Positions 1-64,000 of a DNA stretch of 64,000 bases are shown here, in pieces (position 1 is the stretch's first letter; each line of letters starts with the position of its first letter). The position numbers and the translations under genes were made by a program. Source of the DNA: Alloprevotella tannerae ATCC 51259 (lineage in GTDB: Bacteria; Bacteroidota; Bacteroidia; Bacteroidales; Bacteroidaceae); NCBI RefSeq assembly GCF_000159995.1, contig NZ_GG700643.1, positions 468,145 through 532,144 of the forward strand, read 5' to 3'. The notes below the pieces were generated by a model. That model was given only the letters and a program-made list of their open reading frames with translations, made no database searches and was not told where the DNA came from.

Positions 1-128
1 ATCGGACGCCAATCGATAAGCGTGTCAACCTGATTGAGGAAGTCGTTTTGTGCTTTGCGATAACGCTTTGAAAGGAGTGCGTCTGCAAATGTTACATGCT
101 CATCGGTATTCTTGGATTGGTATGCCAT
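1..128 (-). CDS. IS5-like transposase, N-terminal fragment cut by window edge
   Basis: Reading the minus strand from an ATG at 126-128 gives 42 residues with no stop before the window edge. The end of the fragment contains 'NDFLNQVDTLIDWRP', which resembles the N-terminal region of IS5-type DDE transposases common in Bacteroidetes (family recognition from memory, not a search). The catalytic DDE residues lie outside the window, so activity cannot be judged. The element's outer end should lie between this start and about position 234, where a truncated family A repeat begins. Confidence 0.6.
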   Translation of the reverse strand, partial: MAYQSKNTDEHVTFADALLSKRYRKAQNDFLNQVDTLIDWRP

Positions 129-233
129 GGGAGGAGTATTATGCTGTTTTTAATGCTCAAATATACGAAATAACTTCCTATTATACAATGAATTAACAAA
201 CAAAATACACACCAATCGCTGTGCAAAGGTCTC

Positions 234-253
234 ATAGGGTTGGTCTTTCAAAA
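234..253 (+). repeat. Truncated family A repeat (3' tail only)
   Basis: The stretch TAGGGTTGGTCTTTCAAAA matches the last part of the family A elements seen in full at 4284-4400 and elsewhere. The first two hairpins are missing. The missing part is replaced by sequence leading to the transposase fragment, so the insertion sequence probably interrupted the element inside its third hairpin. Confidence 0.7.
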
Positions 254-769
254 CAAGCCAACGCCCGTCTGCGGAAAGCGTCAACGACCAAGCCTAATGA
301 GTTGCGTTGCGGGGATGAGCTTTGGTGGTTTAATTTATCAGCATGTTCAAATAGATATAAGCGACCGATTTGAAAGATCAGCCCTAATCACTTATAGTCG
401 CCTATATTTTATCAAACCCTTCGCCATCTTGCTATGCCCATCAAAGAAAGGCCGTATTGCGTTTCGTATAGAAAAAACAAGTGCAAAGCCTCCACGACAC
501 ACGCACAAAGCACACATTATTTATTCTATTTGCCTCCACCCAAAGTACACCGAGGATACACAAAATTCCCACTACGTGTACGCCTATTATAGGCCTCGCA
601 TTTTTCATTTCAATCCCTTTATAGACTATCGTAAAGAGGCTAAAAACGATGCCCAACTGCAACTTTTAGCAAAGCGTTCTTAGAGTGAACGCGCACGAAC
701 TTACACAGAAAAGCACCCACCCTGCGCCTTTCTTTTGCTTGCCGGCGGCCGTGTTCGATGGAAATCTGC
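254..769. other. Intergenic stretch with no supported gene
   Basis: Open frames here on both strands overlap the repeat tail, have no recognisable family and show no sensible start context. I see no RNA gene. The right end carries the promoter of the polysaccharide cluster. Confidence 0.6.
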
Positions 770-777
770 TAACTTTG
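770..777 (+). promoter_or_regulatory. Bacteroidetes -7 element TAACTTTG before the polysaccharide cluster
   Basis: TAACTTTG matches the sigma-ABfr -7 consensus TAnnTTTG and sits 23 bases before the cytidylyltransferase ATG. No good -33 TTTG is found at the usual 19-21 base spacing. Confidence 0.5.
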
Positions 778-800
778 CAAGCAAATAACATCTTGTACGT

Positions 801-1538
801 ATGAACATTGCCGTCATTTTTGCCGGAGGAGCGGGCGTAAGGATGAATACTAAGTCGCGCCCGAAGCAGTTTCTCGAACTCAATGGCAAGCCTATCATCA
901 TCTACACGCTCGAATTGTTTGACAATCATCCGCAGATCGATGCCATCGTTGTGGCTTGTTTGAAAGAGTGGATCCCCTTTCTGAAGAAAATGCTCAAGAA
1001 GTTTGAGATCAACAAAGTTGTGAGCATCGTCGAAGGCGGAAATACGGGGCAAGCATCTATCTACAACGGCCTCGAAGCAGCGGAACTTTTCGCCCGCAAG
1101 CAAGAGTCGGCAGCGACAGAGTCGCCCATTGTATTGATCCACGACGGCGTGCGGCCGCTAATTACCGAAGAAACCATCACAGACAACATACAAGAAGTTC
1201 GCCGCTCCGGAAGTTGCATCACGTGCATCCCGGCTACGGAGACCTTAGTCGTACAAGAGTCTGACGGCAGCTTGGAAATTCCTACCCGCGCCAAGTCTAA
1301 AATAGCGCGTGCGCCGCAAAGTTTTTACCTCAAAGACATTATCGCCGCCCATCGCCGCGCTCGCGAAGAAGGACGCGAAGACTTCATCGATAGTTGCTCT
1401 ATGATGAGCCATTACGGCTATAAGTTGGGCTTGGTAATGGGGCCGATGGAGAACATCAAGATCACAACGCCGACCGATTTCTTCCTGTTTCGCGCGATGG
1501 TGCAAGTACATGAGAATCAGCAAATCTTTGGTTTCTGA
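801..1538 (+). CDS. IspD/TarI-family cytidylyltransferase
   Basis: Predicted to transfer CMP from CTP to a sugar-alcohol phosphate. The 245-residue protein has the nucleotide-binding loop AGGAGVRM (8-15) with PKQF (21-24), HDGVRP (114-119), RAPQSF (170-175) and the family C-terminal motif NIKITTPTD (218-226). IspD of the MEP isoprenoid pathway and TarI-like ribitol-5-phosphate enzymes share these motifs. The next two genes (spacings 5 and -1 bases) are a nucleotide-sugar epimerase and a flippase, so a role in making a CDP-activated surface-polysaccharide precursor is more likely than housekeeping isoprenoid synthesis. The presence of dxs about 3.5 kb downstream keeps IspD open. No gene symbol is given because the substrate is unresolved. 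Confidence 0.85.
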   Translation: MNIAVIFAGGAGVRMNTKSRPKQFLELNGKPIIIYTLELFDNHPQIDAIVVACLKEWIPFLKKMLKKFEINKVVSIVEGGNTGQASIYNGLEAAELFARKQESAATESPIVLIHDGVRPLITEETITDNIQEVRRSGSCITCIPATETLVVQESDGSLEIPTRAKSKIARAPQSFYLKDIIAAHRRAREEGREDFIDSCSMMSHYGYKLGLVMGPMENIKITTPTDFFLFRAMVQVHENQQIFGF

Positions 1539-1543
1539 CACGT

Positions 1544-2584
1544 ATGCCCACGTTTTCTACGCTCCGGCGCGATGCCGATGAATTTGTAGCGCACACCCGC
1601 TTCGCAGAAGCCCTCCGCGGGCAAACGATACTCATCACGGGCGCAACGGGCTTAATCGGCGCCACGCTCGTGCGCTGCTTGTGTGCACTCAATCAAGCCC
1701 ACGCACTCGGTTTGCACCTTTTGCTGCCCGTAAGAAGCGTGGAAAAAGCGCGCCGGCTCCTTCCTGCCGACTGCGGACTCTTTTTCCAAAGCACGTTGAG
1801 CGAACTTTCTGCGACTTGTCCCGCACGAAGCGTCGACTATATTATACATGGAGCAGCCCCGACGGCTTCAAAAAGTTTCGTAACACAGCCGGTCGAAACC
1901 TTAGACGCTATTTTCAACGGCACACGTGCCGTACTCGATTTTGCGCGCGCCGCAGAAGCGAAGAGCGTCGTCTATCTGTCGTCCATCGAAGTCTATGGGC
2001 GCATCACCAACGACGAAGTGCCGATCACCGAAGCCGATCAAGGCTATGTTGATCCCCTCGCCCCGCGCAGCAGTTACAGTTTGGGCAAACGCGCAGCCGA
2101 ATGTCTTTGTCGAGCCTACGCAAGCGAATACGGCACACCCATAAAAATAGCCCGCCTCACCCAAACTTTCGGTGCCGGCGTAGGGCGCGAAGATGGGCGC
2201 GTCTTTGCCATGTTTGCCCGCGCCGCACTTCAAAAGCAGGACATCACATTATTGAGTACCGGAGAAACGCGCCACAATTATTTATATACGACCGACGCGG
2301 CCGAGGCCTTGCTCACCTTGCTCTTCAAAGGCACTAACGGCGAGGCCTACAACGTAGCCGACGCCGACAACTATGCTTCGATCCGCGAAGTAGGCGAAAG
2401 CGTGCTGCAAAGTTTCGCTCCCGCGCAACGATTACGCATTCAGTTGCAACCCGATGCCCCCTATCCACCCACCACGCGCTTACGCCTGTCTACGGAGAAG
2501 TTGCTTGCGCTCGGCTGGAAGCCGCGTGTGGGCCGCGAAGAGATGTTTCGCCGCGTCATAGAAGCCATGCAAGAGGAAGAATAA
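1544..2584 (+). CDS. NAD-dependent epimerase/dehydratase (extended SDR)
   Basis: A 346-residue extended short-chain dehydrogenase, probably acting on a nucleotide-linked sugar in the cytoplasm. It has the Rossmann glycine motif GATGLIG (33-39), the SSIEVYG segment (146-152) and the catalytic Tyr178-xxx-Lys182 pair (YSLGK). About 25 residues precede the Rossmann fold. It starts 5 bases after the cytidylyltransferase and its stop overlaps the flippase ATG by one base, so the three genes are almost surely co-transcribed. The reaction (epimerisation, dehydration, decarboxylation or reduction) cannot be told from these motifs. Confidence 0.85.
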   Translation: MPTFSTLRRDADEFVAHTRFAEALRGQTILITGATGLIGATLVRCLCALNQAHALGLHLLLPVRSVEKARRLLPADCGLFFQSTLSELSATCPARSVDYIIHGAAPTASKSFVTQPVETLDAIFNGTRAVLDFARAAEAKSVVYLSSIEVYGRITNDEVPITEADQGYVDPLAPRSSYSLGKRAAECLCRAYASEYGTPIKIARLTQTFGAGVGREDGRVFAMFARAALQKQDITLLSTGETRHNYLYTTDAAEALLTLLFKGTNGEAYNVADADNYASIREVGESVLQSFAPAQRLRIQLQPDAPYPPTTRLRLSTEKLLALGWKPRVGREEMFRRVIEAMQEEE

Positions 2585-4023
2585 TGGATAATCTGAAGGA
2601 GAAAACGGCCGGCGGCTTGCTTTGGGGTGCACTCAACAGCGGCAGCATGCAGATCCTCAACGCCTTGATCGGCTTCGTGCTGGCGCGGCTCTTGGATCCG
2701 GCCGACTATGGTATAGTGGGGATGCTCACGATCTTTATCGCCATTGCCGGCAACCTGCGCGACAGCGGCTTTGCCTCGGCCTTGGTCAACTTAAAGCGGA
2801 TTACGGACAACGACTACAACGCCGTCTTTTGGTTCAACCTGCTTTCCAGTCTGGCCATCTACGTCCTACTCTTCTTCTGCGCGCCGCTGATTGCCGACTT
2901 CTACCATCAGCCCGCCCTCGTCTCACTTTCGCGCGTCATCTTCCTGAGTTTTGTGATTTCAAGTTTCGGACTTTCGCATAGCGCCTACCTCAATCGCAAT
3001 ATGCTCAACAAGGAAAAGGCGCTCATCACACTGGTTGCGATGATCGTTGGCGGACTTGTAGGCATCTTAGCCGCGGTGGGCGGTCTGCGCTATTGGGCCT
3101 TGGCTTGGCAGAGTCTGACTTACATCACGCTCGTCAGCATCGGGCGCTTCTATTATTCGGCTTGGCGCCCATCATTCCGCATTGATTTTAGCCCGATTCG
3201 CAAAATGTTTGGCTTTAGCAGCAAGATTTTGGCAACGACCATCATCAACACCGTGGGCAACAACGTACTCACCGTCATTCTGGGCCGACTTTATCCGGCG
3301 CGCACCGTCGGCAATTTCTCGCAGGCTTATAAATGGGACGCGATGGGCTATGGTTTCATTTCCGACATGGTCTTGCAAGTGGCCCAACCCGTAATAGCCG
3401 CCATCGAAGGCGAGGAAGAGCGCCAGTTGCGCGTATTTCGCAAACTCATGCGCTTCACGGCGATGCTGGGTTTCCCGGCTTTATTCGGCCTATCGTTCGT
3501 AGCCAAAGAATTTATTTTTGTTACGCTCTCCGCCAAGTGGGCCGACAGCGTACCACTCCTGCAAATGCTTTGCGTAAGTGGCGCATTTATGCCTTTTTAT
3601 ACCATCTATCAAAACCTTTGCATCGGGCGCGGACGCTCTGATCTCTATATGTGGGGGACGCTCTCACTGGTTCTCGCCCAACTATTGCTCATTACGGGGC
3701 TGCATACCTTTGGCGTGACGACGATGGTGGCCGCTTATGCGCTGCTCAACATCTTCGGCCTGCTCATTTGGCAATGCTTTGCCAAGCGCCTCATTCATCT
3801 TCGATTCCGTCAGGCCTTGGCCGACATTCTTCCCTTTGCCGGCGCGTCGCTCGCAGCTATTCTTATGGCCTACGGACTCACGTTTTTTCTTTCCAACATC
3901 TACCTGCTGCTCATCTTGCGCATCATCTTAGTGGGCGGCATCTACTTCGGCAGCCTCAAGCTCTTCCGTGTGCGGCTGCTCGAAGAGGCTTTGGATTATT
4001 TCCGCAAACGCCGCAAGGCATAA
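2584..4023 (+). CDS. Wzx-like polysaccharide flippase
   Basis: A 479-residue, very hydrophobic protein with about a dozen membrane segments. The N-terminus (TAGGLLWGALNSG, then LARLLDPADYGIVGM at about 33-47) is typical of Polysacc_synt/MATE-like lipid-linked oligosaccharide flippases of the WzxC type. It should move an undecaprenyl-linked repeat unit to the periplasmic face. It is the last gene of the three-gene unit; no polymerase or glycosyltransferase is in the immediate vicinity, so the rest of the locus is elsewhere or left of the window. A diverged 85-bp tandem duplication starts directly after its stop codon. Confidence 0.88.
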   Translation: MDNLKEKTAGGLLWGALNSGSMQILNALIGFVLARLLDPADYGIVGMLTIFIAIAGNLRDSGFASALVNLKRITDNDYNAVFWFNLLSSLAIYVLLFFCAPLIADFYHQPALVSLSRVIFLSFVISSFGLSHSAYLNRNMLNKEKALITLVAMIVGGLVGILAAVGGLRYWALAWQSLTYITLVSIGRFYYSAWRPSFRIDFSPIRKMFGFSSKILATTIINTVGNNVLTVILGRLYPARTVGNFSQAYKWDAMGYGFISDMVLQVAQPVIAAIEGEEERQLRVFRKLMRFTAMLGFPALFGLSFVAKEFIFVTLSAKWADSVPLLQMLCVSGAFMPFYTIYQNLCIGRGRSDLYMWGTLSLVLAQLLLITGLHTFGVTTMVAAYALLNIFGLLIWQCFAKRLIHLRFRQALADILPFAGASLAAILMAYGLTFFLSNIYLLLILRIILVGGIYFGSLKLFRVRLLEEALDYFRKRRKA

Positions 4024-4210
4024 AAGCCCATTTTCCCAAGCTTCCATCGCCGTTCTTCAATGCTTGCCACCAACAATAGTCCATCGAAGATTGTCCTTTT
4101 TTCTTCTGAAGCCCGTTTTCCCTTGCCTCCAACGCCATTCTTCGATACTTGCTACCGACAAAAGCCCATCGAAGATAATCCATTGATCTTCTGAAGCCCA
4201 TTCTCCATTC
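4024..4210. repeat. Diverged 85-bp tandem repeat (two units plus a stub)
   Basis: Units span 4024-4108 and 4109-4193; both are exactly 85 bases, begin AAGCCC(A/G)TTTTCCC and end (A/T)(T/C)TTCTG. A third partial unit starts at 4194 and runs into the flank of the family A repeat. The copies differ at many positions, so the duplication is old. Confidence 0.8.
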
Positions 4211-4283
4211 ATTCGCGCCTCAAATAACCCCATCAAACTCAATCCTATTTCCACACACGACCATCCCCAAACGCTTCCCGTCT

Positions 4284-4400
4284 CAAATAACCCCATCGGG
4301 GTTAGTCTTTTGGCAGGGCAGGGTTAAGTTGCAAAGCGGCTTAACCCTGCATAACGCGCCCCAACGTTGACAACCCCTTAGGGTTGGTCTTTCAAAAAAA
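4284..4400 (+). repeat. Family A triple-hairpin intergenic repeat
   Basis: Contains three inverted repeats in fixed order: AACCCC-ATC-GGGGTT (4289-4303), GCAGGGTTAAG paired with CTTAACCCTGC (4318-4328 with 4340-4350), and AACCCCTTAGGGTT (about 4372-4385). It ends in the conserved tail GGTCTTTCAAAA. The same layout recurs at 25143, 59971, 60585, 60817 and 61050. Confidence 0.9.
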
Positions 4401-4975
4401 CAGCCGCAAACAGAGACGCGAGCCCTAATGCCCCGGAACAAACGCAACAAACGCCCTTTTCATCGTATAAATCATTCACTTTTAAGCGCACAAATAGGAG
4501 AAAAAACCGGCACGTGCCCACCTGCGACGTTTTTCATCACGAGAATAAATCTTTTTTATCGTGAGATGAAACTCTTTTTATCACGAGAACAAACCTTTGT
4601 CATCACGATGAAAAACACAAACAGTCCATTTTTCAAAAGCAACAACCTAATTCTACGGATAAAAAGCCCCACCCTTTGCACAACGAAATAGCGAACTACG
4701 CCGAAAAACGAACACCAATAAAATGCAAAAACAGGCGGTTTCATCGCATATTAAGCCCTATTTCCTACAAAATAATCTGTACGCAGCCCTCCAACCGACA
4801 GGGCGAAACGAAAAATGGAGAGCAAATCAAAAAAAGGCTTTTCATAGTCGATTATAGTCCGCTTTTTATGAGCAAAGCGTTGCACTTCCCCACTCGATAA
4901 TCGCACGAACGCAAACAGAACCTTTCCTTGGTCGACGGTTGCTACGCGAAATAAGGATAATTCGCGAGTTTTTCC
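4401..4975. other. Intergenic stretch between repeat A and the dxs promoter
   Basis: Holds the family B array described separately (4530-4616). The rest is AT-rich with no supported gene; short open frames have no recognisable content. Confidence 0.6.
4530..4616. repeat. Family B ~22-bp array (locus B1)
   Basis: About four degenerate units with alternating ATCACGAG and ATCGTGAG cores separated by T-rich and AAAC segments. It lies about 130 bases after a family A element. Confidence 0.75.
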
Positions 4976-5006
4976 TTTGGCTATCATAACGATATATGTA
5001 CCTTTG
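4976..5006 (+). promoter_or_regulatory. Promoter of dxs (TTTG-N19-TACCTTTG)
   Basis: A -33 TTTG at 4976-4979 and a -7 TACCTTTG at 4999-5006 are separated by 19 bases, the standard Bacteroidetes arrangement. The 5' leader to the dxs ATG is about 35 bases. Confidence 0.75.
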
Positions 5007-5047
5007 CAAGATAATAGCGGGAAGAAAGCCCCTTCTACTCAAGGACT

Positions 5048-6964
5048 ATGCCTGAATTTAAGATTTTATCTCACATCAATACGCCGGACGATCTCAGACA
5101 ATTGAAGCTCGAAGATCTGCCGACGCTCTGTGAAGAATTGCGCGAGGATATTATTTATGAGTGCTCGCACAATCCGGGCCACTTGGCCTCAAGTCTGGGT
5201 ACGGTAGAATTGACCGTAGCCTTGCACTACGTTTTTGCTACTCCGGACGACCGCATCGTATGGGACACCGGACATCAGGCTTATGGGCACAAGATTCTCA
5301 CCGGCCGCAGAGAAGCTTTTCATACCAACCGCAAGTTTGGCGGCGTTCGCCCCTTTCCCTCCCCCGAAGAAAGCCCTTATGATACCTTTGCTTGCGGCCA
5401 TGCGGGCAATTCCATCTCTGCGGCACTCGGTATGGCCGTTGCAGCTCTCAAAAAAGGCGAGGAAAACCGCCATATCGTGAGCGTGACCGGCGATGGAGCG
5501 ATGAGTAGCGGCTTGGCCTTTGAAGGACTCAATAATACATCAGATACGCCCAATAATTTGCTGATTATCCTCAACGATAATAATATGAGCATCGACCGCA
5601 GTGTGGGCGGTATGAAGCAATATCTGCAACGTCTGCACACGTCGGCCGCTTATAATGATTTGCGCTTCCGCCTTTCGCGCCGACTGATGCGCTGGGGGGT
5701 GCTCGATGATTCAAAAAAGAAAAAAGTATTGCGCTTCAACAATGCGATTAAAGCGCTGCTCACGGATCAACAAAACATCTTTGAGGGGATGAATATCCGT
5801 TATTTTGGGCCGACAGACGGACACGACGTCATCCAACTGGTCGAAACGCTGCGCCAAATCAAGGAAATGAAAGGGCCAAAGCTGCTCCACTTGCACACAA
5901 TAAAAGGCAAAGGACTCAAACCTGCGGAACAGGCGCCGACGATTTGGCACGCACCGGGCAAATTTGACGCGGAAAGCGGCAAACGCTTGGGCGAAGGCGC
6001 GGCACAGCAAGCCCCGAAGTTTCAAGACGTGTTTGGAGAAACGCTGCTTGAGCTTGCGCGCACCAATAAAAAAATCATCGGCGTCACGCCGGCAATGCCT
6101 ACAGGTTGCTCTATGAACATCTTGATGCGCGAAATGCCGGATAGGGCTTTTGATGTGGGCATTGCGGAGGGCCATGCTATGACGTTCTCAGCCGGTATGG
6201 CGAAAGAGGGATTGCAGCCCTTTTGCAACATTTACGCATCCTTTGCACAGCGGGCGTATGACAATATTATACACGACGCGGCGCTGCTCAACTTGCCGGT
6301 AGTCTTGTGCTTGGATCGCGCGGGACTGGTCGGCGAGGACGGGCCTACGCACCACGGCACTTTCGACTTGGCCTCATTGCGCCCCATTCCGAACTTGACG
6401 ATTGCTTCACCTTATGACGAATGCGAATTGCGGCGCTTGATGTACACGGCGCAAACGCCGAACAAGGGCACTTTCGTAATTCGTTATCCGCGAGGGCGTG
6501 GTCGTTTGCTCGATTGGCGTTGTCCGCTTGAAGAAGTTCCTATCGGGAAAGGTCGGATTATGAAGGCAGGAAAGGATCTGGCGATCATCTCACTCGGACC
6601 TATTGGCAACTTGGCGGCAGATGCGATTGCGGAACTGGAAAAGGAGACGCCGGCATCTATTGCTCACTACGACTTGCGCTTCCTTAAACCGCTCGACACG
6701 CAACTGCTGAACGAAATCGGTAAAAGCTTCGACAAGATCATCACCATCGAGGACGGCGCACTCATGGGCGGAATGGGAACGGCGATATTAGAATATATGG
6801 AGGACAACGGATGGAATCCGCGCATCAAACGCTTGGGCTTGCCAGATCAGTTTGTGCCCCACGGTAGCCCGAATGAGCTCTATCGCCTCGTAGGCTTGGA
6901 CAAAGACAGCATCAAACAGGCTGTTAGACAATTACTCGCCGATCCTACGCTCGCCAAAAGCTGA
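5048..6964 (+). CDS. dxs: 1-deoxy-D-xylulose-5-phosphate synthase
   Basis: Condenses pyruvate and glyceraldehyde 3-phosphate, the first step of the MEP isoprenoid route; it also feeds thiamine and pyridoxal synthesis. The 638-residue length fits the family. Visible motifs are [10 protein letters not shown] with His45, GHQAYGHK (75-82), the thiamine diphosphate motif starting GDG (148-150) and ending NDNNMSI (176-182), and the pyrimidine-domain GIAEGHA around residue 370. A good promoter lies directly upstream, and trkA follows after 70 bases, probably in the same transcript. Confidence 0.96.
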
Positions 6965-7034
6965 TAACATTGATGTAAAAGCAAGAAAAGCGAACCGCAA
7001 CAGTGCGCTTCAAATGCTGTAACGCTCTCTTCAA

Positions 7035-8378
7035 ATGAAAATTATTATTGCAGGCGCCGGCGCAATAGGCCGGCATTTGGCTAAACTCTTCACGAAAGAG
7101 CATCATGACATAACACTCATTGACGAAGATGAGGATAAGTTGCTCAACATCGGAGCCAACTTCGATTTGCTTACGCTCTGCGCATCGCCAACTTCGCTCG
7201 CCACGCTTAATAATGCGGAAATAAAGAAGGCAGATCTGTTTATAAGTGTGATGCCGGACGAGGCGCATAATATTATGAGCTGCATTTTGGCCAACCGCTT
7301 GGGCGCCAAGAAGACCGTAGCGCGTGTAGACAACCCGGAATACGCCCATTCGCAAAACGAAGAGACATTTCAGAGCGTAGGCATCAACTCTATTGTTTAT
7401 CCAGAGCAACTTGCCGGCTTGGAAATCATCCATAATATTAAGCGAAGCTGGGTCCGTCAGTGGATAGAAGTGCAGGACGGAGAGCTACTCTTAATCTGCG
7501 TGAAAGTACGCGAAGATGCGCGCTGCTTAGACGTGCCCTTGCGCGATCTTTGCGCACCCGATATGCCTTTACATGTTGTCGCCATTAAACGCCACGGCGA
7601 AACGCTTATCCCACACGGCAACGATGTCTTGCGCTGTTTGGACGCTGTTTATTTCATGACGACACCAAAGTATGTTCCTTATTTGCGCGAGATAGCTGGA
7701 AAAACAGACTATCCGGACGTAAAAAACGTATTCTTCCTCGGCGGCGGAAAGACTACCGAGCGCGCCCTTGTACATCTGCCCGACTATATGCGAGCTAAAG
7801 TCTTTGAAGCCGACGTTCACCGCATCGAGCAATTGGATTCGACACTCACGAATCCACATATAATGTTTATACATGGGGATGGGCGCGACATAGACCTGCT
7901 TATCGAAGAAGGCATTCACAATGCGCAAGCTTTTGTGGCAGCTACCGGCAACTCAGAGACCAATGTGCTGGCCTGCCTTGCAGCCAAACGCCTCGGCGTT
8001 CGCAAAACCGTCGCCGTAGTTGAGAATTCCGACTACATAGCAATGGCCGAAAGCCTCGATATTGGTTCAATTATCAACAAAAAGCGGCTCGCTGCGGGCC
8101 ACATTTACCGCATGATTCTCAAGGCAGACGTAACGACGGTGAAGAACCTCACGGTTGCGGCCGCCGATGTCGCAGAATTCGTTGTCAAAGAAGGATCTAA
8201 AGTGACGCGGCGTCCGGTTAAGGACCTCAAACTTCCGCCCGAAGTGACGTTGGGCGGAATGGTCCGCGGCAAGGAAGGCGTCCTGATCAATGGTAACACA
8301 CTCTTGCAGACCGGTGATCGCGTTGTAGCGTTTTGCCTCGAAGGTTCGCTCAAGCGATTAGAGAAATATTTCAATTAA
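7035..8378 (+). CDS. trkA: Trk potassium-uptake regulatory subunit TrkA
   Basis: Cytoplasmic NAD(H)-binding gating subunit of the Trk K+ transporter. The 447-residue protein has the usual two RCK halves: a first Rossmann motif GAGAIG (7-12) and a second nucleotide fold beginning VFFLGGGKT (about 233-241), each followed by a TrkA-C domain. It follows dxs on the same strand, an order I recall from other Bacteroidales, but there trkH usually comes next. Here the next gene is an unrelated small membrane protein and no trkH is present in the window. Confidence 0.95.
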   Translation: MKIIIAGAGAIGRHLAKLFTKEHHDITLIDEDEDKLLNIGANFDLLTLCASPTSLATLNNAEIKKADLFISVMPDEAHNIMSCILANRLGAKKTVARVDNPEYAHSQNEETFQSVGINSIVYPEQLAGLEIIHNIKRSWVRQWIEVQDGELLLICVKVREDARCLDVPLRDLCAPDMPLHVVAIKRHGETLIPHGNDVLRCLDAVYFMTTPKYVPYLREIAGKTDYPDVKNVFFLGGGKTTERALVHLPDYMRAKVFEADVHRIEQLDSTLTNPHIMFIHGDGRDIDLLIEEGIHNAQAFVAATGNSETNVLACLAAKRLGVRKTVAVVENSDYIAMAESLDIGSIINKKRLAAGHIYRMILKADVTTVKNLTVAAADVAEFVVKEGSKVTRRPVKDLKLPPEVTLGGMVRGKEGVLINGNTLLQTGDRVVAFCLEGSLKRLEKYFN

Positions 8379-8512
8379 CGCCCGATTCGCGCAGCGACAA
8401 TCCCAACCCGCGGCGGCATAACCCCAACCCGCGACGCACCGCCCTCATCTGCCGCCTGCCAAACCCGAATTCAGACATATTATATATAGCGATCAAACAA
8501 CAATACCCGATT

Positions 8513-9043
8513 ATGAAGAAAGTTATATTAGCCCTTTTCGTCTTCCCTATCGTTGACGTAATGTTTCACACTGAGAAAGCAAAAGGATTAGACGCCTACA
8601 CGCTCTGTTTAGCCGGACTTCTTTTCGCTTTCACCTTTATCGTCTTCCTGATTTACCTATGGAAGGGCCGCAACTTCGGACAACATTTCGCGTCGGCCGG
8701 AGAAGAAGTGCGCGAACTTGACTTGATGCCCGCCCGCTTCGCAGCCATTGAAAGCGAATTTGGCCCCATCACACGAAAAATCGCCTTCAGCCACTACATA
8801 GACGACATTGCAGCCAACGCCTTCGCCTTCGACGAATCACGCACCCTGCTTGTGTTCAACCGCCCCATAAAATACGACGACATCGAGCGGACAGATTTAG
8901 AATTTAGCGGAGAATATTGCGTCAAGATTTGGCTCCACAGCGACCACGGCCACTATGTAGCTTTCTCCTCCTCAAACGGCCGCGCTGCCAAAGCGTTAAA
9001 AGACGAACTCGACCGCATTTTCCCCGCCGGAAAAACGGCTTAA
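8513..9043 (+). CDS. Small membrane protein of unknown function
   Basis: I do not recognise this family. Starting at the ATG at 8513 gives 176 residues with hydrophobic segments near residues 4-18 and 28-52, then a charged soluble domain of about 120 residues rich in Asp, Glu and aromatics. The frame stays open upstream to 8333, but that part overlaps the end of trkA and is proline/arginine-rich low-complexity sequence, so the internal ATG (MKKVILALF) is preferred. An AT-rich TATTATATATA stretch lies about 35 bases before the start. It sits between trkA and purN; neither suggests a function. Confidence 0.7.
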   Translation: MKKVILALFVFPIVDVMFHTEKAKGLDAYTLCLAGLLFAFTFIVFLIYLWKGRNFGQHFASAGEEVRELDLMPARFAAIESEFGPITRKIAFSHYIDDIAANAFAFDESRTLLVFNRPIKYDDIERTDLEFSGEYCVKIWLHSDHGHYVAFSSSNGRAAKALKDELDRIFPAGKTA

Positions 9044-9083
9044 CACCGACCACAGCAAGTTTTCACGCCTCAACCGCCCATTT

Positions 9084-9650
9084 ATGACCAACATTGCCAT
9101 CTTTGTCTCCGGCAGCGGGACCAATTGCGAAAACATTATTCGCTATTTTCAAGACTCCAAACGCGCCCGCGTCTCACTCGTGGTGAGCAATAAAATCGAC
9201 GCCTACGCTTTGGTGAGGGCGCACAACCACGGCGTACCCACCGAAGTGTGGACAAAAGACCGATTCTCCGATGCAGCCGCCACCATCGAACTGCTTTCAT
9301 CTTACAAGATCGACTTCATCGTCCTCGCGGGCTTTCTCCTGAAAGTGCCCGACTATCTAATCGTGGCCTACCCTCAGAAAATCATCAACATTCATCCTGC
9401 CCTCCTGCCCCTCCACGGCGGAAAAGGAATGTATGGGCACCATGTTCACGAAGCTGTAAAGCGAGATGGCGACACCGAAACCGGCATTACGATCCACTAC
9501 GTCAACGAAGAGTTTGACGCCGGCAAGATTATTTTTCAAGCCCGCGTTCCCGTGCTCCCCACCGACGATGTGGCGGCCATCGAAGCCAAGGTTCACACCC
9601 TCGAACAACGCCATTTTCCGGAAGTAATCGACAATATTTTGCCCGAATAG
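9084..9650 (+). CDS. purN: Phosphoribosylglycinamide formyltransferase 1
   Basis: Transfers a formyl group from 10-formyl-THF to GAR in purine synthesis. The 188-residue length is normal. It has the N-terminal SGSGTN motif (9-14) and the catalytic residues Asn102 and His104 (NIHPALLP) with Asp145 (EEFDAGK), equivalent to Asn106/His108/Asp144 of the E. coli enzyme. The purine gene purD is also in the window but about 52 kb away, so the pathway is scattered. It starts 40 bases after the small membrane protein. Confidence 0.95.
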   Translation: MTNIAIFVSGSGTNCENIIRYFQDSKRARVSLVVSNKIDAYALVRAHNHGVPTEVWTKDRFSDAAATIELLSSYKIDFIVLAGFLLKVPDYLIVAYPQKIINIHPALLPLHGGKGMYGHHVHEAVKRDGDTETGITIHYVNEEFDAGKIIFQARVPVLPTDDVAAIEAKVHTLEQRHFPEVIDNILPE

Positions 9651-9653
9651 GCC

Positions 9654-9879
9654 CATCCGGTTTTATCGAAGTCCACTGCCGAAAGCGCAATGCCCCGACA
9701 GGCTTCGACAAGTTCCCATCAGCGTACCCCTTGCGTCAATAATCGCCGCAGCAAGTACGCTGATCGCATTTTTCCGCCCCATCGGCGGCGCTTTCCGTCT
9801 GATTTTCAATTACAGAAAAGCCAAGGAGCGAATCATCGCCTCGCATTTTGCCAACTTCACCGCGCACTATGTGGCTTAA
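9654..9879 (+). pseudogene. Start-less open frame, possible remnant of a small protein
   Basis: A frame offset from purN stays open to a TAA at 9877-9879 and encodes a protein-like sequence: a hydrophobic stretch (about VPLASIIAAASTLIAFF) followed by a basic tail (NYRKAKERIIASHFANF). It contains no ATG, GTG or TTG start. It may be a decayed gene or chance coding. No family recognised. Confidence 0.25.
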
Positions 9880-9993
9880 AAAGATAAAAGGCAAACCTCC
9901 GGAGACACTTTTTCAGATGCCCGCTTCTTTTTATGCCGTTTTTACAGTAAATTCGCCGACAAATAAAACAAGAAATCAAAATACGACAACGAT

Positions 9994-11532
9994 ATGGTAC
10001 GCAAAAAAGCATTGTTAATGATTCTCGACGGTTGGGGAATTGGCAACAAAGGCAAGGGCGATGTGATCTACAACACGCCGACGCCTTTCCTCGACAAACT
10101 TAACGCGGAGTATCCTCACAGTCAGTTGTTAGCAAGTGGTGAAAACGTCGGACTTCCCGACGGACAAATGGGCAACTCGGAGGTGGGCCATTTAAACATA
10201 GGCGCAGGCCGCATCGTCTTCCAAGACCTTGTGAAGATCAATCGTGCAATTGCCGACGGCTCCATTCTTGAAAACAAAGAAATCGTTTCGGCTTATCAAT
10301 ACGCAAAGGAGAAAGGCTGCGGACTACATATTATGGGACTCGTCTCTAACGGCGGTGTCCATTCCGAATTGTCCCACTTATTCAAGCTCATCGACATAGC
10401 CGGCACTTACGGCGTCGGTGATAAAACTTACGTCCACTGCTTTATGGACGGCCGCGATACGGATCCGCGCAGCGGAAAAGGCTTTATCGAAAAACTCGAA
10501 AAGGAATGCGACAAGCAGGGCGCACACGTGGCTACGATCATCGGCCGTTTCTACGCGATGGATCGCGATAAGCGCTGGAACCGATTGAAGATTGCTTACG
10601 ACAACCTCGTCAACGGCGAAGGACGCCAGGAAACGGACATGGTGGCAGCTGTGCAAGGCTGCTACGACCGCTCGACGGAGAAAAACAAGGACACGGATGA
10701 GTTTATGGAGCCCTTGGTTAACGCCAAGGTCGATGGGCGTATCAAGCCCAACGATGTCGTTATTTTCTTCAATTATCGCAACGACCGCGCCAAAGAGTTG
10801 ACCACCGTCCTCACGCAGCAAGATATGCCCGAAGAAGGTATGCAAACCATACCGGGACTGCAATTTTATTGCATGACGCCCTACGATGCATCGTTCAAAG
10901 GCGTCCACATTCTCTTCCCCAAAGAGAACGTACAAAATACGCTCGGCGAATATCTGAGCAACCGGGGCTTGAAGCAGCTCCACACGGCCGAGACGGAGAA
11001 ATATGCCCACGTCACGTTCTTCTTCAATGGCGGACGCGAAACGCCCTATGAAGGTGAAGACCGCATACTCGTAGCCTCTCCGAAAGTAGCCACCTATGAT
11101 TTGAAGCCCGAAATGAGCGCTTTCGAGGTAAAAGATAAGCTCGTCGAAGCCATTCGCACAAACAAATACGACTTCATCGTTGTCAACTTTGCCAACGGCG
11201 ATATGGTCGGTCACACGGGCGTCTACGAAGCAATCGAGAAGGCTGTGATAGCCATCGACCAATGCGTGAATGAGGTCGTGACGGCTGCCAACGAAACCGA
11301 CTACGAGACGATTATCATCGCTGACCACGGCAACGCCGACAACGCAATCAATGCCGACGGCTCGCCCAATACGGCTCACTCGCTCAACCCCGTGCCTTTC
11401 ATTTACGTCACGGCAAATAAGGGTGCGAAGGTGAAAGATGGCGTCTTGGCCGATGTGGCGCCGAGTATCTTGCACATCCTTGGCCTGCCGCAGCCCAAGG
11501 AAATGACCGGCCACGACTTGATCGAAGATTAA
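9994..11532 (+). CDS. gpmI: 2,3-bisphosphoglycerate-independent phosphoglycerate mutase
   Basis: Interconverts 3- and 2-phosphoglycerate in glycolysis and gluconeogenesis using two metal ions (usually Mn). The 512-residue length is typical. It has the metal-binding DGWG motif (12-15), the phosphoserine site Ser62 in NSEVGH (61-66), and the alkaline-phosphatase-superfamily motif ADHGNADN near the C-terminus. It appears to be monocistronic, with a strong intrinsic terminator 28 bases after the stop. A weak -7 like element (TAAATTCG, 9948-9955) lies upstream. Confidence 0.97.
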
Positions 11533-11559
11533 GCAATTTCTTTTTCATTATATTGATGC

Positions 11560-11602
11560 CTCCGCGCTTGCCCATTCTCTTTGGGCGGGCGCGGAGTTTT
11601 TT
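11560..11602 (+). terminator. Intrinsic terminator of gpmI
   Basis: CTCCGCGC (11560-11567) pairs with GCGCGGAG (11589-11596), with further inner GCCC/GGGC pairing, followed by TTTTTT (11597-11602). Confidence 0.88.
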
Positions 11603-11981
11603 GTATCTTGGCTATCGGCCGGCCTATTTCGCGCCCTGCAAGCGCCATCGGGCCGCGCGGACCTCTCCACGCTGCTTCCGCCTATCGCCGGACTTTTTGC
11701 GTAATGTCCGCCCCGCGCGCCGGATGCTCCGCAGGCCGTTACGGCATTCTTTTTGGGGAGTCAGTAGCACGCATTATGTATCCACGCACAATCGAAAAGG
11801 TTTTGCGCCCCGCTGCACGATGGGCCGCCTCGTTCCCACGTCTGAGGTTTTTCATCGTGATAAAAAAGGTGTGCGCTCGTGATGAAAAAGGTCTGCGCTC
11901 ACGAGCGTAAGTGCTTTTCATCGTGAGCGTAAAGGTAAAAATCGGGATAGCTGCCCATCGCCGACCGGCTTTGCGCGTTTT
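11603..11981. other. Intergenic stretch after gpmI
   Basis: Contains the family B array at 11846-11936. The remainder is GC-rich with no supported gene. Confidence 0.6.
11846..11936. repeat. Family B ~22-bp array (locus B2)
   Basis: Four units in mixed orientation, including GCTCGTGATGAAAAAGG, GCTCACGAGCGTAAG and TTTTCATCGTGAGCGTAAAGG. The opposed orientations allow local hairpins around the CTCACGAG core. Confidence 0.8.
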
Positions 11982-12131
11982 TTAATGGGTGAAAGTTTCT
12001 CCAAAATCGACAGACAGGCCGATAAAGCATAAGCCTTGCGGCCCTTTCTGCCAAACTAAATCGAGAAGAAAAAGGGTGGAAGCATACACAGCAAAAAGTA
12101 AAGCGGCTACGATCAGTGCCGTTTTACGCAG
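11982..12131 (-). CDS. Candidate 49-residue membrane peptide downstream of the permease gene
   Basis: After an in-frame stop, the minus strand is open from about 12155 to a TAA at 11982-11984. The first plausible start is CTG at 12129-12131, followed by a classic short membrane leader: basic RKT, then ALIVAALLFAVYASTLFLL, then a polar tail with one Cys. It begins 38 bases after the permease stop and so would be co-transcribed. The position where an ATG would be expected holds CTG, so it could use a rare start or be a gene that lost its start. No family recognised. Confidence 0.3.
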   Translation of the reverse strand: MRKTALIVAALLFAVYASTLFLLDLVWQKGPQGLCFIGLSVDFGETFTH

Positions 12132-12169
12132 AAAACAGGATGTAAGGATCAGTTGTTAGTCCATTGTCT

Positions 12170-13408
12170 TTAAGACGTTTGCCCATTGCGAAGCAAACGC
12201 TTGCCGAGGTAACTTACAGGATAGCGCACGGAAAGAAAACCTACGACGATGACGGTGACAAAGATGACCAAGATGTCTTCAGCGCGCACGCTGACGGGAT
12301 AGGCATCGACGATGAAGCTACCGGCCGTCGTCCCGAGGCGCAGTAAGCCGTATTCTTGCTGTAAAAAACAGAGTAACAGGCCTAAAAGCAGGCCGATGAT
12401 CGCGCCAAGCGCCGTAATGAGTCGGCCCTCAAAAAGGAAGATGCGTAAAATATCTTTATCCGTTGCGCCAAGATGGCGAAGGGTGTCCACGTCATCGCGC
12501 TTGTCGATAATGAGCATCGAGAGACTGCCGATGATATTGAAGCAGGCCACGAGGGCAATGAAAGTCAGGAAGAAGAAGGCAAAGAGTTTCTCGATTTTCA
12601 TCACATTGAAAGTGCCCTCTTGTTGTTCGTAGCGGTCCATTACTTTGAACGTAGGGCCGGCCAACTTTTGCAGTCGCTCTTTGACATCAGCCTCGTCAGC
12701 GTCCGACTTTAATTTGAGTTCCAAAGCGGAGATACAGCCTTGCTTCTCAAACAGATCTTGCGCAAAGGAGAGGGGACAAAGCATGTAATTGTTGTCGTAT
12801 TTTGACTGGTAAACTTGGAAGCAGAGGTTCGAACTTTGGAGGGTACCGACGTTAATGTTTTCGGCGGGATTCAGCAGGTTGATTTGCTCGCCCTTGCGCG
12901 GGACGCAGATTTCCACCTCGCCGAAATTGAGGCCGCCAAGCGAATTGGCCAGGCCGAAACCGGGGATGCCGTAATTGAGATTGGCGCGCTGAAGTTCAAA
13001 ATCTCCCTTGCCGTAGAGAATCTGCCGAATGCCCGTCACGTCTGCATAGCGCTCGTCAATGCCTTTCAGGCGAATGACCGTCGGACGCCCTTTGAAGAGA
13101 ATCAGGGCATCATCGTTGAGCGTGGCCGAAAAGGCGGCCACAGCCGGATCCTTACGGATCGCATCCAAATGCGGATCGTCGGCCGCGGCCACCTTCCCCT
13201 TAGTGGGCACGACCTCAAGCTGCGGATCAATCGTCGTGAACAAGCCGCCGATTAAGTCGTGGAAGCCGTTGAAACCCGAGAGTACGCAAACCATAGCCAT
13301 CGTGGCGAGCGCCACACCTCCGACGGCGATGCTCGAAATTATGTTGATGGCGTTGTGTCTCTTTTTAGAAAAAAGATAACGGCGGGCGATAAAGAAGGGG
13401 AAATTCAT
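12170..13408 (-). CDS. FtsX-type ABC transporter permease, LolC/LolE-like
   Basis: A 412-residue inner-membrane permease with the LolC/E/MacB layout: the N-terminal motif FPFFIARRYLFSKK, one membrane helix (about 20-45), a large periplasmic domain, and three C-terminal helices within an FtsX domain (about 275-400). The segment IGSLSMLIIDKRDDVDTLRHLG (hyphenless length kept short here: core DKRDDVDTLRHLGA) is the coupling region that contacts the ATPase. In Gram-negatives LolCDE extracts lipoproteins for transfer to the outer membrane. The ATPase partner is not in the window. It follows rbfA by 18 bases. Confidence 0.85.
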   Translation of the reverse strand: MNFPFFIARRYLFSKKRHNAINIISSIAVGGVALATMAMVCVLSGFNGFHDLIGGLFTTIDPQLEVVPTKGKVAAADDPHLDAIRKDPAVAAFSATLNDDALILFKGRPTVIRLKGIDERYADVTGIRQILYGKGDFELQRANLNYGIPGFGLANSLGGLNFGEVEICVPRKGEQINLLNPAENINVGTLQSSNLCFQVYQSKYDNNYMLCPLSFAQDLFEKQGCISALELKLKSDADEADVKERLQKLAGPTFKVMDRYEQQEGTFNVMKIEKLFAFFFLTFIALVACFNIIGSLSMLIIDKRDDVDTLRHLGATDKDILRIFLFEGRLITALGAIIGLLLGLLLCFLQQEYGLLRLGTTAGSFIVDAYPVSVRAEDILVIFVTVIVVGFLSVRYPVSYLGKRLLRNGQTS

Positions 13409-13426
13409 AATGCGTGGCGCACGGGC

Positions 13427-13762
13427 TTATTGCTTGAGCAATTCGTCGATGTGCTCGATATAATCGAGCGAATCGTCGATGAAGAATTTCAATTCGGGGA
13501 TGATGCGCAACTGATGGCGCACGCGCTTACCCAGTTCGAAGCGCACCGTCTTTACGTTGGCGTTGATGTTGGCCACGATTTCTTCGCCTCTTTCTGAAGG
13601 AAAAACGCTCAAATATCCGCGGCAAACGCTCAGATCCGGAGAAATCCGGACGCGACTCACACTTACGAGTACGCCGGGCGCTTGCTGCGTCTGGCGCTGC
13701 AGCATATCGCTCAATTCTTTTTGGATCAATCGCTCTATTTTTTGCTGTCTGGTCGTTTCCAT
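13427..13762 (-). CDS. rbfA: Ribosome-binding factor A
   Basis: A small KH-like protein that helps mature the 30S subunit (16S 5' processing). The ATG at 13760-13762 (METTRQQKIERLIQKELSDML) gives 111 residues, the normal size; the frame extends upstream to 13873 but that part has no family match and would cross the likely promoter. The central VSVSRVRISPDLSVCRGYLSVF strand region and the C-terminal LRIIPELKFFIDDSLDY are typical. It leads the operon that continues with the LolC/E-like permease. Confidence 0.92.
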   Translation of the reverse strand: METTRQQKIERLIQKELSDMLQRQTQQAPGVLVSVSRVRISPDLSVCRGYLSVFPSERGEEIVANINANVKTVRFELGKRVRHQLRIIPELKFFIDDSLDYIEHIDELLKQ

Positions 13763-13786
13763 ATTTGTCTCAATGCTATTTTGCCA

Positions 13787-13794
13787 CAAAGATA
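13787..13794 (-). promoter_or_regulatory. -7 element TATCTTTG of rbfA
   Basis: On the minus strand TATCTTTG fits TAnnTTTG; a near-consensus TTCG (13815-13818) lies 20 bases further upstream. It is 25 bases from the chosen rbfA start and supports that start. Confidence 0.62.
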
Positions 13795-13880
13795 AAACAG
13801 AAAAAGCAGACATGCGAAAGAATATCTGCATTAAACGACTTCTTTTGTGGGGGAAGGGCGACACAAGCGCCAATATGCTG

Positions 13881-13922
13881 CTCCGCCGCGTGCGATGATC
13901 GCACGCGGCGGAGTGCTTTTTT
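13881..13922 (+). terminator. Perfect 15-bp hairpin with T tract, orphan on the plus strand
   Basis: CTCCGCCGCGTGCGA (13881-13895) pairs perfectly with 13899-13913 around a TGA loop, followed by TGCTTTTTT. The T tract makes it a plus-strand terminator, yet the genes on both sides run on the minus strand. It may end an unknown plus-strand RNA, or act as a 3' structure on manC mRNA. Confidence 0.55.
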
Positions 13923-14078
13923 GCGTTGAAACAAAGCGGACGGGGCGCACACGCGCAACTGTTGCGCCGAAAACAAGGCGGCGGGAAAGGAAAGTCCTGG
14001 CGGCAAAGGCGTGAACTCCTACCGCGGCGATTTAAGTCGCTGCGGTGGGAAAGCGAACTCGAGCGGCAGGAGAGCGCG

Positions 14079-15164
14079 TCAGACGTATTTTTCGCCCAAG
14101 ACGATTTCGGCTTCCTTGAAGAGCTTTTTCACCAAGGCGTGGTCGTCGTTAGGACAAATTACAAGCACATCGCCGTGCTCCGCAACCAAGAAGCCGTCAA
14201 GACCGCGAATAACGGCACGCTTTTCAGCCGGCAGATAAACAAGATTGTCCTTGCTGCCGGCGAAAAGAACTTGAGGATCACCCAACACAGCATTGCCGTC
14301 GACGTCTTTCGTCGCGGCGCGGCGCAACTCGGGCCAACTTCCGATGTCGGCCCATCCGAAACGACACGCTTGCACAAAGACATTTTCGCACTTATCTAAG
14401 ACTACGAGGTCAATAGAGCGGTGATAATTAGTCGGATAAAACTGACGGACAAGGCGAATCTCGCTTTCTTGCGTGAGCGTGGGCCCTTCTTTTTTGATGA
14501 GGGCGTCGATTTCGGGCATCAAGGTATGGAGGGTGAGCACGATGGTGCTTGCATTCCAGAGATAAAGGCCCGTATTCCAAAGAAACTCGCCGGAATCGAC
14601 AAATTTTTGTGCGTAGTCGAGGTCAGGCTTTTCCGTAAACGACTTCACAGCAAAGAGATCTTTACGCTTTTCTTGCCCCATTTGAATATAACCGTAGGCC
14701 GAATTGGCGCATTGGGCCTTAACGCCCATCGCCAGCATCGCATTGTGGTTCGCTACGAAGTCCAAACCGGCCTCCATCTCGCTAATGAAGGTAGCTTCAT
14801 CGCTGATGAGCTGATCGCAGGGCGTCACTAAAATATTGGCCTCCGGATCACGCAGCGAAATGTGGTAAGAGGCCCACACCGTGGCAGGCGCCGTAGAAAG
14901 TTGGACAGGCTCGGATAAGATATTGTCGGGGCTGACGTCGGGCAACTGCTCTTTAACCATCGGCTCGTAGTCGGCAAATGTCGAGATGTAGATATTTTCG
15001 GTCGGTATGAATCGAGCCATACGCTCGTAAGTCTGTTGTATCAGCGTCCGGCCCGTGCCAAAGAAATCGAGAAACTGTTTAGGCATATTCCTTCTGCTGA
15101 GAGGCCAAAGACGCTTGCCTACTCCGCCGGCAAGAAGGATGCAATAGTTGTGCTGTTTTTTCAT
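14079..15164 (-). CDS. manC: Mannose-1-phosphate guanylyltransferase
   Basis: Makes GDP-mannose from mannose 1-phosphate and GTP, a precursor for mannose, fucose and rhamnose units of surface glycans. The 361-residue protein is the short form without a C-terminal mannose-6-phosphate isomerase domain. It has the nucleotidyltransferase signature GGVGKRLWPLSRRNMPKQF (13-31) and FTEKPD around residue 178. It stands alone on the minus strand, without the glycan genes it serves; the flippase cluster and the GINT1-like gene are elsewhere in the window. Confidence 0.95.
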   Translation of the reverse strand: MKKQHNYCILLAGGVGKRLWPLSRRNMPKQFLDFFGTGRTLIQQTYERMARFIPTENIYISTFADYEPMVKEQLPDVSPDNILSEPVQLSTAPATVWASYHISLRDPEANILVTPCDQLISDEATFISEMEAGLDFVANHNAMLAMGVKAQCANSAYGYIQMGQEKRKDLFAVKSFTEKPDLDYAQKFVDSGEFLWNTGLYLWNASTIVLTLHTLMPEIDALIKKEGPTLTQESEIRLVRQFYPTNYHRSIDLVVLDKCENVFVQACRFGWADIGSWPELRRAATKDVDGNAVLGDPQVLFAGSKDNLVYLPAEKRAVIRGLDGFLVAEHGDVLVICPNDDHALVKKLFKEAEIVLGEKYV

Positions 15165-16206
15165 TTGTGTACGACGATTTTTGGTTTTGAATCTGCCGCT
15201 AATTTAATCTTTTCGCGCGAAATAAGCAACTATTTGCTCCGGCCTTTACGTTAAATCTGCTAAATATCGAATTAAACCACCCATAAGCCTTAACGGCACG
15301 CGTTTATCGCAGCTACTTGCCGGCTTGGTATAAGTATGCGCCGCCTCGCCTCCTATTCTCCGCCTCAAACATCGAAAGCCGATACACATTATATATATGG
15401 CAGACCATAAGTTTGCAAACGGAGGAAACTTTGCATAAATACCCTTTGCCGCCTGTCGGATAAACTTCGAGCAGGGACGTATAAGCTTTAATCCTGTTGC
15501 CGACAAAGGATTAAAATCGCCAACAAATGCGCGCGCAAGGCGCATCTCTCCCTTTCCGCACCTTATCATTTTATGGTTTGCCGAGGCCAAACGATAGTTT
15601 GCTGCCACCAAACCATAGTTTCCTCCTAGCAAACGATAGTTTGGTCCGAGCAAACAATGAACGAGCGAAATTTTCAGTTGCACAATAGCCTTTGAATGAT
15701 TTATTTTAGGAGATGCGAATTATGAAAATCACGTCCAAAGCGCACTACGACAAGATGGAATAATCGCGCAGAAAGTCGCCCCAATCACAGCACAACACCA
15801 AGGCCTCTGTTTTAATAAAATGGCGACAAAAATTACAGAAGTATGCGAAAGAAATCAGCTTCCTTGTAGTTTATTGAATAAGCCCTTATCTACCGCGTCG
15901 TTTGACTAATAATTTTATAAATATGACTTCTTGCGATAGAATACAGCTGATAGACGCAACAAAATTAAACATTCAAAAGAGATGGTAAGCGGCAAAAAAG
16001 AATAACAAAACAGCCATATACCACATAAAAGACGAAAATGTGCAAGATGGCAATAAAATAATCTTTTGAGACACTTTGATAGAGAAAAGATAAAATACTG
16101 GCTTCGAATAGATGGCTTTAGTAAAAAAGAAATGCATTGTAGCAAACAAGAATTGCCATTTTGTTATAACTAAATAACGGCAACAACAAAATATTTTGAA
16201 GAATGG
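15165..16206. other. 1-kb intergenic stretch before the citrate operon
   Basis: Holds the family C array (15567-15660); from about 15700 it becomes distinctly AT-rich. No supported gene. A TTATATATATGG stretch occurs near 15385. Confidence 0.6.
15567..15660. repeat. Family C 21-bp array (locus C1)
   Basis: Units begin at 15588, 15609, 15630 and 15651, exactly 21 bases apart, each starting CAAAC-N4-GTTTG (or a near match) and followed by a variable 7-base linker. A degenerate unit starts at 15567. Confidence 0.85.
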
Positions 16207-16238
16207 TTTGTGCAAATAAAAAAAAGGCTGCATATTTG
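16207..16238 (+). promoter_or_regulatory. Possible promoter of the citrate operon
   Basis: TTTG at 16207-16210 and CATATTTG at 16231-16238 are 20 bases apart. The -7 box has C instead of T at its first position, so this is a near-consensus site. Confidence 0.45.
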
Positions 16239-16287
16239 TACCGTTATTACGACGAATACACAGTTAATCCTTAACAGGTAAAATATT

Positions 16288-16566
16288 ATGGATATAAAAA
16301 ATGCTTTCGCAGGTACGCTCGAATCGGGAGATATTCTGATTCAGATCGCACCTTCAGAAACAGGAACGCTGCAGGTTGATCTGGAAAGCAGCGTCGCTTT
16401 CCAATTCGGAGAGCAAATTAAAAAAGTAATCACAGAGACGCTTACCGACTTGGGCGTAGACAACGCACTGGTTAAAGCAACAGACAAAGGGGCCTTGGAT
16501 TGCACAATTCGTGCTCGAGTGACGGCAGCTGCCGTTCGCGCTACGGGCAAGGACGTATGGGCTTAA
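16288..16566 (+). CDS. citD: Citrate lyase acyl carrier protein (gamma subunit)
   Basis: Carries the 2'-(5''-phosphoribosyl)-3'-dephospho-CoA arm on which acetyl and citryl thioesters are exchanged. At 92 residues it is the normal size; the attachment serine is Ser13 in AGTLESGD (8-15). It opens a run of seven same-strand genes with spacings of 34, -4, 14, -17, 27 and 30 bases. The order citD-citE-citF-citX matches citrate lyase operons of fermenting bacteria. Confidence 0.95.
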   Translation: MDIKNAFAGTLESGDILIQIAPSETGTLQVDLESSVAFQFGEQIKKVITETLTDLGVDNALVKATDKGALDCTIRARVTAAAVRATGKDVWA

Positions 16567-16600
16567 TGCCGAAAACAAAACATCTATTAGAAGGAATACT

Positions 16601-17491
16601 ATGCAACGACTAAGAAGAACTATGATGTTCGTCCCGGGAAACAATCCGGGAATGATGCAGGATGCTTTTATCTACGGCCCTGATTCAATCATGCTGGACC
16701 TTGAGGACTCGGTTACGATGGCCGAAAAAGATGCGGCTCGCCTGTTAGTACACAATGCACTGAAAACAATCGATTACGGCAACACGGAAATGGTTGTGCG
16801 TATCAACCCACTCAATACGGCTTATGGAAAGAAAGACGTTGAGGCTGTCGTAAAAGCCGGCGTCCACGTGATTCGTATGCCGAAAACGGAAACAGCCGAG
16901 GAGGTGCGCGAGGTAGAACGCGAAATAGAGCGCGTAGAGAAAGAAATCGGCTGCCTCGGCCGCACAAAAATTATGGCTGCCATTGAAAGTACGCTCGGCA
17001 TTGTCAACGCTTACGAAATCGCCGTGGCTTCTGAGCGTATGATGGGCATAGCTCTTGGCGCAGAAGACTACTGCGCAAACTTGAAGACGCAACGCTCGCC
17101 GGAAGGCACGGAGCTGCTCTTCGCTCGCCAACAGATTGTCGTAGCTGCACGCGCAGCCGGCATCGACGCGCTTGATACGGTCTACTCTAACTTGAACGAT
17201 ATGGAAACTTTCCGCAAGGAGGTAGAGCTGATCAAGCAATTGGGCTTCGACGGTAAGTCAATCATCAATCCTCGCCAGATTGAGATCGTCAACGAAGTAT
17301 TTGCTCCGACGGAGAAAGCCATTGAGAAGGCTAAAACGATTATTGCTGCCATTAAAGAAGCTGAGAAGCGCGGTAGCGGCGTAATCGCCGTAAACGGTAA
17401 AATGGTGGACCGCCCTGTAGTAATCAGAGCACAACGTACTATCGACTTGGCCCTCGCGTCAGGCATAATTTCTAAGGAGGATTTACAATGA
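16601..17491 (+). CDS. citE: Citrate lyase beta subunit (citryl-ACP lyase)
   Basis: Cleaves citryl-ACP to oxaloacetate and acetyl-ACP. The 296-residue TIM-barrel protein shows the family N-terminus MFVPGNNPGMM (9-19), the metal-site region MLDLEDSV (31-38), the AAIESTLGIVNAYEIA segment and the ALGAEDY segment. Its TGA overlaps the citF ATG by four bases (17488-17491), implying coupled translation. Confidence 0.95.
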   Translation: MQRLRRTMMFVPGNNPGMMQDAFIYGPDSIMLDLEDSVTMAEKDAARLLVHNALKTIDYGNTEMVVRINPLNTAYGKKDVEAVVKAGVHVIRMPKTETAEEVREVEREIERVEKEIGCLGRTKIMAAIESTLGIVNAYEIAVASERMMGIALGAEDYCANLKTQRSPEGTELLFARQQIVVAARAAGIDALDTVYSNLNDMETFRKEVELIKQLGFDGKSIINPRQIEIVNEVFAPTEKAIEKAKTIIAAIKEAEKRGSGVIAVNGKMVDRPVVIRAQRTIDLALASGIISKEDLQ

Positions 17492-19023
17492 ATAAGATAA
17501 ACGACAGAGCTGCTATGATCGAGGCGGCAGCTGCCAAAATGGGCAAAAAAACATTTGTTGATGATCTTAAGAAAGTCGGCACGCCTCGCTTAGAATATCA
17601 AAAGACTTGTTCGAAGGTCGTTACGCTGGAGGAAGCTATCCGCCAAAGCGGCTTGAAAGATGGGATGACCATCTCTTTCCACCACCACTTCCGCGGTGGC
17701 GATAAGGTGGTTAACATGGTCGTAGCTAAACTGGCTGAGATGGGCTTCAAGAATCTGCATATCGCAGCTTCAAGTTTGCAGGACGTACACAAGCCCTTGA
17801 TCGAACATATTCGCAACGGCGTAGTCAATCGCTTGTCGACTTCAGGTCTTCGCGGCGAATTGGCCAATGAGATTTCACACGGCTTGATGGATGAGCCCGT
17901 TGTATTCCGCTCTCACGGCGATCGCGCAAGTGCCATCAAACGCGGCGACTTGCATATCGACGTGGCTTTCCTCGGCGCTTCTTCTTGCGACCCATTGGGA
18001 AATGCTGCCGGCTATTCTCGCTCTGAGAATCCGAAGTCTATTTGCGGTTCACTCGGCTATGCGCTTCCTGATGCTGAATATGCAGATAAGGTTGTGATCA
18101 TTACGGATGACCTCGTAGACTATCCGAACACGCCTAATTCTATTTCAGAGCATAAGGTAGACTTCGTTGTAGAGGTAGAATCAGTGGGCGATTCTTCAAA
18201 GATCGCTTCCGGCGCTATTCGCGACACGAAGAACCCACGCGACATTCTTTTGGCACAACAGGCAGCGAAGGTGATCATCAATAGCGGCTACTTCAAAGAT
18301 GGCTTCTCTATCCAGACGGGTTCCGGCGGAGCATCTTTGGCTGCAGTGAAGTTTATCCGCGAAAGTATGATCGAAAAAGGCATCAAAGCCAACTATGCGC
18401 TCGGTGGTATCACGGCTCATATGGTTAAGATGCACGAAGAGGGACTCATTAAGCGCTTGATCGACGTACAATCTTTCGATAAGGTTGCTGCTGAATCAGT
18501 GAAGAACAATGAATTCCACAAGGAAGTTTCGGCTTCTGAATATGCCGCAGCTGACGAGCAAGGCTCTGCAACGCACTATTTGGATATCGTGATCCTCTCT
18601 GCTTTGGAAGTAGACGTTGACTTTAATGTGAACGTGCTTGTAGGCAGTGATGGTATCATCCGTGGTGCAATCGGTGGCCACCCTGATACGGCTGCCGACT
18701 CTGCGCTTTCTATTATTGTGTGCCCCTTGCTCCGCGGAAGAATCCCGTGCGTGGTTGATAAGGTAACAACTTTGATTACGCCGGGTGCTACGGTTGACGT
18801 TGTCGTAACGGAATACGGCATCGCCGTTAATCCGCGCCGTCCGGAAGTGGCAGAACGCCTTCGCGCGGCCGGCTTGAAGATTGTCGATTTGAACGATTTG
18901 AAAGAACGCGCAGAAAAGATCATTGGCCAACCCGCTGAGTTGCCGTTTGGCGAGAAAGTGGTTGGCGTTGTGATGTATCGTGACAACACGGTACTCGACG
19001 TGATCCGTAATATACAGGGATAA
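17488..19023 (+). CDS. citF: Citrate lyase alpha subunit (citrate:acetyl-ACP transferase)
   Basis: Exchanges the acetyl group on CitD for citrate, forming citryl-ACP and acetate. The 511-residue length is typical. The family segment FHHHFRGGDKVVNMV lies near residues 60-75, and GSGGASLAAVKF in the middle. It overlaps citE by four bases and citX follows after 14 bases, consistent with a balanced multi-subunit complex. Confidence 0.95.
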   Translation: MNKINDRAAMIEAAAAKMGKKTFVDDLKKVGTPRLEYQKTCSKVVTLEEAIRQSGLKDGMTISFHHHFRGGDKVVNMVVAKLAEMGFKNLHIAASSLQDVHKPLIEHIRNGVVNRLSTSGLRGELANEISHGLMDEPVVFRSHGDRASAIKRGDLHIDVAFLGASSCDPLGNAAGYSRSENPKSICGSLGYALPDAEYADKVVIITDDLVDYPNTPNSISEHKVDFVVEVESVGDSSKIASGAIRDTKNPRDILLAQQAAKVIINSGYFKDGFSIQTGSGGASLAAVKFIRESMIEKGIKANYALGGITAHMVKMHEEGLIKRLIDVQSFDKVAAESVKNNEFHKEVSASEYAAADEQGSATHYLDIVILSALEVDVDFNVNVLVGSDGIIRGAIGGHPDTAADSALSIIVCPLLRGRIPCVVDKVTTLITPGATVDVVVTEYGIAVNPRRPEVAERLRAAGLKIVDLNDLKERAEKIIGQPAELPFGEKVVGVVMYRDNTVLDVIRNIQG

Positions 19024-19037
19024 AAAAGTTATCCTTT

Positions 19038-19547
19038 ATGGGAGTTACGCTTGACCAACTTCTGGCCAGCCGCGAAAACAGATGGGCAAAACAGCAAGCA
19101 TTGCTGCAGGAAAACCCTTTAGCGACGCTTGTGTGCCTGACGGTCATCATGCCGGGAAGTGTGAAGCGTAATTCCCAATCTCTCATTGTAGCGCAAGCTG
19201 CCGTTGAAGCTGTGCGAACGGCTTTTGGCGAGCGTCTCCTTCAGATGGAAGAGCTTGATTTGGAAACCGGCTACGAAGCTTATCTGTTGGTCTCCCTCTC
19301 AATTCCCGAAGCGAAGACGATAGCTTGCGATGTAGAAGAACAACATCCGCTCGGACGATTGTTTGATGTTGATGTTATTCAAAAGGACGGAGCACCCGCC
19401 TCGCGCAAAACGATCGGAAGAGCTCCCCGTCGCTGCCTACTTTGCGATCGAGATGCACGCTATTGTATGCGTAATCACAGCCATACGCAAGAAGAAATAC
19501 ACAAACGTATAGACCAACTTGTCGCAGACTATGTCCAACGACTTTGA
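19038..19547 (+). CDS. citX: Apo-citrate lyase phosphoribosyl-dephospho-CoA transferase
   Basis: Attaches the prosthetic group made by CitG to Ser13 of CitD. The 169-residue protein has the signature GRAPRRCLLCDRDARYC followed by MRNHSH, matching the conserved G-R-x-x-R-x-C-L-x-C block of CitX. It overlaps the next gene by 17 bases when that gene is started at its ATG. Confidence 0.94.
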   Translation: MGVTLDQLLASRENRWAKQQALLQENPLATLVCLTVIMPGSVKRNSQSLIVAQAAVEAVRTAFGERLLQMEELDLETGYEAYLLVSLSIPEAKTIACDVEEQHPLGRLFDVDVIQKDGAPASRKTIGRAPRRCLLCDRDARYCMRNHSHTQEEIHKRIDQLVADYVQRL

Positions 19548-21273
19548 AATACAAAGTTACCCTTTAACCGTTCGCACAAACCGCGAACGCGTTACGGCTT
19601 TTCTCGCTGCCAATGGGCTGCGCTTGGATGCGTTGGACTATTATGCCGTAGTGACAGCAGTTGGCGACGATCAGATTCTTGCCGGAGGCGGATTGGACAA
19701 AGACATTATTAAATGTATTGCCGTGAGCGATACTTTGAGGGACGAAGGCATTAGCGCTACGCTCGTGTCGCATCTGATGAGTATTGCGATGAGCAGGCAA
19801 TATGAGGCGGTTAAAGTCTTTACCAAGCCTTCTAATCAAAAGATCTTTGAGAGCCTCGGCTTCCATTTGCTGGCCGAAGCTCCCAAAGCTGTTTTACTCG
19901 AGAACGGCTTGAGCGGTTGGCTTACGTATGAGCGCTATCTAAAGAGCCTTCGACGCGAAGGCACGTCAGGCCTCATCGTGATGAATGCCAACCCGTTTAC
20001 ACGCGGACATCATTTCCTCATTACCCAAGCAGCGCGCCAAGTCGACACGCTCTTTGTTATTCCCGTCAAAGAGGATCGCTCCGAATTCTCTTACGCCGAG
20101 CGCAAGGCTATGCTCGAAGCGGGTTGTCGCAACATAGGGAACGTTATCGTTTGCGAAGGCAGCGATTATAGCATTTCCGCAGCAACGTTCCCCACTTATT
20201 TTCTCAAAGAACTTGATGAAGCCGCTACGACGCAGATGAGCTTAGATCTCAATCTGTGTGCAAAGCGTATAGCGTCCGCTTTAGGTGCTAAGATCCGCTT
20301 TGTGGGTAGTGAGCCGCTTGACGCAATGACGCAGCGCTACAACGAACTGATGCACGAGATTCTTCCGTTTGAGGGCATTTCTGTCGTAGAAATGGCGCGA
20401 TTAAGCGAAGGAGATCGAGCGATTAGTGCCTCAGCGGTGCGAACTGCTTTAGCCGAAGGGAAATTTTCCGAAGCAGCGCCGAAAGTTTATCCTACCACGA
20501 TTCCTTACCTGCTGGCCAAACTGGCAACAATAGCTCTGCAAAGCGAATTGGATTCAAGTCCGAAGCCTGGCTTAGTTGATCAAATTGATACCGGTGCTCA
20601 CCAAGATATGGACTACAACTTAATGTGTAGAAGCATTCACGCGCTCCATCCCCATTTCGTAGCTCTTGCTCAGCTGGGGTATCAAGAAAAGTTGCCCACG
20701 TCTGAAGAGATGCGCCGCTTGGGCTTGGAAGCCGAGCGTGAAATGCTTTTGGCTACAAACAACGTCAACACACACAAAGGCGCCCTCTTTGCCATGGGCC
20801 TCGTGCTGATTGCGGCCGCACATAACTATTATATACATGGTGTCATTCAAGAGCAGCCCCTGCGCACGGCCATCTGCCGTTTAGCTTCCGACTTCCCCGC
20901 CCCGAAAGGCACACACGGCGACGCCGTTCGCCGACAATATAACGTTGGGGGTGCATTAGCCCAAGCAGCAGCCGGCTATCCCGATCTGTTTGCCGACTGG
21001 TTGCCTTACCTACGTCAATTAAAGGGCGACACTTTTGCAGCCCACAAAACCCTATTATATATAATGACTACGCTCGACGATACCAATGTACTCCACCGCA
21101 AGGGAGCGCAAGTAGCGTCCGAGGTCAAAGAAGAAGCCCGAGCGTTGCTGAGCAACTTCTCTGAGGCCGAACTAATCAAGCTCAATCAGCGATATATCAA
21201 AGAAAATATCTCTCCGGGCGGCAGTGCTGATATACTTTCACTCACTTTTTTACTCAACGCGATATTATCCTAA
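19531..21273 (+). CDS. citCG: CitC-CitG fusion: citrate lyase ligase plus triphosphoribosyl-dephospho-CoA synthase
   Basis: One 580-residue polypeptide joins two maturation enzymes. The N-terminal part is [citrate lyase] ligase, which acetylates the prosthetic group with acetate and ATP: a GNAT-like domain (about 20-120) and a nucleotidyltransferase domain with MNANPFTRGHHFLI (151-164) and a later ISASAVR motif. From about residue 335 the protein is CitG, which builds triphosphoribosyl-dephospho-CoA: SSPKPGLVD, NTHKGALFAMGL, GTHGDAVRRQY, LDDTNVLHR and SPGGSADILSL. The ATG at 19531 is preferred over an in-frame TTG at 19519; both overlap citX. CitC and CitG are usually separate, though CitG fusions (for example CitXG) are known. 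Confidence 0.92.
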   Translation: MSNDFEIQSYPLTVRTNRERVTAFLAANGLRLDALDYYAVVTAVGDDQILAGGGLDKDIIKCIAVSDTLRDEGISATLVSHLMSIAMSRQYEAVKVFTKPSNQKIFESLGFHLLAEAPKAVLLENGLSGWLTYERYLKSLRREGTSGLIVMNANPFTRGHHFLITQAARQVDTLFVIPVKEDRSEFSYAERKAMLEAGCRNIGNVIVCEGSDYSISAATFPTYFLKELDEAATTQMSLDLNLCAKRIASALGAKIRFVGSEPLDAMTQRYNELMHEILPFEGISVVEMARLSEGDRAISASAVRTALAEGKFSEAAPKVYPTTIPYLLAKLATIALQSELDSSPKPGLVDQIDTGAHQDMDYNLMCRSIHALHPHFVALAQLGYQEKLPTSEEMRRLGLEAEREMLLATNNVNTHKGALFAMGLVLIAAAHNYYIHGVIQEQPLRTAICRLASDFPAPKGTHGDAVRRQYNVGGALAQAAAGYPDLFADWLPYLRQLKGDTFAAHKTLLYIMTTLDDTNVLHRKGAQVASEVKEEARALLSNFSEAELIKLNQRYIKENISPGGSADILSLTFLLNAILS

Positions 21274-21300
21274 ATCAACATAATATTTCAAATTACTATC

Positions 21301-23547
21301 ATGGTAGAACTAATTAAAGAAGGAGTTTATCTACTCAACGGTTCTGAATTTGCGAAAGACGCAAAGGGTCTTCCCACACCCGATGAAGCAAGGGAAAACA
21401 CCATCACTTACAACATCCTGCGTGCACACGATGTAGATGGAAGTAAGGGTAATAAAATGCGCATTAAGTTCGACGCAATGATGTCCCACGACATCACTTA
21501 CGTCGGTATCATACAGACGGCGCGCGCCAGCGGTTTGGAGAAATTCCCCCTCCCTTACGCGATGACTAACTGCCACAACTCTTTGTGCGCCGTAGGTGGT
21601 ACGATCAATGAAGACGACCATATCTTCGGCCTTTCTGCAGCGAAGAAGTATGGCGGAATCTACGTTCCCGCTAACGTTGCCGTTATCCACCAGTTTGCAC
21701 GCGAAGCAATGGTGAAGTGCGGCAATATGATCTTAGGTTCTGACAGCCACACGCGCTACGGTTCGCTCGGAAATATGGGCGTCGGCGAAGGCGGCGGCGA
21801 ACTCGTGAAGCAGTTGCTTTGCAACACTTGGGACATCAACGCACCCGAAGTAGTTTTGGTTTGGCTCGAAGGCGCTCCTCGCAAGGGTGTAGGTCCTCAC
21901 GACGTAGCCATCTCTTTGGTAAAGGCTGTGTTTGAGAACGGCTTTGTGAAAAACAAAGTGCTCGAATTTGCAGGCCCCGGCGTGAAGAATCTGCCGATCG
22001 ACTTCCGTAACGGTATCGACATTATGACGACCGAGACGACTTGTCTCTCTTCTATCTGGATCACAGACGAAGAAGTTAAGAAGCACTACGACACACACCG
22101 TCGCGGCGAGTTCTACAAAGAATTGCGTCCGGGCGACGTAGCATATTACGACTCAATGATTCGCATCGACCTCTCGAAGCAAGAATCAATGATCGCATTG
22201 CCTTATCACCCCTCCAACGCCGTATCTATTCACGAACTTCAAGCCAACCCCGAGGCTGTCTTGCGCGCCGTAGAAGAAGATACCCACAAGCGCTATGGCG
22301 ATAAAGTACAAATCGACCTCGTTAGCAAAGTGAAGAACGGCAAGATGGTAGCCGACCAAGGCATCATCGCAGGTTGCGCCGGCGGTACGTACGACAACCT
22401 CGCAGAAGCAGCAGCTATTATGCGCGGCAAGTCAGTCGGCAACGACTACTTCACCATGTCCGCTTATCCCCAATCTGTACCCGTTTACCTCGCTACGACT
22501 CGCAACCACATTGCAGAAGTATTGCTCGAAGCAGGCGTTATCATCAAGCCCGCATTCTGCGGTCCTTGCTTCGGCGCAGGCGACGTTCCGTCCAACAACG
22601 GCTTCAGCATTCGCCACACGACGCGTAACTTCCCCAACCGCGAAGGTTCTAAGCCCGGCCAAGGCCAGATCTCGCTCGTGGCATTGATGGACGCACGCTC
22701 TATCGCCGCAACGGCAGCTAATGGCGGTGTAATCACGGCAGCTACTGACATTGAATACACCAACGACTACAAGCCTTACGCTTTCGATCCCACCGTTTAC
22801 GAGCACCGTATCTACAACGGCTTCGGCAAGGCAGACGCTCAGCAAGAGTTACGCTATGGTCCTAACATCAAAGACTGGCCTAAGATGTATCCAATGGCAG
22901 AAAATATGCTCGTAGAGTTGGCAGCCGTTATCCACGACCCCGTTACTACGACCGACGAGTTGATCCCCTCCGGCGAAACGTCAAGCTACCGCTCCAACCC
23001 GCTCAAACTTTCTGAGTTCGCCCTCTCTCGCCGCGTACCCGAGTACGTAGGATTGAGCAAGCGCATCCAGAGCGAAGATCTCGAGCGCCGCGCAGGCAAG
23101 ACGCCCGCCAACGTTCTCGAAGCATTGAAGAAAGTAGGCGCTTCTGCCGACAACACTTCATTCGGCTCCTGCGTATTTGCTAATCGTCCCGGCGACGGTT
23201 CAGCACGCGAGCAAGCAGCTTCTTGCCAGAAAGTATTAGGTGGCGACGCAAACATCTGCTACGAATACGCTACGAAGCGCTACCGCAGCAACTGTATCAA
23301 CTGGGGTATCGTGCCGTTCACGATCGCTAAAGAAACGCCGTTCGATTACAAAGCAGGCGATATGGTATTCATTCCCGGCATCCGCGAAGCAATCCTCGCA
23401 GGTAAAGAAGAAATCGATGCACAAGTCATCACGGCTGAGGGCGTAACCCCGATCCACCTCTTCTTCACCAACCTGACGGCCGACGAGCGCGACATTTTGG
23501 CGCAAGGCTGTCTGATGAATTACTACGCAGCACAACGCAAGAAATAA
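21301..23547 (+). CDS. acnA: Aconitate hydratase (mitochondrial-type)
   Basis: Interconverts citrate and isocitrate through a [4Fe-4S] cluster. The 748-residue protein has all three cluster ligands: Cys359 (AGCAGGTYDN) and Cys420/Cys423 (FCGPCFGAGD). Other family blocks are LGSDSHTRYGSLGNMGVGEGG (core GSDSHT) and YRSNCINWG. It begins 27 bases after the citC-citG fusion and is followed by isocitrate dehydrogenase after 30 bases. From memory, in related bacteria this pair accompanies a citrate synthase gene; here the citrate lyase genes take that place. Confidence 0.95.
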   Translation: MVELIKEGVYLLNGSEFAKDAKGLPTPDEARENTITYNILRAHDVDGSKGNKMRIKFDAMMSHDITYVGIIQTARASGLEKFPLPYAMTNCHNSLCAVGGTINEDDHIFGLSAAKKYGGIYVPANVAVIHQFAREAMVKCGNMILGSDSHTRYGSLGNMGVGEGGGELVKQLLCNTWDINAPEVVLVWLEGAPRKGVGPHDVAISLVKAVFENGFVKNKVLEFAGPGVKNLPIDFRNGIDIMTTETTCLSSIWITDEEVKKHYDTHRRGEFYKELRPGDVAYYDSMIRIDLSKQESMIALPYHPSNAVSIHELQANPEAVLRAVEEDTHKRYGDKVQIDLVSKVKNGKMVADQGIIAGCAGGTYDNLAEAAAIMRGKSVGNDYFTMSAYPQSVPVYLATTRNHIAEVLLEAGVIIKPAFCGPCFGAGDVPSNNGFSIRHTTRNFPNREGSKPGQGQISLVALMDARSIAATAANGGVITAATDIEYTNDYKPYAFDPTVYEHRIYNGFGKADAQQELRYGPNIKDWPKMYPMAENMLVELAAVIHDPVTTTDELIPSGETSSYRSNPLKLSEFALSRRVPEYVGLSKRIQSEDLERRAGKTPANVLEALKKVGASADNTSFGSCVFANRPGDGSAREQAASCQKVLGGDANICYEYATKRYRSNCINWGIVPFTIAKETPFDYKAGDMVFIPGIREAILAGKEEIDAQVITAEGVTPIHLFFTNLTADERDILAQGCLMNYYAAQRKK

Positions 23548-23577
23548 CTTTATCAATTTAACCCATAAGCATTCATT

Positions 23578-24786
23578 ATGAAAAAAATTCAGATGACCAC
23601 CCCATTGGTAGAGATGGATGGTGATGAAATGACGAGAATCCTTTGGAAGATGATCAAGGACGAACTGATCCTTCCTTTCGTTGACCTCAAAGCAGAATAC
23701 TACGACTTAGGTTTGCCTTACCGCGATGAAACGCGCGACCAAGTAACTTTCGATTCTGCTGAAGCAACGAAGAAGTACGGCGTAGCTGTAAAGTGCGCTA
23801 CCATCACGCCGAACCACCAGCGTATGGACGAATACAAACTCCACGAAATGTGGAAGAGCCCCAACGGAACCATCCGTTCTATGCTCGACGGTACTGTATT
23901 CCGTGCGCCCATCACGATCCCTTCTATCAAGCCTGCAGTGAAGAGCTGGGAGAAGCCGATCACGATCGCTCGTCACGCATATGGCGACGTTTACAAAGGC
24001 GTAGAAATCCGTAACGAAGAAGAAGGCACAGCTAAGCTCGTATTCGAAGGCAAAAGCGGCAAGAAAGAAGAAGTCGTTATCCACGAATTCAAAGGCCCCG
24101 GTATCATCCAGGGTATGCACAACACAGATAGATCAATCCGCTCTTTCGCACACTCTTGCTTCAAGTATGCTTTAGATACCAACCAAGACCTCTGGTTCTC
24201 TACGAAGGATACTATTTCTAAGAAATACGACGCACAATTCCGCATCGTCTTCGAAGAAGTATTCCAAGAGTACAAAGAAGAATTCGACAAGCGCGGTTTG
24301 GAATATTTCTACACCTTGATCGACGACGCTGTTGCACGCGTAATCCGCAGCAAGGGTGGCTACATCTGGGCTTGTAAGAACTATGATGGCGACGTGATGA
24401 GCGACATGGTATCTACCGCATTCGGCTCTCTCGCTATGATGACCAGCGTACTCGTTAGTCCGGACGGAAAATACGAATACGAAGCTGCTCACGGCACCGT
24501 AACGCGCCACTATTACAAGCACCTCGCCGGTGAAGAAACTTCTACCAACCCGATGGCTACTATCTTCGCTTGGAGCGGCGCATTCCGCAAGCGTGGTGAG
24601 CTCGACAACCTCCCCGAGTTGGTAAAATATGCTGACGAGCTTGAAGCAGCTTGCTTCGATACGCTCAACGAAGGTATCGTAACGAAGGACCTCGTTAACT
24701 TGATGGAAGGCATCACACCGACTGCTGTTAACTCAGAGAACTTCATCAAGGCTATTCGTCAACGTCTCGAAAAGCGTTTGGCTTAA
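23578..24786 (+). CDS. icd: NADP-dependent isocitrate dehydrogenase (eukaryotic-type, homodimeric)
   Basis: Oxidatively decarboxylates isocitrate to 2-oxoglutarate, or carboxylates in reverse when CO2 and NADPH are high. The 402-residue sequence starts with TPLVEMDGDEMTRILW, has the substrate loop SPNGTIR (about 97-103), NYDGDVMSD and EAAHGTVTRHY, all typical of type II NADP enzymes rather than the E. coli type. It is the last gene of the operon and is closed by a strong terminator. Confidence 0.96.
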   Translation: MKKIQMTTPLVEMDGDEMTRILWKMIKDELILPFVDLKAEYYDLGLPYRDETRDQVTFDSAEATKKYGVAVKCATITPNHQRMDEYKLHEMWKSPNGTIRSMLDGTVFRAPITIPSIKPAVKSWEKPITIARHAYGDVYKGVEIRNEEEGTAKLVFEGKSGKKEEVVIHEFKGPGIIQGMHNTDRSIRSFAHSCFKYALDTNQDLWFSTKDTISKKYDAQFRIVFEEVFQEYKEEFDKRGLEYFYTLIDDAVARVIRSKGGYIWACKNYDGDVMSDMVSTAFGSLAMMTSVLVSPDGKYEYEAAHGTVTRHYYKHLAGEETSTNPMATIFAWSGAFRKRGELDNLPELVKYADELEAACFDTLNEGIVTKDLVNLMEGITPTAVNSENFIKAIRQRLEKRLA

Positions 24787-24802
24787 GCCCTAAACTTTAT
24801 AG

Positions 24803-24833
24803 ATCGGACGCAACCCGCTTGCGTCCGATTTTT
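24803..24833 (+). terminator. Intrinsic terminator of the citrate operon
   Basis: ATCGGACGCAA (24803-24813) pairs perfectly with TTGCGTCCGAT (24819-24829) and is followed by TTTT. Confidence 0.9.
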
Positions 24834-25142
24834 CGTATCTCCCTACACGCAGTCGCCCCATTTGTTGTAAAGCAAATCGGGCGGCTGCCGTTTTGGTATC
24901 CTGCCCGTCTAAGCGCAAATCGGCCGCATCAGCTATTGCACCACCAGACATCGATTACGAATGGTTACAAACGCATATAACAGGTCTTCCGCGCATTACA
25001 AACGACAAAATTCTCATACTTAAGACATAAAACTCCTAAATATCAATACGCCCGGTGTTCTAACTGACGCGCCCGCCACATATTAACCCAAACAAACTCA
25101 ATCTAAATTCCAGTCACATCCGACGCCACTCGCCCACCACCT

Positions 25143-25257
25143 CAAATAACCCCATCGGGGTTAGTCTTTTGGAAGGGCAGGGTTAAAATGCAAAGCGTTT
25201 TAACCCTGCCTAAAGCGCCCCACCCTTGAGCAACCCCTTAGGGTTGGTCTTTCAAAA
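25143..25257 (+). repeat. Family A triple-hairpin intergenic repeat
   Basis: Same order of three hairpins as at 4284: AACCCC-ATC-GGGGTT, a GCAGGGTTAAA...TTTAACCCTGC-type stem with a compensating change (AAAATG loop side, GTTTTAACCC other side), and AACCCCTTAGGGTT, ending GGTCTTTCAAAA. The paired change in the second stem suggests the fold, not only the sequence, is kept. Confidence 0.9.
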
Positions 25258-25370
25258 CGTCCGCAAACGGAAACAGGACGAGACCAACGCACGAACGAAA
25301 CCGAAAATCCTCTTTTAGTTGCACAAAACTTCGCATTATAAACAGATATATTCCCATCATCGCAGTGTAC

Positions 25371-25464
25371 CATCACGAGCGTAAGACCTTTTCATCGTGA
25401 GCGTACACCTTTGTTCTCACGAGCGTACACCTTTGTTCTCACGATAAAAAACGCTGCCATCACG
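25371..25464. repeat. Family B ~22-bp array (locus B3)
   Basis: Units include CATCACGAGCGTAAGACC, TTCATCGTGAGCGTACACC and two copies of TTGTTCTCACGAGCGTACACC-like sequence. It begins 114 bases after a family A element. Confidence 0.8.
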
Positions 25465-25760
25465 TATTGTGCGAATCGAAATAAAGGTCTACTGCTTAAA
25501 TATCGATACATAATCAGCATATAATGAGCACCAAACAACAAAACGCCCGCCTCGCGCCGCGAACGTAGTCCCCTTACCAAACAGTGACAAAACTTTGAAA
25601 AACCCATTTGCACCCAAACGGCTGACAAGGCCGAAACTGTGGCGCAGGAATCGGATCATAAATATTGCGAATTAAACCCATCTCGCCCTTTTCTCAATTG
25701 TTCTCTGTTAAATAGTATAAAATAACGAGCAAAGACAATGGCCTGTTCGGACGAAAGCTA

Positions 25761-25768
25761 TATCTTTG
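25761..25768 (+). promoter_or_regulatory. -7 element TATCTTTG before the metal-uptake genes
   Basis: Fits TAnnTTTG and lies about 64 bases before the ATG at 25832. No clear -33 box. I saw no recognisable Zur or Fur operator. Confidence 0.58.
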
Positions 25769-25831
25769 CCTCCGAACTAAGGCCATCTTAGGCCGTTTTT
25801 ACAGCCCTTCTAAGTCTAATCTTGAAGGAAA

Positions 25832-26155
25832 ATGAGAAAGAGAGAGCACATAAGGCGAATTTACGCGTGGATGTTATTGCTGACATTCGCTTTTATGCTC
25901 ACACTCAAAGGGGCGCACTACCACACGGCAGACTTTCACGCCGACAATCTCGGCAAAATGCAGCAAACAACGGGAGCTACGATTAAAGCATCCTGCGTTG
26001 TCTGCGATTTTGTCTTTCAGAAAGCTACGGCTTTCAAACCTACGGTTTTTGTAAAGCCACTCACATCGATACCGCTCAAACGTTTTGTCTTTGTGATGCA
26101 GACCGTTTACCGCCAAATCTTGTCGGTAAACACCAATTCTCCACCCTTATTCTAA
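25832..26155 (+). CDS. Small membrane-anchored His/Cys protein next to a TonB receptor
   Basis: A 107-residue protein with a basic N-terminus and one membrane segment (about 12-26: WMLLLTFAFMLTL), then a short domain with His29, His31 and His36 and a Cys55-x-x-Cys58 pair (SCVVCDF). These residues could bind a metal ion. I do not know a named family; the context (TonB receptor 223 bases downstream, then a His-rich lipoprotein) suggests a role in metal handling at the cell envelope. This is inference from residues and neighbours. Confidence 0.65.
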   Translation: MRKREHIRRIYAWMLLLTFAFMLTLKGAHYHTADFHADNLGKMQQTTGATIKASCVVCDFVFQKATAFKPTVFVKPLTSIPLKRFVFVMQTVYRQILSVNTNSPPLF

Positions 26156-26377
26156 GTTTATTCTGCTTTCTTGCCGTCTTGCAGCCTTGTCGCTCTTTGC
26201 GGTGCGGGGCTTGTAAGGCCTAAAAGCTACGATGCGCCGGCCGTTTCCAAACGCGCGAATCAAATATTGCGTTGGCAGCAGACGGAAGTCCTTTGCAAGC
26301 GGGCAGAATCCCCCTTATCGGCACTTGTCGATAGGAAGCAAACTTTGTAATCATTTATTTTATCTTACTTTTTACAG

Positions 26378-28717
26378 ATGAACCCTCATAAGTTTCACTA
26401 CTTTCGGGGCCTATTGTTAATCTGTTTGATGGCAGCACAAAACGTGCTTGCACAGCAGTCCGACAATTTTCGCACTACGTCAAAGCCGGCCATACTGGTT
26501 CTTGACAGCGAAACGCGTCAACCGATTCAAGACGCCCTTTTATCCTATGCGCAGTCCACGTTTACGGCAGATTCAACCGGCCTTATCCAACTCCCGTCAG
26601 TGCCGCGCCGACAGGAAATCTTAAAAATATCGGCCCTCGGCTATACGACGCAGGCCCTCCATTGGCAGGATCTGACGCTGAGCGGCGGCCAGCGTATCGT
26701 TACCCTGCGCCCTTACGCCAATAATCTGCGTGAAGCGGTCGTTAGGGGCACAAAAAACGAAGTCTCGGTCAACGCTGTCGCATCGCAAATCAACAGCCGG
26801 ACGATCTCCTCTGCTATGGGTCAATCGCTCGCCTCGCTACTCGAGAAGGTGGGCGGCGTCAGTTCGATACAGACCGGCACGAGTACGGCCAAGCCGGTCA
26901 TACAAGGGATGTATGGCAATCGAATCCTGATGATCAATAACGGCGCGCGGCAGACCGGTCAACAGTGGGGCCTCGATCACGCGCCGGAGATTGACAAAAA
27001 CAGCAGCGCACGCATCCAAGTAGTCAAAGGAGCGGAGGCTGTGCGCTATGGATCGGAGGCGCTCGGCGGCATCATTATCTTAGAACAAAAACCGCTGCCT
27101 TATGGCGAGACGAATATTGGAGGTAGCGTCAGCGGACTCGTAGGCGCGAACGGCCTACGCTACAATGCGGTCGCAACAATCGAAGGTTCGATGCCTTTTC
27201 TCCGCGACTTGGCGTGGCGCGTGCAGGGCACGTATCTGAATTCCGGCGATGCGCGGACGGCAGATTACGTTCTGAACAACACGGGTTACAGGGAACAAGA
27301 CGTGAGTCTGAACCTCGGCTATCGCCACGGCCCCCTGCGCCTCGAAACATCGTACAGCCTCTTCGATCATAAAGAGGGCGTGATGATGAGTTCCCAACTG
27401 GGTAGCGAGGATTTACTACGGGAGCGCATCGAAACGGGACGCCCGACGTACATACTGCCGTTTTCGCGCCACATCCTCTATCCTTATCATCGCGTCGTAC
27501 ACCATACGGCCATCGGAAAAGCGTTTTTGGACGGTGGAAAGTGGGGACATTTCTTCTGGCAGACAGCCTTTCAAAACGACATTCGCAAGGAATTTCGCGT
27601 AAGACGAATGAATCTCTCCCACATTCCCGCAGTAAGTATGACGCTAACTTCGTTTCAGAACCAGCTAAAATGGACTAAAGATTACGTCAATTGGCAATCG
27701 GAGGCCGGCATCTCGTACTTGCACATTCGCAATAAGAACGAAGCGGGCACGGGCGTGGTTTCGCTCATCCCCAATTACACGGAATACGATGCGGGGGCTT
27801 TTCTCATCCAAAAATATCGGAAAGGCATTTGGAGCGGTGAGGCCGGCGTGCGCTTCGATCACCAACAGACGCGCGCCGCGGGCTATGATTATACCGGAAA
27901 ACTCTATACCGGAGATCACAAATTCAGCAATCTTTCCTACAACTTGGGCTTTCACGTGCAGCCATCCAACGCTTTTTCGCTGACGTCCAACCTTGGTTTG
28001 GCTTGGCGGGCACCTCACGTTTACGAACTCTACAGTAATGGCAACGAGTTGGGATCGGGAATGTTTGTCGTCGGAGATGCGAATATGAAGTCGGAGCAAA
28101 GCACGAAATGGATCGTATCTGCCGACTACCAGAGCAAGCTTTTTGGCCTCAAAGCTGAAGCCTTTGTGCAATGGATCAACGGTTATATTTACGACGAGCC
28201 CACGCATCAGTTTATAACGGTTATTTCCGGCTCCTATCCGCTTTTCCAATACAAGCAAACCGACGCATTTTTCCGCGGTTTCGATGCTGCTTTCGATTTG
28301 CGGCCTCTGAAATTCCTTCATTACCATCTGCAAACGTCGCTGATTTGGGCCAACGAGCGCAAGACGCGGGCTTACTTGCCCTACATTCCCTCTTGGCGCG
28401 TGGATCAAGAAGTCGGGCTGAGCGACATCAAGTGGGGAAAGACGGCACCTTGGATCAGTCTGCGCCACCGCTTTGTCGCAAAACAGCGGCGCTTTAATCC
28501 GGCCAGCGATTTGGTTAATTTCACGCCGCCGGCCTACCATCTTTTTGGCGTCGAAGCAGGTGCGGAATGGGCACTCGGCGGGCGGCAAAAGCTGCGCCTT
28601 TCGCTCACGGTCGACAACCTCTTTAATAAGCTTTACAAGGAGTACACCAACCGCTCGCGTTACTATGCTCACGATATGGGGCGCGACGTTCGCTTGCAGG
28701 TCAACTGGCTCTTTTAG
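26378..28717 (+). CDS. TonB-dependent outer-membrane receptor, ZnuD-like
   Basis: A 779-residue outer-membrane receptor. Order: signal peptide (about 1-25), a carboxypeptidase-like regulatory domain (about 35-105: LDSETRQPIQDALLSYA), a plug domain (about 120-235) and a 22-strand barrel ending in the outer-membrane signature with C-terminal Phe (VNWLF). The plug segment KPVIQGMYGNRILMINNG followed by WGLDHAPEID resembles ZnuD-type zinc receptors, whose plug has a similar 'GNR...DHA.AID' pattern. Flanking His-rich proteins support metal uptake, zinc being the best guess; haem or another metal complex is not excluded. Confidence 0.85.
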   Translation: MNPHKFHYFRGLLLICLMAAQNVLAQQSDNFRTTSKPAILVLDSETRQPIQDALLSYAQSTFTADSTGLIQLPSVPRRQEILKISALGYTTQALHWQDLTLSGGQRIVTLRPYANNLREAVVRGTKNEVSVNAVASQINSRTISSAMGQSLASLLEKVGGVSSIQTGTSTAKPVIQGMYGNRILMINNGARQTGQQWGLDHAPEIDKNSSARIQVVKGAEAVRYGSEALGGIIILEQKPLPYGETNIGGSVSGLVGANGLRYNAVATIEGSMPFLRDLAWRVQGTYLNSGDARTADYVLNNTGYREQDVSLNLGYRHGPLRLETSYSLFDHKEGVMMSSQLGSEDLLRERIETGRPTYILPFSRHILYPYHRVVHHTAIGKAFLDGGKWGHFFWQTAFQNDIRKEFRVRRMNLSHIPAVSMTLTSFQNQLKWTKDYVNWQSEAGISYLHIRNKNEAGTGVVSLIPNYTEYDAGAFLIQKYRKGIWSGEAGVRFDHQQTRAAGYDYTGKLYTGDHKFSNLSYNLGFHVQPSNAFSLTSNLGLAWRAPHVYELYSNGNELGSGMFVVGDANMKSEQSTKWIVSADYQSKLFGLKAEAFVQWINGYIYDEPTHQFITVISGSYPLFQYKQTDAFFRGFDAAFDLRPLKFLHYHLQTSLIWANERKTRAYLPYIPSWRVDQEVGLSDIKWGKTAPWISLRHRFVAKQRRFNPASDLVNFTPPAYHLFGVEAGAEWALGGRQKLRLSLTVDNLFNKLYKEYTNRSRYYAHDMGRDVRLQVNWLF

Positions 28718-28761
28718 ACAAAAAACCACATACAATAATCATTTTATAAACACAGAGAATT

Positions 28762-29781
28762 ATGAAACGTAATGCAATCAAACTAATCTCGGCGGCCGTG
28801 TTCGCCCTCTTTTTCGCCGTAACTTTCACGGCTTGTGGCAATGATCCGGTCACACCCCCCAATCCTATCGAAGAGAAGGGTCACGAAGATCCTACGAAGA
28901 TGGTGATTGAACTCTACGAATGTCACATGCACGCCGACTGGAACAAGATCGACGTGGAAGGAGGTGCTCATCAGGACCCCGAAACTAAGGCAAAGTATCT
29001 GAAAAAGGTGCAAGAAATCGCCTTCGAGAACAAGGAAGGAAAAGGCTGGGGCTATGCTGACGGCAGCCAGAAGTCGTTCTTCGTGCGTCAGTCGGCCGAT
29101 TATCATACCGGCAGCAATTTTACGCCGGCCCCCGTCTATCTTTTGTTCATCAAATATTACGATAAGAAGGGACAACTTATGAACAATCAATTCATAGAAG
29201 GCGGTCAGGATCGCCTGCATCAGCACTATTTCACCATCTCCAACGCAACGGAGTTGATGACCGGCGCAGCTTTGGCCGACGGCACTCAGACTACGAACTA
29301 CATTGACTATAAATATACGGACACAACGCCTTGGGATAAAACGCACCACAGCGGCGAAGCGGAAATTACGGGCCGCTCCAATCCGATAGGACTCAAAGGC
29401 GCAATGCGTTTCTTAAAGAATCGCGTAAAGTTTGACCTGCGCATACAGCTCTGGCACGCATTCAAAGGCAAGAAAGATCCGGCTGCGAGCGACTTCGACC
29501 CATTCTACAAGCGCTCGGCTTTCAGCCAGGCTTTCGGAACTTCGGATATTAACGTCATCGTGCCCATCGTCGTTTACGCAAGTCGCGAAGAATACATTGA
29601 CGGACTTGAAAGCAGCACGGATGTAAGCAAAGTGCCCGAAAACAGCTACGATGCAGCCGGCAACGCACTCATACAAGCGATCATGAAGGCCTTTAACCTG
29701 ACTTGGACGGAGGCTTTGACCGACTATCAGAAGTTTATTTGGGACGACAGCGATGGTGAATCAGGCCACGTATGGCTCTAA
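28762..29781 (+). CDS. His-rich surface or periplasmic lipoprotein
   Basis: A 339-residue lipoprotein: hydrophobic leader and lipobox with Cys25 (FTAC). The mature part has metal-ligand-like clusters: E53-C-H-M-H57, HQHYF in the middle and a THHSGEAE segment. It starts 44 bases after the TonB receptor and ends at a strong terminator, so it belongs to the same unit. It may pass metal to the receptor or scavenge it at the surface. No named family recognised with confidence. Confidence 0.72.
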   Translation: MKRNAIKLISAAVFALFFAVTFTACGNDPVTPPNPIEEKGHEDPTKMVIELYECHMHADWNKIDVEGGAHQDPETKAKYLKKVQEIAFENKEGKGWGYADGSQKSFFVRQSADYHTGSNFTPAPVYLLFIKYYDKKGQLMNNQFIEGGQDRLHQHYFTISNATELMTGAALADGTQTTNYIDYKYTDTTPWDKTHHSGEAEITGRSNPIGLKGAMRFLKNRVKFDLRIQLWHAFKGKKDPAASDFDPFYKRSAFSQAFGTSDINVIVPIVVYASREEYIDGLESSTDVSKVPENSYDAAGNALIQAIMKAFNLTWTEALTDYQKFIWDDSDGESGHVWL

Positions 29782-29822
29782 TTAAAAGACGGCAAGCCCA
29801 CTGAGCGCTGCCCGACGTAAAG

Positions 29823-29871
29823 TCGGCCCCGTGTTGCTCTCATTCAGCAGGCAACGGGGGCCGATTTTTTT
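29823..29871 (+). terminator. Intrinsic terminator of the metal-uptake genes
   Basis: TCGGCCCCGT-GTTGC pairs with GCAAC-GGGGGCCGA (right arm ends at 29864), followed by TTTTTTT. Confidence 0.88.
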
Positions 29872-30126
29872 ATGCGCGGTATGGCATTCGCGATGCACTC
29901 CTTTCGCCTTCGCGACCTTGCTCTCGTGATAAAAAAGGTTTGCGCTCACGAGAAAAAAGGTTTCAGCTCGTGATGAAAAAGGTTTACGCTCACGAGCGTA
30001 AAGGCCGTAAGCGCATCGAAGGCCTTCGCAAAAGCTGTGCGAGACGTTCGCTTTATGGGTCGGCGTACGCGGACAAAGGCATCAGCGTAAGCAAAAAATC
30101 AGATGCTCTCCACTTTAAGCACCACG
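29872..30126. other. Intergenic stretch between convergent units
   Basis: Holds the family B array at 29921-30005. No supported gene. Confidence 0.6.
29921..30005. repeat. Family B ~22-bp array (locus B4)
   Basis: Four units: CTCGTGATAAAAAAGG, GCTCACGAGAAAAAAGG, GCTCGTGATGAAAAAGG, GCTCACGAGCGTAAAGG, about 22 bases apart with alternating CTCACGAG and CTCGTGAT cores. Confidence 0.85.
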
Positions 30127-30163
30127 AAAAAAGCCCCGAAAGCTATGCTGCGTCCGAGGCTTT
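30127..30163 (-). terminator. Terminator of the DUF421 gene
   Basis: AAAGCCCCG (30130-30138) pairs with CGAGGCTTT (30155-30163) with one mismatch; on the minus strand the stem is followed by a T tract (A run at 30127-30132). Confidence 0.75.
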
Positions 30164-30183
30164 CTGATATGATTTGCGAGAGA

Positions 30184-30885
30184 CTAAGTTTGCTCCGCGT
30201 TTAAGATGTCTTCAGCGAGCACTTCTTCGGGGCCACGCTTCACGTCGCCGTTCTTCGCTACGATATAGAAGCCCTGTTTGGGAGTCCATTCCATACAAAA
30301 GAGGTCGGAAGGCGACCGGAAACCATATTTTTTCAGATTGCGCATGACCCAAGCCGGCGTTCTATTGCAATGTTTCAGGTTGTGCTCATTGATCGCGCCG
30401 TTGTTGATAATCAGAAACGAATGCGACATTTGCTCATGGTTGGTCACGGTTATGGCGCCGTTAGGTTCCCACAATACATCTTTGACCTCAAACAACGAAT
30501 AAATGCCCTTTTGGCGCAGGATAACGCGAAATTGCTCCATCTCCAAGCTGTTGCGCTTAAACACTTTAAAGTTTAAGATGCCGTCTTTTACGAGATAATC
30601 GCTCGTGCCCTTGATCCAGCGACGCAACAGTGCAGAGCGCATACAGAAACGCACGAACAGGTTGAAAATGATCCAGACGGCGAAGGCGAAGATTAAGTGG
30701 AGGATCGTCATATCCGGATTATAGGCAACGCCACCCACGAGTGCACCGATCACAAACGCACTGACCGTATCGAGCGGCGTGATCTGGCCCATTTGACCTT
30801 TGCCGACGATGCGTAAAAAGGCTAAGATGCCCAGCATACCTACGATGAGTTTGAGGGCAATGTCTGCAAGTTGAGAAAGATCCAT
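30184..30885 (-). CDS. DUF421 (YetF-family) membrane protein
   Basis: Starting at the ATG at 30883-30885 (MDLSQLAD) gives 233 residues with three N-terminal membrane helices and a soluble domain of about 140 residues, the DUF421/YetF layout. Conserved-looking blocks are VGKGQMGQITPLDTVSAFVIG and the C-terminal GFYIVAKNGDVKRG. The frame extends upstream to 30945 but would cross the -7 element, so the internal start is preferred. The function of the family is poorly known. It is monocistronic. Confidence 0.85.
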   Translation of the reverse strand: MDLSQLADIALKLIVGMLGILAFLRIVGKGQMGQITPLDTVSAFVIGALVGGVAYNPDMTILHLIFAFAVWIIFNLFVRFCMRSALLRRWIKGTSDYLVKDGILNFKVFKRNSLEMEQFRVILRQKGIYSLFEVKDVLWEPNGAITVTNHEQMSHSFLIINNGAINEHNLKHCNRTPAWVMRNLKKYGFRSPSDLFCMEWTPKQGFYIVAKNGDVKRGPEEVLAEDILNAEQT

Positions 30886-30921
30886 AAGATAAAGCTTAAA
30901 ATGTTTAGTTAGTAATTGTCG

Positions 30922-30929
30922 CAAATTTA
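30922..30929 (-). promoter_or_regulatory. -7 element TAAATTTG of the DUF421 gene
   Basis: On the minus strand TAAATTTG fits TAnnTTTG, 37 bases from the chosen start. No good -33 box seen. Confidence 0.6.
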
Positions 30930-30945
30930 GGTATTTCTTCTGCAA

Positions 30946-31103
30946 GAAGAAGCTTTACAGCCTTCTTTTCGCCATCGGCCGGCGATGCTGTCGACTTGTA
31001 TTTGCCAAAAATGCTACTTTATCGCACTACGGCCGGCTTCCGTGAGCGGCCGGTCAAACTTGGCTGTACAATTCAAGAACATCCCTCACTCGGAAAGGGT
31101 ACG
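30946..31103. other. Intergenic stretch between two minus-strand units
   Basis: GC-rich, with a short CCGGC-type inverted repeat near 31030-31050. Together with 31141-31270 no gene is supported. Confidence 0.55.
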
Positions 31104-31140
31104 AAAAACGGGAAGCGCAACTTTCGTTGTCAACTTCCCG
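31104..31140 (-). terminator. Terminator of the first ECF sigma operon
   Basis: CGGGAAG (31109-31115) pairs with CTTCCCG (31134-31140), with inner CAAC/GTTG pairing; on the minus strand a run of five T follows (31104-31108). Confidence 0.75.
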
Positions 31141-31270
31141 CTATTCTGATCCCGCCGGATACGTGGGAGAGAAATGCCTGCGGCACATTCTCTTTCTGAT
31201 GTTTTAATAGAGCAGTGATGTTTTGTATATTCTCCGCCAAATGCGGATCGACCAGTGTTTGTATCTTGTT

Positions 31271-31744
31271 TTACGAATTTATTAAGCTTTTGATGACGGC
31301 TTCAGTCATATTGCCAGTGACGTCGACTACGTACAAGCGCCCCTCAGTCTTTGTCAGCAGCACGGCCTCTACAATTGTGTCGCCCTTTCGGCGCACGTAA
31401 ATCGTCTTGCCGTCGTAGTCGTTGTAGTGTGCAAAGCGATCGCTGTTCTGCTGAAGCAGGCTTTTTGCTTTGTCAAACAGGCCCGACGTCTCGTTAGCGT
31501 TATTATTGGAGACGATGCGCACACTCTTGATGCATTGCAGCGCTTGCTGAGCCTGCCGATCCTTGGGCAAGGTCTTCATTGAGAGCATTCGGTTGATCAT
31601 CGTCGGGCTGACGGTCGTGCAGTAGAGCGAAGTGTTTGTCGCATACAGCTTCAAGTAGTTTGAAGCGAAGTCCGTTTCGACCTGCGCTTGGGCCGCGATG
31701 CACATCAACAGGCCGCAAATCAGCAGTAGTATTCTATTCCTCAT
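31271..31744 (-). CDS. DUF4252 exported protein
   Basis: A 157-residue exported protein: cleavable signal peptide (about 1-21, ending AQAQ), then a small domain with CIKSVRIVSNN and GRLYVVDVTGNMTE that fits DUF4252. In Bacteroidetes such proteins are commonly encoded behind an ECF sigma factor and its membrane partner, as here. The start overlaps the upstream gene by 11 bases, implying translational coupling. The role is unknown; envelope stress is a reasonable guess from the context. Confidence 0.8.
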   Translation of the reverse strand: MRNRILLLICGLLMCIAAQAQVETDFASNYLKLYATNTSLYCTTVSPTMINRMLSMKTLPKDRQAQQALQCIKSVRIVSNNNANETSGLFDKAKSLLQQNSDRFAHYNDYDGKTIYVRRKGDTIVEAVLLTKTEGRLYVVDVTGNMTEAVIKSLINS

Positions 31745-32294
31745 TGACTATCGGATCTTTTTCCACCTCGGGCGATTGCTCCTTGGTCGAATCGGCGGAG
31801 GCGGTACGCTGAAACATATTCAAGCCGCTTTCTACTACGTGGTAGGCCTGCGCCGGATTGTTATAAGTGTCGCTATAATTGTTGGGGTTGTAATCCCAAG
31901 CCTCCTTATCGCGATTAAACGACTTCTGCGCGCCGATACCTACCAACACAACGATGGCCACTGCGGCGGCAGCTTGAAAGAACGGGCGGAAACTGATGCC
32001 GCCATTGACGCGACGGGCCTTTACTCTTAATGTGGGCGATGTTTTTTGCATCTGCTGCGTCGGCTCGTCGGCCTTGGTAGGCGCGGCAATGAATTTCAGC
32101 AAGCGCTCATCGAAGTCGGCGCCCAAACCGACCGACTGCTGCGCTTCTTCGTAAGCGAAAAGCGGACGATAGCGCTCCAAAGCAGCGGGCACATCGGGCT
32201 GTGCAAAGAAAGTCTTCAGGATAGCTTCCTCGGCCTCCGTGGTTTGCGCCTCCCAATAGCGCTCCAAGAGCTGTTCGATGTACTTATAATCCAT
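31734..32294 (-). CDS. Putative membrane anti-sigma factor (first ECF operon)
   Basis: A 186-residue protein with a cytoplasmic N-terminal domain, one membrane helix (about 105-122, FFQAAAAVAIVVLVGIGA) and a short periplasmic tail. That topology between an ECF sigma gene and an exported protein indicates an anti-sigma factor. The N-terminal domain shares a pattern with the protein at 46977-47696 (LLxR, EE, FFxxPxVP, FAY), so the two are homologues. Database entries for this type are sometimes labelled as pyruvate-ferredoxin oxidoreductase, which the sequence does not support. It overlaps both neighbours by 11 bases. Confidence 0.75.
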   Translation of the reverse strand: MDYKYIEQLLERYWEAQTTEAEEAILKTFFAQPDVPAALERYRPLFAYEEAQQSVGLGADFDERLLKFIAAPTKADEPTQQMQKTSPTLRVKARRVNGGISFRPFFQAAAAVAIVVLVGIGAQKSFNRDKEAWDYNPNNYSDTYNNPAQAYHVVESGLNMFQRTASADSTKEQSPEVEKDPIVNEE

Positions 32295-32793
32295 AACTTT
32301 CTTCTTTTAGATATTGTTTTTTGATGGCTTGGCGGGCGCGGAAGAGGGTTATTTTCACGTTATCCTCCGTTATGCCGAGCGTTTCGGCCACTTCCTTGTA
32401 ACTTTTCCCCTCGATGTCGCGTAGTTGCATTGCACTTCTCTGCCTTTCGGGCAAGCTATTGAATAATTCGTGCACGCGTCGTAGCTTTTCGGCGTGCTCT
32501 AATTGCTCCTGAGCGGAAAGCGAGCGATCGGCAGCCTCGTATGCTGCATCGAGAGAGAGGTTTTGAGCTTCTTTTTTGTCGTGCCTATCGAGCGCTAAGT
32601 TGCGACAAACAGTCAGACAATAAGCCTCCAGAGAATTCAAAGCGCCCAGTTCTTCGCGTTTTGTCCACACGCGTATCAGCGTATCTTGCGTTACATCCTC
32701 GGCTTCGGCTGTATCGAGCGTAATTCTGAGCGCTAAGCGGTACAGTTTGTTTTTAAGCGGGAGCAGATCTTCTCGGAAATCGATTTCTTTCAC
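32284..32793 (-). CDS. ECF-type RNA polymerase sigma factor
   Basis: A 169-residue sigma-70 family protein with region 2 (about 10-80: LYRLALRITLDTAEAEDVTQDT core AEDVTQDTLIRVW) and region 4 (about 105-160: LPERQRSAMQLRDIEGKSY then EVAETLGITEDNVKITLFRAR). The start codon is GTG; no in-frame ATG lies upstream. A candidate ECF-type promoter is found 37-63 bases upstream (32830-32856), so it may control its own operon. The next gene on the same strand is its probable anti-sigma factor. Confidence 0.92.
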   Translation of the reverse strand: MKEIDFREDLLPLKNKLYRLALRITLDTAEAEDVTQDTLIRVWTKREELGALNSLEAYCLTVCRNLALDRHDKKEAQNLSLDAAYEAADRSLSAQEQLEHAEKLRRVHELFNSLPERQRSAMQLRDIEGKSYKEVAETLGITEDNVKITLFRARQAIKKQYLKEESYGL

Positions 32794-32829
32794 CGGGTTG
32801 TTGTTCTCTTTTTGTGGCCCTCTGTAAAG

Positions 32830-32856
32830 TAGACGCCTATTGTGGGAAAAAGTTAC
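32830..32856 (-). promoter_or_regulatory. Candidate ECF promoter GTAAC-N17-GTCTA
   Basis: On the minus strand GTAAC (32852-32856) and CGTCTA (32830-32835) match the general ECF pattern AAC-N16/17-GTC. It would give a leader of about 30 bases and autoregulation of the sigma operon. No TAnnTTTG element is present here. Confidence 0.4.
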
Positions 32857-32983
32857 TTAGATTTGACCAGTTTTTGCAAGTTTTTTTGCCAACGTTTCCT
32901 TCTTGCATTGTCTTTAAGCCTATCGAGCAGTTTTTTCAGCTGTCATTCCGGCTGCCAAATTACATCTTTTCGTCGAGAAGTCG

Positions 32984-32991
32984 TATTTTTG
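32984..32991 (+). promoter_or_regulatory. -7 element TATTTTTG before the nitroreductase gene
   Basis: Fits TAnnTTTG; leader to the ATG is about 95 bases. The rest of 32857-33094 holds no gene. Confidence 0.52.
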
Positions 32992-33094
32992 TACCGACAA
33001 CATTTAGATTCGCCGAACTTTCTGATGGAGATACATATATAAATATACCATCGGGCGCGGCGAACCTCGCATCATAGTTTTACCAATTTACAAT

Positions 33095-33613
33095 ATGGAA
33101 GCATTAGAAGCATTGTTAACGCGTCGGAGTTGCAAATCTTACCGCCCCGAAATGCCATCGGAAGAAGTTTTAAACAAGATCATGGAGGCCGGCACCTTTG
33201 CCCCCTCGGGCCGCGGCGCACAAGCGGCGATCATCGTCGCCGTCACGAACAAAGAAGTGCGGGATCAGCTCTCGCAAATGAATGCTGAGATCCTCGGCAC
33301 CAAGGCTGACCCGTTTTATGGCGCACCCGTCGTGCTCGTAGTCTTGGCTGACCGCACGAAGCACACGTATCTTTACGACGGATCTGCAGTAATGGAAAAT
33401 CTGCAATTGGCTGCTCACGCACTGGGGTTGGGAAGTTGCTGGATACATCGTGCCAAGCAAGAATTTGATAGCGAAGCCGGCAAAGCGCTGCTCAAATCCT
33501 GGGGCATCGAAGGCGATTATGAAGGCATCGGCCATTGCATTGTAGGTTATCCCGACAAGCTCCCGACGACCGAAAAACCGCGCAAGGACGACTATATTCG
33601 CTACGTGCGATGA
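33095..33613 (+). CDS. Nitroreductase-family FMN oxidoreductase
   Basis: A 172-residue flavoprotein of the short nitroreductase type. Typical blocks: the RRSCKSYRPE start (12-21, FMN phosphate binding), FAPSGRGAQ (about 35-43), and AAHALGLGSCWIH (about 106-118). Substrates of this family are broad (nitro compounds, quinones, enones). Its stop overlaps the ATG of the dipeptidase gene, so they are co-transcribed, but the two functions are not obviously linked. Confidence 0.9.
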   Translation: MEALEALLTRRSCKSYRPEMPSEEVLNKIMEAGTFAPSGRGAQAAIIVAVTNKEVRDQLSQMNAEILGTKADPFYGAPVVLVVLADRTKHTYLYDGSAVMENLQLAAHALGLGSCWIHRAKQEFDSEAGKALLKSWGIEGDYEGIGHCIVGYPDKLPTTEKPRKDDYIRYVR

Positions 33614-34311
33614 GTCGCCCGCATCGGCCGCTTCTTTTGGTGCTTTGCGCAGCGGCCTCACTCCTGTTTGCGCAGAAGAAAACGCCCGCCGTCCAGACGA
33701 AGACGCCTACGGAATTGTCAATGGAGCGGCAGGGACTCGTCGACCTCCGCAGCGTGGATCCCACGATTCAGGTTAGCTTGATGTATGGCCGCGCCGACAA
33801 CTTCACAGGCCAGGTTCTTTATACAGAACTTCGCACGGCTTACCTCCTTCCCTCCACGGCCGCGGCGCTGAAACGGGCACAAACCGAGCTGAAGCGCTTG
33901 CGTCCGGATCTCTCGCTCAAGGTTTACGACGCCGCACGTCCGATGTCGGTGCAACAAAAGATGTTTAATGTCGTGGCAGGGACGCCCAAAAGCATTTACG
34001 TGAGCAATCCGGCCAACGGCGGGGGCTTGCACAATTACGGTTTGGCCGTAGACATAACGCTCTGCAACGCGGCGACGGGCGACACCATCCCGATGGGAAC
34101 GAAGATCGACTATATGGGGCGTTTGTCGCACGTCAATTTGGAGCAGGAATTCTTAAAACAAAAGCGCATTTCTCCGGCGGCCGTAGCCAACAGGCGCTTA
34201 TTGCGGCGCGTAATGGCGGTCGGGGGCTTCAAAGTGTTGCGCACGGAATGGTGGCATTTTAATTTCAAAACTCGCGCACAAGCCAAGGCACACTACAAAC
34301 TCATCCGATAA
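33610..34311 (+). CDS. D-alanyl-D-alanine dipeptidase (VanX-like, M15D)
   Basis: A zinc peptidase predicted to cleave D-Ala-D-Ala in the periplasm. Starting at the ATG at 33610 gives 233 residues with a signal peptide (about 1-21). Zinc and catalytic residues are visible: Arg110 (DAARP), His141 and Asp148 (LHNYGLAVD), and Glu213-Trp-Trp-His216. The frame is open further upstream but that part lies within the nitroreductase gene. There is no vanH/vanA or sensor pair nearby, so this is a cell-wall turnover enzyme rather than part of a glycopeptide-resistance cluster. Confidence 0.9.
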   Translation: MSRPHRPLLLVLCAAASLLFAQKKTPAVQTKTPTELSMERQGLVDLRSVDPTIQVSLMYGRADNFTGQVLYTELRTAYLLPSTAAALKRAQTELKRLRPDLSLKVYDAARPMSVQQKMFNVVAGTPKSIYVSNPANGGGLHNYGLAVDITLCNAATGDTIPMGTKIDYMGRLSHVNLEQEFLKQKRISPAAVANRRLLRRVMAVGGFKVLRTEWWHFNFKTRAQAKAHYKLIR

Positions 34312-34342
34312 GCGATGAAACCGCCGTTTTTGAGGGCTTTTT

Positions 34343-35530
34343 ATGGAAAACGCTGAAGCTTTTATCCGAGATCACCGCACGGAGAGTGTACCTACGCTGG
34401 CACTGCTGCTTGCCGACCGCCCCCGCGAAGAGGCTGAATACATCCTGCGTCAGATCGAGGGTTGGCAGAAGTTGAACGCGAAAGTACCAACGTGGGCTGC
34501 CGAGCCGCGACTTCGCTATCCGCGCCGCCTTTCGTTGGAGCAATGCTCCGGCGAGTTGGCCGCACGCTATAAGGCGGAGGTCATTCGCCGCCACTTACCC
34601 GCAGGTGGGCGGATGGTAGATCTGACCGGCGGTTTCGGAGTTGACTTTTTTTATCTCGGACAACTGTTTGACGAGGCGATTTACGTGGAACAGCAGGCGG
34701 ATTTGTGCCAATTGGCAACCCATAATCTCCCTTTGCTGGGCCTGCACAACGCGCACTTCGTCAACGCCGATGGCGTGGCTTATTTGCAGGCAATGCCGCC
34801 GGCTGATTTCATCTTGCTGGATCCGGCGCGGCGCGATGGAGCGGGCCGGAAGGTCGTGAGTTTGGCCGATTGCGAGCCCAACGTAATGGATGTATTACCC
34901 TTGCTGCGCGAAAAGGCGCGCTATACGCTCCTGAAACTCTCGCCGATGCTCGATTGGCACACGGCGATGAGCGATTTGGGGCAGGTTTGCGAGGTCCACG
35001 TGTTTGCTGAAAAAGGAGAATGTAAGGACTTGCTCTTGCTGCTGGGTCCTACGGACGGCCCGCCATCGATTCACTGTCGAGACGGGATGGATTTTTCTTT
35101 CCAAACTGCCGATGAAACCGCCGCAAATTGCACTTTTACTGCCGAGGTTGAGACCTTTCTTTACGAACCTTCGGCGGCGCTTTTGAAAGCGGGCGCGCTC
35201 AAATTGCCGACTCTCAGATTCAACTTGAAAAAGTTGCATCCCAACAGTCATTTATATACATCCACACAGTTTATCGCCGACTTTCCGGGCCGCCGCTTCC
35301 GCTGTCTGCGCACGACGACAATGAACAAGGCAGCGCTGAAAGATTTCTGCGGCGACACGAAGCGGGCTAACATCACCGTGCGCAACTTTCCGATGACGGT
35401 AGACGCACTCCGAAAGAAGCTCCACGTAAAAGAGGGCGGCGACGACTATTGGTTTGCCACGACGCTCTACGATGGGCAAAAGGTGATCATAGCCTGCGAA
35501 AAGTTGCCCGCAAGTCATCGGCCCGATTAG
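34343..35530 (+). CDS. THUMP-like methyltransferase (PG_1098 family)
   Basis: A 395-residue class I SAM methyltransferase. The SAM-binding motif VDLTGGFGVDFFYL lies near residues 92-105 and the catalytic-type motif LLDPARRD near 151-158. The C-terminal part (about 285-395, RFNLKKLHPNSHLYTST and later HVKEGG) fits the THUMP-like domain of the P. gingivalis PG_1098 family, which suggests an RNA substrate. It starts 31 bases after the dipeptidase gene. Confidence 0.85.
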   Translation: MENAEAFIRDHRTESVPTLALLLADRPREEAEYILRQIEGWQKLNAKVPTWAAEPRLRYPRRLSLEQCSGELAARYKAEVIRRHLPAGGRMVDLTGGFGVDFFYLGQLFDEAIYVEQQADLCQLATHNLPLLGLHNAHFVNADGVAYLQAMPPADFILLDPARRDGAGRKVVSLADCEPNVMDVLPLLREKARYTLLKLSPMLDWHTAMSDLGQVCEVHVFAEKGECKDLLLLLGPTDGPPSIHCRDGMDFSFQTADETAANCTFTAEVETFLYEPSAALLKAGALKLPTLRFNLKKLHPNSHLYTSTQFIADFPGRRFRCLRTTTMNKAALKDFCGDTKRANITVRNFPMTVDALRKKLHVKEGGDDYWFATTLYDGQKVIIACEKLPASHRPD

Positions 35531-36024
35531 TTGGTTTTTGCATCTCCATATTCAAGGTCTCGTATCGTTTGGTGCCGGCAAACGATGGTTTGGTCGGGGC
35601 AAACAATAGTTTGGTGGGAGCAAACAATAGTTTGGCGGCACCAAACAATCGCCGAATGGCATTGTAGGCATAAAAAACCATATGGCGAAGCAGCATTTTG
35701 CGCCGCCACCGGCCTGTATCAAATGTGGCAGCAGCAGAGAGTAGAGAATGCGTATTCCGAAAACGGTACTTCGCGGCACAGCGCTTGTTGGAAGATAAGC
35801 TAAGAGCAAGGGCAGGTTGAAAAGGTGCACTTCTACGGCCGACGATCTTGACTTTTCCGCTCAAAACGGAGAAAGTAGCGATGCGAAACGGCGACAACGC
35901 TATTTATTTCGTAGCTTTGTAGACTTATCAATCAGTGTCGCTACCACAAAAACCGCACGCACGCTGACGGCGAACAACACAACGCGCGCAATGCGTTGAC
36001 ACATTATATTATATATGACGGCTT
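35531..36024. other. Intergenic stretch with family C array
   Basis: Contains the family C array at 35560-35650 and, just before the next gene, an ACATTATATTATATATG stretch. Open frames on both strands here translate the repeat and are not supported. Confidence 0.6.
35560..35650. repeat. Family C 21-bp array (locus C2)
   Basis: Units begin at 35579, 35600, 35621 and 35642, exactly 21 bases apart; the core is CAAAC(A/G)AT(A/G)GTTTG with linkers such as GTGGGAG and GCGGCAC. A degenerate unit precedes them. Confidence 0.88.
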
Positions 36025-36918
36025 ATGCCTAATCTTCGAGAACGCTTGGCGCCGCTGGTCGGCTCTTGTTGGCGCGTGGCCTTGGTTACGACGCCGCTTG
36101 CCGATATTTTGGCCGGCGCATCCTTGCGTTTCGTGCCCATCGAAGCGCCCGAAAAGGGCGTTTGGTATGGCGATCCGTTTATTTTAGACGTTTCGCCGAG
36201 CGAAATCACGCTTTTGGTGGAAGCTTATGTAGAGCGAAAATTGCAGGGACACATCGAACGCCTGACCATAGCGCGCACTACGGGGCAGGTACTCGAGGCA
36301 AAGACCGTTCTTAGCCTACCCACCCATTTGAGTTTTCCGGAGATTGTGCGCCGCGATGGCGAAATTTTCATCCATCCGGAAAACATTGCTTCCGGCGAAC
36401 ATAGCCTGTTTCGCTACGATCGTGCGCGAGACGCGTTTGTCTTCGATCGTTTGCTAACGAAAGTGCCACTTGTCGATGTCGTATTCCATCAATCGGGCGG
36501 CGAAGAGTGGCTCATCGGCTCGATGGATGCGGACCCTTACGGGCGAACACTGCATTTTTTGAAAAAGCAAGGCGATGCGTATGAAGCCACTTCTCATTTG
36601 CGCTTTCCGGAATTTATTGCGCGCAATGCCGGCAGCCTCTTTCGCTTCGAGGGGCAACTCTATCGGCCCGCGCAGATTTGCAATCGTCATTACGGCGAGG
36701 GCGTTCTACTTCAGCCTTTAAACTATGATCCGCACACGGGTTGGAGCGTCGGCAGCGGGGTGCGCCTCCACTCCACCGATCCGCGCTTTTCGCAGGGGCT
36801 TCATACGTTTAACACGTATGAAAATACTGTTGTTGTCGACTGTCTGTCGTATCGACACCCGAATTTACGCCGACTGATGAACTGGCTGTACCGCCCGTTT
36901 CGCCGCTTTTTGGTATGA
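36025..36918 (+). CDS. GINT1 N-terminal-like beta-propeller protein, probable surface-glycan enzyme
   Basis: A 297-residue soluble protein. It has the pattern of the five-bladed propeller family named after the N-terminal domain of plant glucosamine inositolphosphorylceramide transferase: WYGDPFILDV (about 47-56), HLSFPEIVRRDGEIF (about 100-114), FPEFIARNAGSLF and YRPAQICNRHYGEGV. Bacterial members often sit in capsule loci. Here it stands alone before ftsZ. Function is inferred only from family and is weak; a glycosyltransferase or hydrolase role is possible. Confidence 0.6.
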   Translation: MPNLRERLAPLVGSCWRVALVTTPLADILAGASLRFVPIEAPEKGVWYGDPFILDVSPSEITLLVEAYVERKLQGHIERLTIARTTGQVLEAKTVLSLPTHLSFPEIVRRDGEIFIHPENIASGEHSLFRYDRARDAFVFDRLLTKVPLVDVVFHQSGGEEWLIGSMDADPYGRTLHFLKKQGDAYEATSHLRFPEFIARNAGSLFRFEGQLYRPAQICNRHYGEGVLLQPLNYDPHTGWSVGSGVRLHSTDPRFSQGLHTFNTYENTVVVDCLSYRHPNLRRLMNWLYRPFRRFLV

Positions 36919-36995
36919 CGGCGCACGCCGACCGATCGCGCAAAATAAATCTTCAGTTAGGCAGCAAAAAAGAGATAATCTCCCGCTTTTTTTGT

Positions 36996-37003
36996 TAGTT
37001 TTG
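36996..37003 (+). promoter_or_regulatory. -7 element TAGTTTTG of ftsZ
   Basis: Fits TAnnTTTG; leader to the ftsZ ATG is about 118 bases. No -33 box at the usual distance. Confidence 0.52.
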
Positions 37004-37127
37004 CAAAAATGGCCGGCAGCCGAACCCATCGCAGCTACAGAACTACGCCCCGGCCGTTCAGCCAAACACCACAAAAATAGTTAACAAACCGACCATAACA
37101 TAAGCGCTTCTGCGCTGAACACCAACA

Positions 37128-38408
37128 ATGAACGACGAACTCCTTATCGAACCTGTCGACTGCACGCGCTCTTCGATCATCAAAGTGATAGGCGTAGGCG
37201 GCGGCGGTGGAAATGCTGTAGCCAACATGTACTGTGAGGGCCTCCACGACGTACGCTTCCTCGTCTGCAACACGGACCGGAAAGCGCTTGAAAGCAGTGC
37301 GGTGCCCGATCGTCTGCAGCTTGGGCCCGGACTTGGAGCCGGCGGCGATCCGGAGACAGGGCGAGCACTGGCCGAGGGCGATTTGGAGGCGATCGATGAC
37401 ATCTTTGACGAAGATACGAAGATGGTCTTTATCACCGCGGGAATGGGCGGTGGAACGGGAACGGGCGCTTCGCCGATCATTGCGCGAGAAGCAAAATCGC
37501 GCGGGCTGCTTACGGTGGCCATCGTGACGATTCCGTTTCTTTTTGAGTTGCAGCGGCAAGTCGATAAAGCCTTAGACGGCGTCGAAAGGTTGGCCAAAGA
37601 GGTCGATGCCATACTCGTCATCAACAACGAACGGCTCCGAGAAATTTATCCGGACCTCACTGTCATCAATGCCTTCAAGAAAGCCGACGAAACACTGACG
37701 AAAGCTGTCGGGAGTATTGTGGAAATCATCAAAATGCGCGGCCGTGTCAACCTCGACTTCCGCGATGTGAATATGGTTTTGCATCAAGGTGGCTTGGCCG
37801 TCATATCTTCGGGACACGCAACAGGGCCTCAACGCGTCACGCGAGCCATTCGCGATGCGCTCTATTCGCCCTTGCTCAATAATAAAGATATCTTTCGGGC
37901 CACGCGTATTGCCATGGCCATCACTTGTAGTTCGGAGCCGGACCAAGCCTTGCTCATCGATGAAATGAGCGAAATAGAGCATTTCACAACGCGCTTCGAT
38001 GGCAACCCATATTTCAAATGGGGTTTCGTGCCCGACGCAGCTATGGGCGACGAAATCAAAGTGACGATTCTGGCATCCGGCTTTGGGGTCTTTAATGAGA
38101 AGTCGGACCAAACTGACGCGCTTTCTGAGGACGAGCGCACGAAACGGGCAATCCGCCGCGAACGCATTTACGGTTCTGGAAAGCGCCAAAAGCGCCCGCA
38201 CGCCTTTATCATCCGCCTGCAATTAGAGGATATGATCAACGGCGACTTGCCGGAATTATTCGAAAGTGTGCCTACGCGAAACCGTACACCGGAGATGGCG
38301 CGCCAAATACGCCAAGCGCTCGAAGCCGGACGAAGGAAAGCGCCGCAATCGACAGAATCGGACGCCGCGAAAGAGGAGGAAACGCCACTTATCATCAATT
38401 TTGATTAA
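37128..38408 (+). CDS. ftsZ: Cell division protein FtsZ
   Basis: Tubulin-like GTPase that forms the Z ring. The 426-residue protein has GVGGGGGNAV (22-31), the tubulin signature GGGTGTG (107-113) and a synergy loop NLDFRDVN around residue 207, so it should be active. The C-terminal linker is short and charged and ends EEETPLIINFD, with no obvious match to the conserved FtsA-binding tail I know from proteobacteria. In Bacteroidales ftsZ is generally last in the dcw cluster after ftsQ-ftsA; here the upstream gene is unrelated and ftsZ has its own promoter. Confidence 0.96.
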   Translation: MNDELLIEPVDCTRSSIIKVIGVGGGGGNAVANMYCEGLHDVRFLVCNTDRKALESSAVPDRLQLGPGLGAGGDPETGRALAEGDLEAIDDIFDEDTKMVFITAGMGGGTGTGASPIIAREAKSRGLLTVAIVTIPFLFELQRQVDKALDGVERLAKEVDAILVINNERLREIYPDLTVINAFKKADETLTKAVGSIVEIIKMRGRVNLDFRDVNMVLHQGGLAVISSGHATGPQRVTRAIRDALYSPLLNNKDIFRATRIAMAITCSSEPDQALLIDEMSEIEHFTTRFDGNPYFKWGFVPDAAMGDEIKVTILASGFGVFNEKSDQTDALSEDERTKRAIRRERIYGSGKRQKRPHAFIIRLQLEDMINGDLPELFESVPTRNRTPEMARQIRQALEAGRRKAPQSTESDAAKEEETPLIINFD

Positions 38409-38435
38409 CAGTAATCATCATAAACATTATTGATT

Positions 38436-38888
38436 ATGGACTTATTTGAACAAATCAGCAAGGATATTGTAGCAGCGATGAAGGCTAAGGATAAAATACG
38501 GCTTGAAACGCTGCGCAATATCAAGAAGTTTTTCATCGAAGCAAAGACGGCGCCGGGCGCAAACGACACGTTGACGGACGCGCAAGCGCTCAAAATCTTG
38601 TCGAAACTTGCTAAACAAGGCCGCGATACGGCGAAACTTTACACGGAACAGGGCCGGCCGGACTTGGCTGAAGAAGAAGCGGCGCAGGCTGCGATCATCG
38701 AGGAGTATTTACCAAAGGCGCTCACACCGGAAGAGCTTGAAGTTGCCGTGAAGGCTATCATCGCCGAAACGGGGGCTACTTCGATGAAGGATATGGGCCG
38801 CGTAATGGGCGAAGCATCAAAACGCTTGGCCGGAAAAGCCGATGGTAAGGCTATTTCTGACTGGGTTAAGAAACTCTTGGCGCAATAA
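38436..38888 (+). CDS. yqeY: GatB/YqeY domain protein
   Basis: A 150-residue helical protein with the YqeY/GatB tail fold (EEYLPKALTPEEL around 90-102 and SMKDMGRVMGE around 115-125). The family is related to the tRNA-binding part of the amidotransferase GatB; its cellular role is unclear. The ATG at 38436 (MDLFEQ) is preferred over an in-frame TTG six bases earlier. It follows ftsZ by 27 bases, a pairing common in Bacteroidales. Confidence 0.9.
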   Translation: MDLFEQISKDIVAAMKAKDKIRLETLRNIKKFFIEAKTAPGANDTLTDAQALKILSKLAKQGRDTAKLYTEQGRPDLAEEEAAQAAIIEEYLPKALTPEELEVAVKAIIAETGATSMKDMGRVMGEASKRLAGKADGKAISDWVKKLLAQ

Positions 38889-38965
38889 AACGGCAAGGCG
38901 AAAGGGCCTATATATAATATGGTATAGATCTAAGCTGAGCAAAGTAAAGAAAATGAAAAGATAAT

Positions 38966-38995
38966 AAAGCCCGAACTTGTACAAGTTCGGGCTTT
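38966..38995. terminator. Perfect 30-base palindrome after yqeY
   Basis: A fully symmetrical palindrome with AAAGCCCGAACTTG as left arm. The stem is strong but only three T follow, so it may act in both directions or stabilise the 3' end. The rest of 38889-39386 holds no gene. Confidence 0.65.
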
Positions 38996-39386
38996 CGCGC
39001 GCTCTTGTTCGTTTCGCGTGCCTAAAATGAGTTACCGAATGCCTCAAATCTTTTTCCCAATCAATTACAACACAAATTCTTTATTTTTGAACAAATTGGG
39101 AACTGTTCACCTAAGAATTGGCGACAATGCAAACCTGAACGTGAAAAAACTTAACTACATTTTGGGATTTTTTCTACTTGCCTAAAATTAAAATCATATA
39201 TTTGCACCATAATCTTATCCCACGTTTTGCCTATCAAAGCAAGATTTGGAGGTGCGCCGACAGAAGATATTGTTGCCGGAGCGCAGTGCGAGCGGACCGA
39301 GCAGCTTTATTATGCCACGAGTGTGCATCGCCGCCTATTGAGATTTTGGAAAAGTGCAAACGAACAAAACATTTAAAGATCTAAAT
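38996..39386. other. Intergenic stretch before the GLUG protein
   Basis: AT-rich with no supported gene except the promoter at 39197-39204; the leader of the next gene would be about 180 bases. Confidence 0.55.
39197..39204 (+). promoter_or_regulatory. -7 element TATATTTG before the GLUG protein
   Basis: Fits TAnnTTTG; a CTTG lies 16 bases upstream, closer than the usual -33 spacing. Confidence 0.5.
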
Positions 39387-40850
39387 ATGAAACACCTTAA
39401 CGCTACGCTGCTTCTTTCTTTAGCAGCAATTTGTCTGCCCGGATCATCTATGGCCGACGTCACCCCAAAGCAAATGCAGGCTCAAGTAGAGCTCACTTTG
39501 CAGCAATACCTACAAGCTCAAAAAGCAGGCGCTCGCAAACAGCTGCGTCAAAGCACCCAAGCGCCGGCCTTCAGTGGCGGCGAAGGCACGCAGGCCAACC
39601 CTTATCTCGTGAAGACTGTCGATGACCTGAAAGCCCTCTCCAAGGCTGTGGAAGAGGACAAAAACACTTTCGCCGGCAAATTCTTCCGTATGGAGAATGA
39701 CATTAACCTCGCCGGCGTAGAAGACTTGCGCCCCATCGGCAACGGCTTTGATCGCACGGCTGACGACCCGACAAGAATTCGCCCGTTTATGGGTACTTTC
39801 GATGGCAACAACCACAGCATCCGCAACTTCACATTCCACAATGACCAATACGCTATGTTCGGCTTCTTCGGTATCGTTAAAGGCGCTACGATCAAGAACC
39901 TCACCATCGCAAGCGGTAAAGTCGAAGGCGACCACATCATCGGCGGCATCGTAGGTGTGGGAATGGACGGCACAAAGATCATCAATTGCCACACGGGTAA
40001 AGATTATGTAGTCAACTGCCACAGATTTTACGGCGGCGGCATTGTGGGCGGACTCATCGCCGGCGCAGCGAGCGAAATCGCAGACTGCACCAACGACGCG
40101 CCCCTCACGTGCTACCTCGGCATCACCGGAGGTCTCGTCGGCTCCAACACGCAAGACGGCACGAAAATCGAGCGTTGCGGCAACCGCGCTGCAGTTAAGG
40201 AGCACAGCACCAATACCGGCGGCATCATCGGACAAATTAAACGCTCCATAACCATCAGAGATTGCTACAACACCGGCGAAGTTAGCGCTCTCAACGAACA
40301 AAGCGCGACCGACGGCACCATTGGTGGCATCATCGGAAATACGGAAGAGGCCGTCGACGGAAGCATTATCGAGATCACCAACTGCTATCAAGCAGGCGCT
40401 TTGATTTATAGTTCGCCGACGCTGATGGACCCCATCGTACCCGGATCTTTCCCGACAACGATTTTCAACAGCTATTACGCAAAAATGGAGGACGGCAGCA
40501 GCTACTCAACCGGCATTGGCGTCGACTACGAAGACATGAAAAAGCAGGAGTTCGTCAACAAACTCAACGAAGATGACGCGTCAGGCATCTGGATCATCAA
40601 ATCAGGCGTCAACGACGGTCTCCCCGTGCCTGAAAACAACACGACCGGCATCCGCAACATCAACCAAGGCGAGCAAGCTTCCATCGCGATTGTCAATGGT
40701 CAGATCCAAGTGAATGGCCGCTACAACACGCTCCAAGTTTATACGATTGACGGCCGCCTCCTCCCGCTCGGTTCACAATTGGAGAAAGGCACGTACATCG
40801 TTCGCCTCGTTTCCGGTGGCAAGACTTCCACGTATAAAGTAAAACTGTAA
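39387..40850 (+). CDS. Secreted GLUG-repeat protein with T9SS-type C-terminal domain
   Basis: A 487-residue protein started at the ATG at 39387 (MKHLNATLLL), giving a clean signal peptide ending near SMADV. The middle has at least five GLUG-like turns of a beta-helix (IIGGIVGVG, YGGGIVGG, ITGGLVGSN, NTGGIIGQ, IGGIIGN) with short Cys-containing strands between them. The last 70 residues have the T9SS type A sorting look (VYTIDGRLLPLG, then KGTYIVRLVSGG), so it is probably displayed on the cell surface or released. Possibly an adhesin; no enzyme motif seen. Confidence 0.78.
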   Translation: MKHLNATLLLSLAAICLPGSSMADVTPKQMQAQVELTLQQYLQAQKAGARKQLRQSTQAPAFSGGEGTQANPYLVKTVDDLKALSKAVEEDKNTFAGKFFRMENDINLAGVEDLRPIGNGFDRTADDPTRIRPFMGTFDGNNHSIRNFTFHNDQYAMFGFFGIVKGATIKNLTIASGKVEGDHIIGGIVGVGMDGTKIINCHTGKDYVVNCHRFYGGGIVGGLIAGAASEIADCTNDAPLTCYLGITGGLVGSNTQDGTKIERCGNRAAVKEHSTNTGGIIGQIKRSITIRDCYNTGEVSALNEQSATDGTIGGIIGNTEEAVDGSIIEITNCYQAGALIYSSPTLMDPIVPGSFPTTIFNSYYAKMEDGSSYSTGIGVDYEDMKKQEFVNKLNEDDASGIWIIKSGVNDGLPVPENNTTGIRNINQGEQASIAIVNGQIQVNGRYNTLQVYTIDGRLLPLGSQLEKGTYIVRLVSGGKTSTYKVKL

Positions 40851-40909
40851 GCATTCTCTCCGCTGCTGCTACACGACCACTCCACGGCAATAGCACGGCG
40901 CATCATAAT

Positions 40910-40959
40910 CCCCTTTGTTCGGCTACCGACTTCCTTTTATCGGAATCCGAGCAAAGGGG
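40910..40959 (+). terminator. Hairpin after the GLUG protein gene
   Basis: CCCCTTTG (40910-40917) pairs with CAAAGGGG (40952-40959), with inner CGG/CCG pairs. The T tract is weak (ATATTTC), so function as a terminator is uncertain. Confidence 0.5.
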
Positions 40960-41328
40960 ATATTTCTGCCCACAGCTCTGTTTCGTATTTTTTTGTCGGT
41001 CATCGCCTTGCGTCCGCGCCCGACCGGCGGCTTGGGGAGCGGCCTTTTGTCGCGAAGCGCTTTGTGCGGCATACGTCGCAAAAAGTGCCATTTCATCGAG
41101 GATTAGCCTTAATCCGCCAATGCTGAAATGGCGAATATTCCGCGGCTGTTTTTCCTCATAAACTCGCCCTTTACAGCCCCAAAATATGCCGGCCGTACCT
41201 GCTTGGATTGGACTATCTTTTAGACCGTCGCATAATTGACCGACGGGCGGGCCGCAGCGCTACTGTCCGGCCCATTATTTCACGCGCTTACTCCCCCAAA
41301 AGAAGCCCCATATCCCATCCGCTTCATT

Positions 41329-41439
41329 TGCGCTCACGAGCGTAAGCAATTTTTATCACGAGCGCAAACTCTTTTTATCGTGAGCGCAAACTCTTTTTAT
41401 CGTGAGCGCAAACCTTTTTTCTCGTGATAAAAAAGGTTC
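41329..41439. repeat. Family B ~22-bp array (locus B5)
   Basis: The most regular array: GCTCACGAGCGTAAGC, then units of CTTTTTATC(A/G)(C/T)GAGCGCAAAC repeated at 22-base spacing, closed by an opposite-orientation CTCGTGATAAAAAAGG unit. Confidence 0.88.
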
Positions 41440-41677
41440 TGACTGCGTTCCGGCCGCCCTATTACCCGTTTCGTGCACACATATTCCTTGTCTTTTTTCT
41501 ACTTTAATCCCCAAGTTGAAAAGTGAAAAGGCCGAGGCGTACAGCCTGATGCAGCGCTACGCATCCATTGGTGGTGCTAAGAAGCCTCATTGCCCGTAGT
41601 GCCGCGTTGGGAAGCGGACGTGCATCTTTATATATTGTGTCATCGGCTTGCATATTTCCTTATAAAGAGGAATGAAG

Positions 41678-41713
41678 AAGCCGGATAGTCGAGAGCAATC
41701 GACCATCCGGCTT
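41678..41713 (-). terminator. Hairpin after the BspA-like gene
   Basis: AAGCCGGAT (41678-41686) pairs with ATCCGGCTT (41705-41713) plus inner GTCGA/TCGAC pairs. No long T tract, so termination is likely but not certain. Confidence 0.6.
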
Positions 41714-41745
41714 ATGTATATCATACGCCTAAGGGCGCAAGCGCG

Positions 41746-43371
41746 TTATTTCTTCGCTACTTTCTTGCCATTGACAATGTAAATACCGGCCGGCAACTGC
41801 TGCAATGAGCCTTGGCAGCGCACACCGTCGAGTCTGTAAATTCCGGATTTGCGCATCGGGCGTTCATTTTCAAGCGGACGAATGCCGAGGGGGAGACCTT
41901 CGAGGATGTTTGGTGCGAAGTCTTTCCACTGAGCAGCAGCCTCATATTTCTGCTTGCTGCCTTCGGGCACGTAGAGTTGGCAGAAGGTGTTCTTTGTATT
42001 ATCTTTCGGAACATGGCGGAAGACGTCATCTCCCAGCATCACACGGTCGGGATCGGGCATCTGCGCAACAAGCGTCTTCAGCAAGAAGCAACCTTCAAAG
42101 GCTTTGGGGCCGATGCTCGTAACGCCTGCGGGAAGGGTAATGGAACCCAAAGAAACGCAATATTCAAAGGCACTTCGGCCTATGCTCTTGAGCGATTGGG
42201 GGATGATGATCGAGGTCATGGCCTTACAGCTATTGAACACGTCGTCGCCAATGCGCTCTATGCCCTCCGGAATCTTAGCGGTGAGGAGTTCTTCTGAAGC
42301 AAAGAAAGCTCGATTGTCGATTCGCGTTACGCTGGCGGGGATAACCACCGTCTGCAATGCCTCTCCATCGGCGAAAGCGTCTTCTTCGATGGTCGTAAGT
42401 CCGTCGGGAAGAATAACGTTCTTCAAGTTGATGGTGCTAACAAAAGCGCCGAGACCGATCACTTTCACACCTTCAGGAACGAGAATGTCAGTTTCGTCTT
42501 TGCCGGCAGGATATTGGATGAGTCGAGTCTTGTCTTTCGAATATAATATGCCTTCATCGGAAGCGTAAGTGGAGTTCTTGTCATCGACAACAATGCCCAT
42601 AAGCGATGAACAACCGGCCAAAGCTCCATCGCCGATGGACGTAACGCTCGCAGGAATGGAGATTTCTTCCAAACCTACACACTTGTAGAAGGCGTAATCG
42701 CCAATTCGCGTCACGCTATTGGGAATCGTCACGTGCAATAATGCCTCGCAGTCGGAAAAAGCATCGTCGCCGATGGTGGTAACTGTGTTCGGAATGGTGA
42801 AATCTTCATCCTTACCGGCCGGATAACGGATCAATAGCGTCTCTTTTTTGTTGTATAAGACACCGTCTAACGAAGAATAATTTGCATTATTCTCATCTAC
42901 TTCTATTTCTTTCAGCTCAAAACATTCTTGAAAGGCTCTGTCGCCGATCTTTTTCACCGTTGCCGGAATGGAAACCGAAGCTAACTTCTGGCAACTATAG
43001 AAAGCGTGGTAGCCAATCTCAGTCAGCGTTTTGGGAAGTGAGATTTTTTCCATTTTCAAGCTGTAGGTAAAAGCGTTGTCGCCAATCATAGTGACGCCCT
43101 CTCCCACTTCTGCCGTCTTAATCTCTCTGGCAAATGGGGCCCAAGGCTGTGCGTCTTCTTCATAATCGGGAATTGCTCCTTGGCCGGAGATGGTTAATTT
43201 TTTCGTTTCTTTATCGTATTGCCACTGCAGCGGACCTGCGTTTCCACTGTTTTGCGCTTGAATCCCCGCAGCCATCACGAAGAATAAAGCGAACAAGAGT
43301 TTCTGAGGGCCTCTACTAAGGGCGCCTTTCAATAGTTTGCTCTGTAAAAGAGTAATTGAGAAGATGTTCAT
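41746..43371 (-). CDS. BspA-like leucine-rich-repeat surface protein
   Basis: A 541-residue exported protein with an N-terminal signal region (hydrophobic 25-39, ending IQAQ), about twelve LRR_5/BspA repeats each marked by 'IGxxAF' (for example IGDNAF, IGYHAF, IGDDAF, IGRSAF), and a C-terminal segment (YRLDGVRCQG, then LPAGIYIVNGKK) typical of T9SS type A sorting. BspA proteins of oral Bacteroidetes bind fibronectin and fibrinogen; adhesion is the likely role. It follows the Omp28-like gene by 32 bases. Confidence 0.88.
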   Translation of the reverse strand: MNIFSITLLQSKLLKGALSRGPQKLLFALFFVMAAGIQAQNSGNAGPLQWQYDKETKKLTISGQGAIPDYEEDAQPWAPFAREIKTAEVGEGVTMIGDNAFTYSLKMEKISLPKTLTEIGYHAFYSCQKLASVSIPATVKKIGDRAFQECFELKEIEVDENNANYSSLDGVLYNKKETLLIRYPAGKDEDFTIPNTVTTIGDDAFSDCEALLHVTIPNSVTRIGDYAFYKCVGLEEISIPASVTSIGDGALAGCSSLMGIVVDDKNSTYASDEGILYSKDKTRLIQYPAGKDETDILVPEGVKVIGLGAFVSTINLKNVILPDGLTTIEEDAFADGEALQTVVIPASVTRIDNRAFFASEELLTAKIPEGIERIGDDVFNSCKAMTSIIIPQSLKSIGRSAFEYCVSLGSITLPAGVTSIGPKAFEGCFLLKTLVAQMPDPDRVMLGDDVFRHVPKDNTKNTFCQLYVPEGSKQKYEAAAQWKDFAPNILEGLPLGIRPLENERPMRKSGIYRLDGVRCQGSLQQLPAGIYIVNGKKVAKK

Positions 43372-43403
43372 AAGTATTTAATTTGTTGTTTGATATATAG
43401 GCA

Positions 43404-45197
43404 TCATCTTACGATGATTTTGCTCGTTTTGACGCTCCCATTTGGGGCTTGCTCGCGGACAATGTAGATGCCTGCCGATAGATGATCGGCGCTGATTTGC
43501 CTGCCGTTTAAGTCGTAAAAAGTTTTTTTAGAGGGTGTCGACTTTTGATCTGTCGTAATCTCTCCGATCCCCGTGGAGATCTCAGACAAACGGTAAATTG
43601 TGGCGTTGTCGATAAAGCATTCGGCGATATTATTCTCATTGTAATAACCGATGAGTGCGACAATGGCTAAATTTTTCCGATTCCAAGAGGGGTTAAGATC
43701 AAAGCTGTAATGACGTATGACGTTGCCTCCCGCCGGATCTATGGACTCGCCCCACGTTTCATTGACACTTCGTCCCACGTGCATGTGTTTATAGTGTTGC
43801 GCATCCGGGGCGCCGGCTTGCGGAGCTTCGATGTTGTCTTCCAATAAAAAGACGGTCAGGCGGTCGGGAGCCTTCTCGGAAGTCGGGAGTCGGAAGATTT
43901 CGACATCAAACTCAAGGCGGTCGCCATCAACGCGGACTTGCTTCACAGCCGGATAGTTGTTAGACGGAACTAACAGGCGCTTGCTGAGATATTTTTCAAT
44001 ATCGCTTAGCTCCGGAGTGTGAAGCGGCGTCGGCAACCCTTTGGTATCGGTCTTGAAAAATGGGAAGCGATCATACATAACGGCCGGCGCGTAAAGCCCG
44101 TCTTGATTATAGAACCACGTATAAGCCTTATCGGCGTCTATCGTAAAGGCATCCGTCTGGAAACCTGCGTGGTGGCAGAGGACAACTGCGCGGTCGCGAA
44201 ATGCTTCCTTGCTTAATGCTTGCTTTAGATAACCTGAAACGCGCGGACAATTGCGACAATGTTGCGTCGTAAACTCTTCTATGGCGACGGATTTCAGAAA
44301 AGAAAATTTCGCCGCCGCACTATTGTTGGCCGCTATCGCATCTTTATTCCCGTCAGGCAAGTCGCTGATCGATACGTCCCAATCGTGCTTGCCGGAAGCT
44401 GCATCGTGCGTCGCTGCAAGCCCAATTTCAGCCTGCGCTACACCGCCCTGCGAAATCGGCATTGCGAACCGGTGCTTAAAAATACGCCCCGTCTGCCGCT
44501 CTTTTACGGAAAGTTCAAAGCCTTGCACGCGTTTTGTACCCGGATTGCAAACGAATGCGCGGACAAAAACGCTATCTTTTGCCGGACAACCCTCGACTTG
44601 AGTTTCGAGAAGCCCGAGATCGTAAGCCGGAAGCGCATCCCCGTCGACGAGAGCCTCAACGCTCAAAACGCCCTCTGCGTGCTTATCCTCCCAAGCCGCA
44701 TTCTCCGCCACTTTAATAAAGCAACTGTTCTCCAAGCGTCCGGGTATGATCGACACGGCATTTGTTTTGTCGCGATGCTGATAAGTATAACCGACATACA
44801 AATCCTCATTAGCTTTCAGCGTATAAGGTTTTGTAAATGCTACGACGTTACGTCCTTGAATAATGGTTTGGCCTTCTTTTGACGTAATCTGCCCTTCTGC
44901 CAAATTTTCCCCGGTTAGTGACGAGCGAACCCAAACACGTAGCGTCTCCACGTTCTTTCGTGTGGTGAATCCCACGGCTACGCCCGACAACGAAGCGCCT
45001 GCGTATCCCGAAAGCAAGCGTGCAGGAAGATAAATTGCGGCTTCTGCCTGCCCTCTTCCTTTTATTAAGAAGCCGGATTCTTTATTGATTAAACCACCGC
45101 TGTAACTTATTTTCGCGGTATGCTGTGCTGAGGCGGCAAATCCCGACAAGCACAAAAAGAAAGTAAGAAAAAATTTATTCATCATTCGTATTTTCAA
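43404..45197 (-). CDS. Omp28-related protein with thioredoxin-like CxxC and T9SS sorting domain
   Basis: A 597-residue exported protein with a signal peptide (about 1-24, ending ASAQ). The N-terminal half is a beta-rich domain (about 40-170); from about residue 300 the sequence EEFTTQHCRNCPR marks the Omp28-related domain with a Cys-x-x-Cys pair. The last 30 residues (FYDLNGRQIS, then SAGIYIVREQ) look like a T9SS type A sorting signal. It could be a surface thiol-handling protein or adhesin. The BspA-like gene lies 32 bases downstream on the same strand. Confidence 0.8.
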   Translation of the reverse strand: MKIRMMNKFFLTFFLCLSGFAASAQHTAKISYSGGLINKESGFLIKGRGQAEAAIYLPARLLSGYAGASLSGVAVGFTTRKNVETLRVWVRSSLTGENLAEGQITSKEGQTIIQGRNVVAFTKPYTLKANEDLYVGYTYQHRDKTNAVSIIPGRLENSCFIKVAENAAWEDKHAEGVLSVEALVDGDALPAYDLGLLETQVEGCPAKDSVFVRAFVCNPGTKRVQGFELSVKERQTGRIFKHRFAMPISQGGVAQAEIGLAATHDAASGKHDWDVSISDLPDGNKDAIAANNSAAAKFSFLKSVAIEEFTTQHCRNCPRVSGYLKQALSKEAFRDRAVVLCHHAGFQTDAFTIDADKAYTWFYNQDGLYAPAVMYDRFPFFKTDTKGLPTPLHTPELSDIEKYLSKRLLVPSNNYPAVKQVRVDGDRLEFDVEIFRLPTSEKAPDRLTVFLLEDNIEAPQAGAPDAQHYKHMHVGRSVNETWGESIDPAGGNVIRHYSFDLNPSWNRKNLAIVALIGYYNENNIAECFIDNATIYRLSEISTGIGEITTDQKSTPSKKTFYDLNGRQISADHLSAGIYIVREQAPNGSVKTSKIIVR

Positions 45198-45577
45198 TTA
45201 GCGGATGAGGATATAAAAGAGCCGGTACCTGCTACGGCCCTAAAAAGTTCGGTTTTCAAATCGTAAACTATGAATTAGGGGCCACAAAGCAGCATTCGGC
45301 GTGTACTTATCCCAACTCCGGTATGCATTTTCTAACTTATGTATGCACAGATCCAAAAATTGACGTGCACTTTTCTTAACTCTGTGGCGAATTTACTGTT
45401 TCCCATTCAATCTGCAAAGATTTACAAGTATTTTTTTAAGGGATATCATCCTCAAATGTGCATTTTCCTCTTACCGCAGCGCGTTGCAAAGTCAGCCGAG
45501 CGCGGCTTTACCCGGTGTTGTTTGGAATGCGGATTCTCCTCACGCTTCCTCGGATAAGGCAGTCAAAGGATTCGCAC
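45198..45577. other. Intergenic stretch upstream of the Omp28-like gene
   Basis: AT-rich; a near-consensus minus-strand -7 element (AATCTTTG, 45415-45422) is the only signal seen. No gene supported. Confidence 0.5.
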
Positions 45578-45629
45578 AAAAAAGACTTCCCCCTTCTCTC
45601 TCGGATACGTCCGAGTGAGAAGGAGGAAG
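45578..45629 (-). terminator. Terminator of the second ECF sigma operon
   Basis: A long stem: CTTCC...CCTTCTC.CTCGGA pairs with TCCGAG.GAGAAGG.GGAAG around a TACG loop. On the minus strand it is followed by TTTTTT (A run starting at 45578). Confidence 0.8.
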
Positions 45630-45671
45630 CCCGTCGGTTATATTATATATTATTGAGGCGAAAGCGAGTCG

Positions 45672-46955
45672 CTACTTTTTCGCCTTGTTTTTTGGTATCT
45701 TATACACCTGTTCTTTTGCTTCTTTCAAAAGTCCTATGGTAAATGAATCATCCGTCAGTTGTGCTAATTCATCCAATGCCTTTGCGCAAATTTCCCGCTC
45801 GTTTTGCGACAAGTTTTGCGCATTATCCTTGCAGAGCGACAATAAACGGTTGGCCAATGTCGGGCGCAGATAGCCGTTGCTTTGGAATGCCCTGCGCAAG
45901 CCCTCAAAATTCGACAAGAAATCCTCAGCACTCATTCCCGCAGCCTCTGCTTCATCATCGAAAGGGAAGTTTTCGCTGAAAGAGACAACGCCGTCGCCGT
46001 TCCTTTTCTGCAACTTCTGCGCCAAATTGTTAATCTTGTCGGCCAGCGCATTGATCTCTTTTTCGCGCCGCTTCCGTTCTGCAGGCGAGAGTTTCGATGC
46101 TTCATTCCCAAAGGCCGTAATCAACTCTCCCAATCTTGTGGATAAGCGCTCCAAAGTTTCCATAGCGCCTCGGTCAATGGCAAGTTCGCCCAGTTGCCTA
46201 CCCCATTGTCTCCAGCCATCCACTTGTTCAGCCTCTTTCGCAGCGTCAGCTTCGGCGCGGCTTCGCTTTTCTTGTTCGAGCACATCCGGACGCATAGAAT
46301 GTATGAAGCAGATTCGCCCCTCGATCGTCCCGGTTTCCGGTCGTTTCGCCCATTCAATCGCGTAAGCATAGCGCAGTTTTGTATCGACATTATCGTCCTT
46401 GGTAAGGATCAGCACGTTATCCTGCAAACTATTGCCCAACGTAAAACTCCGCTCGTAGTCTTTTCCGTAATTAAAAAGGTAACGTCCTGCGCTCGAGAAC
46501 GCAACGTTGCCCGGTATCACCGTGATACCACCGCCCTTGACCTTCACTTTCGGTATCTTGACAAAGACACCATTACCGCCCGTAGTGGCACTAAACTCGC
46601 CCTTTTTGGTTTTTACAGGTGTTCCGCTCGCATCCTTGCGAAAAGATTTCGTCGCCGTGTAGCGATCTTGCTCATAGGCTGTGTAAATATCGTCCAACCA
46701 TTTCTGTTGTTTCCCTTTCAAGCTGAAAGCATAGATTTCCACGCCCCTATCGTCCGATCCGGCAGCCTCCATGCGGTAATCCACAATGCGCGGCGGCAGA
46801 GCCGACTTCTTTGCCGTCTTACCGGCATTCTCCTTCACCTTGCCGACAAAGTCGCGGAGCGCCTTATTGAAGCGTTGCTGCGCCTGTAGCGTCGCCGGCG
46901 TCAGGAGTGCAGCGACCAAGCAGGCCGACAAAAATTTTGATCTCATAGTCTTCAT
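45672..46955 (-). CDS. Exported protein of unknown function, second ECF operon
   Basis: A 427-residue protein with a signal peptide (about 1-26, ending LQAQ). I do not recognise its family. An N-terminal basic segment is followed by a beta-rich part (about 55-215, with GGNGVFVKIPKVKVKGGG) and then a charged, helical, probably coiled-coil region (about 225-330) ending in a lysine-rich tail. It occupies the same position as DUF4252 in the first ECF operon, so it may be a target or modulator of that sigma system. Confidence 0.68.
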   Translation of the reverse strand: MKTMRSKFLSACLVAALLTPATLQAQQRFNKALRDFVGKVKENAGKTAKKSALPPRIVDYRMEAAGSDDRGVEIYAFSLKGKQQKWLDDIYTAYEQDRYTATKSFRKDASGTPVKTKKGEFSATTGGNGVFVKIPKVKVKGGGITVIPGNVAFSSAGRYLFNYGKDYERSFTLGNSLQDNVLILTKDDNVDTKLRYAYAIEWAKRPETGTIEGRICFIHSMRPDVLEQEKRSRAEADAAKEAEQVDGWRQWGRQLGELAIDRGAMETLERLSTRLGELITAFGNEASKLSPAERKRREKEINALADKINNLAQKLQKRNGDGVVSFSENFPFDDEAEAAGMSAEDFLSNFEGLRRAFQSNGYLRPTLANRLLSLCKDNAQNLSQNEREICAKALDELAQLTDDSFTIGLLKEAKEQVYKIPKNKAKK

Positions 46956-46976
46956 TGCCTTGTTTTGTATAAATAA

Positions 46977-47696
46977 TTAAGGAGTAATAGAATTGGCATC
47001 CGACGCATCCGCGGTTGTCGTCGAAGGTTTATCCTCCCAGTAAATAGCATCGTTGAGTGCAGAGACGGCCGTCTTATTGGCGTTCTCTTCCTTGGCCCAA
47101 GCTCTCACTTGCTCCAACTGATCTTTCGCCTCATAATCGAGGAGCGCCAACGCGTTTTGCATCGCGATGACTTTCAGCTGCATATCCACTTGTCGCTCTT
47201 GATCTGCCTGCTCATCGTTGTCCGCGTCGTGTCGCGCAACTTTGATTTTCGGTCGCGACCGCAACGGCTCACTTTTCGCCGGTTCAACTTCCGGCGCCTC
47301 CTGTGCAGAGATAGCGGGGCGAGCGGCAGCAATCGGAGCAGCAGGCATCGGCCGTTGATCCACTTCGCTTGAAGGCGACAAGAGGAAAGCCAAGCCTACT
47401 GCAGCGGCAGCCGCACCACTCAAGCCTAACGATAAGAAACGCGTCCGTCGACCTTGCTTTTTCGGTGCAGCAAGGGGCACCGGCGCTTCGCTTTGTTGCG
47501 GCATGCCCGCATCAAAATAAGCAAACATCTCCCGATAGTCGGCCCATTTTTCGGGCACATTCGGCCGCCGGAAGAAAGCGCCCAACTGCAGCTCCTCTTC
47601 GCGCGAAGTTTCGCCCGCCATAAAGCGCGCCAGCAAGCGCTCAACATCGACTTCCGACGGAACAGTTGGTGAATATGTGGCTACTATATGCTTCAT
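46977..47696 (-). CDS. Putative membrane anti-sigma factor (second ECF operon)
   Basis: A 239-residue protein with a cytoplasmic N-terminal domain, one membrane helix (about 88-107, rich in Ala and Leu) and a longer periplasmic part (Pro/Ala-rich, then a helical segment). The N-terminal domain is homologous to that of the protein at 31734-32294: LLxRF, EE, FFRRPNVP and MFAY correspond. Its start overlaps the sigma gene by four bases. Confidence 0.72.
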   Translation of the reverse strand: MKHIVATYSPTVPSEVDVERLLARFMAGETSREEELQLGAFFRRPNVPEKWADYREMFAYFDAGMPQQSEAPVPLAAPKKQGRRTRFLSLGLSGAAAAAVGLAFLLSPSSEVDQRPMPAAPIAAARPAISAQEAPEVEPAKSEPLRSRPKIKVARHDADNDEQADQERQVDMQLKVIAMQNALALLDYEAKDQLEQVRAWAKEENANKTAVSALNDAIYWEDKPSTTTADASDANSITP

Positions 47697-48223
47697 TTTT
47701 CTGCTGCGTTTCTTTTTCTGATTTCGTTAAGCAAGCGCTGCCGTGCACGCGCCAAAAGGGTAGCAACGGAGCGCGCTTCAAGCCCTAAGAGGCGGGCTAT
47801 TTCTTCCTTTGAGCGCCCTTCTACTTGGCGCAAGTGTAAGACTTGATATTCCGTAGAGGGCAAAGTTTTGAGCTTTTGTGCCAACCAGCGCTCGTTATCC
47901 TCTTCTTCCAAGCGGGCATCGGCTGCAATCAGCGTCGAGGGAAACTCTCCGGTGAGCGCCTCGCCCTCTTCCGTGCGCCGCCGAAAGCGATCTATGCAAA
48001 GTCTGCGCGCCACAACGCCGGCCAAGGCCACCATACTTTTGAAGCGCTCCAAATCTTCGCGCATCGACCATAGGCGTATCAACGTCTCTTGTGCAATATC
48101 TTCGGCCGAATGCGGATCTACGCCCATCGCACGACTGGCGCTCAATGCGCTCCGGCGTGCCGCTGTGGCGTGAGTTTCAAAAGTGGCTTGATCCATATCG
48201 GTCTTGTTGCTTGTTGTGCGCAT
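47693..48223 (-). CDS. ECF-type RNA polymerase sigma factor (second operon)
   Basis: A sigma-70 family protein of 176 residues if started at 48223; an internal ATG (MDQATFE, 48194-48196) would give 167. Region 2 contains SAEDIAQETLIRLW (about 39-52) and region 4 contains LPSTEYQVLHLRQVEGRSKEE then IARLLGLEARSVATLLARAR. It leads the operon with the anti-sigma-like and exported proteins. Unlike the first sigma factor I found no clear ECF promoter upstream. Confidence 0.9.
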   Translation of the reverse strand: MRTTSNKTDMDQATFETHATAARRSALSASRAMGVDPHSAEDIAQETLIRLWSMREDLERFKSMVALAGVVARRLCIDRFRRRTEEGEALTGEFPSTLIAADARLEEEDNERWLAQKLKTLPSTEYQVLHLRQVEGRSKEEIARLLGLEARSVATLLARARQRLLNEIRKRNAAEK

Positions 48224-48704
48224 TTCGCCGTCTCGTTGGCTGATGTCTCGCCGCCGGCGGCTGAGTTCGGCGCGTCGTGATCGACGATTCGTGCGCCTTG
48301 CGTCGGCTGTTGGTTTGCGCCTTTACTGATTAAACGTAAGTCAATGGCTTTCGTCAACGAATTTAACAAAGTTTTTAATTCTAACCCTTCATCTACGCTT
48401 TGGGGCGCCCTGATTTTTAATGCTGCAGAACGATTTTTCCCCGCTCAAGGCAAGCAAGGGCGGCGCCTCGCGTGCGGTTTCAAGGCGCTGATGGCTCACA
48501 TTACGCCGCCTCGAGTTGATCAAAGCAACAAGAAGGGCCGAACTTTTGAGTGTACGCTCACGATAAAAAAGGTCTGCGCTCGTGAGAACAAAGGTGTGCG
48601 CTCACGATAAAAAGGGTCTACGCTCACGAGCGTACAACTTCTGCGCCAAACTTCAGCGTGGTAAAACCTATAGCGTGCCGGTTTTTATCGGGACTTTCCC
48701 GTGC
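48224..48704. other. Intergenic stretch upstream of the second sigma gene
   Basis: Contains the family B array at 48551-48636. No gene supported. Confidence 0.55.
48551..48636. repeat. Family B ~22-bp array (locus B6)
   Basis: Four units: GTACGCTCACGATAAAAAAGG, GCTCGTGAGAACAAAGG, GCTCACGATAAAAAGGG, GCTCACGAGCGTAC, about 22 bases apart. Confidence 0.82.
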
Positions 48705-48712
48705 TACTTTTG
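48705..48712 (+). promoter_or_regulatory. -7 element TACTTTTG with no downstream plus-strand gene
   Basis: Fits TAnnTTTG; the same TACTTTTGCGAG string precedes the DUF2723 gene. The only thing downstream on this strand before pnp is the structured region at 48719-48905. Confidence 0.5.
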
Positions 48713-48718
48713 CGAGAG

Positions 48719-48905
48719 AAGACTAAAAACAAGGACGACTGCTGAGGCTGCTTCGGACGGCGGCGCACTGCCCTCGACCGGCCGCGTCTTTTTCCCGCAG
48801 GGCAGCATTCACGCACCAAGTTGCAGCAAATGCGCCAGCCGCTCGGTAAAGCAAGAGAGAGCCGCAAGCCTACCCATCGGCCCCTTGGTCGGCCCAAGCC
48901 TAAAC
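48719..48905 (+). ncRNA. Candidate structured non-coding RNA
   Basis: Directly after a -7 promoter element lies about 185 bases of GC-rich sequence with nested pairing: TGCTT/AAGCA (48749-48753 with 48849-48853), GGCGCA/TGCGCC (48762-48767 with 48831-48836) and CTGCCC/GGGCAG (48768-48773 with 48800-48805). No open frame or family fits. Length and rod-like fold would suit a 6S-type RNA, but I could not match conserved 6S, SRP, RNase P or tmRNA motifs. The ends are estimates. Confidence 0.35.
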
Positions 48906-48909
48906 AATA

Positions 48910-48940
48910 GCCCCCTCCGCCAAAACTTGGCGAAGGGGGC
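48910..48940 (-). terminator. Long hairpin between the candidate RNA and pnp
   Basis: GCCCCCTCCGCCAA (48910-48923) pairs with 48927-48940 with one mismatch. It could end pnp from the right and the candidate RNA from the left; neither side has a clear T tract. Confidence 0.6.
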
Positions 48941-48977
48941 AGCAGCCTATGGCTTTCTCATTCACATTTTATACTCA

Positions 48978-51284
48978 TTAAAAGTCAAAATTGCCGGTCG
49001 GGATGGCAGGCGGCGTCGTGCGGCGCGGCTCTTCCGGCTGCGGCGCATTGCCTTCTTGGCGACCTCTACCCTCTTCGCGGCGTGGGCGATCGTTGCGGCG
49101 TTCGCCACCTTCGCGACGCGGACGGCGCTGCGGGCGCTCTTCCCAGCCCTCAGGTTTGGGCTCGAGTACGCGGTGAGAGAGGCGGAACTTGCCGGTCTTA
49201 TCGTCGATCTCCAAAAGTTTTACAGACGTGTGATCTCCCTCGTGCAAGCCGGCTTCTTCTACGCTCTCCAAGCGCTTCCAAGCGATCTCGCTGATGTGGA
49301 GCAAGCCTTCCTTGCCCGGCATAAACTCTACGAAGCAGCCGTAAGGCATAATGCTAACGATTTTTGCATCGTAGATCTCGCCTACTTCAGGCACGGCAAC
49401 GATGGCGCGGATCTTCGCAACAGCAGCATCAATGCTTTCTTTGCACGGAGCGCTTACTTGGATCTTACCTACGCCGTCTTCTTCTTCGATAGTAATCGTA
49501 GAGCCGGTTTCTTCTTGCATGCCTTGGATGATTTTTCCGCCCGGGCCGATAACGGCGCCGATAAACTCTTTCGGAATCTCAAAGGCAACGATGCGGGGCA
49601 CGTGGGGCTTGAAGTCGGGACGCGGCTCAGCCAGCGTTTCGGTGAGCTTTCCGAGGATGTGTTCGCGACCTGCCTTAGCCTGCATCAAGGCTTTTTCCAG
49701 AATTTCATAGGAAAGACCGTCGCACTTGATATCCATTTGCGTTGCCGTCAAACCGTTGATGGTGCCGGTCGTCTTGAAGTCCATATCACCCAAGTGGTCC
49801 TCATCGCCAAGTATGTCGGAGAGGATCGCATACTTCTCTTCGCCGGGATTTTTGATTAAGCCCATGGCGATACCGCTGACCGGACGGTTCATCGGAACGC
49901 CGGCATCGAGGAGCGAAAGCGTACCTGCGCAAACGGTAGCCATAGATGAGGAACCGTTTGATTCGAGGATGTCGCTCACAATGCGAACGGTATAGGGGAA
50001 ATCTGCGGGAATCTGATTCTTTAATGCGCGCCAAGCCAAGTGGCCGTGGCCGATCTCGCGACGACCTACGCCGCGTTGCGCTTTAGCCTCACCGGTAGAG
50101 AAGGGCGGGAAGTTGTAGTGGAGCAGGAAGCGTTGGTAGCTCTTGTCCAATACGTCGTCGATCATCTTTTCGTCAAGACGTGTGCCGAGCGTAGTCGTAG
50201 CCAAGGCTTGCGTTTCGCCACGCGTGAAGATGGCAGAGCCGTGCGGCATCGGCAGCGGGCCGGCTTCGCACCAGATGGGGCGGATCTCGGTCGTCTGGCG
50301 ACCATCTAAGCGCTTGCCTTCATCGAGGATGCAACGACGCATTGCGTCACGCTCTACGTCATTATAGTAACGGTCGATCAGGGCGTTCTTCTCTTCGAGT
50401 TCGTCTGCGGCCAACGTAACGTGGGCTGCAACATAACGCTCCTTAAAGTCTTCACGAATTTTCGTAAAGCCCTCTTCACGCTGGTTTTTATTGTGATTGC
50501 CGGCTGCAGCAATGGCATAAACCGGTTGATAGCATTCATCTGTTACTTGCTTGCGCAAGTCTTCATCGTTAACTTCGTGGTCGTATTCGCGCTTAACGTC
50601 AGTGCCGAGTTCTTTCATCAGCTCCTTCTGCAAACGACACATAGGCTTGATGGCTTCGTGAGCCGCCTTGAGCGCTTCGAGCAAAGCTGATTCGGGCACT
50701 TCGTCCATCTCGCCTTCGACCATCATAATGTTTTCTTCCGTAGCACCAACCATAATGTCCATATCGGCCTGCTTGAGTTGCTCGAAAGTAGGATTGATGA
50801 CGTAAGCACCATTGATGCGGGCTACGCGAACCTCAGATATCGGACCATCAAACGGGATATCGGAAGCAGCCAATGCGGCTGAAGCAGCAAAACCTGCTAA
50901 TGCGTCGGGCATATCCTTGCCATCAGCTGAAAACAGCGTGATGTTCACATAAACTTCTGCGTGATAATTGCTCGGGAAGAGGGGACGCAGTGCGCGATCG
51001 ACCAAACGTGAAGTTAAAATCTCGTAGTCGGAAGCGCGGCCTTCGCGCTTCGTAAAACCGCCGGGAAAACGGCCTGCTGCGGAATACTTCTCTTTATAAT
51101 CACATTGTAAGGGCATAAAATCTGTGCCCGGGACGGCGTCTTTTGCAGCTACAACCGTGGCCAATAACATTGTGTTGTTAAGGCGCAACATTATAGCGCC
51201 ATCAGCCTGTTTGGCCAACTTGCCGGTCTCTATGCTGATGGTGCGGCCATCAGGCAAAGCGACGGTTTTCGTAATCACATTCAT
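48978..51284 (-). CDS. pnp: Polynucleotide phosphorylase
   Basis: 3'-5' phosphorolytic exoribonuclease of mRNA turnover. The 768-residue protein has two RNase PH domains (about 5-230 and 330-550; [16 protein letters not shown] and [20 protein letters not shown] cores), a KH domain ([16 protein letters not shown]) and an S1 domain ([23 protein letters not shown]). After the S1 domain comes a 60-residue Arg/Gly/Glu/Pro-rich tail ([17 protein letters not shown] type), longer than the E. coli tail and likely to bind RNA. Monocistronic, with its own promoter. Confidence 0.97.
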
Positions 51285-51330
51285 CTTAGCTTGTCTGAAA
51301 TATTTGTTGTTTCGTCAATATAAAATCGCA

Positions 51331-51338
51331 CAAAGATA
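51331..51338 (-). promoter_or_regulatory. -7 element TATCTTTG of pnp
   Basis: On the minus strand TATCTTTG fits TAnnTTTG, 47 bases before the pnp ATG. No -33 box recognised. Confidence 0.6.
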
Positions 51339-51693
51339 GATAAACTTTTTAAGTTAGTAGGCGGAGGAATGGTTTTATTTGTCTGATTTCCCGCAAAATA
51401 ATGTTTGCCGCAAGGGTTGTGGGGCCGCTTCTCGCTGCGCCTCGGCTTACTTTTGCCGATTTTGAGCACCACGAAAAGGGCGCACAAGGCCTTCTGCGTT
51501 TGCTGCATTAGGGCATTTTTTTGCGACCAATCGATGGCGGCCGGCCGCTGTTTGATAAACGCTTGCCGGCAACAGACGGGGCGCTCGATAGCAGCCTTTC
51601 AGGCAACGTGAAATAAGACGTAAGGCCTCCGAGCGCAAGCGTTGCGACTGCGAAGGCCTTTGTTAAGCGGAGAATAACGCGACGGGGCGCAAC
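51339..51693. other. Intergenic stretch between pnp and the S41 protease gene
   Basis: GC-rich; contains the terminator-like hairpin at 51622-51660. No gene supported. Confidence 0.55.
51622..51660 (-). terminator. Hairpin after the S41 protease gene
   Basis: AAGGCCT (51622-51628) pairs with AGGCCTT (51654-51660) with further inner GCGCAA/TTGCG pairing. T tract weak on the minus side. Confidence 0.5.
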
Positions 51694-53379
51694 TTATTCC
51701 GACTTTTCGGGTGCGGCGGGTAAACCGGCGGCAAGCAAACTACGATAGCGCGTGTCGTTGGTCAGAATCTTCAAGCCCTCGTTCAGGTCTTTATCGTCGC
51801 GAAGACTATAGTCAGCCAAGCCCTTTTGATCATAATAGCACGTAATCAGTTGTCCCTCGACCAAGCGTTTGATCGGCTTGCGCCAATAGTCGAAATCGTA
51901 GTCTTCATTGTGGACTAATTTCTTCTCCAAAGCCGCAAATTCGTCTGTCGTCATTGCTTCGTAGCCCTCGGCAGCCGCAATCTTGCGGAGAACCTCAAGC
52001 GCTTTTTTACTTTGCGTGTCGTAAGTAAATTTGGCGGCCTTCAAAAATTGGATAAATGTCGTATACTCGGCATCACTCAAACTGAATTTGTCGGGCGAAG
52101 CGATGGAGGCGTGATGATTACGATAGTCGGCACAATAATCCATCAGCGCATTGCTCGAAGCCAAGTAGGCCAACAAATTCGGCAAACTGTCAGTCGGCAC
52201 GCTCACATCGGGCGTGATGCCGCCACTGTCGCGAACGGGGCGCCCGCCGGCCGTATGAAAAACTTTCGCCAAGCTATCCGGCAAATGCTGCGGCGCACCA
52301 TCTTTATAAACGTAAGCCTGCACGCATCGCCCGCTTGGGATATAATATTTCGCAGACGTCAGTTTCAGCACACCGCGATAGGGTAAGGAGCGCGGCTGTT
52401 GCACGAGTCCTTTACCATAAGAGCGCTGGCCGATGATAACGGCGCGGTCATAATCCTGCAAGGCGCCGGCCGTGATTTCCGCAGCCGAAGCCGTCGCGTA
52501 ATTGGTCAGGACGACGATGGGCATCTTCGTATCCAAGGGTTCGGCACTCGTCTTATAGGTTACGTTGTTTTCTTTTATCTTTCCTTTTATGCTGACTACT
52601 TCCTTGCCGCGCGGGATAAAAAGCGCCACAACCTTGGCGGCCTGATCCACGAGTCCGCCGGGGTTATTGCGCAAGTCGAGCAGCAAGCGCTTAGCGCCCT
52701 GTTGCTTCAGCTCGGACACGGCCTTTTGCATGTCGCGCCCCGTATCTTCCGTATATTGATTGAGCAAAATATACCCAATACTGTCTTGCAAGATCCGCGT
52801 CGTTGTAATGCTGGGTAGCACGATGTTGCGGCGCGTTATTTTGAACGTCAATGGTTTGCTCACGCCATAGCGTTTCACTTTCAAGGTAAAGCTTGTGCCA
52901 GGCTCGCCGCGCAGCGAAGCGCTCACACGGTTGCTATACGCCTGCTCGCTTTCCGCGTCTGTGGCTGCCTCTCCGTAATCTTTTCCGTTTTGCTCCAAGA
53001 GAATATCTCCGGCGCGCAATCCGGCTTCAGCAGCAGGCTGTCCGGCATAAGGACGATTGATGACGCAGCGATGAAGATCGCGGCGAAAACTAATAACCGC
53101 GCCAACGCCGGCATATTTGCCCGTAGTCATTTGCTGCAAATCTTGCGCTTCGCTCTCCGGATAGTACTGCGTGTAGGGGTCAAGCCCGTCCAGCATATAA
53201 TCTATCGCACCCCGCACCACCTTGGGCGCGTTCAGCGTGTCGACGTAATAAAGATCGAGCAACTTATACAACACATTAAACGTCTCCAACTGCTTGGCTA
53301 CTTCTGCGTTGTGTGTCTGTGCGTGCAAACTCCCCACCGCGAGCAGGGACGAGAGCAAAACAATAGCAATCTTTCTCAT
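51694..53379 (-). CDS. S41-family C-terminal processing protease
   Basis: A 561-residue periplasmic serine protease: signal peptide (about 1-20), a PDZ domain (about 85-180, with AGDILLEQNGKDYGEA) and the S41 core with LLLDLRNNPGGLVDQA, the catalytic serine in ATASAAEITAGALQD and the general-base lysine in SYGKGLVQ. A C-terminal extension of about 170 residues follows the core, as in other Bacteroidetes members. It follows the PfkB kinase by 15 bases in the same operon. The substrate is unknown. Confidence 0.93.
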   Translation of the reverse strand: MRKIAIVLLSSLLAVGSLHAQTHNAEVAKQLETFNVLYKLLDLYYVDTLNAPKVVRGAIDYMLDGLDPYTQYYPESEAQDLQQMTTGKYAGVGAVISFRRDLHRCVINRPYAGQPAAEAGLRAGDILLEQNGKDYGEAATDAESEQAYSNRVSASLRGEPGTSFTLKVKRYGVSKPLTFKITRRNIVLPSITTTRILQDSIGYILLNQYTEDTGRDMQKAVSELKQQGAKRLLLDLRNNPGGLVDQAAKVVALFIPRGKEVVSIKGKIKENNVTYKTSAEPLDTKMPIVVLTNYATASAAEITAGALQDYDRAVIIGQRSYGKGLVQQPRSLPYRGVLKLTSAKYYIPSGRCVQAYVYKDGAPQHLPDSLAKVFHTAGGRPVRDSGGITPDVSVPTDSLPNLLAYLASSNALMDYCADYRNHHASIASPDKFSLSDAEYTTFIQFLKAAKFTYDTQSKKALEVLRKIAAAEGYEAMTTDEFAALEKKLVHNEDYDFDYWRKPIKRLVEGQLITCYYDQKGLADYSLRDDKDLNEGLKILTNDTRYRSLLAAGLPAAPEKSE

Positions 53380-53394
53380 AATTCACTCCATATA

Positions 53395-54384
53395 TCAGAC
53401 AACCGGCCGAGCGGCGTTTATCTCCGTCCGGATAGCGTCCCACGTTTTTTCCGGCAAATGCGTACCGGCCACTTCTATTACATAAGCTGCGAGGACCGTT
53501 CCTTTGTAAACACACTCGGCTAAATCGCAACCTTTCGAGAGACCATACAGAAAACCGGCCGCAAAAAAGTCGCCGGCGCCCGTCGTGTCCAAAACTTGCT
53601 TCACGGGGCGCGCAGCTACGTTTACTACTTCCGCGCCGCGCTTAGCCCTTGCGCCCGATCCGCCGGTCTTAACAACAACTGTACGACAGATCTCGCCCAA
53701 TTTCAGCAAAGCGGTTTCGGGATCAACCTCGCCGGTAAAGGCTTCGGCCTCCTGCTGATTGGCAAAAAGGATATCAACGTTGGGCAAAAGCTCTGTAAAG
53801 AATGCTATTTCACCCGCCACAATATTATAAGAAGCCAAATCAAGGCAAATGGGAGTCCCTTTCGCCTTAGCCACGGCCACAATGCGGCGCAACAAATCGT
53901 GATTCTGCACCAAATAGCCCTCGATATAGACGTAATCATACGCATCGAGCAAGGCTTCGTGGATCTCTTCGGCGCACATTTCTTCGGCAGCGCCAAGATA
54001 CGTGCCAAACGTACGCTGTCCATCGGGCGAAATAAAGGTAGAGGCAACGCCCGTGGCCTTTTCGCTGCGCAGCAGCATTGGCCGGATGCTGTGTCGGCGG
54101 CAAGTAGCTTCAAAGAAACGTCCGTTATCGTCATCTCCAACCTTACCCACGACGCCGGGCTGCATACCTAAGTGGCCGAGCGCCAAGATCGTGTTGCAGG
54201 CCGACCCACCGGTAGCCCGCGTTGTCTCCATTTTTGCCAGTTGATCACTGATATACCGATAACGTTCAGCGTCGATCAGCTGCATAGATCCCTTCGGCAA
54301 CTGTAGGGCTTCTAATATCGTGTCATCCTCGACTCTTGCAAGCGCATCGACCAGCGCATTACCAAAGCCTAAAACTCTCTTCAT
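53395..54384 (-). CDS. PfkB-family carbohydrate/nucleoside kinase
   Basis: A 329-residue ribokinase-fold kinase started at the ATG at 54382-54384 (MKRVLGFGNALVDAL). Visible signatures: GGSACNT (about 59-65), LDLASYNI, NQQEAEAFTG and the PfkB signature DTTGAGDFFAAGFLYG with the catalytic aspartate. The overall pattern is close to adenosine-kinase-like proteins, but the sugar or nucleoside is not decided by these motifs. It is first in an operon with the S41 protease and diverges from the tRNA-Asn genes. Confidence 0.9.
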   Translation of the reverse strand: MKRVLGFGNALVDALARVEDDTILEALQLPKGSMQLIDAERYRYISDQLAKMETTRATGGSACNTILALGHLGMQPGVVGKVGDDDNGRFFEATCRRHSIRPMLLRSEKATGVASTFISPDGQRTFGTYLGAAEEMCAEEIHEALLDAYDYVYIEGYLVQNHDLLRRIVAVAKAKGTPICLDLASYNIVAGEIAFFTELLPNVDILFANQQEAEAFTGEVDPETALLKLGEICRTVVVKTGGSGARAKRGAEVVNVAARPVKQVLDTTGAGDFFAAGFLYGLSKGCDLAECVYKGTVLAAYVIEVAGTHLPEKTWDAIRTEINAARPVV

Positions 54385-54408
54385 CTGATTTTTTCTGTAA
54401 TTTTCCTG

Positions 54409-54416
54409 CAAAGGTA
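54409..54416 (-). promoter_or_regulatory. -7 element TACCTTTG of the PfkB kinase operon
   Basis: Minus-strand TACCTTTG fits TAnnTTTG and sits 25 bases from the chosen ATG, which supports that start. It is back to back with the tRNA promoter at 54440-54447. Confidence 0.62.
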
Positions 54417-54439
54417 TTGCTAATTTGGAAAATACCTAT

Positions 54440-54447
54440 TACTTTTG
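54440..54447 (+). promoter_or_regulatory. -7 element TACTTTTG of the tRNA-Asn genes
   Basis: Fits TAnnTTTG, 20 bases before the first tRNA. Confidence 0.6.
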
Positions 54448-54467
54448 CAGCCGAATTGATAAAAACT

Positions 54468-54541
54468 GCTTCAGTAGCTCAGTTGGTTAGAGCACCTGAC
54501 TGTTAATCAGGGGGTCGTTGGTTCAAGCCCATCCTGAAGCG
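54468..54541 (+). tRNA. tRNA-Asn (GTT), copy 1
   Basis: A 74-base cloverleaf: acceptor GCTTCAG/CTGAAGC, D arm with AGTTGG, anticodon stem CCTGA/TCAGG with anticodon GTT (54502-54504), T arm with GGTTCAAGCC. CCA is not encoded. Confidence 0.97.
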
Positions 54542-54569
54542 CACAAAAATTCTACTACTCAATTCACCA

Positions 54570-54643
54570 GCTTCAGTAGCTCAGTTGGTTAGAGCACCTG
54601 ACTGTTAATCAGGGGGTCGTTGGTTCAAGCCCATCCTGAAGCG
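54570..54643 (+). tRNA. tRNA-Asn (GTT), copy 2
   Basis: Identical in sequence to copy 1, starting 102 bases later, anticodon GTT at 54604-54606. Both are probably one transcript ended by the terminator at 54650-54686. Confidence 0.97.
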
Positions 54644-54649
54644 CACAAA

Positions 54650-54686
54650 GAAAGAGAAGGGATCGCCCGCGTCTCTTTCTTTTTTT
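54650..54686 (+). terminator. Intrinsic terminator of the tRNA-Asn genes
   Basis: GAAAGAGA (54650-54657) pairs with TCTCTTTC (54672-54679), followed by TTTTTTT. Confidence 0.85.
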
Positions 54687-55259
54687 ATATCCTCTTACGT
54701 TGTTCATCAAAAGTTGGCCGGCCGCGCTCTCTGACGCAGCAGCGGCCTTGCTCATCGGCATCGGCCTTGAGGCTGCCTCGTCTGCGCCGCGCAAATGACT
54801 TATGCATCTTCGACAAAGCGGCCCATTTTTTCGCTCCAGCCGATGAAGCAGTTCGCCGCCGCTCGTTTTGCGACGCGCGAAGTCTTCCTATAAAAATATT
54901 ACGCCCTGCCCCACGATCGTTTGCTCGGGCCAAACGATGGTTTCTCCCCGCCAAACGATAATTTGCTCCCACCAAACGATAGTTTGCTCGGACCAAACAA
55001 AAATAAAGATCGGCGAGGCCTCACAAAACTCTGAAGAAATGTCCCGAAAACGCGATGAAATGGGCGAAAAATGACAATTTAAGCCTCAAAATTCTCCACA
55101 AAAATCCCCTAAAAATCCAAACTTACGCACCGCATTTTCGACCATCGCCGCCCGCCGTCAAGCCTGTTTCATTAAAAAAGGCCACGCTGTGACGCCAACT
55201 TTTTGCCGAGAACCCACTTATTTTAGAGCCCAAGCGGTGGGCTTTCAATATTTTCTTCC
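54687..55259. other. Intergenic stretch with family C array
   Basis: Contains the family C array (54910-55003). The rest shows no supported gene; the frame of the next gene is open upstream but that part has no family content. Confidence 0.6.
54910..55003. repeat. Family C 21-bp array (locus C3)
   Basis: Units begin at 54931, 54952, 54973 and 54994, exactly 21 bases apart: CAAACGAT(A/G)(G/A)TTT(G/C) followed by 7-base linkers such as CTCCCAC and CTCGGAC. A degenerate unit starts at about 54910. Confidence 0.88.
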
Positions 55260-55267
55260 TACTTTTG
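55260..55267 (+). promoter_or_regulatory. -7 element TACTTTTG of the DUF2723 gene
   Basis: Fits TAnnTTTG, 48 bases before the ATG at 55315, and argues against a start further upstream. Confidence 0.6.
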
Positions 55268-55314
55268 CGAGTTGTTCATCGAAAATAATATTCAATATAA
55301 TAGTTTCTTTCACT

Positions 55315-58300
55315 ATGAAGCAATACAAGCTGATCAACAACCTCGTAGGTTGGATTGCATTCGCCATTGCTGCCGTCACCTATTGTCTTACAGTAGAGCC
55401 GTCGGCGAGCTTTTGGGATTGCCCCGAGTTTATCTCCACCGCTTCTAAACTCGACGTAGGACACCCGCCCGGCGCACCTTTCTTTATGCTGACGGGTAGC
55501 GTCTTTTCGCGCTTCGCAAGCGACCCGACGCAGATAGCTTTTATGATTAACATTATGAGCGCCCTGCTTTCGGCCGTCACGATCTTGTTCCTCTTTTGGA
55601 CAGTCACACATTTGACGCGGCAAATCCTCTGCAAGGACGGCATCGTGCAAACTTGGGCGCAGCTCATCGTAGTAATGGCCGCCGGACTTACGGGCGCCTT
55701 GGCTTATGCTTGGAGCGATACGTTCTGGTTCTCTGCTGCCGAGGCCGAAGTTTACGCCTATTCATCGGCGTTTACGGCAATTGTTTTCTGGTTAATCTTG
55801 AAATGGGAAGACCACGCCGATGAGCCGCACAGCGACCGTTGGTTAGTCTTGATTTTCTATTTGACGGGCTTGAGCATCGGCGTACACTTGCTCAACCTGC
55901 TCTGCCTCCCGGCCATCGCACTTGTATATTACTTCAAACGCAATCCGAATGCGCAGGCCAAAGGCAGTATGTTGGCCGTCTTGATCGGCTTCGTGCTGGT
56001 CGGAACCGTGCTCTACGGACTCGTTCCGGGCATTGTAAAAGTTGGCGGCTGGTTCGAACTCATCTTTGTCAACTGGCTCGGCTTCGGCTTCAACGTAGGT
56101 GTGGCTTTCTATCTCCTACTTTTGATCGCCGTAGTCTTGACGGCAATTTGGAGTACTACGCAGCACAACCGCGCACGCACAAACATTCTTTATCTCATCT
56201 CCGTCGGACTGCTCGGCATTCCTTTCTTCGGCGACGGGATAAAGTCCTTCCTCATCGCGCTGATTGTCTTCGGCGTTTTGGGTTACTTCCTCTACACCAA
56301 AAACAAAGACGGCAACTTCCGTCTGCGCAAACGCTTCCTCAATACCTCTCTCCTCTGCATGCTGATGCTGATGATTGGCTATTCTTCTTACGCCGTTATC
56401 GTCATCCGCTCCGTAGCTAATCCCCCGATGGACCAAAATTCGCCGGAGGATATCTTTACCTTGGGCAGCTATCTCAGTCGCGACCAATACGGACAAAGGC
56501 CCTTGTTCAAGGGAGAAGCCTTTACGTCATACGATCAAGCGGTCTACGCGCAAGCAATTACGATCGACGAAAGCAACGTTTGGCAGCCAAAAACCAAGGA
56601 ACAACCCAATGCGCCCGACGAATACGAATCGGTCGTAGCATCTCAAAAATTGGTTTACCCATCAGGCCTCACGATGTTCTTCCCGCGCATTTGGGATTAC
56701 CATCATGCCCAAGCTTATCAAGATTGGATGGGCGGCGATATCGCCATGCGCGATGTTACGTTCACCACACCAAGCGGGCAGGAATTTCCGGGGCAAATGC
56801 CGACGCAGTGGAGCAACTTCCGTTTCTTCACGTCCTATCAGCTTAACTTCATGTATTGGCGTTATTTCTTGTGGAACTTTGCCGGCCGTCAGAACGGCGT
56901 GCAGAGCTTCGGTCAGAAAGAATATGGCAACTACCTTACCGGACTTCCCGTCATCGACAACTTCCTTTATGGCGACCAAAGCAAACTGCCCGACGTCTTG
57001 AAAGAGGATAAATCGCACAATGTCTTCTACTGCCTCCCCTTGCTCTTGGGTCTCTTGGGCCTCTTCTGGCAATTGTTCCGCGGCGAAAAGGGTGTGCGCC
57101 AGTTCTGGGTGGTTTTCTTCCTCTTCTTTATGACCGGCTTGGCTATTATCTTATACTTGAATCAGACGCCTCAGCAGCCGCGTGAGCGCGACTACGCTTA
57201 TGCCGGCTCCTTCTACGCTTTCGCCATCTGGATCGGCCTTGGCGTTGCTGCCATCTACGATTGGCTCAAGCGCTTCTGGGTTAAGCAGCAAGAAAGTAAA
57301 GCTATGCCGGCAGCGATCTTTGCTTCCGTACTCGGCATCATCGTACCGCTGCAGATGGTGAGCCAAACGTGGGACGACCACGACCGTTCCGGCCGCTATC
57401 TCTGCCACGATTCGGGCTTAAACTATCTGAACACGATGCCCGAGAAGTTGCTCGACGGCTCTCCGGCTCACCCTATTTTCTTCTGCAACGGCGACAACGA
57501 CACCTTCCCGCTTTGGTACAACCAAGAAACGGAGGGCAACCGCACCGACGCTCGCGTCTGCAACTTAGAATATCTGCAAACGGCGTGGTACACGGACCAA
57601 ATGCGTCGACCGGCTTACGATTCTCCCGCACTGCCGATCAATTGGCGGCCTTATCAATATGCGGACAACGGCAAGCATACTTACTTCCCGATTCATCCGG
57701 AGGGCAAAGCCGAACTCGATGCCTTTAAGCGGGCGCACCCCAACGGGCCGGATCCTTACGATCTCCGCTATATTATGGACAACTACGTGAAGACGAAGGG
57801 CTATTTCCCGACCGACTCCGTCATTGTCCACGTCAACAAGCAGAATATCATCAATCAAGGTATGGCACTCCCGCAAGGCAAGGAAGCCATCCCTGATCAC
57901 ATCAACCTATCCTTGGCTTGGGCCATGCGCAACGGCCAAGGCGGTCTCTATCGCAAAGATGTGATGATCTATGAAATGCTTGCGCGCAACGACTGGAAGC
58001 GCCCGATGTACATGAGTGTGACGCTGGGCACGAACAACTTTGCAGGTCTCCAAGACTACTTTATTTTAGAGGGCCTTGCTTACCGCATCACGCCGTTCAA
58101 GCGCGAATTGGGCACGATCGACACCAATTTGATGTACAACAACCTGATGAAACGCTTCCGCTACGGCAACCTCAACAAGCCCGGCATCTATCTTGACACC
58201 ACCAATATGAAGATGGCGCAGACCCACCGTAACATGTTTACGATGTTAGCTCAACGTCTTTTGATGGAAGGTCAAACCGCAAAGGCACGAGAAGTGCTCG

Positions 58301-58689
58301 CCATGTCCGAAAAGATGTTGCCTGCGAGCAACATTCCCTACGAAGAAAACGACTATCAGTTGGCACAAATCTGGCTGCAAGCGGGCAACGCGAAGAAAGC
58401 CGGAGAAGTAGCTACGGCCGTCGCAAAATACAACGCGCAGTATTTAGACTGGCTCAACTCGCTCTCTTACAGCGACCTCACGAGCTATGCTTCATCTTGC
58501 GCGCGTGCGCTCCGCAACCTCTACAGTGCAATTAGCGTACTCGATGCTGCGAAAGTGCCGCAAGCCCGGCTCTATGCCGCTCGCTTAAAGCAGTTGACCG
58601 GCACACAAGCCGGCAATATCGGCGCACAAGCCTTGGAGCAAATGATGCAACAACCCCAAGCGCCTGAGGCCGACGGTTCAGAAGAATAA
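55315..58689 (+). CDS. DUF2723 multi-pass membrane protein (putative O-mannosyltransferase-like)
   Basis: A 1124-residue protein started at the ATG at 55315 (MKQYKLINNL). The N-terminal half has about a dozen membrane helices and begins with the DUF2723 pattern (TVEPSASFWDCPEFISTASKL core SFWDCPEF, then GHPPGAP at about 51-57). The Asp/Glu near the first loop resembles GT-C glycosyltransferases such as protein O-mannosyltransferases. The C-terminal third is soluble, with FCNGDNDTFPLWYNQE and helical repeats at the end. Glycosyl transfer to exported proteins is a family-based inference. Confidence 0.85.
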   Translation: MKQYKLINNLVGWIAFAIAAVTYCLTVEPSASFWDCPEFISTASKLDVGHPPGAPFFMLTGSVFSRFASDPTQIAFMINIMSALLSAVTILFLFWTVTHLTRQILCKDGIVQTWAQLIVVMAAGLTGALAYAWSDTFWFSAAEAEVYAYSSAFTAIVFWLILKWEDHADEPHSDRWLVLIFYLTGLSIGVHLLNLLCLPAIALVYYFKRNPNAQAKGSMLAVLIGFVLVGTVLYGLVPGIVKVGGWFELIFVNWLGFGFNVGVAFYLLLLIAVVLTAIWSTTQHNRARTNILYLISVGLLGIPFFGDGIKSFLIALIVFGVLGYFLYTKNKDGNFRLRKRFLNTSLLCMLMLMIGYSSYAVIVIRSVANPPMDQNSPEDIFTLGSYLSRDQYGQRPLFKGEAFTSYDQAVYAQAITIDESNVWQPKTKEQPNAPDEYESVVASQKLVYPSGLTMFFPRIWDYHHAQAYQDWMGGDIAMRDVTFTTPSGQEFPGQMPTQWSNFRFFTSYQLNFMYWRYFLWNFAGRQNGVQSFGQKEYGNYLTGLPVIDNFLYGDQSKLPDVLKEDKSHNVFYCLPLLLGLLGLFWQLFRGEKGVRQFWVVFFLFFMTGLAIILYLNQTPQQPRERDYAYAGSFYAFAIWIGLGVAAIYDWLKRFWVKQQESKAMPAAIFASVLGIIVPLQMVSQTWDDHDRSGRYLCHDSGLNYLNTMPEKLLDGSPAHPIFFCNGDNDTFPLWYNQETEGNRTDARVCNLEYLQTAWYTDQMRRPAYDSPALPINWRPYQYADNGKHTYFPIHPEGKAELDAFKRAHPNGPDPYDLRYIMDNYVKTKGYFPTDSVIVHVNKQNIINQGMALPQGKEAIPDHINLSLAWAMRNGQGGLYRKDVMIYEMLARNDWKRPMYMSVTLGTNNFAGLQDYFILEGLAYRITPFKRELGTIDTNLMYNNLMKRFRYGNLNKPGIYLDTTNMKMAQTHRNMFTMLAQRLLMEGQTAKAREVLAMSEKMLPASNIPYEENDYQLAQIWLQAGNAKKAGEVATAVAKYNAQYLDWLNSLSYSDLTSYASSCARALRNLYSAISVLDAAKVPQARLYAARLKQLTGTQAGNIGAQALEQMMQQPQAPEADGSEE

Positions 58690-58703
58690 TACAATGTCTG
58701 ATA

Positions 58704-58768
58704 AAGTGAGGATGCAAGCAAAGGTTTCAAAACAGCCCTCTTGTCTTGCGTCCTCGCTTTTCCTTTTT
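58704..58768 (+). terminator. Intrinsic terminator of the DUF2723 gene
   Basis: AAGTGAGGATGCAAG (58704-58718) pairs with CTTGCGTCCTCGCTT (58745-58759) using G-U pairs, followed by a T-rich tail (TTCCTTTTT). Confidence 0.7.
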
Positions 58769-58889
58769 ATAGCGTCGGCATCCACCTGCCACGCGCCAAC
58801 CAACCATTAACTCGGCAAAGCCCCTCGCGCCCGACGCCCCGCGCTCCCCGACGCCGAAAGCCGTGCCGCTATTTTTTCGATCATAGTCT

Positions 58890-59504
58890 ATGCTCATAGA
58901 GCAACCCTCCCTTTTCCTACGCTGGCTTTACCCATTGGCTTATTGGCGAATGGCCCACAACGACCACGCCGTCTATCTCACCTTCGACGATGGCCCGATT
59001 CCGGAAGTCACCCCTTGGGTTCTCGACGTCTTAGATCATTATCAAGTGAAGGCCACCTTTTTTATGGTGGGCGACAACGTGCGAAAGCATCCCGAGACCT
59101 TTGAACAAGTAAAGGCGGCCGGCCATCGCTTGGGCAATCATACTTTTAACCACATCGGCGGCTTGCGCCATAGCGTCCACAAGTATATGCTCAACGTCGA
59201 AAAGGCCAACGCTTATATCCGCACAGACCTCTTCCGCCCGCCCCACGGCTGGATGAAATGGGGCCAATACATAGGTGTGCTCCAGCACCACTATAAAGTA
59301 ATCATGTGGGACTTGGTCACGCGCGACTACTCCACACGCCTCAACGGCCGCGACGTCTTGCGCAACGTCCAACGCTATACGCGCAACGGGAGCATCATAA
59401 CCTTTCACGACTCACTCAAGAGTCAGGACAAACTCCTCTATGCTTTGCCCCGCTCCATCGAATGGTTGCAGCAGCAAGGCTATGCCTTTAAGGTTTTCGA
59501 CTAA
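58890..59504 (+). CDS. NodB-type polysaccharide deacetylase
   Basis: A 204-residue carbohydrate esterase family 4 protein. All motifs are visible: TFDDGP (about 31-36, catalytic base and metal Asp), the metal-binding His pair in NHTFNH (about 87-92), RPPHG (about 113-117), WDLVTRDY and FHDS. No signal peptide is apparent, although a hydrophobic N-terminus (LFLRWLYPLAYW) may attach it to the membrane. Peptidoglycan or another N-acetylated glycan is the likely substrate. It stands between the DUF2723 gene and a repeat-rich region. Confidence 0.92.
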   Translation: MLIEQPSLFLRWLYPLAYWRMAHNDHAVYLTFDDGPIPEVTPWVLDVLDHYQVKATFFMVGDNVRKHPETFEQVKAAGHRLGNHTFNHIGGLRHSVHKYMLNVEKANAYIRTDLFRPPHGWMKWGQYIGVLQHHYKVIMWDLVTRDYSTRLNGRDVLRNVQRYTRNGSIITFHDSLKSQDKLLYALPRSIEWLQQQGYAFKVFD

Positions 59505-59970
59505 CTTTTTCTCCTCGAAAACCGCCACCGCTGTGCCAACCAACGCACATCATCACGCGTAGCCACATATAATAGTGGTCGCACTCTTACCTCGCGCGAA
59601 GCAATGCTCGCAAATAGTACCTTAATCATCAGTACCGGCACGCGCTCCTCCCACTAACACCCTATTAAATTTGACTCATTATATATTGGAGCCAAATTTA
59701 ATACCCGGCCAACCCACTCCTTCGACGATCTATTCCATTGAATACACACCAAATAACCAATTTGCAACGCTTCCGACGTTCGCCCCGCAACACACCTACT
59801 ACAAATCAACCATCTAAACCTAATATGAAATGCCCTAATACCCAAATGCGAACCCTGCCCCCTCGTTTCCGCTACCGCTCGTCCGCAAATAACTCCACAA
59901 AACTCCAACCTTTCATACGCTTACTCCCAAACGTCAACCCCGCCATCCCATTTCCACAACCACACGTCCA

Positions 59971-60086
59971 CAAATAACCCCAACGAGGTTAGTCTTTTGG
60001 CAGGGCAGGGTTAAGCCGCTTCGCACTTAACTCTGCCTAACGCACCGCCGCATTGGTAATCCCTTAGGGTTGGTCTTTCAAAAAAC
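59971..60086 (+). repeat. Family A repeat, diverged copy
   Basis: AACCCCAACGAGGTT, a GCAGGGTTAAG...CTTAACTCTGC stem with one mismatch, and a shortened third hairpin (ATCCCTTAGGGTT), ending GGTCTTTCAAAA. Confidence 0.85.
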
Positions 60087-60144
60087 ATCCGCAATCCAAA
60101 CGCAATGCATAAATCATTACCCTCCCATCACTTCAACAACGACT

Positions 60145-60310
60145 CACGTCGTTAGTGGCCGGGTTGCCGCTTCGCTCCTCAACCCTGCCACAGCAAAAGG
60201 CCAACCCCTGATGGGGTTGCACTCACTTCCATCCGTTTATCCGGGGTTAAGTCGCTACGCAACTTAACCCCGGCCTGCCAAAAGACCAACCCTAAGGGGT
60301 TGAGGCGCTC
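60145..60310 (-). repeat. Family A-like element, inverted and rearranged
   Basis: Contains GGGGTTAAG...CTTAACCCC, then CTGCCAAAAGACCAACCC and TAAGGGGTTG, which are reverse complements of parts of the family A consensus, plus extra AACCCC-TGAT-GGGGTT and GGGTTG...CAACCC stems. It looks like a mosaic of two half-elements. Confidence 0.7.
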
Positions 60311-60584
60311 TTTATTGAATTGAGGTTAGACCTCGTGCCTAATCCTTTTCAAAATAGACTCACCCTAACTTGACCTATAATTCCTTCCAATCAATTTTTT
60401 AATGCAACCTCTCCGCAAACGATCTATTGAAACCAACATGCTCTTCGCTTGCAACTTAAACACAACCCCCACCTACCCATTTTTCGCAAACTTCATCCAC
60501 AAATAACCTCACCTTAACCTAATACCGCATCTACTCGCGCCTAAACACAACCCCCACCAACTTATCTCCGCAACCGCACCGCCG

Positions 60585-60699
60585 CAAATAACCCCAACGG
60601 GGTTAGTCTCTTGGCAGGGCAGGGTTAAGGTGCGAAGCGGCTTAACCCTGCCTAACGCACACAAGCATTGACAACCCCTTAGGGTTGGTCTTTCAAAAA
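60585..60699 (+). repeat. Family A triple-hairpin repeat
   Basis: Standard three-hairpin order: AACCCCAACGGGGTT, GCAGGGTTAAG...CTTAACCCTGC, AACCCCTTAGGGTT, with the GGTCTTTCAAAA tail. Confidence 0.9.
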
Positions 60700-60816
60700 C
60701 ATCCGATTACCGACACTCGTTATCTTCAACTCATTAAGTGATCAACCGAAGCGCTATTTATAACGCCAATCGTATTAACGTTAACACGCACATCCCATCC
60801 CCAACCAATCCCGCCG

Positions 60817-60932
60817 CAAATAACCCCATCGGGGTTAGTCTCTTGGCAGGGCAGGGTTAAGGTGCGAAGCGGCTTAACCCTGCCTAACGCACACCGACAT
60901 TGACAACCCCTAAGGGTTGGTCTTTCAAAAAA
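60817..60932 (+). repeat. Family A triple-hairpin repeat (first tandem unit)
   Basis: All three hairpins are present; the third reads AACCCCTAAGGGTT. Confidence 0.9.
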
Positions 60933-61049
60933 CATCCGATTACCGACACTCGTTATCTTCAACTCATTAAGTGATCAACCGAAGCGCTATTTATAACGCC
61001 AATCACATTAACGTTAACACGCACACCCCATCCCCAACCAATCCCGCCG

Positions 61050-61164
61050 CACATAACCCCATCGGGGTTAGTCTCTTGGCAGGGCAGGGTTAAGGTGCGA
61101 AGCGGCTTAACCCTGCCTAACGCACCTACGAATTGACAACCCCTTAGGGTTGGTCTTTCAAAAA
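61050..61164 (+). repeat. Family A triple-hairpin repeat (second tandem unit)
   Basis: All three hairpins are present, with AACCCCTTAGGGTT as the third. A family B array follows 235 bases later. Confidence 0.9.
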
Positions 61165-61398
61165 CATCCGCTAATGAACGCACAATGAACAACAGCTTGT
61201 GGAAATAATCGAAAACAGCCCATTTCATCGCGAATAATCGACATTGTAACGCCTAAAATCAACCATCGCCGACCGCCTTCCCCATAGCGAACGCTTCGCA
61301 TCGGTTGCGGAAAAAGAAGAGCCCAATCTGCAATGATGAAAGTCCCATTTTTACGCAACAATCATTGAATTAAAAACCACAAGCGCCCAACTACGCGA

Positions 61399-61486
61399 AT
61401 TTTCACCGTGGTGAAAAATACGTACCCTCGTGAGCGTACAACCTTTTTATCGTGATGAAAAACCTTTCCGCTCACGATGAAAAAGC
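61399..61486. repeat. Family B ~22-bp array (locus B7)
   Basis: Degenerate units TTTCACCGTGGTGAAAAATACG, CCTCGTGAGCGTACAACC, TTTTTATCGTGATGAAAAACC and GCTCACGATGAAAAAGC. Confidence 0.75.
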
Positions 61487-61732
61487 ATCCAATCAAAATC
61501 TGCGTGCTCAGCGCCCAATGCTGCGGCCGAAAAAATCAAGCCAAAAACCGATGAAACCGACGAAAACTGAACGAATAACGAAATATCGCAGACCCGAAAT
61601 GAGAACAAAGCAAGCGACCGATGGCGCAAGAGACGGCCCAGCGGAAGCGAGCCGCTTAAGCACTTAGTGCTCAGCGAGGCAGGCAGGGAGAAAGGTATCA
61701 AAACATAAAGAGGCATTTTCCAAACCTTTTTA

Positions 61733-61740
61733 CTACTTTT
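61733..61740 (+). promoter_or_regulatory. -7 element TACTTTTG of purD
   Basis: Fits TAnnTTTG. The leader to the purD ATG is about 157 bases, long for a housekeeping gene; no riboswitch recognised in it. Confidence 0.55.
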
Positions 61741-61903
61741 GCATATAAAGCCGATCGGTCGTAAAATTTGCGGTTTCGCTGACCGCTATTTAGCGTTGCG
61801 CCCCCTTCCGACAAGTGCTTCGAACGCGGGAGAGGCCGCTGCGCGCGGCAAGGCCGACATTGAGCAATCGAACTGAAACATTTACTGCTTATAAACTGCG
61901 ATT

Positions 61904-63178
61904 ATGAATATTCTACTTCTGGGTAGCGGAGGCCGCGAACACGCATTGGCGTGGAAAATCGCGCAGAGCGAAAGATTGGACCGTTTGTTTGTAGCCCCGG
62001 GCAATCCCGGAATGGCCGAAATAGCGACTTGCGTAGCGCTCGACCCGATGAAGTTTCTCGAAGTGGGACGCTTCGTCGTTGAAAATAAAATAGATATGGT
62101 CGTCGTAGGCCCCGAAGCGCCACTCGTAGAAGGCATTGTAGATTATTTTCGCAGTCGGCCGGAGTTGCAGCACGTTGCCCTTATCGGACCGAGTGCCGCC
62201 GGCGCACGCTTGGAAGGTTCTAAAGATTTTGCCAAAGCCTTTATGCGCCGCCATCACATCCCGACGGCCGATTATCAAACCTTCGGCGCAGACCGATTTG
62301 AGGAAGCTTGCCGCTTCCTAAAGACCCTCAAGCCCCCTTACGTCTTGAAGGCTGACGGTTTGGCCGCCGGTAAGGGCGTATTGATCCTCGATGATCTGGA
62401 AACGGCTGAAAGCGAACTCAAAGCGATGCTTTCGGGACGCTTTGGGGCAGCCAGTGCGCAGGTTGTCATAGAAGAATTTTTGTCGGGCATAGAGTGTTCG
62501 GTCTTTGCTTTGACTGACGGGAAGCATTACCAAATCTTGCCTGAAGCAAAAGACTACAAACGCATCGGCGAAGGCGATACGGGCTTAAATACGGGCGGTA
62601 TGGGTTCCGTTTCGCCCGTACCTTTTGCCACGAAAGAATGGATGCAACGCGTAGAAGATGAGATCGTGCGGCCCACGGTCGAAGGCTTGGCGGCTGACGG
62701 CTTGGACTACCGCGGCTTTATCTTCTTCGGCTTGATCAATTGCGATGGGCGACCGAAGGTAATCGAATACAACTGTCGTATGGGCGACCCCGAAACGGAG
62801 ACGGTTATGCTCCGACTGAAGAGTGATCTTGTCGAACTTTTTGAGGGTGTGGCGCAAGGCGACTTGGATCGCCGCGAAGTGGTCTTCGATGAGCGACCTG
62901 CGGTCTGCGTGATGTGCGTAAGTGGCGGCTATCCCGAGGCTTATCGTAAAAATATTCCGATGACGATCGGCGAGCAAGCGGACGGCGTAGTGTTTCACGC
63001 GGGCACGGCGCTGAAAGACGGGCAACTCGTGACAGCGGGTGGGCGCGTCGCAGCGGTAAGCAACTACGGCGCAACGGCGACTGAAGCTTTGGCGAAGTCG
63101 ATGCGCGGCGCAGAGGCAATTGACTTTGAGGGGAAATATTTCCGCCGCGACATCGGCAAAGACATCATAGACGCCTAA
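61904..63178 (+). CDS. purD: Phosphoribosylamine-glycine ligase
   Basis: Joins phosphoribosylamine and glycine with ATP to give GAR, the substrate of PurN. The 424-residue ATP-grasp enzyme has GSGGREHALAWK (7-18), GPSAAGARLEGSKDFAK (about 97-113), ADGLAAGKGV (about 151-160) and the metal-binding NCRMGDPETE (about 288-297). A membrane-protein gene follows after 40 bases on the same strand. Confidence 0.97.
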   Translation: MNILLLGSGGREHALAWKIAQSERLDRLFVAPGNPGMAEIATCVALDPMKFLEVGRFVVENKIDMVVVGPEAPLVEGIVDYFRSRPELQHVALIGPSAAGARLEGSKDFAKAFMRRHHIPTADYQTFGADRFEEACRFLKTLKPPYVLKADGLAAGKGVLILDDLETAESELKAMLSGRFGAASAQVVIEEFLSGIECSVFALTDGKHYQILPEAKDYKRIGEGDTGLNTGGMGSVSPVPFATKEWMQRVEDEIVRPTVEGLAADGLDYRGFIFFGLINCDGRPKVIEYNCRMGDPETETVMLRLKSDLVELFEGVAQGDLDRREVVFDERPAVCVMCVSGGYPEAYRKNIPMTIGEQADGVVFHAGTALKDGQLVTAGGRVAAVSNYGATATEALAKSMRGAEAIDFEGKYFRRDIGKDIIDA

Positions 63179-63218
63179 GGCTAAAAGCCGCACACATTAT
63201 TATATAGATAGGAACAGG

Positions 63219-64000
63219 ATGGACGACTTTCGCAACCGATCGGCCAAAAGTATGCTGACGCTGCCGCTTGTGGCCGTCATTGCCGGTGTAGTTTGGGTGC
63301 TTCCCGATCCGCGCAGCGCGTGGCTGTGGGGCGGCTTTGCGATTGTCTGCGCCTTAACCTATACGCTGCGCGAGTTAAACAATCGTTTTCAACTCCTACG
63401 CATACGTTCGCGCCTCGTAAGTGCCACTTTTTTGGCGCTTTTTGCCGCGCTGCCGGATCTCCATCCGGCCGGAACGAATTTGATTCCCGCCATAGGGCTG
63501 CTGCCGGCCTTGTTTTGCCTCTTCGGTTCTTATCAGCAATATCGCCCCGAGCATTATACGTTTCACGCTTTCTTCTTCCTTTCCATCGGAAGTTTGGTTT
63601 TCCCGCCGCTACTTGTGCTGTCGGTTTTCTTTTATGTGACGATGGCCCTCGTTTTGCACACGCTCACGTGGCGATCTTTGTTTGCCGGACTCTTCGGTTT
63701 GGTTGTTCCCTATTGGTTTTACGCCGGCTATCTCGTTTGGATGAACCGTTTGGAAGAATTAGAGCAACAATTTACCCCGTTTTTACAATATAGTTGGCCC
63801 GATTTCCAACATCTGCCGCTGCCGCACGTAGCAAGTTTCTGTTTTCTCAGCCTTTTGGCGCTGCTGAGTACGCTCCACTTCGTCCGTACCAGCTTCAACG
63901 ATAAAATTCGCACACGTGTGTTTCTTTATGTGCTGATCATTCTCGAACTGGCTATTGCCGGAGGGGGTGTATTATTGCCACATCATTATTGTATAATAAT
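63219..64000 (+). CDS. Multi-pass membrane protein, 5' part only
   Basis: From the ATG at 63219 the frame stays open to the window edge (260 codons). The protein begins MDDFRNRSAKSML and has about seven hydrophobic segments separated by short basic loops (RRIRSR, TLTWR, HFVRTSFNDKIRTR), typical of an inner-membrane protein of unknown function. It follows purD by 40 bases and is preceded by a CACATTATTATATAG stretch. The C-terminus is missing and no named family is recognised with confidence. Confidence 0.75.
   Translation, partial: MDDFRNRSAKSMLTLPLVAVIAGVVWVLPDPRSAWLWGGFAIVCALTYTLRELNNRFQLLRIRSRLVSATFLALFAALPDLHPAGTNLIPAIGLLPALFCLFGSYQQYRPEHYTFHAFFFLSIGSLVFPPLLVLSVFFYVTMALVLHTLTWRSLFAGLFGLVVPYWFYAGYLVWMNRLEELEQQFTPFLQYSWPDFQHLPLPHVASFCFLSLLALLSTLHFVRTSFNDKIRTRVFLYVLIILELAIAGGGVLLPHHYCII

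Follow-up and report, generated by a model that had tools for sequence, protein, structure and literature searches.

Three consecutive genes of Alloprevotella tannerae ATCC 51259, located in the 64,000-nucleotide stretch that we analysed (the window), appear to form a metal-acquisition operon whose first gene would encode an arrest peptide that senses metal and acts in cis, after the design of CruR and CutF. We put the probability of this reading, which is drawn from sequence, at about 0.7. Rather than carrying metal, the product of the first gene most likely acts as a self-stalling sensor peptide, which would read metal levels during its own translation and set the output of the two following genes; these encode a TonB-dependent receptor and a lipoprotein.

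Organisation and conservation of the unit

The genes lie in a row, as the initial annotation had described, and on the same strand, and a strong hairpin with a T-run after the lipoprotein gene corresponds to the common terminator it had placed there (Table 1). A simple terminator scan did not list this hairpin, probably because its stem has unpaired bases. Upstream of the small gene, TATATCTTTG is a likely promoter element, matching the Bacteroidota-type -7 box consensus TAnnTTTG; TATCTTTG also precedes the small gene in relatives (loci L007, L010, L012, L033 and L041). Gaps within the unit are uneven, with 222 nt before the receptor and 44 nt before the lipoprotein.

Table 1. Features of the three-gene unit and their positions in the window
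Feature	Position	Strand	Basis
Small protein gene (107 aa)	25832-26155	+	ORF list
TonB-dependent receptor gene (779 aa)	26378-28717	+	ORF list, Pfam
Lipoprotein gene (339 aa)	28762-29781	+	ORF list, lipobox Cys25
Likely Bacteroidota-type promoter, -7 box	25759-25768	+	Read from sequence; predicted
CxxC codons of small gene (C55-C58)	25994-26005	+	Both Cys invariant in alignment
Proposed arrest motif NSPP, codons for residues 102-105	26135-26146	+	PP invariance, spacing
Gap upstream of receptor gene, where attenuation or translation control is proposed	26156-26377	+	
Predicted intrinsic terminator, hairpin and T-run	29819-29868	+	Fold -29.7 kcal/mol, z -5.9

When the comparison was anchored on the receptor alone, the small gene was found upstream in 32 of 35 close relatives and the lipoprotein gene downstream in 34 of 35; at more distant receptors the small gene occurs in only 2 of 45 cases. 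Among 22 order-wide matches (window counted), 20 have a TonB receptor directly after the small gene, and the same holds for all seven genus loci examined, five of them new, out of 17 other genus members with a small-gene match. The three sets overlap in part and share small proteins (L026 = G005, L162 = L024, L106 = L015, L109 = L038, L020 = L025, and L110 is the L009 gene), so these counts are not fully independent. The recurrence of this gene order in many genomes shows that the arrangement is more than chance, and the co-occurrence of small protein and receptor, on which the initial annotation had made its proposal depend, is found. The small gene lies on the same strand as, and directly before, metal-related genes, the receptors downstream of it presumably carrying metals. 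Other arrangements also occur: two Porphyromonas loci (L027, L028) have the receptor and lipoproteins with no recognisable small gene; the small gene comes after the receptor at L126/L146 (one genome), and at L118/L138 (one genome) it precedes a 699-aa protein of no assigned family.

The lipoprotein is found in fewer genomes. With the same search settings, the small protein is present in 22 of 148 order genomes versus clear lipoprotein matches in 3, and most genomes with the small protein and receptor lack the lipoprotein. Of 12 order genomes with any lipoprotein match, 9 gave one that was short and weak (E 9e-5 or worse) and fell mostly towards the signal-peptide end, and these were not counted; a single-sequence lipoprotein search of genome contigs confirmed none. 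Single-sequence searches under-count, the small protein being detected in this way in 3 of 41 genomes and with a profile in 18 of 58 in the genus.

A constant distance between CxxC and a C-terminal proline pair

The three histidines and the CxxC previously noticed in the small protein are indeed there (H29, H31 and H36, after the hydrophobic stretch, and C55/C58), with an extra histidine, H6, before the stretch. Residues 10-25, read from the sequence, form this stretch, and AlphaFold2 predicts a helix at 2-37, most confident at 1-30; this hydrophobic N-terminal segment may serve as an export signal. In 33 of 33 aligned sequences, C55, C58 and the PP of the C-terminal motif are invariant, and the rest of the protein is poorly conserved. 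The retained features are a hydrophobic N-terminus, a His, CxxC and a constant separation of CxxC from the C-terminal PP, a pattern that, as judged from the alignment, is the design of a putative regulatory nascent chain.

The window protein carries NSPP close to its C-terminus: 43 residues separate it from CxxC, and 2 residues follow it. The spacing could be measured in 53 of 56 distinct homologues (L012 is cut short, and L125 and L126, from the order-wide set, have an incomplete CxxC). It is 43 residues in 37 of them, 44 in 13, 42 in 1 and 47 in 2; that is, 43 or 44 residues in 50 of 53, a constancy that the collection itself favours since the profiles used to gather it include the C-terminal motif. 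Over 49 aligned sequences, the His-to-Cys spacing varies from 19 to 50 residues (sd 4.9), and the Cys-to-PP spacing has an sd of 0.9. PP is present in all 53 measured homologues and lies 1-7 residues from the C-terminal end in 52. The tetrapeptide itself varies (RAPP 21, HSPP 18, HAPP 4, NSPP 4, RGPP 4, KGPP 2): Arg occupies the first position in 25, and His, Asn or Lys in 28, the Arg-less window motif among the latter. The window subfamily, in which H/N-S/A-P-P prevails, aligns over its full length with the order-wide RAPP subfamily (hhalign E 1e-20). As a control, 45 distant receptor loci were scanned: besides L042 and L043, four (L063, L065, L066, L087) have an upstream ORF ending in PP, none with a match to the CxxC family; L027, whose PP-ending ORF lies about 0.9 kb upstream, was left out of this count.

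The gaps between small gene and receptor range from 71 to 363 nt, with a median of 201 (31 gaps, the window's included, with the receptor start set at the first in-frame ATG). The 222-nt gap folds at -69.9 kcal/mol, a z of only -2.1 against mononucleotide shuffles. We considered Rho attenuation through a C-rich stretch resembling the rut region of CruR: 31 of 32 loci have more C than G there, and in 32 of 32 the C skew exceeds that of the first 900 nt of the receptor. Codon-resampled controls match this skew (17 of 32 loci above expectation, mean z -0.02); the stretch is therefore wholly explained by amino-acid composition, lends no support to Rho and was dropped as evidence. A conserved intrinsic attenuator in the gap was likewise rejected, as only 2 of 32 loci are terminator-like there (L008, L009, L012, L042, L043 and L044 lie outside both counts), and Rfam gave no match up to E 0.5 over positions 25000-30200.

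Known leaders of similar design

The initial annotation knew of no named system with all three components. However, the three-gene operon cruR-bfrG-bp2921 of Bordetella pertussis is of similar build, with a different third gene (PMC9426467). There, CruR (bp2923), a copper-sensing leader, is an exported small protein encoded by the first of three genes, with a TonB receptor second; its CxxC and C-terminal RAPP are 45 residues apart, versus 43-44 here, and a long gap, 162 bp versus 222 nt in the window, precedes the receptor. Changes of the Arg or Ala of RAPP abolish downstream expression in the same account; other reports describe translation arrest by CruR in vitro (PMC12992588) and arrest supported by the HAPP motif of another leader (PMC10987492). 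The window unit differs from this system in having NSPP in place of RAPP, a conserved His before CxxC, and a lipoprotein where the CruR operon has PepSY_TM. It also differs in lacking a match to DUF2946 (PF11162): no Pfam family matched the window small protein, 2 of 33 aligned homologues matched this profile weakly (best E 0.1), 1 of 16 order-wide homologues matched it at E 0.0038, and none of 148 order genomes had a match. The missing Arg and the missing profile match both speak against our reading.

CutF, of the cutFOG operon of Rhodobacter capsulatus, and CopL are likewise short leaders that bear a metal-type motif and are required in cis by the gene that follows, and CutF has a C-terminal proline motif; in contrast to what we propose here, copper raises cutFOG expression via a stem-loop over the Shine-Dalgarno site, and the target is an oxidase rather than an uptake protein (PMC9973294). 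CutF-like proteins of Bacteroidota have already been counted in print, so the leader described here is a variant and not a new class. We recognised no study of the three-gene unit among those listed by literature searches on zinc, ZnuD, Prevotella and Bacteroides.

Within the Bacteroidales, DUF6769 (PF20558) presents comparable features: a hydrophobic start, a His run, Cys residues and a C-terminal LRAPP or LRGPP. It matches in 30 of 148 order genomes, 25 over the cut-off, and in 10 of 10 places fetched from the 30 genomes it lies directly before metal transport genes (CzcB/CzcA). Unlike the window family, it precedes efflux rather than uptake genes, its Cys-to-PP distance is not fixed (8 aligned), and the profile alignment between the two families spans only the helix and His. 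In the literature listed, DUF6769 appears in one paper, on Salmonella secretion effectors.

Cargo, alternatives and proposed mechanism

The receptor is a TonB-dependent receptor, with Pfam plug PF07715 and barrel PF00593 above cut-off and a weak N-terminal carboxypeptidase-regulatory-like region (PF13715, below cut-off). Its nearest solved structures by sequence are OprC (6FOM and others), then ZnuD (4RDR), and to this extent the earlier label 'ZnuD-like' stands, as an approximate one, for the receptor falls below every family cut-off: 75.6 bits against 950 for NF038289 (ZnuD), 72.1 against 472.45 for TIGR01778 (OprC/NosA-type copper) and, for the best NCBIfam profile, TIGR01785 (TonB-hemin), 140.9 against 316.85. 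The zinc ligands of ZnuD are D99, H100, E340 and H499. In an alignment holding 77 of 80 relatives, 32 of 35 close ones among them, the plug Asp-His pair corresponds to receptor D200-H201 (D200 in 30 of 33, H201 in 33 of 33), whereas the loop-His position is mostly Glu (26 of 33), and E340 is not aligned. The plug stretch with the Cys/Met copper site of OprC is replaced by QQWGLDHAP, without Cys or Met.

The His-rich motifs reported for the lipoprotein were recovered as ECHMH (residues 53-57) and HQHYF (153-157), with His at 55/57, 70 and 153/155, and the lipobox Cys25 is invariant in 36 aligned sequences. The protein belongs to no Pfam or NCBIfam family. Its AlphaFold2 model (pLDDT 89.8) is mainly beta with C-terminal helices; Foldseek against the PDB and a search of BFVD returned nothing at E <= 0.001, and the best VIA-align Z, 6.6 over 107 residues, is in the range the tool calls common. 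We assign no function on the basis of the fold, and a missing match is no proof of a new one. From family, place and His motifs, we infer that the receptor takes up a metal or a complex of it and that the lipoprotein may help it at the cell surface.

Is the small protein a link in a transport chain instead? The initial annotation proposed a relay, in which a stable, inner-membrane-anchored small protein takes metal from the receptor, and the receptor from the lipoprotein. An N-terminal hydrophobic helix, three His and a CxxC on the periplasmic side, were the protein anchored, and strong co-occurrence with the receptor would all suit it. However, it leaves unexplained the fixed 43-44-residue distance to PP, the place of the small gene before a long gap and the low conservation elsewhere; most genomes that have the small gene-receptor pair lack the lipoprotein, and AlphaFold2 builds no folded metal domain (pLDDT 67.5, pTM 0.32), although so poor a model proves little. 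We therefore regard the relay as very unlikely, while an envelope metal-uptake unit, the other half of that proposal, remains likely.

The nature of the cargo is a separate matter. That the leader regulates a receptor for heme, cobalamin or another chelate rather than a bare metal ion is unlikely, and can be reconciled with the regulatory part of our reading. The best profile is the hemin one and FecCD-type ABC importer genes follow the unit in two Porphyromonas loci; yet no specific profile comes anywhere near its cut-off, OprC and ZnuD have the nearest solved plugs, L038 and L039 alone showed the ABC genes, some 0.5 kb past the lipoprotein (part of the other loci's neighbours scanned), and a CxxC/His sensor suits a metal ion. 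Somewhat more plausible, if still doubtful, is a variant of our reading in which copper is imported and sensed, as in Bordetella: CruR senses copper through CxxC, OprC is the top PDB match and ECHMH contains Cys, Met and His. Against this, the COX1 oxidase family, the one family of copper enzymes searched for, is absent from the 99.98%-complete genome, which leaves no obvious respiratory need for copper, the OprC plug residues are replaced by a stretch with Asp-His as in ZnuD, and the genome has a gene for a ZnuA-family protein at another location. Because the oxidase and the OprC site are missing and the plug Asp-His is ZnuD-like, the sequences slightly favour zinc over copper.

Gene order, conservation, the fixed spacing and co-occurrence are observed; the steps of the mechanism are proposed from them. 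In the arrest-peptide reading, a ribosome would make the small protein, whose hydrophobic start would engage the export machinery, and, as motif and spacing suggest, would stall at the C-terminal NSPP, 43 residues past CxxC. By that time the His/Cys site would have left the ribosome, and perhaps crossed the membrane, and could bind metal and alter the stall. The stalled or released ribosome would then determine whether transcription or translation proceeds through the 222-nt gap to the receptor gene and the lipoprotein gene; if the system is CruR-like, low metal would lead to stalling and high receptor output. The receptor would take in the metal or its complex with surface help from the lipoprotein. 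A more specific version is tentative: the leader may sense zinc or another non-copper metal, stall through an Arg-less (H/N)-(S/A)-P-P 43-44 residues from the His/Cys site and control a TonB receptor together with metal-binding surface lipoproteins of a new family in anaerobic Bacteroidota; DUF6769 would then be a sister leader family doing the same for metal efflux pumps.

A loosely described small His/Cys protein thereby becomes a directly testable set of point mutations and reporters. If our reading is true, outer-membrane metal uptake in Prevotella, Bacteroides and Porphyromonas would be controlled via nascent-chain sensing, the known arrest motifs would no longer be confined to RAPP and RGPP, and an unclassified lipoprotein family would gain a job.

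Conservation of the three-gene unit

The small gene, the TonB-dependent receptor gene and the lipoprotein gene lie consecutively, as the initial annotation had described, all on the forward strand, and the unit ends 3' in one terminator-like structure, a strong hairpin followed by a T-run. A gap of 222 nt separates the small gene from the receptor gene and one of 44 nt separates the latter from the lipoprotein gene. Upstream of the small gene, the sequence TATATCTTTG resembles the -7 box of Bacteroidota promoters.

An element that repeats every 22 nt (CTCRYGA-NNN-AAAAGG; variants CTCGTGA and CTCACGA) forms arrays at several places in the window (31 matches at no more than two mismatches versus 7.5 expected), and two of these arrays are inverted arms flanking the unit on both sides. 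A two-unit pattern occurs 43 times in this genome (2.59 Mb, 99.98% complete) versus 0 times for the reversed control, and was not found in the 24 relatives searched.

Coordinates of the unit, the periodic arrays and comparable loci
Feature	Position	Strand	Remark
-7-box-like sequence	25759-25768		read from sequence; upstream of small gene
Small-protein ORF	25832-26155	+	107 aa
Receptor ORF	26378-28717	+	779 aa
Lipoprotein ORF	28762-29781	+	339 aa
22-nt array	4528-4609
22-nt array	11854-11935
22-nt array	25386-25453
22-nt array	29923-30004
22-nt array	41325-41436
22-nt array	48557-48616
22-nt array	61463-61486
Importer genes, L038 (position in that locus)	11675-13873		Porphyromonas
Importer genes, L039 (position in that locus)	11680-13708		Porphyromonas
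Second-unit loci			L047, L052, L058, L063-L066, L069, L071, L073-L080, L083, L085, L086, L088

An alignment of three receptor sequences was used to scan genomes, one for each species, for relatives of the receptor, and the best 80 of 150 loci were ranked by identity to the window receptor (35 at ≥43%, 45 at ≤36%). Neither partner gene played a part in the choice of loci, so co-occurrence is tested fairly. Among the 35 close loci, which span Hoylesella, Segatella, Hallella, Prevotella, Alloprevotella, Bacteroides, Porphyromonas and metagenome-assembled genomes, the small gene lies upstream in 32 and the lipoprotein gene downstream in 34. The small gene was not recognisable at two loci (L027, L028); at a third (L035) neither partner was seen, and its upstream side cannot be judged because the contig begins just 5' of the receptor. 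Flanking genes vary between loci, so that the unit is kept together as its surroundings change.

At the distant loci the small gene was found twice in 45, both times in Olivibacter (L042, L043), where two small-gene and receptor pairs are adjacent and convergent, one on each strand. A downstream match to the lipoprotein profile (E 1e-5 or better) occurs at 29 of the 45; many of these lipoproteins are longer and are followed by a protein of 350-370 residues, which is DUF4876 in both cases checked. Such a second unit, with a related TonB receptor, longer lipoproteins and usually the 350-370-residue protein, is found in Prevotella, Porphyromonas and Bacteroides. At two of its loci (L065, L066) an ORF upstream encodes a protein that is His-rich in the middle and has LRAPP at the C-terminus, but no CxxC.

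In the order, 22 of 148 genomes, among them that of the window, match a 33-sequence profile of the small protein, and a TonB receptor lies directly 3' of the small gene in 19 of the other 21. In the exceptions, the small gene precedes a 699-residue protein without assignment (L118/L138) or lies downstream of the receptor (L126/L146). Within the genus, 18 of 58 genomes encode the small protein, with a receptor gene following in all seven examined of the other 17; the same protein occurs in one genome of the genus and in Alloprevotella sp. OH1205_COT-284 (L024), and relatives of this sort would place the window's genome close to Prevotella and Alloprevotella. Scores against the window receptor profile differ greatly among these receptors, which belong to several types. 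Clear relatives of the lipoprotein, by contrast, occur in only 3 of the 148 genomes. The constant pair is therefore the small gene and the receptor. The condition that the initial annotation had named as refuting, a small protein that does not accompany the receptor in other genomes, was not borne out; the lipoprotein is an addition in one receptor clade. The window receptor's best segment is 68% identical in Segatella buccae and 67% in Hoylesella pleuritidis, versus 53% for one receptor apparently of its own genus (L026), and horizontal transfer of the unit is possible.

A putative arrest leader peptide

Only H29, C55, C58, P104 and P105 are invariant in the 33-sequence alignment of the small protein. 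The distance from CxxC to the C-terminal xxPP tetrapeptide, measurable in 53 of 56 distinct homologues, is 43 residues in 37, 44 in 13, 42 in one and 47 in two, a constancy favoured by the collecting profiles, which themselves contain the C-terminal motif; the His-to-Cys stretch varies from 19 to 50 residues (49 aligned sequences). All but one of the 53 have PP 1-7 residues from the C-terminal end. By tetrapeptide they divide into RAPP (21), HSPP (18), HAPP, NSPP and RGPP (4 each) and KGPP (2). Profile comparison of the receptor-anchored set (mostly H/N-S/A-P-P) with the order-wide RAPP set gave E 1e-20 over nearly the whole length, which indicates one family. AlphaFold2 was confident for the N-terminal helix only. 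Neither the small protein nor the lipoprotein matched Pfam or NCBIfam up to E 1, and we kept the small protein out of DUF2946 because the window protein is unmatched and its relatives' matches are few and weak.

In the CruR leader of Bordetella pertussis, copper is reported to relieve, via CxxC, an arrest at RAPP, whereupon Rho ends transcription (PMC9426467); the arrest was demonstrated in vitro (PMC12992588). The small protein bears the CruR signature: its gene is short and is followed by a long gap, and the spacing between its metal-type motif and the proline motif at its C-terminus is constant. We therefore propose that it is a metal-responsive arrest leader peptide rather than a relay protein. 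The initial annotation had suggested a relay passing metal from surface lipoprotein to receptor to small protein; the CruR-like CxxC-to-PP spacing and the short gene ahead of a long gap argue against such a role. Gene order, conservation and spacing are observed directly; in the proposed mechanism, translation of the small protein would stall, the protein would bind metal, and downstream expression would be controlled. The window protein differs from CruR in its C-terminal motif, NSPP, which lacks Arg. HAPP is reported to support arrest in a different leader, and Bacteroidota sec-gene leaders to end in N-S-P or N-A-P (PMC10987492).

A C-rich stretch like that of CruR is present at 31 of 32 loci, at a level no higher than the protein sequence dictates, and so does not speak for Rho. 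The gap is terminator-like at just 2 of 32 loci; in the window, the one gap searched and folded, no Rfam element was found and RNA structure is modest.

Receptor, lipoprotein and metal

The receptor consists of plug and barrel and scores below the cut-off of every specific family tried (TonB-hemin, 140.9 bits versus 316.85; ZnuD, 75.6 versus 950; TonB-copper, 72.1 versus 472.45). At the aligned position its plug has the Asp-His of ZnuD (D200 in 30 and H201 in 33 of 33), while the OprC plug stretch aligns without its Cys and Met. Where ZnuD has its loop His, Glu stands in 26 of 33. These ZnuD and OprC residues bind metal. H201 does not mark the clade, as all 45 distant receptors have it too. 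A ZnuA-family protein is encoded about 0.9 kb past the right end of the window, and no COX1-family oxidase was found in this genome (the control search was positive in 8 of 14 known genomes). Zinc is slightly favoured as the metal. Heme or another chelate is a possible cargo, because two Porphyromonas loci (L038, L039) carry FecCD-type importer genes downstream of the unit. Their permeases are nearest BtuC, yet under its cut-off.

Thirty-six aligned lipoproteins share Cys25, Q154, Y183, D187, G213 and F217. HQHFF-type motifs are common, and most longer members have HxH at 55/57. Short copies occur in tandem (for example L007, L018, L022, L026-L028), and seven loci (L023, L029-L032, L037, L049) encode double-copy proteins of about 550 residues. 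Structure searches with the predicted model (pLDDT 89.8) gave no convincing match. From its gene position and His motifs, the lipoprotein may catch metal at the surface.

Relation to known leaders

The class itself is known, since CutF-like and RAPP leaders are already published, and members of the present family may figure in those lists. CutF-like proteins were counted in Bacteroidota (40% normalised, 19% otherwise), with RND efflux and TonB neighbours listed for the whole set, and Rhodobacter CutF is described as acting in the opposite direction to CruR, via a stem-loop (PMC9973294). RAPP/RGPP leaders of TonB-related genes are reported across Gram-negatives, and the authors state that they did not find their copper-related class in Bacteroidota (PMC12992588). 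A literature search turned up no study that deals with the Prevotella-type motif without Arg, with the lipoprotein partner or with the metal concerned in these bacteria.

DUF6769 (PF20558) matches proteins in 30 of 148 genomes of the order (25 above cut-off), none of them the window's own. These proteins have a hydrophobic start, HHHH, Cys residues and a terminal LRAPP or LRGPP. DUF6769 would be a sister family of the small protein, with homology supported over the helix and His run only. CzcB-like and CzcA-like genes lie directly 3' in 10 of 10 fetched places (L147-L156; two pairs checked against NCBIfam), and DUF6769 proteins are probably leader peptides of metal efflux operons.
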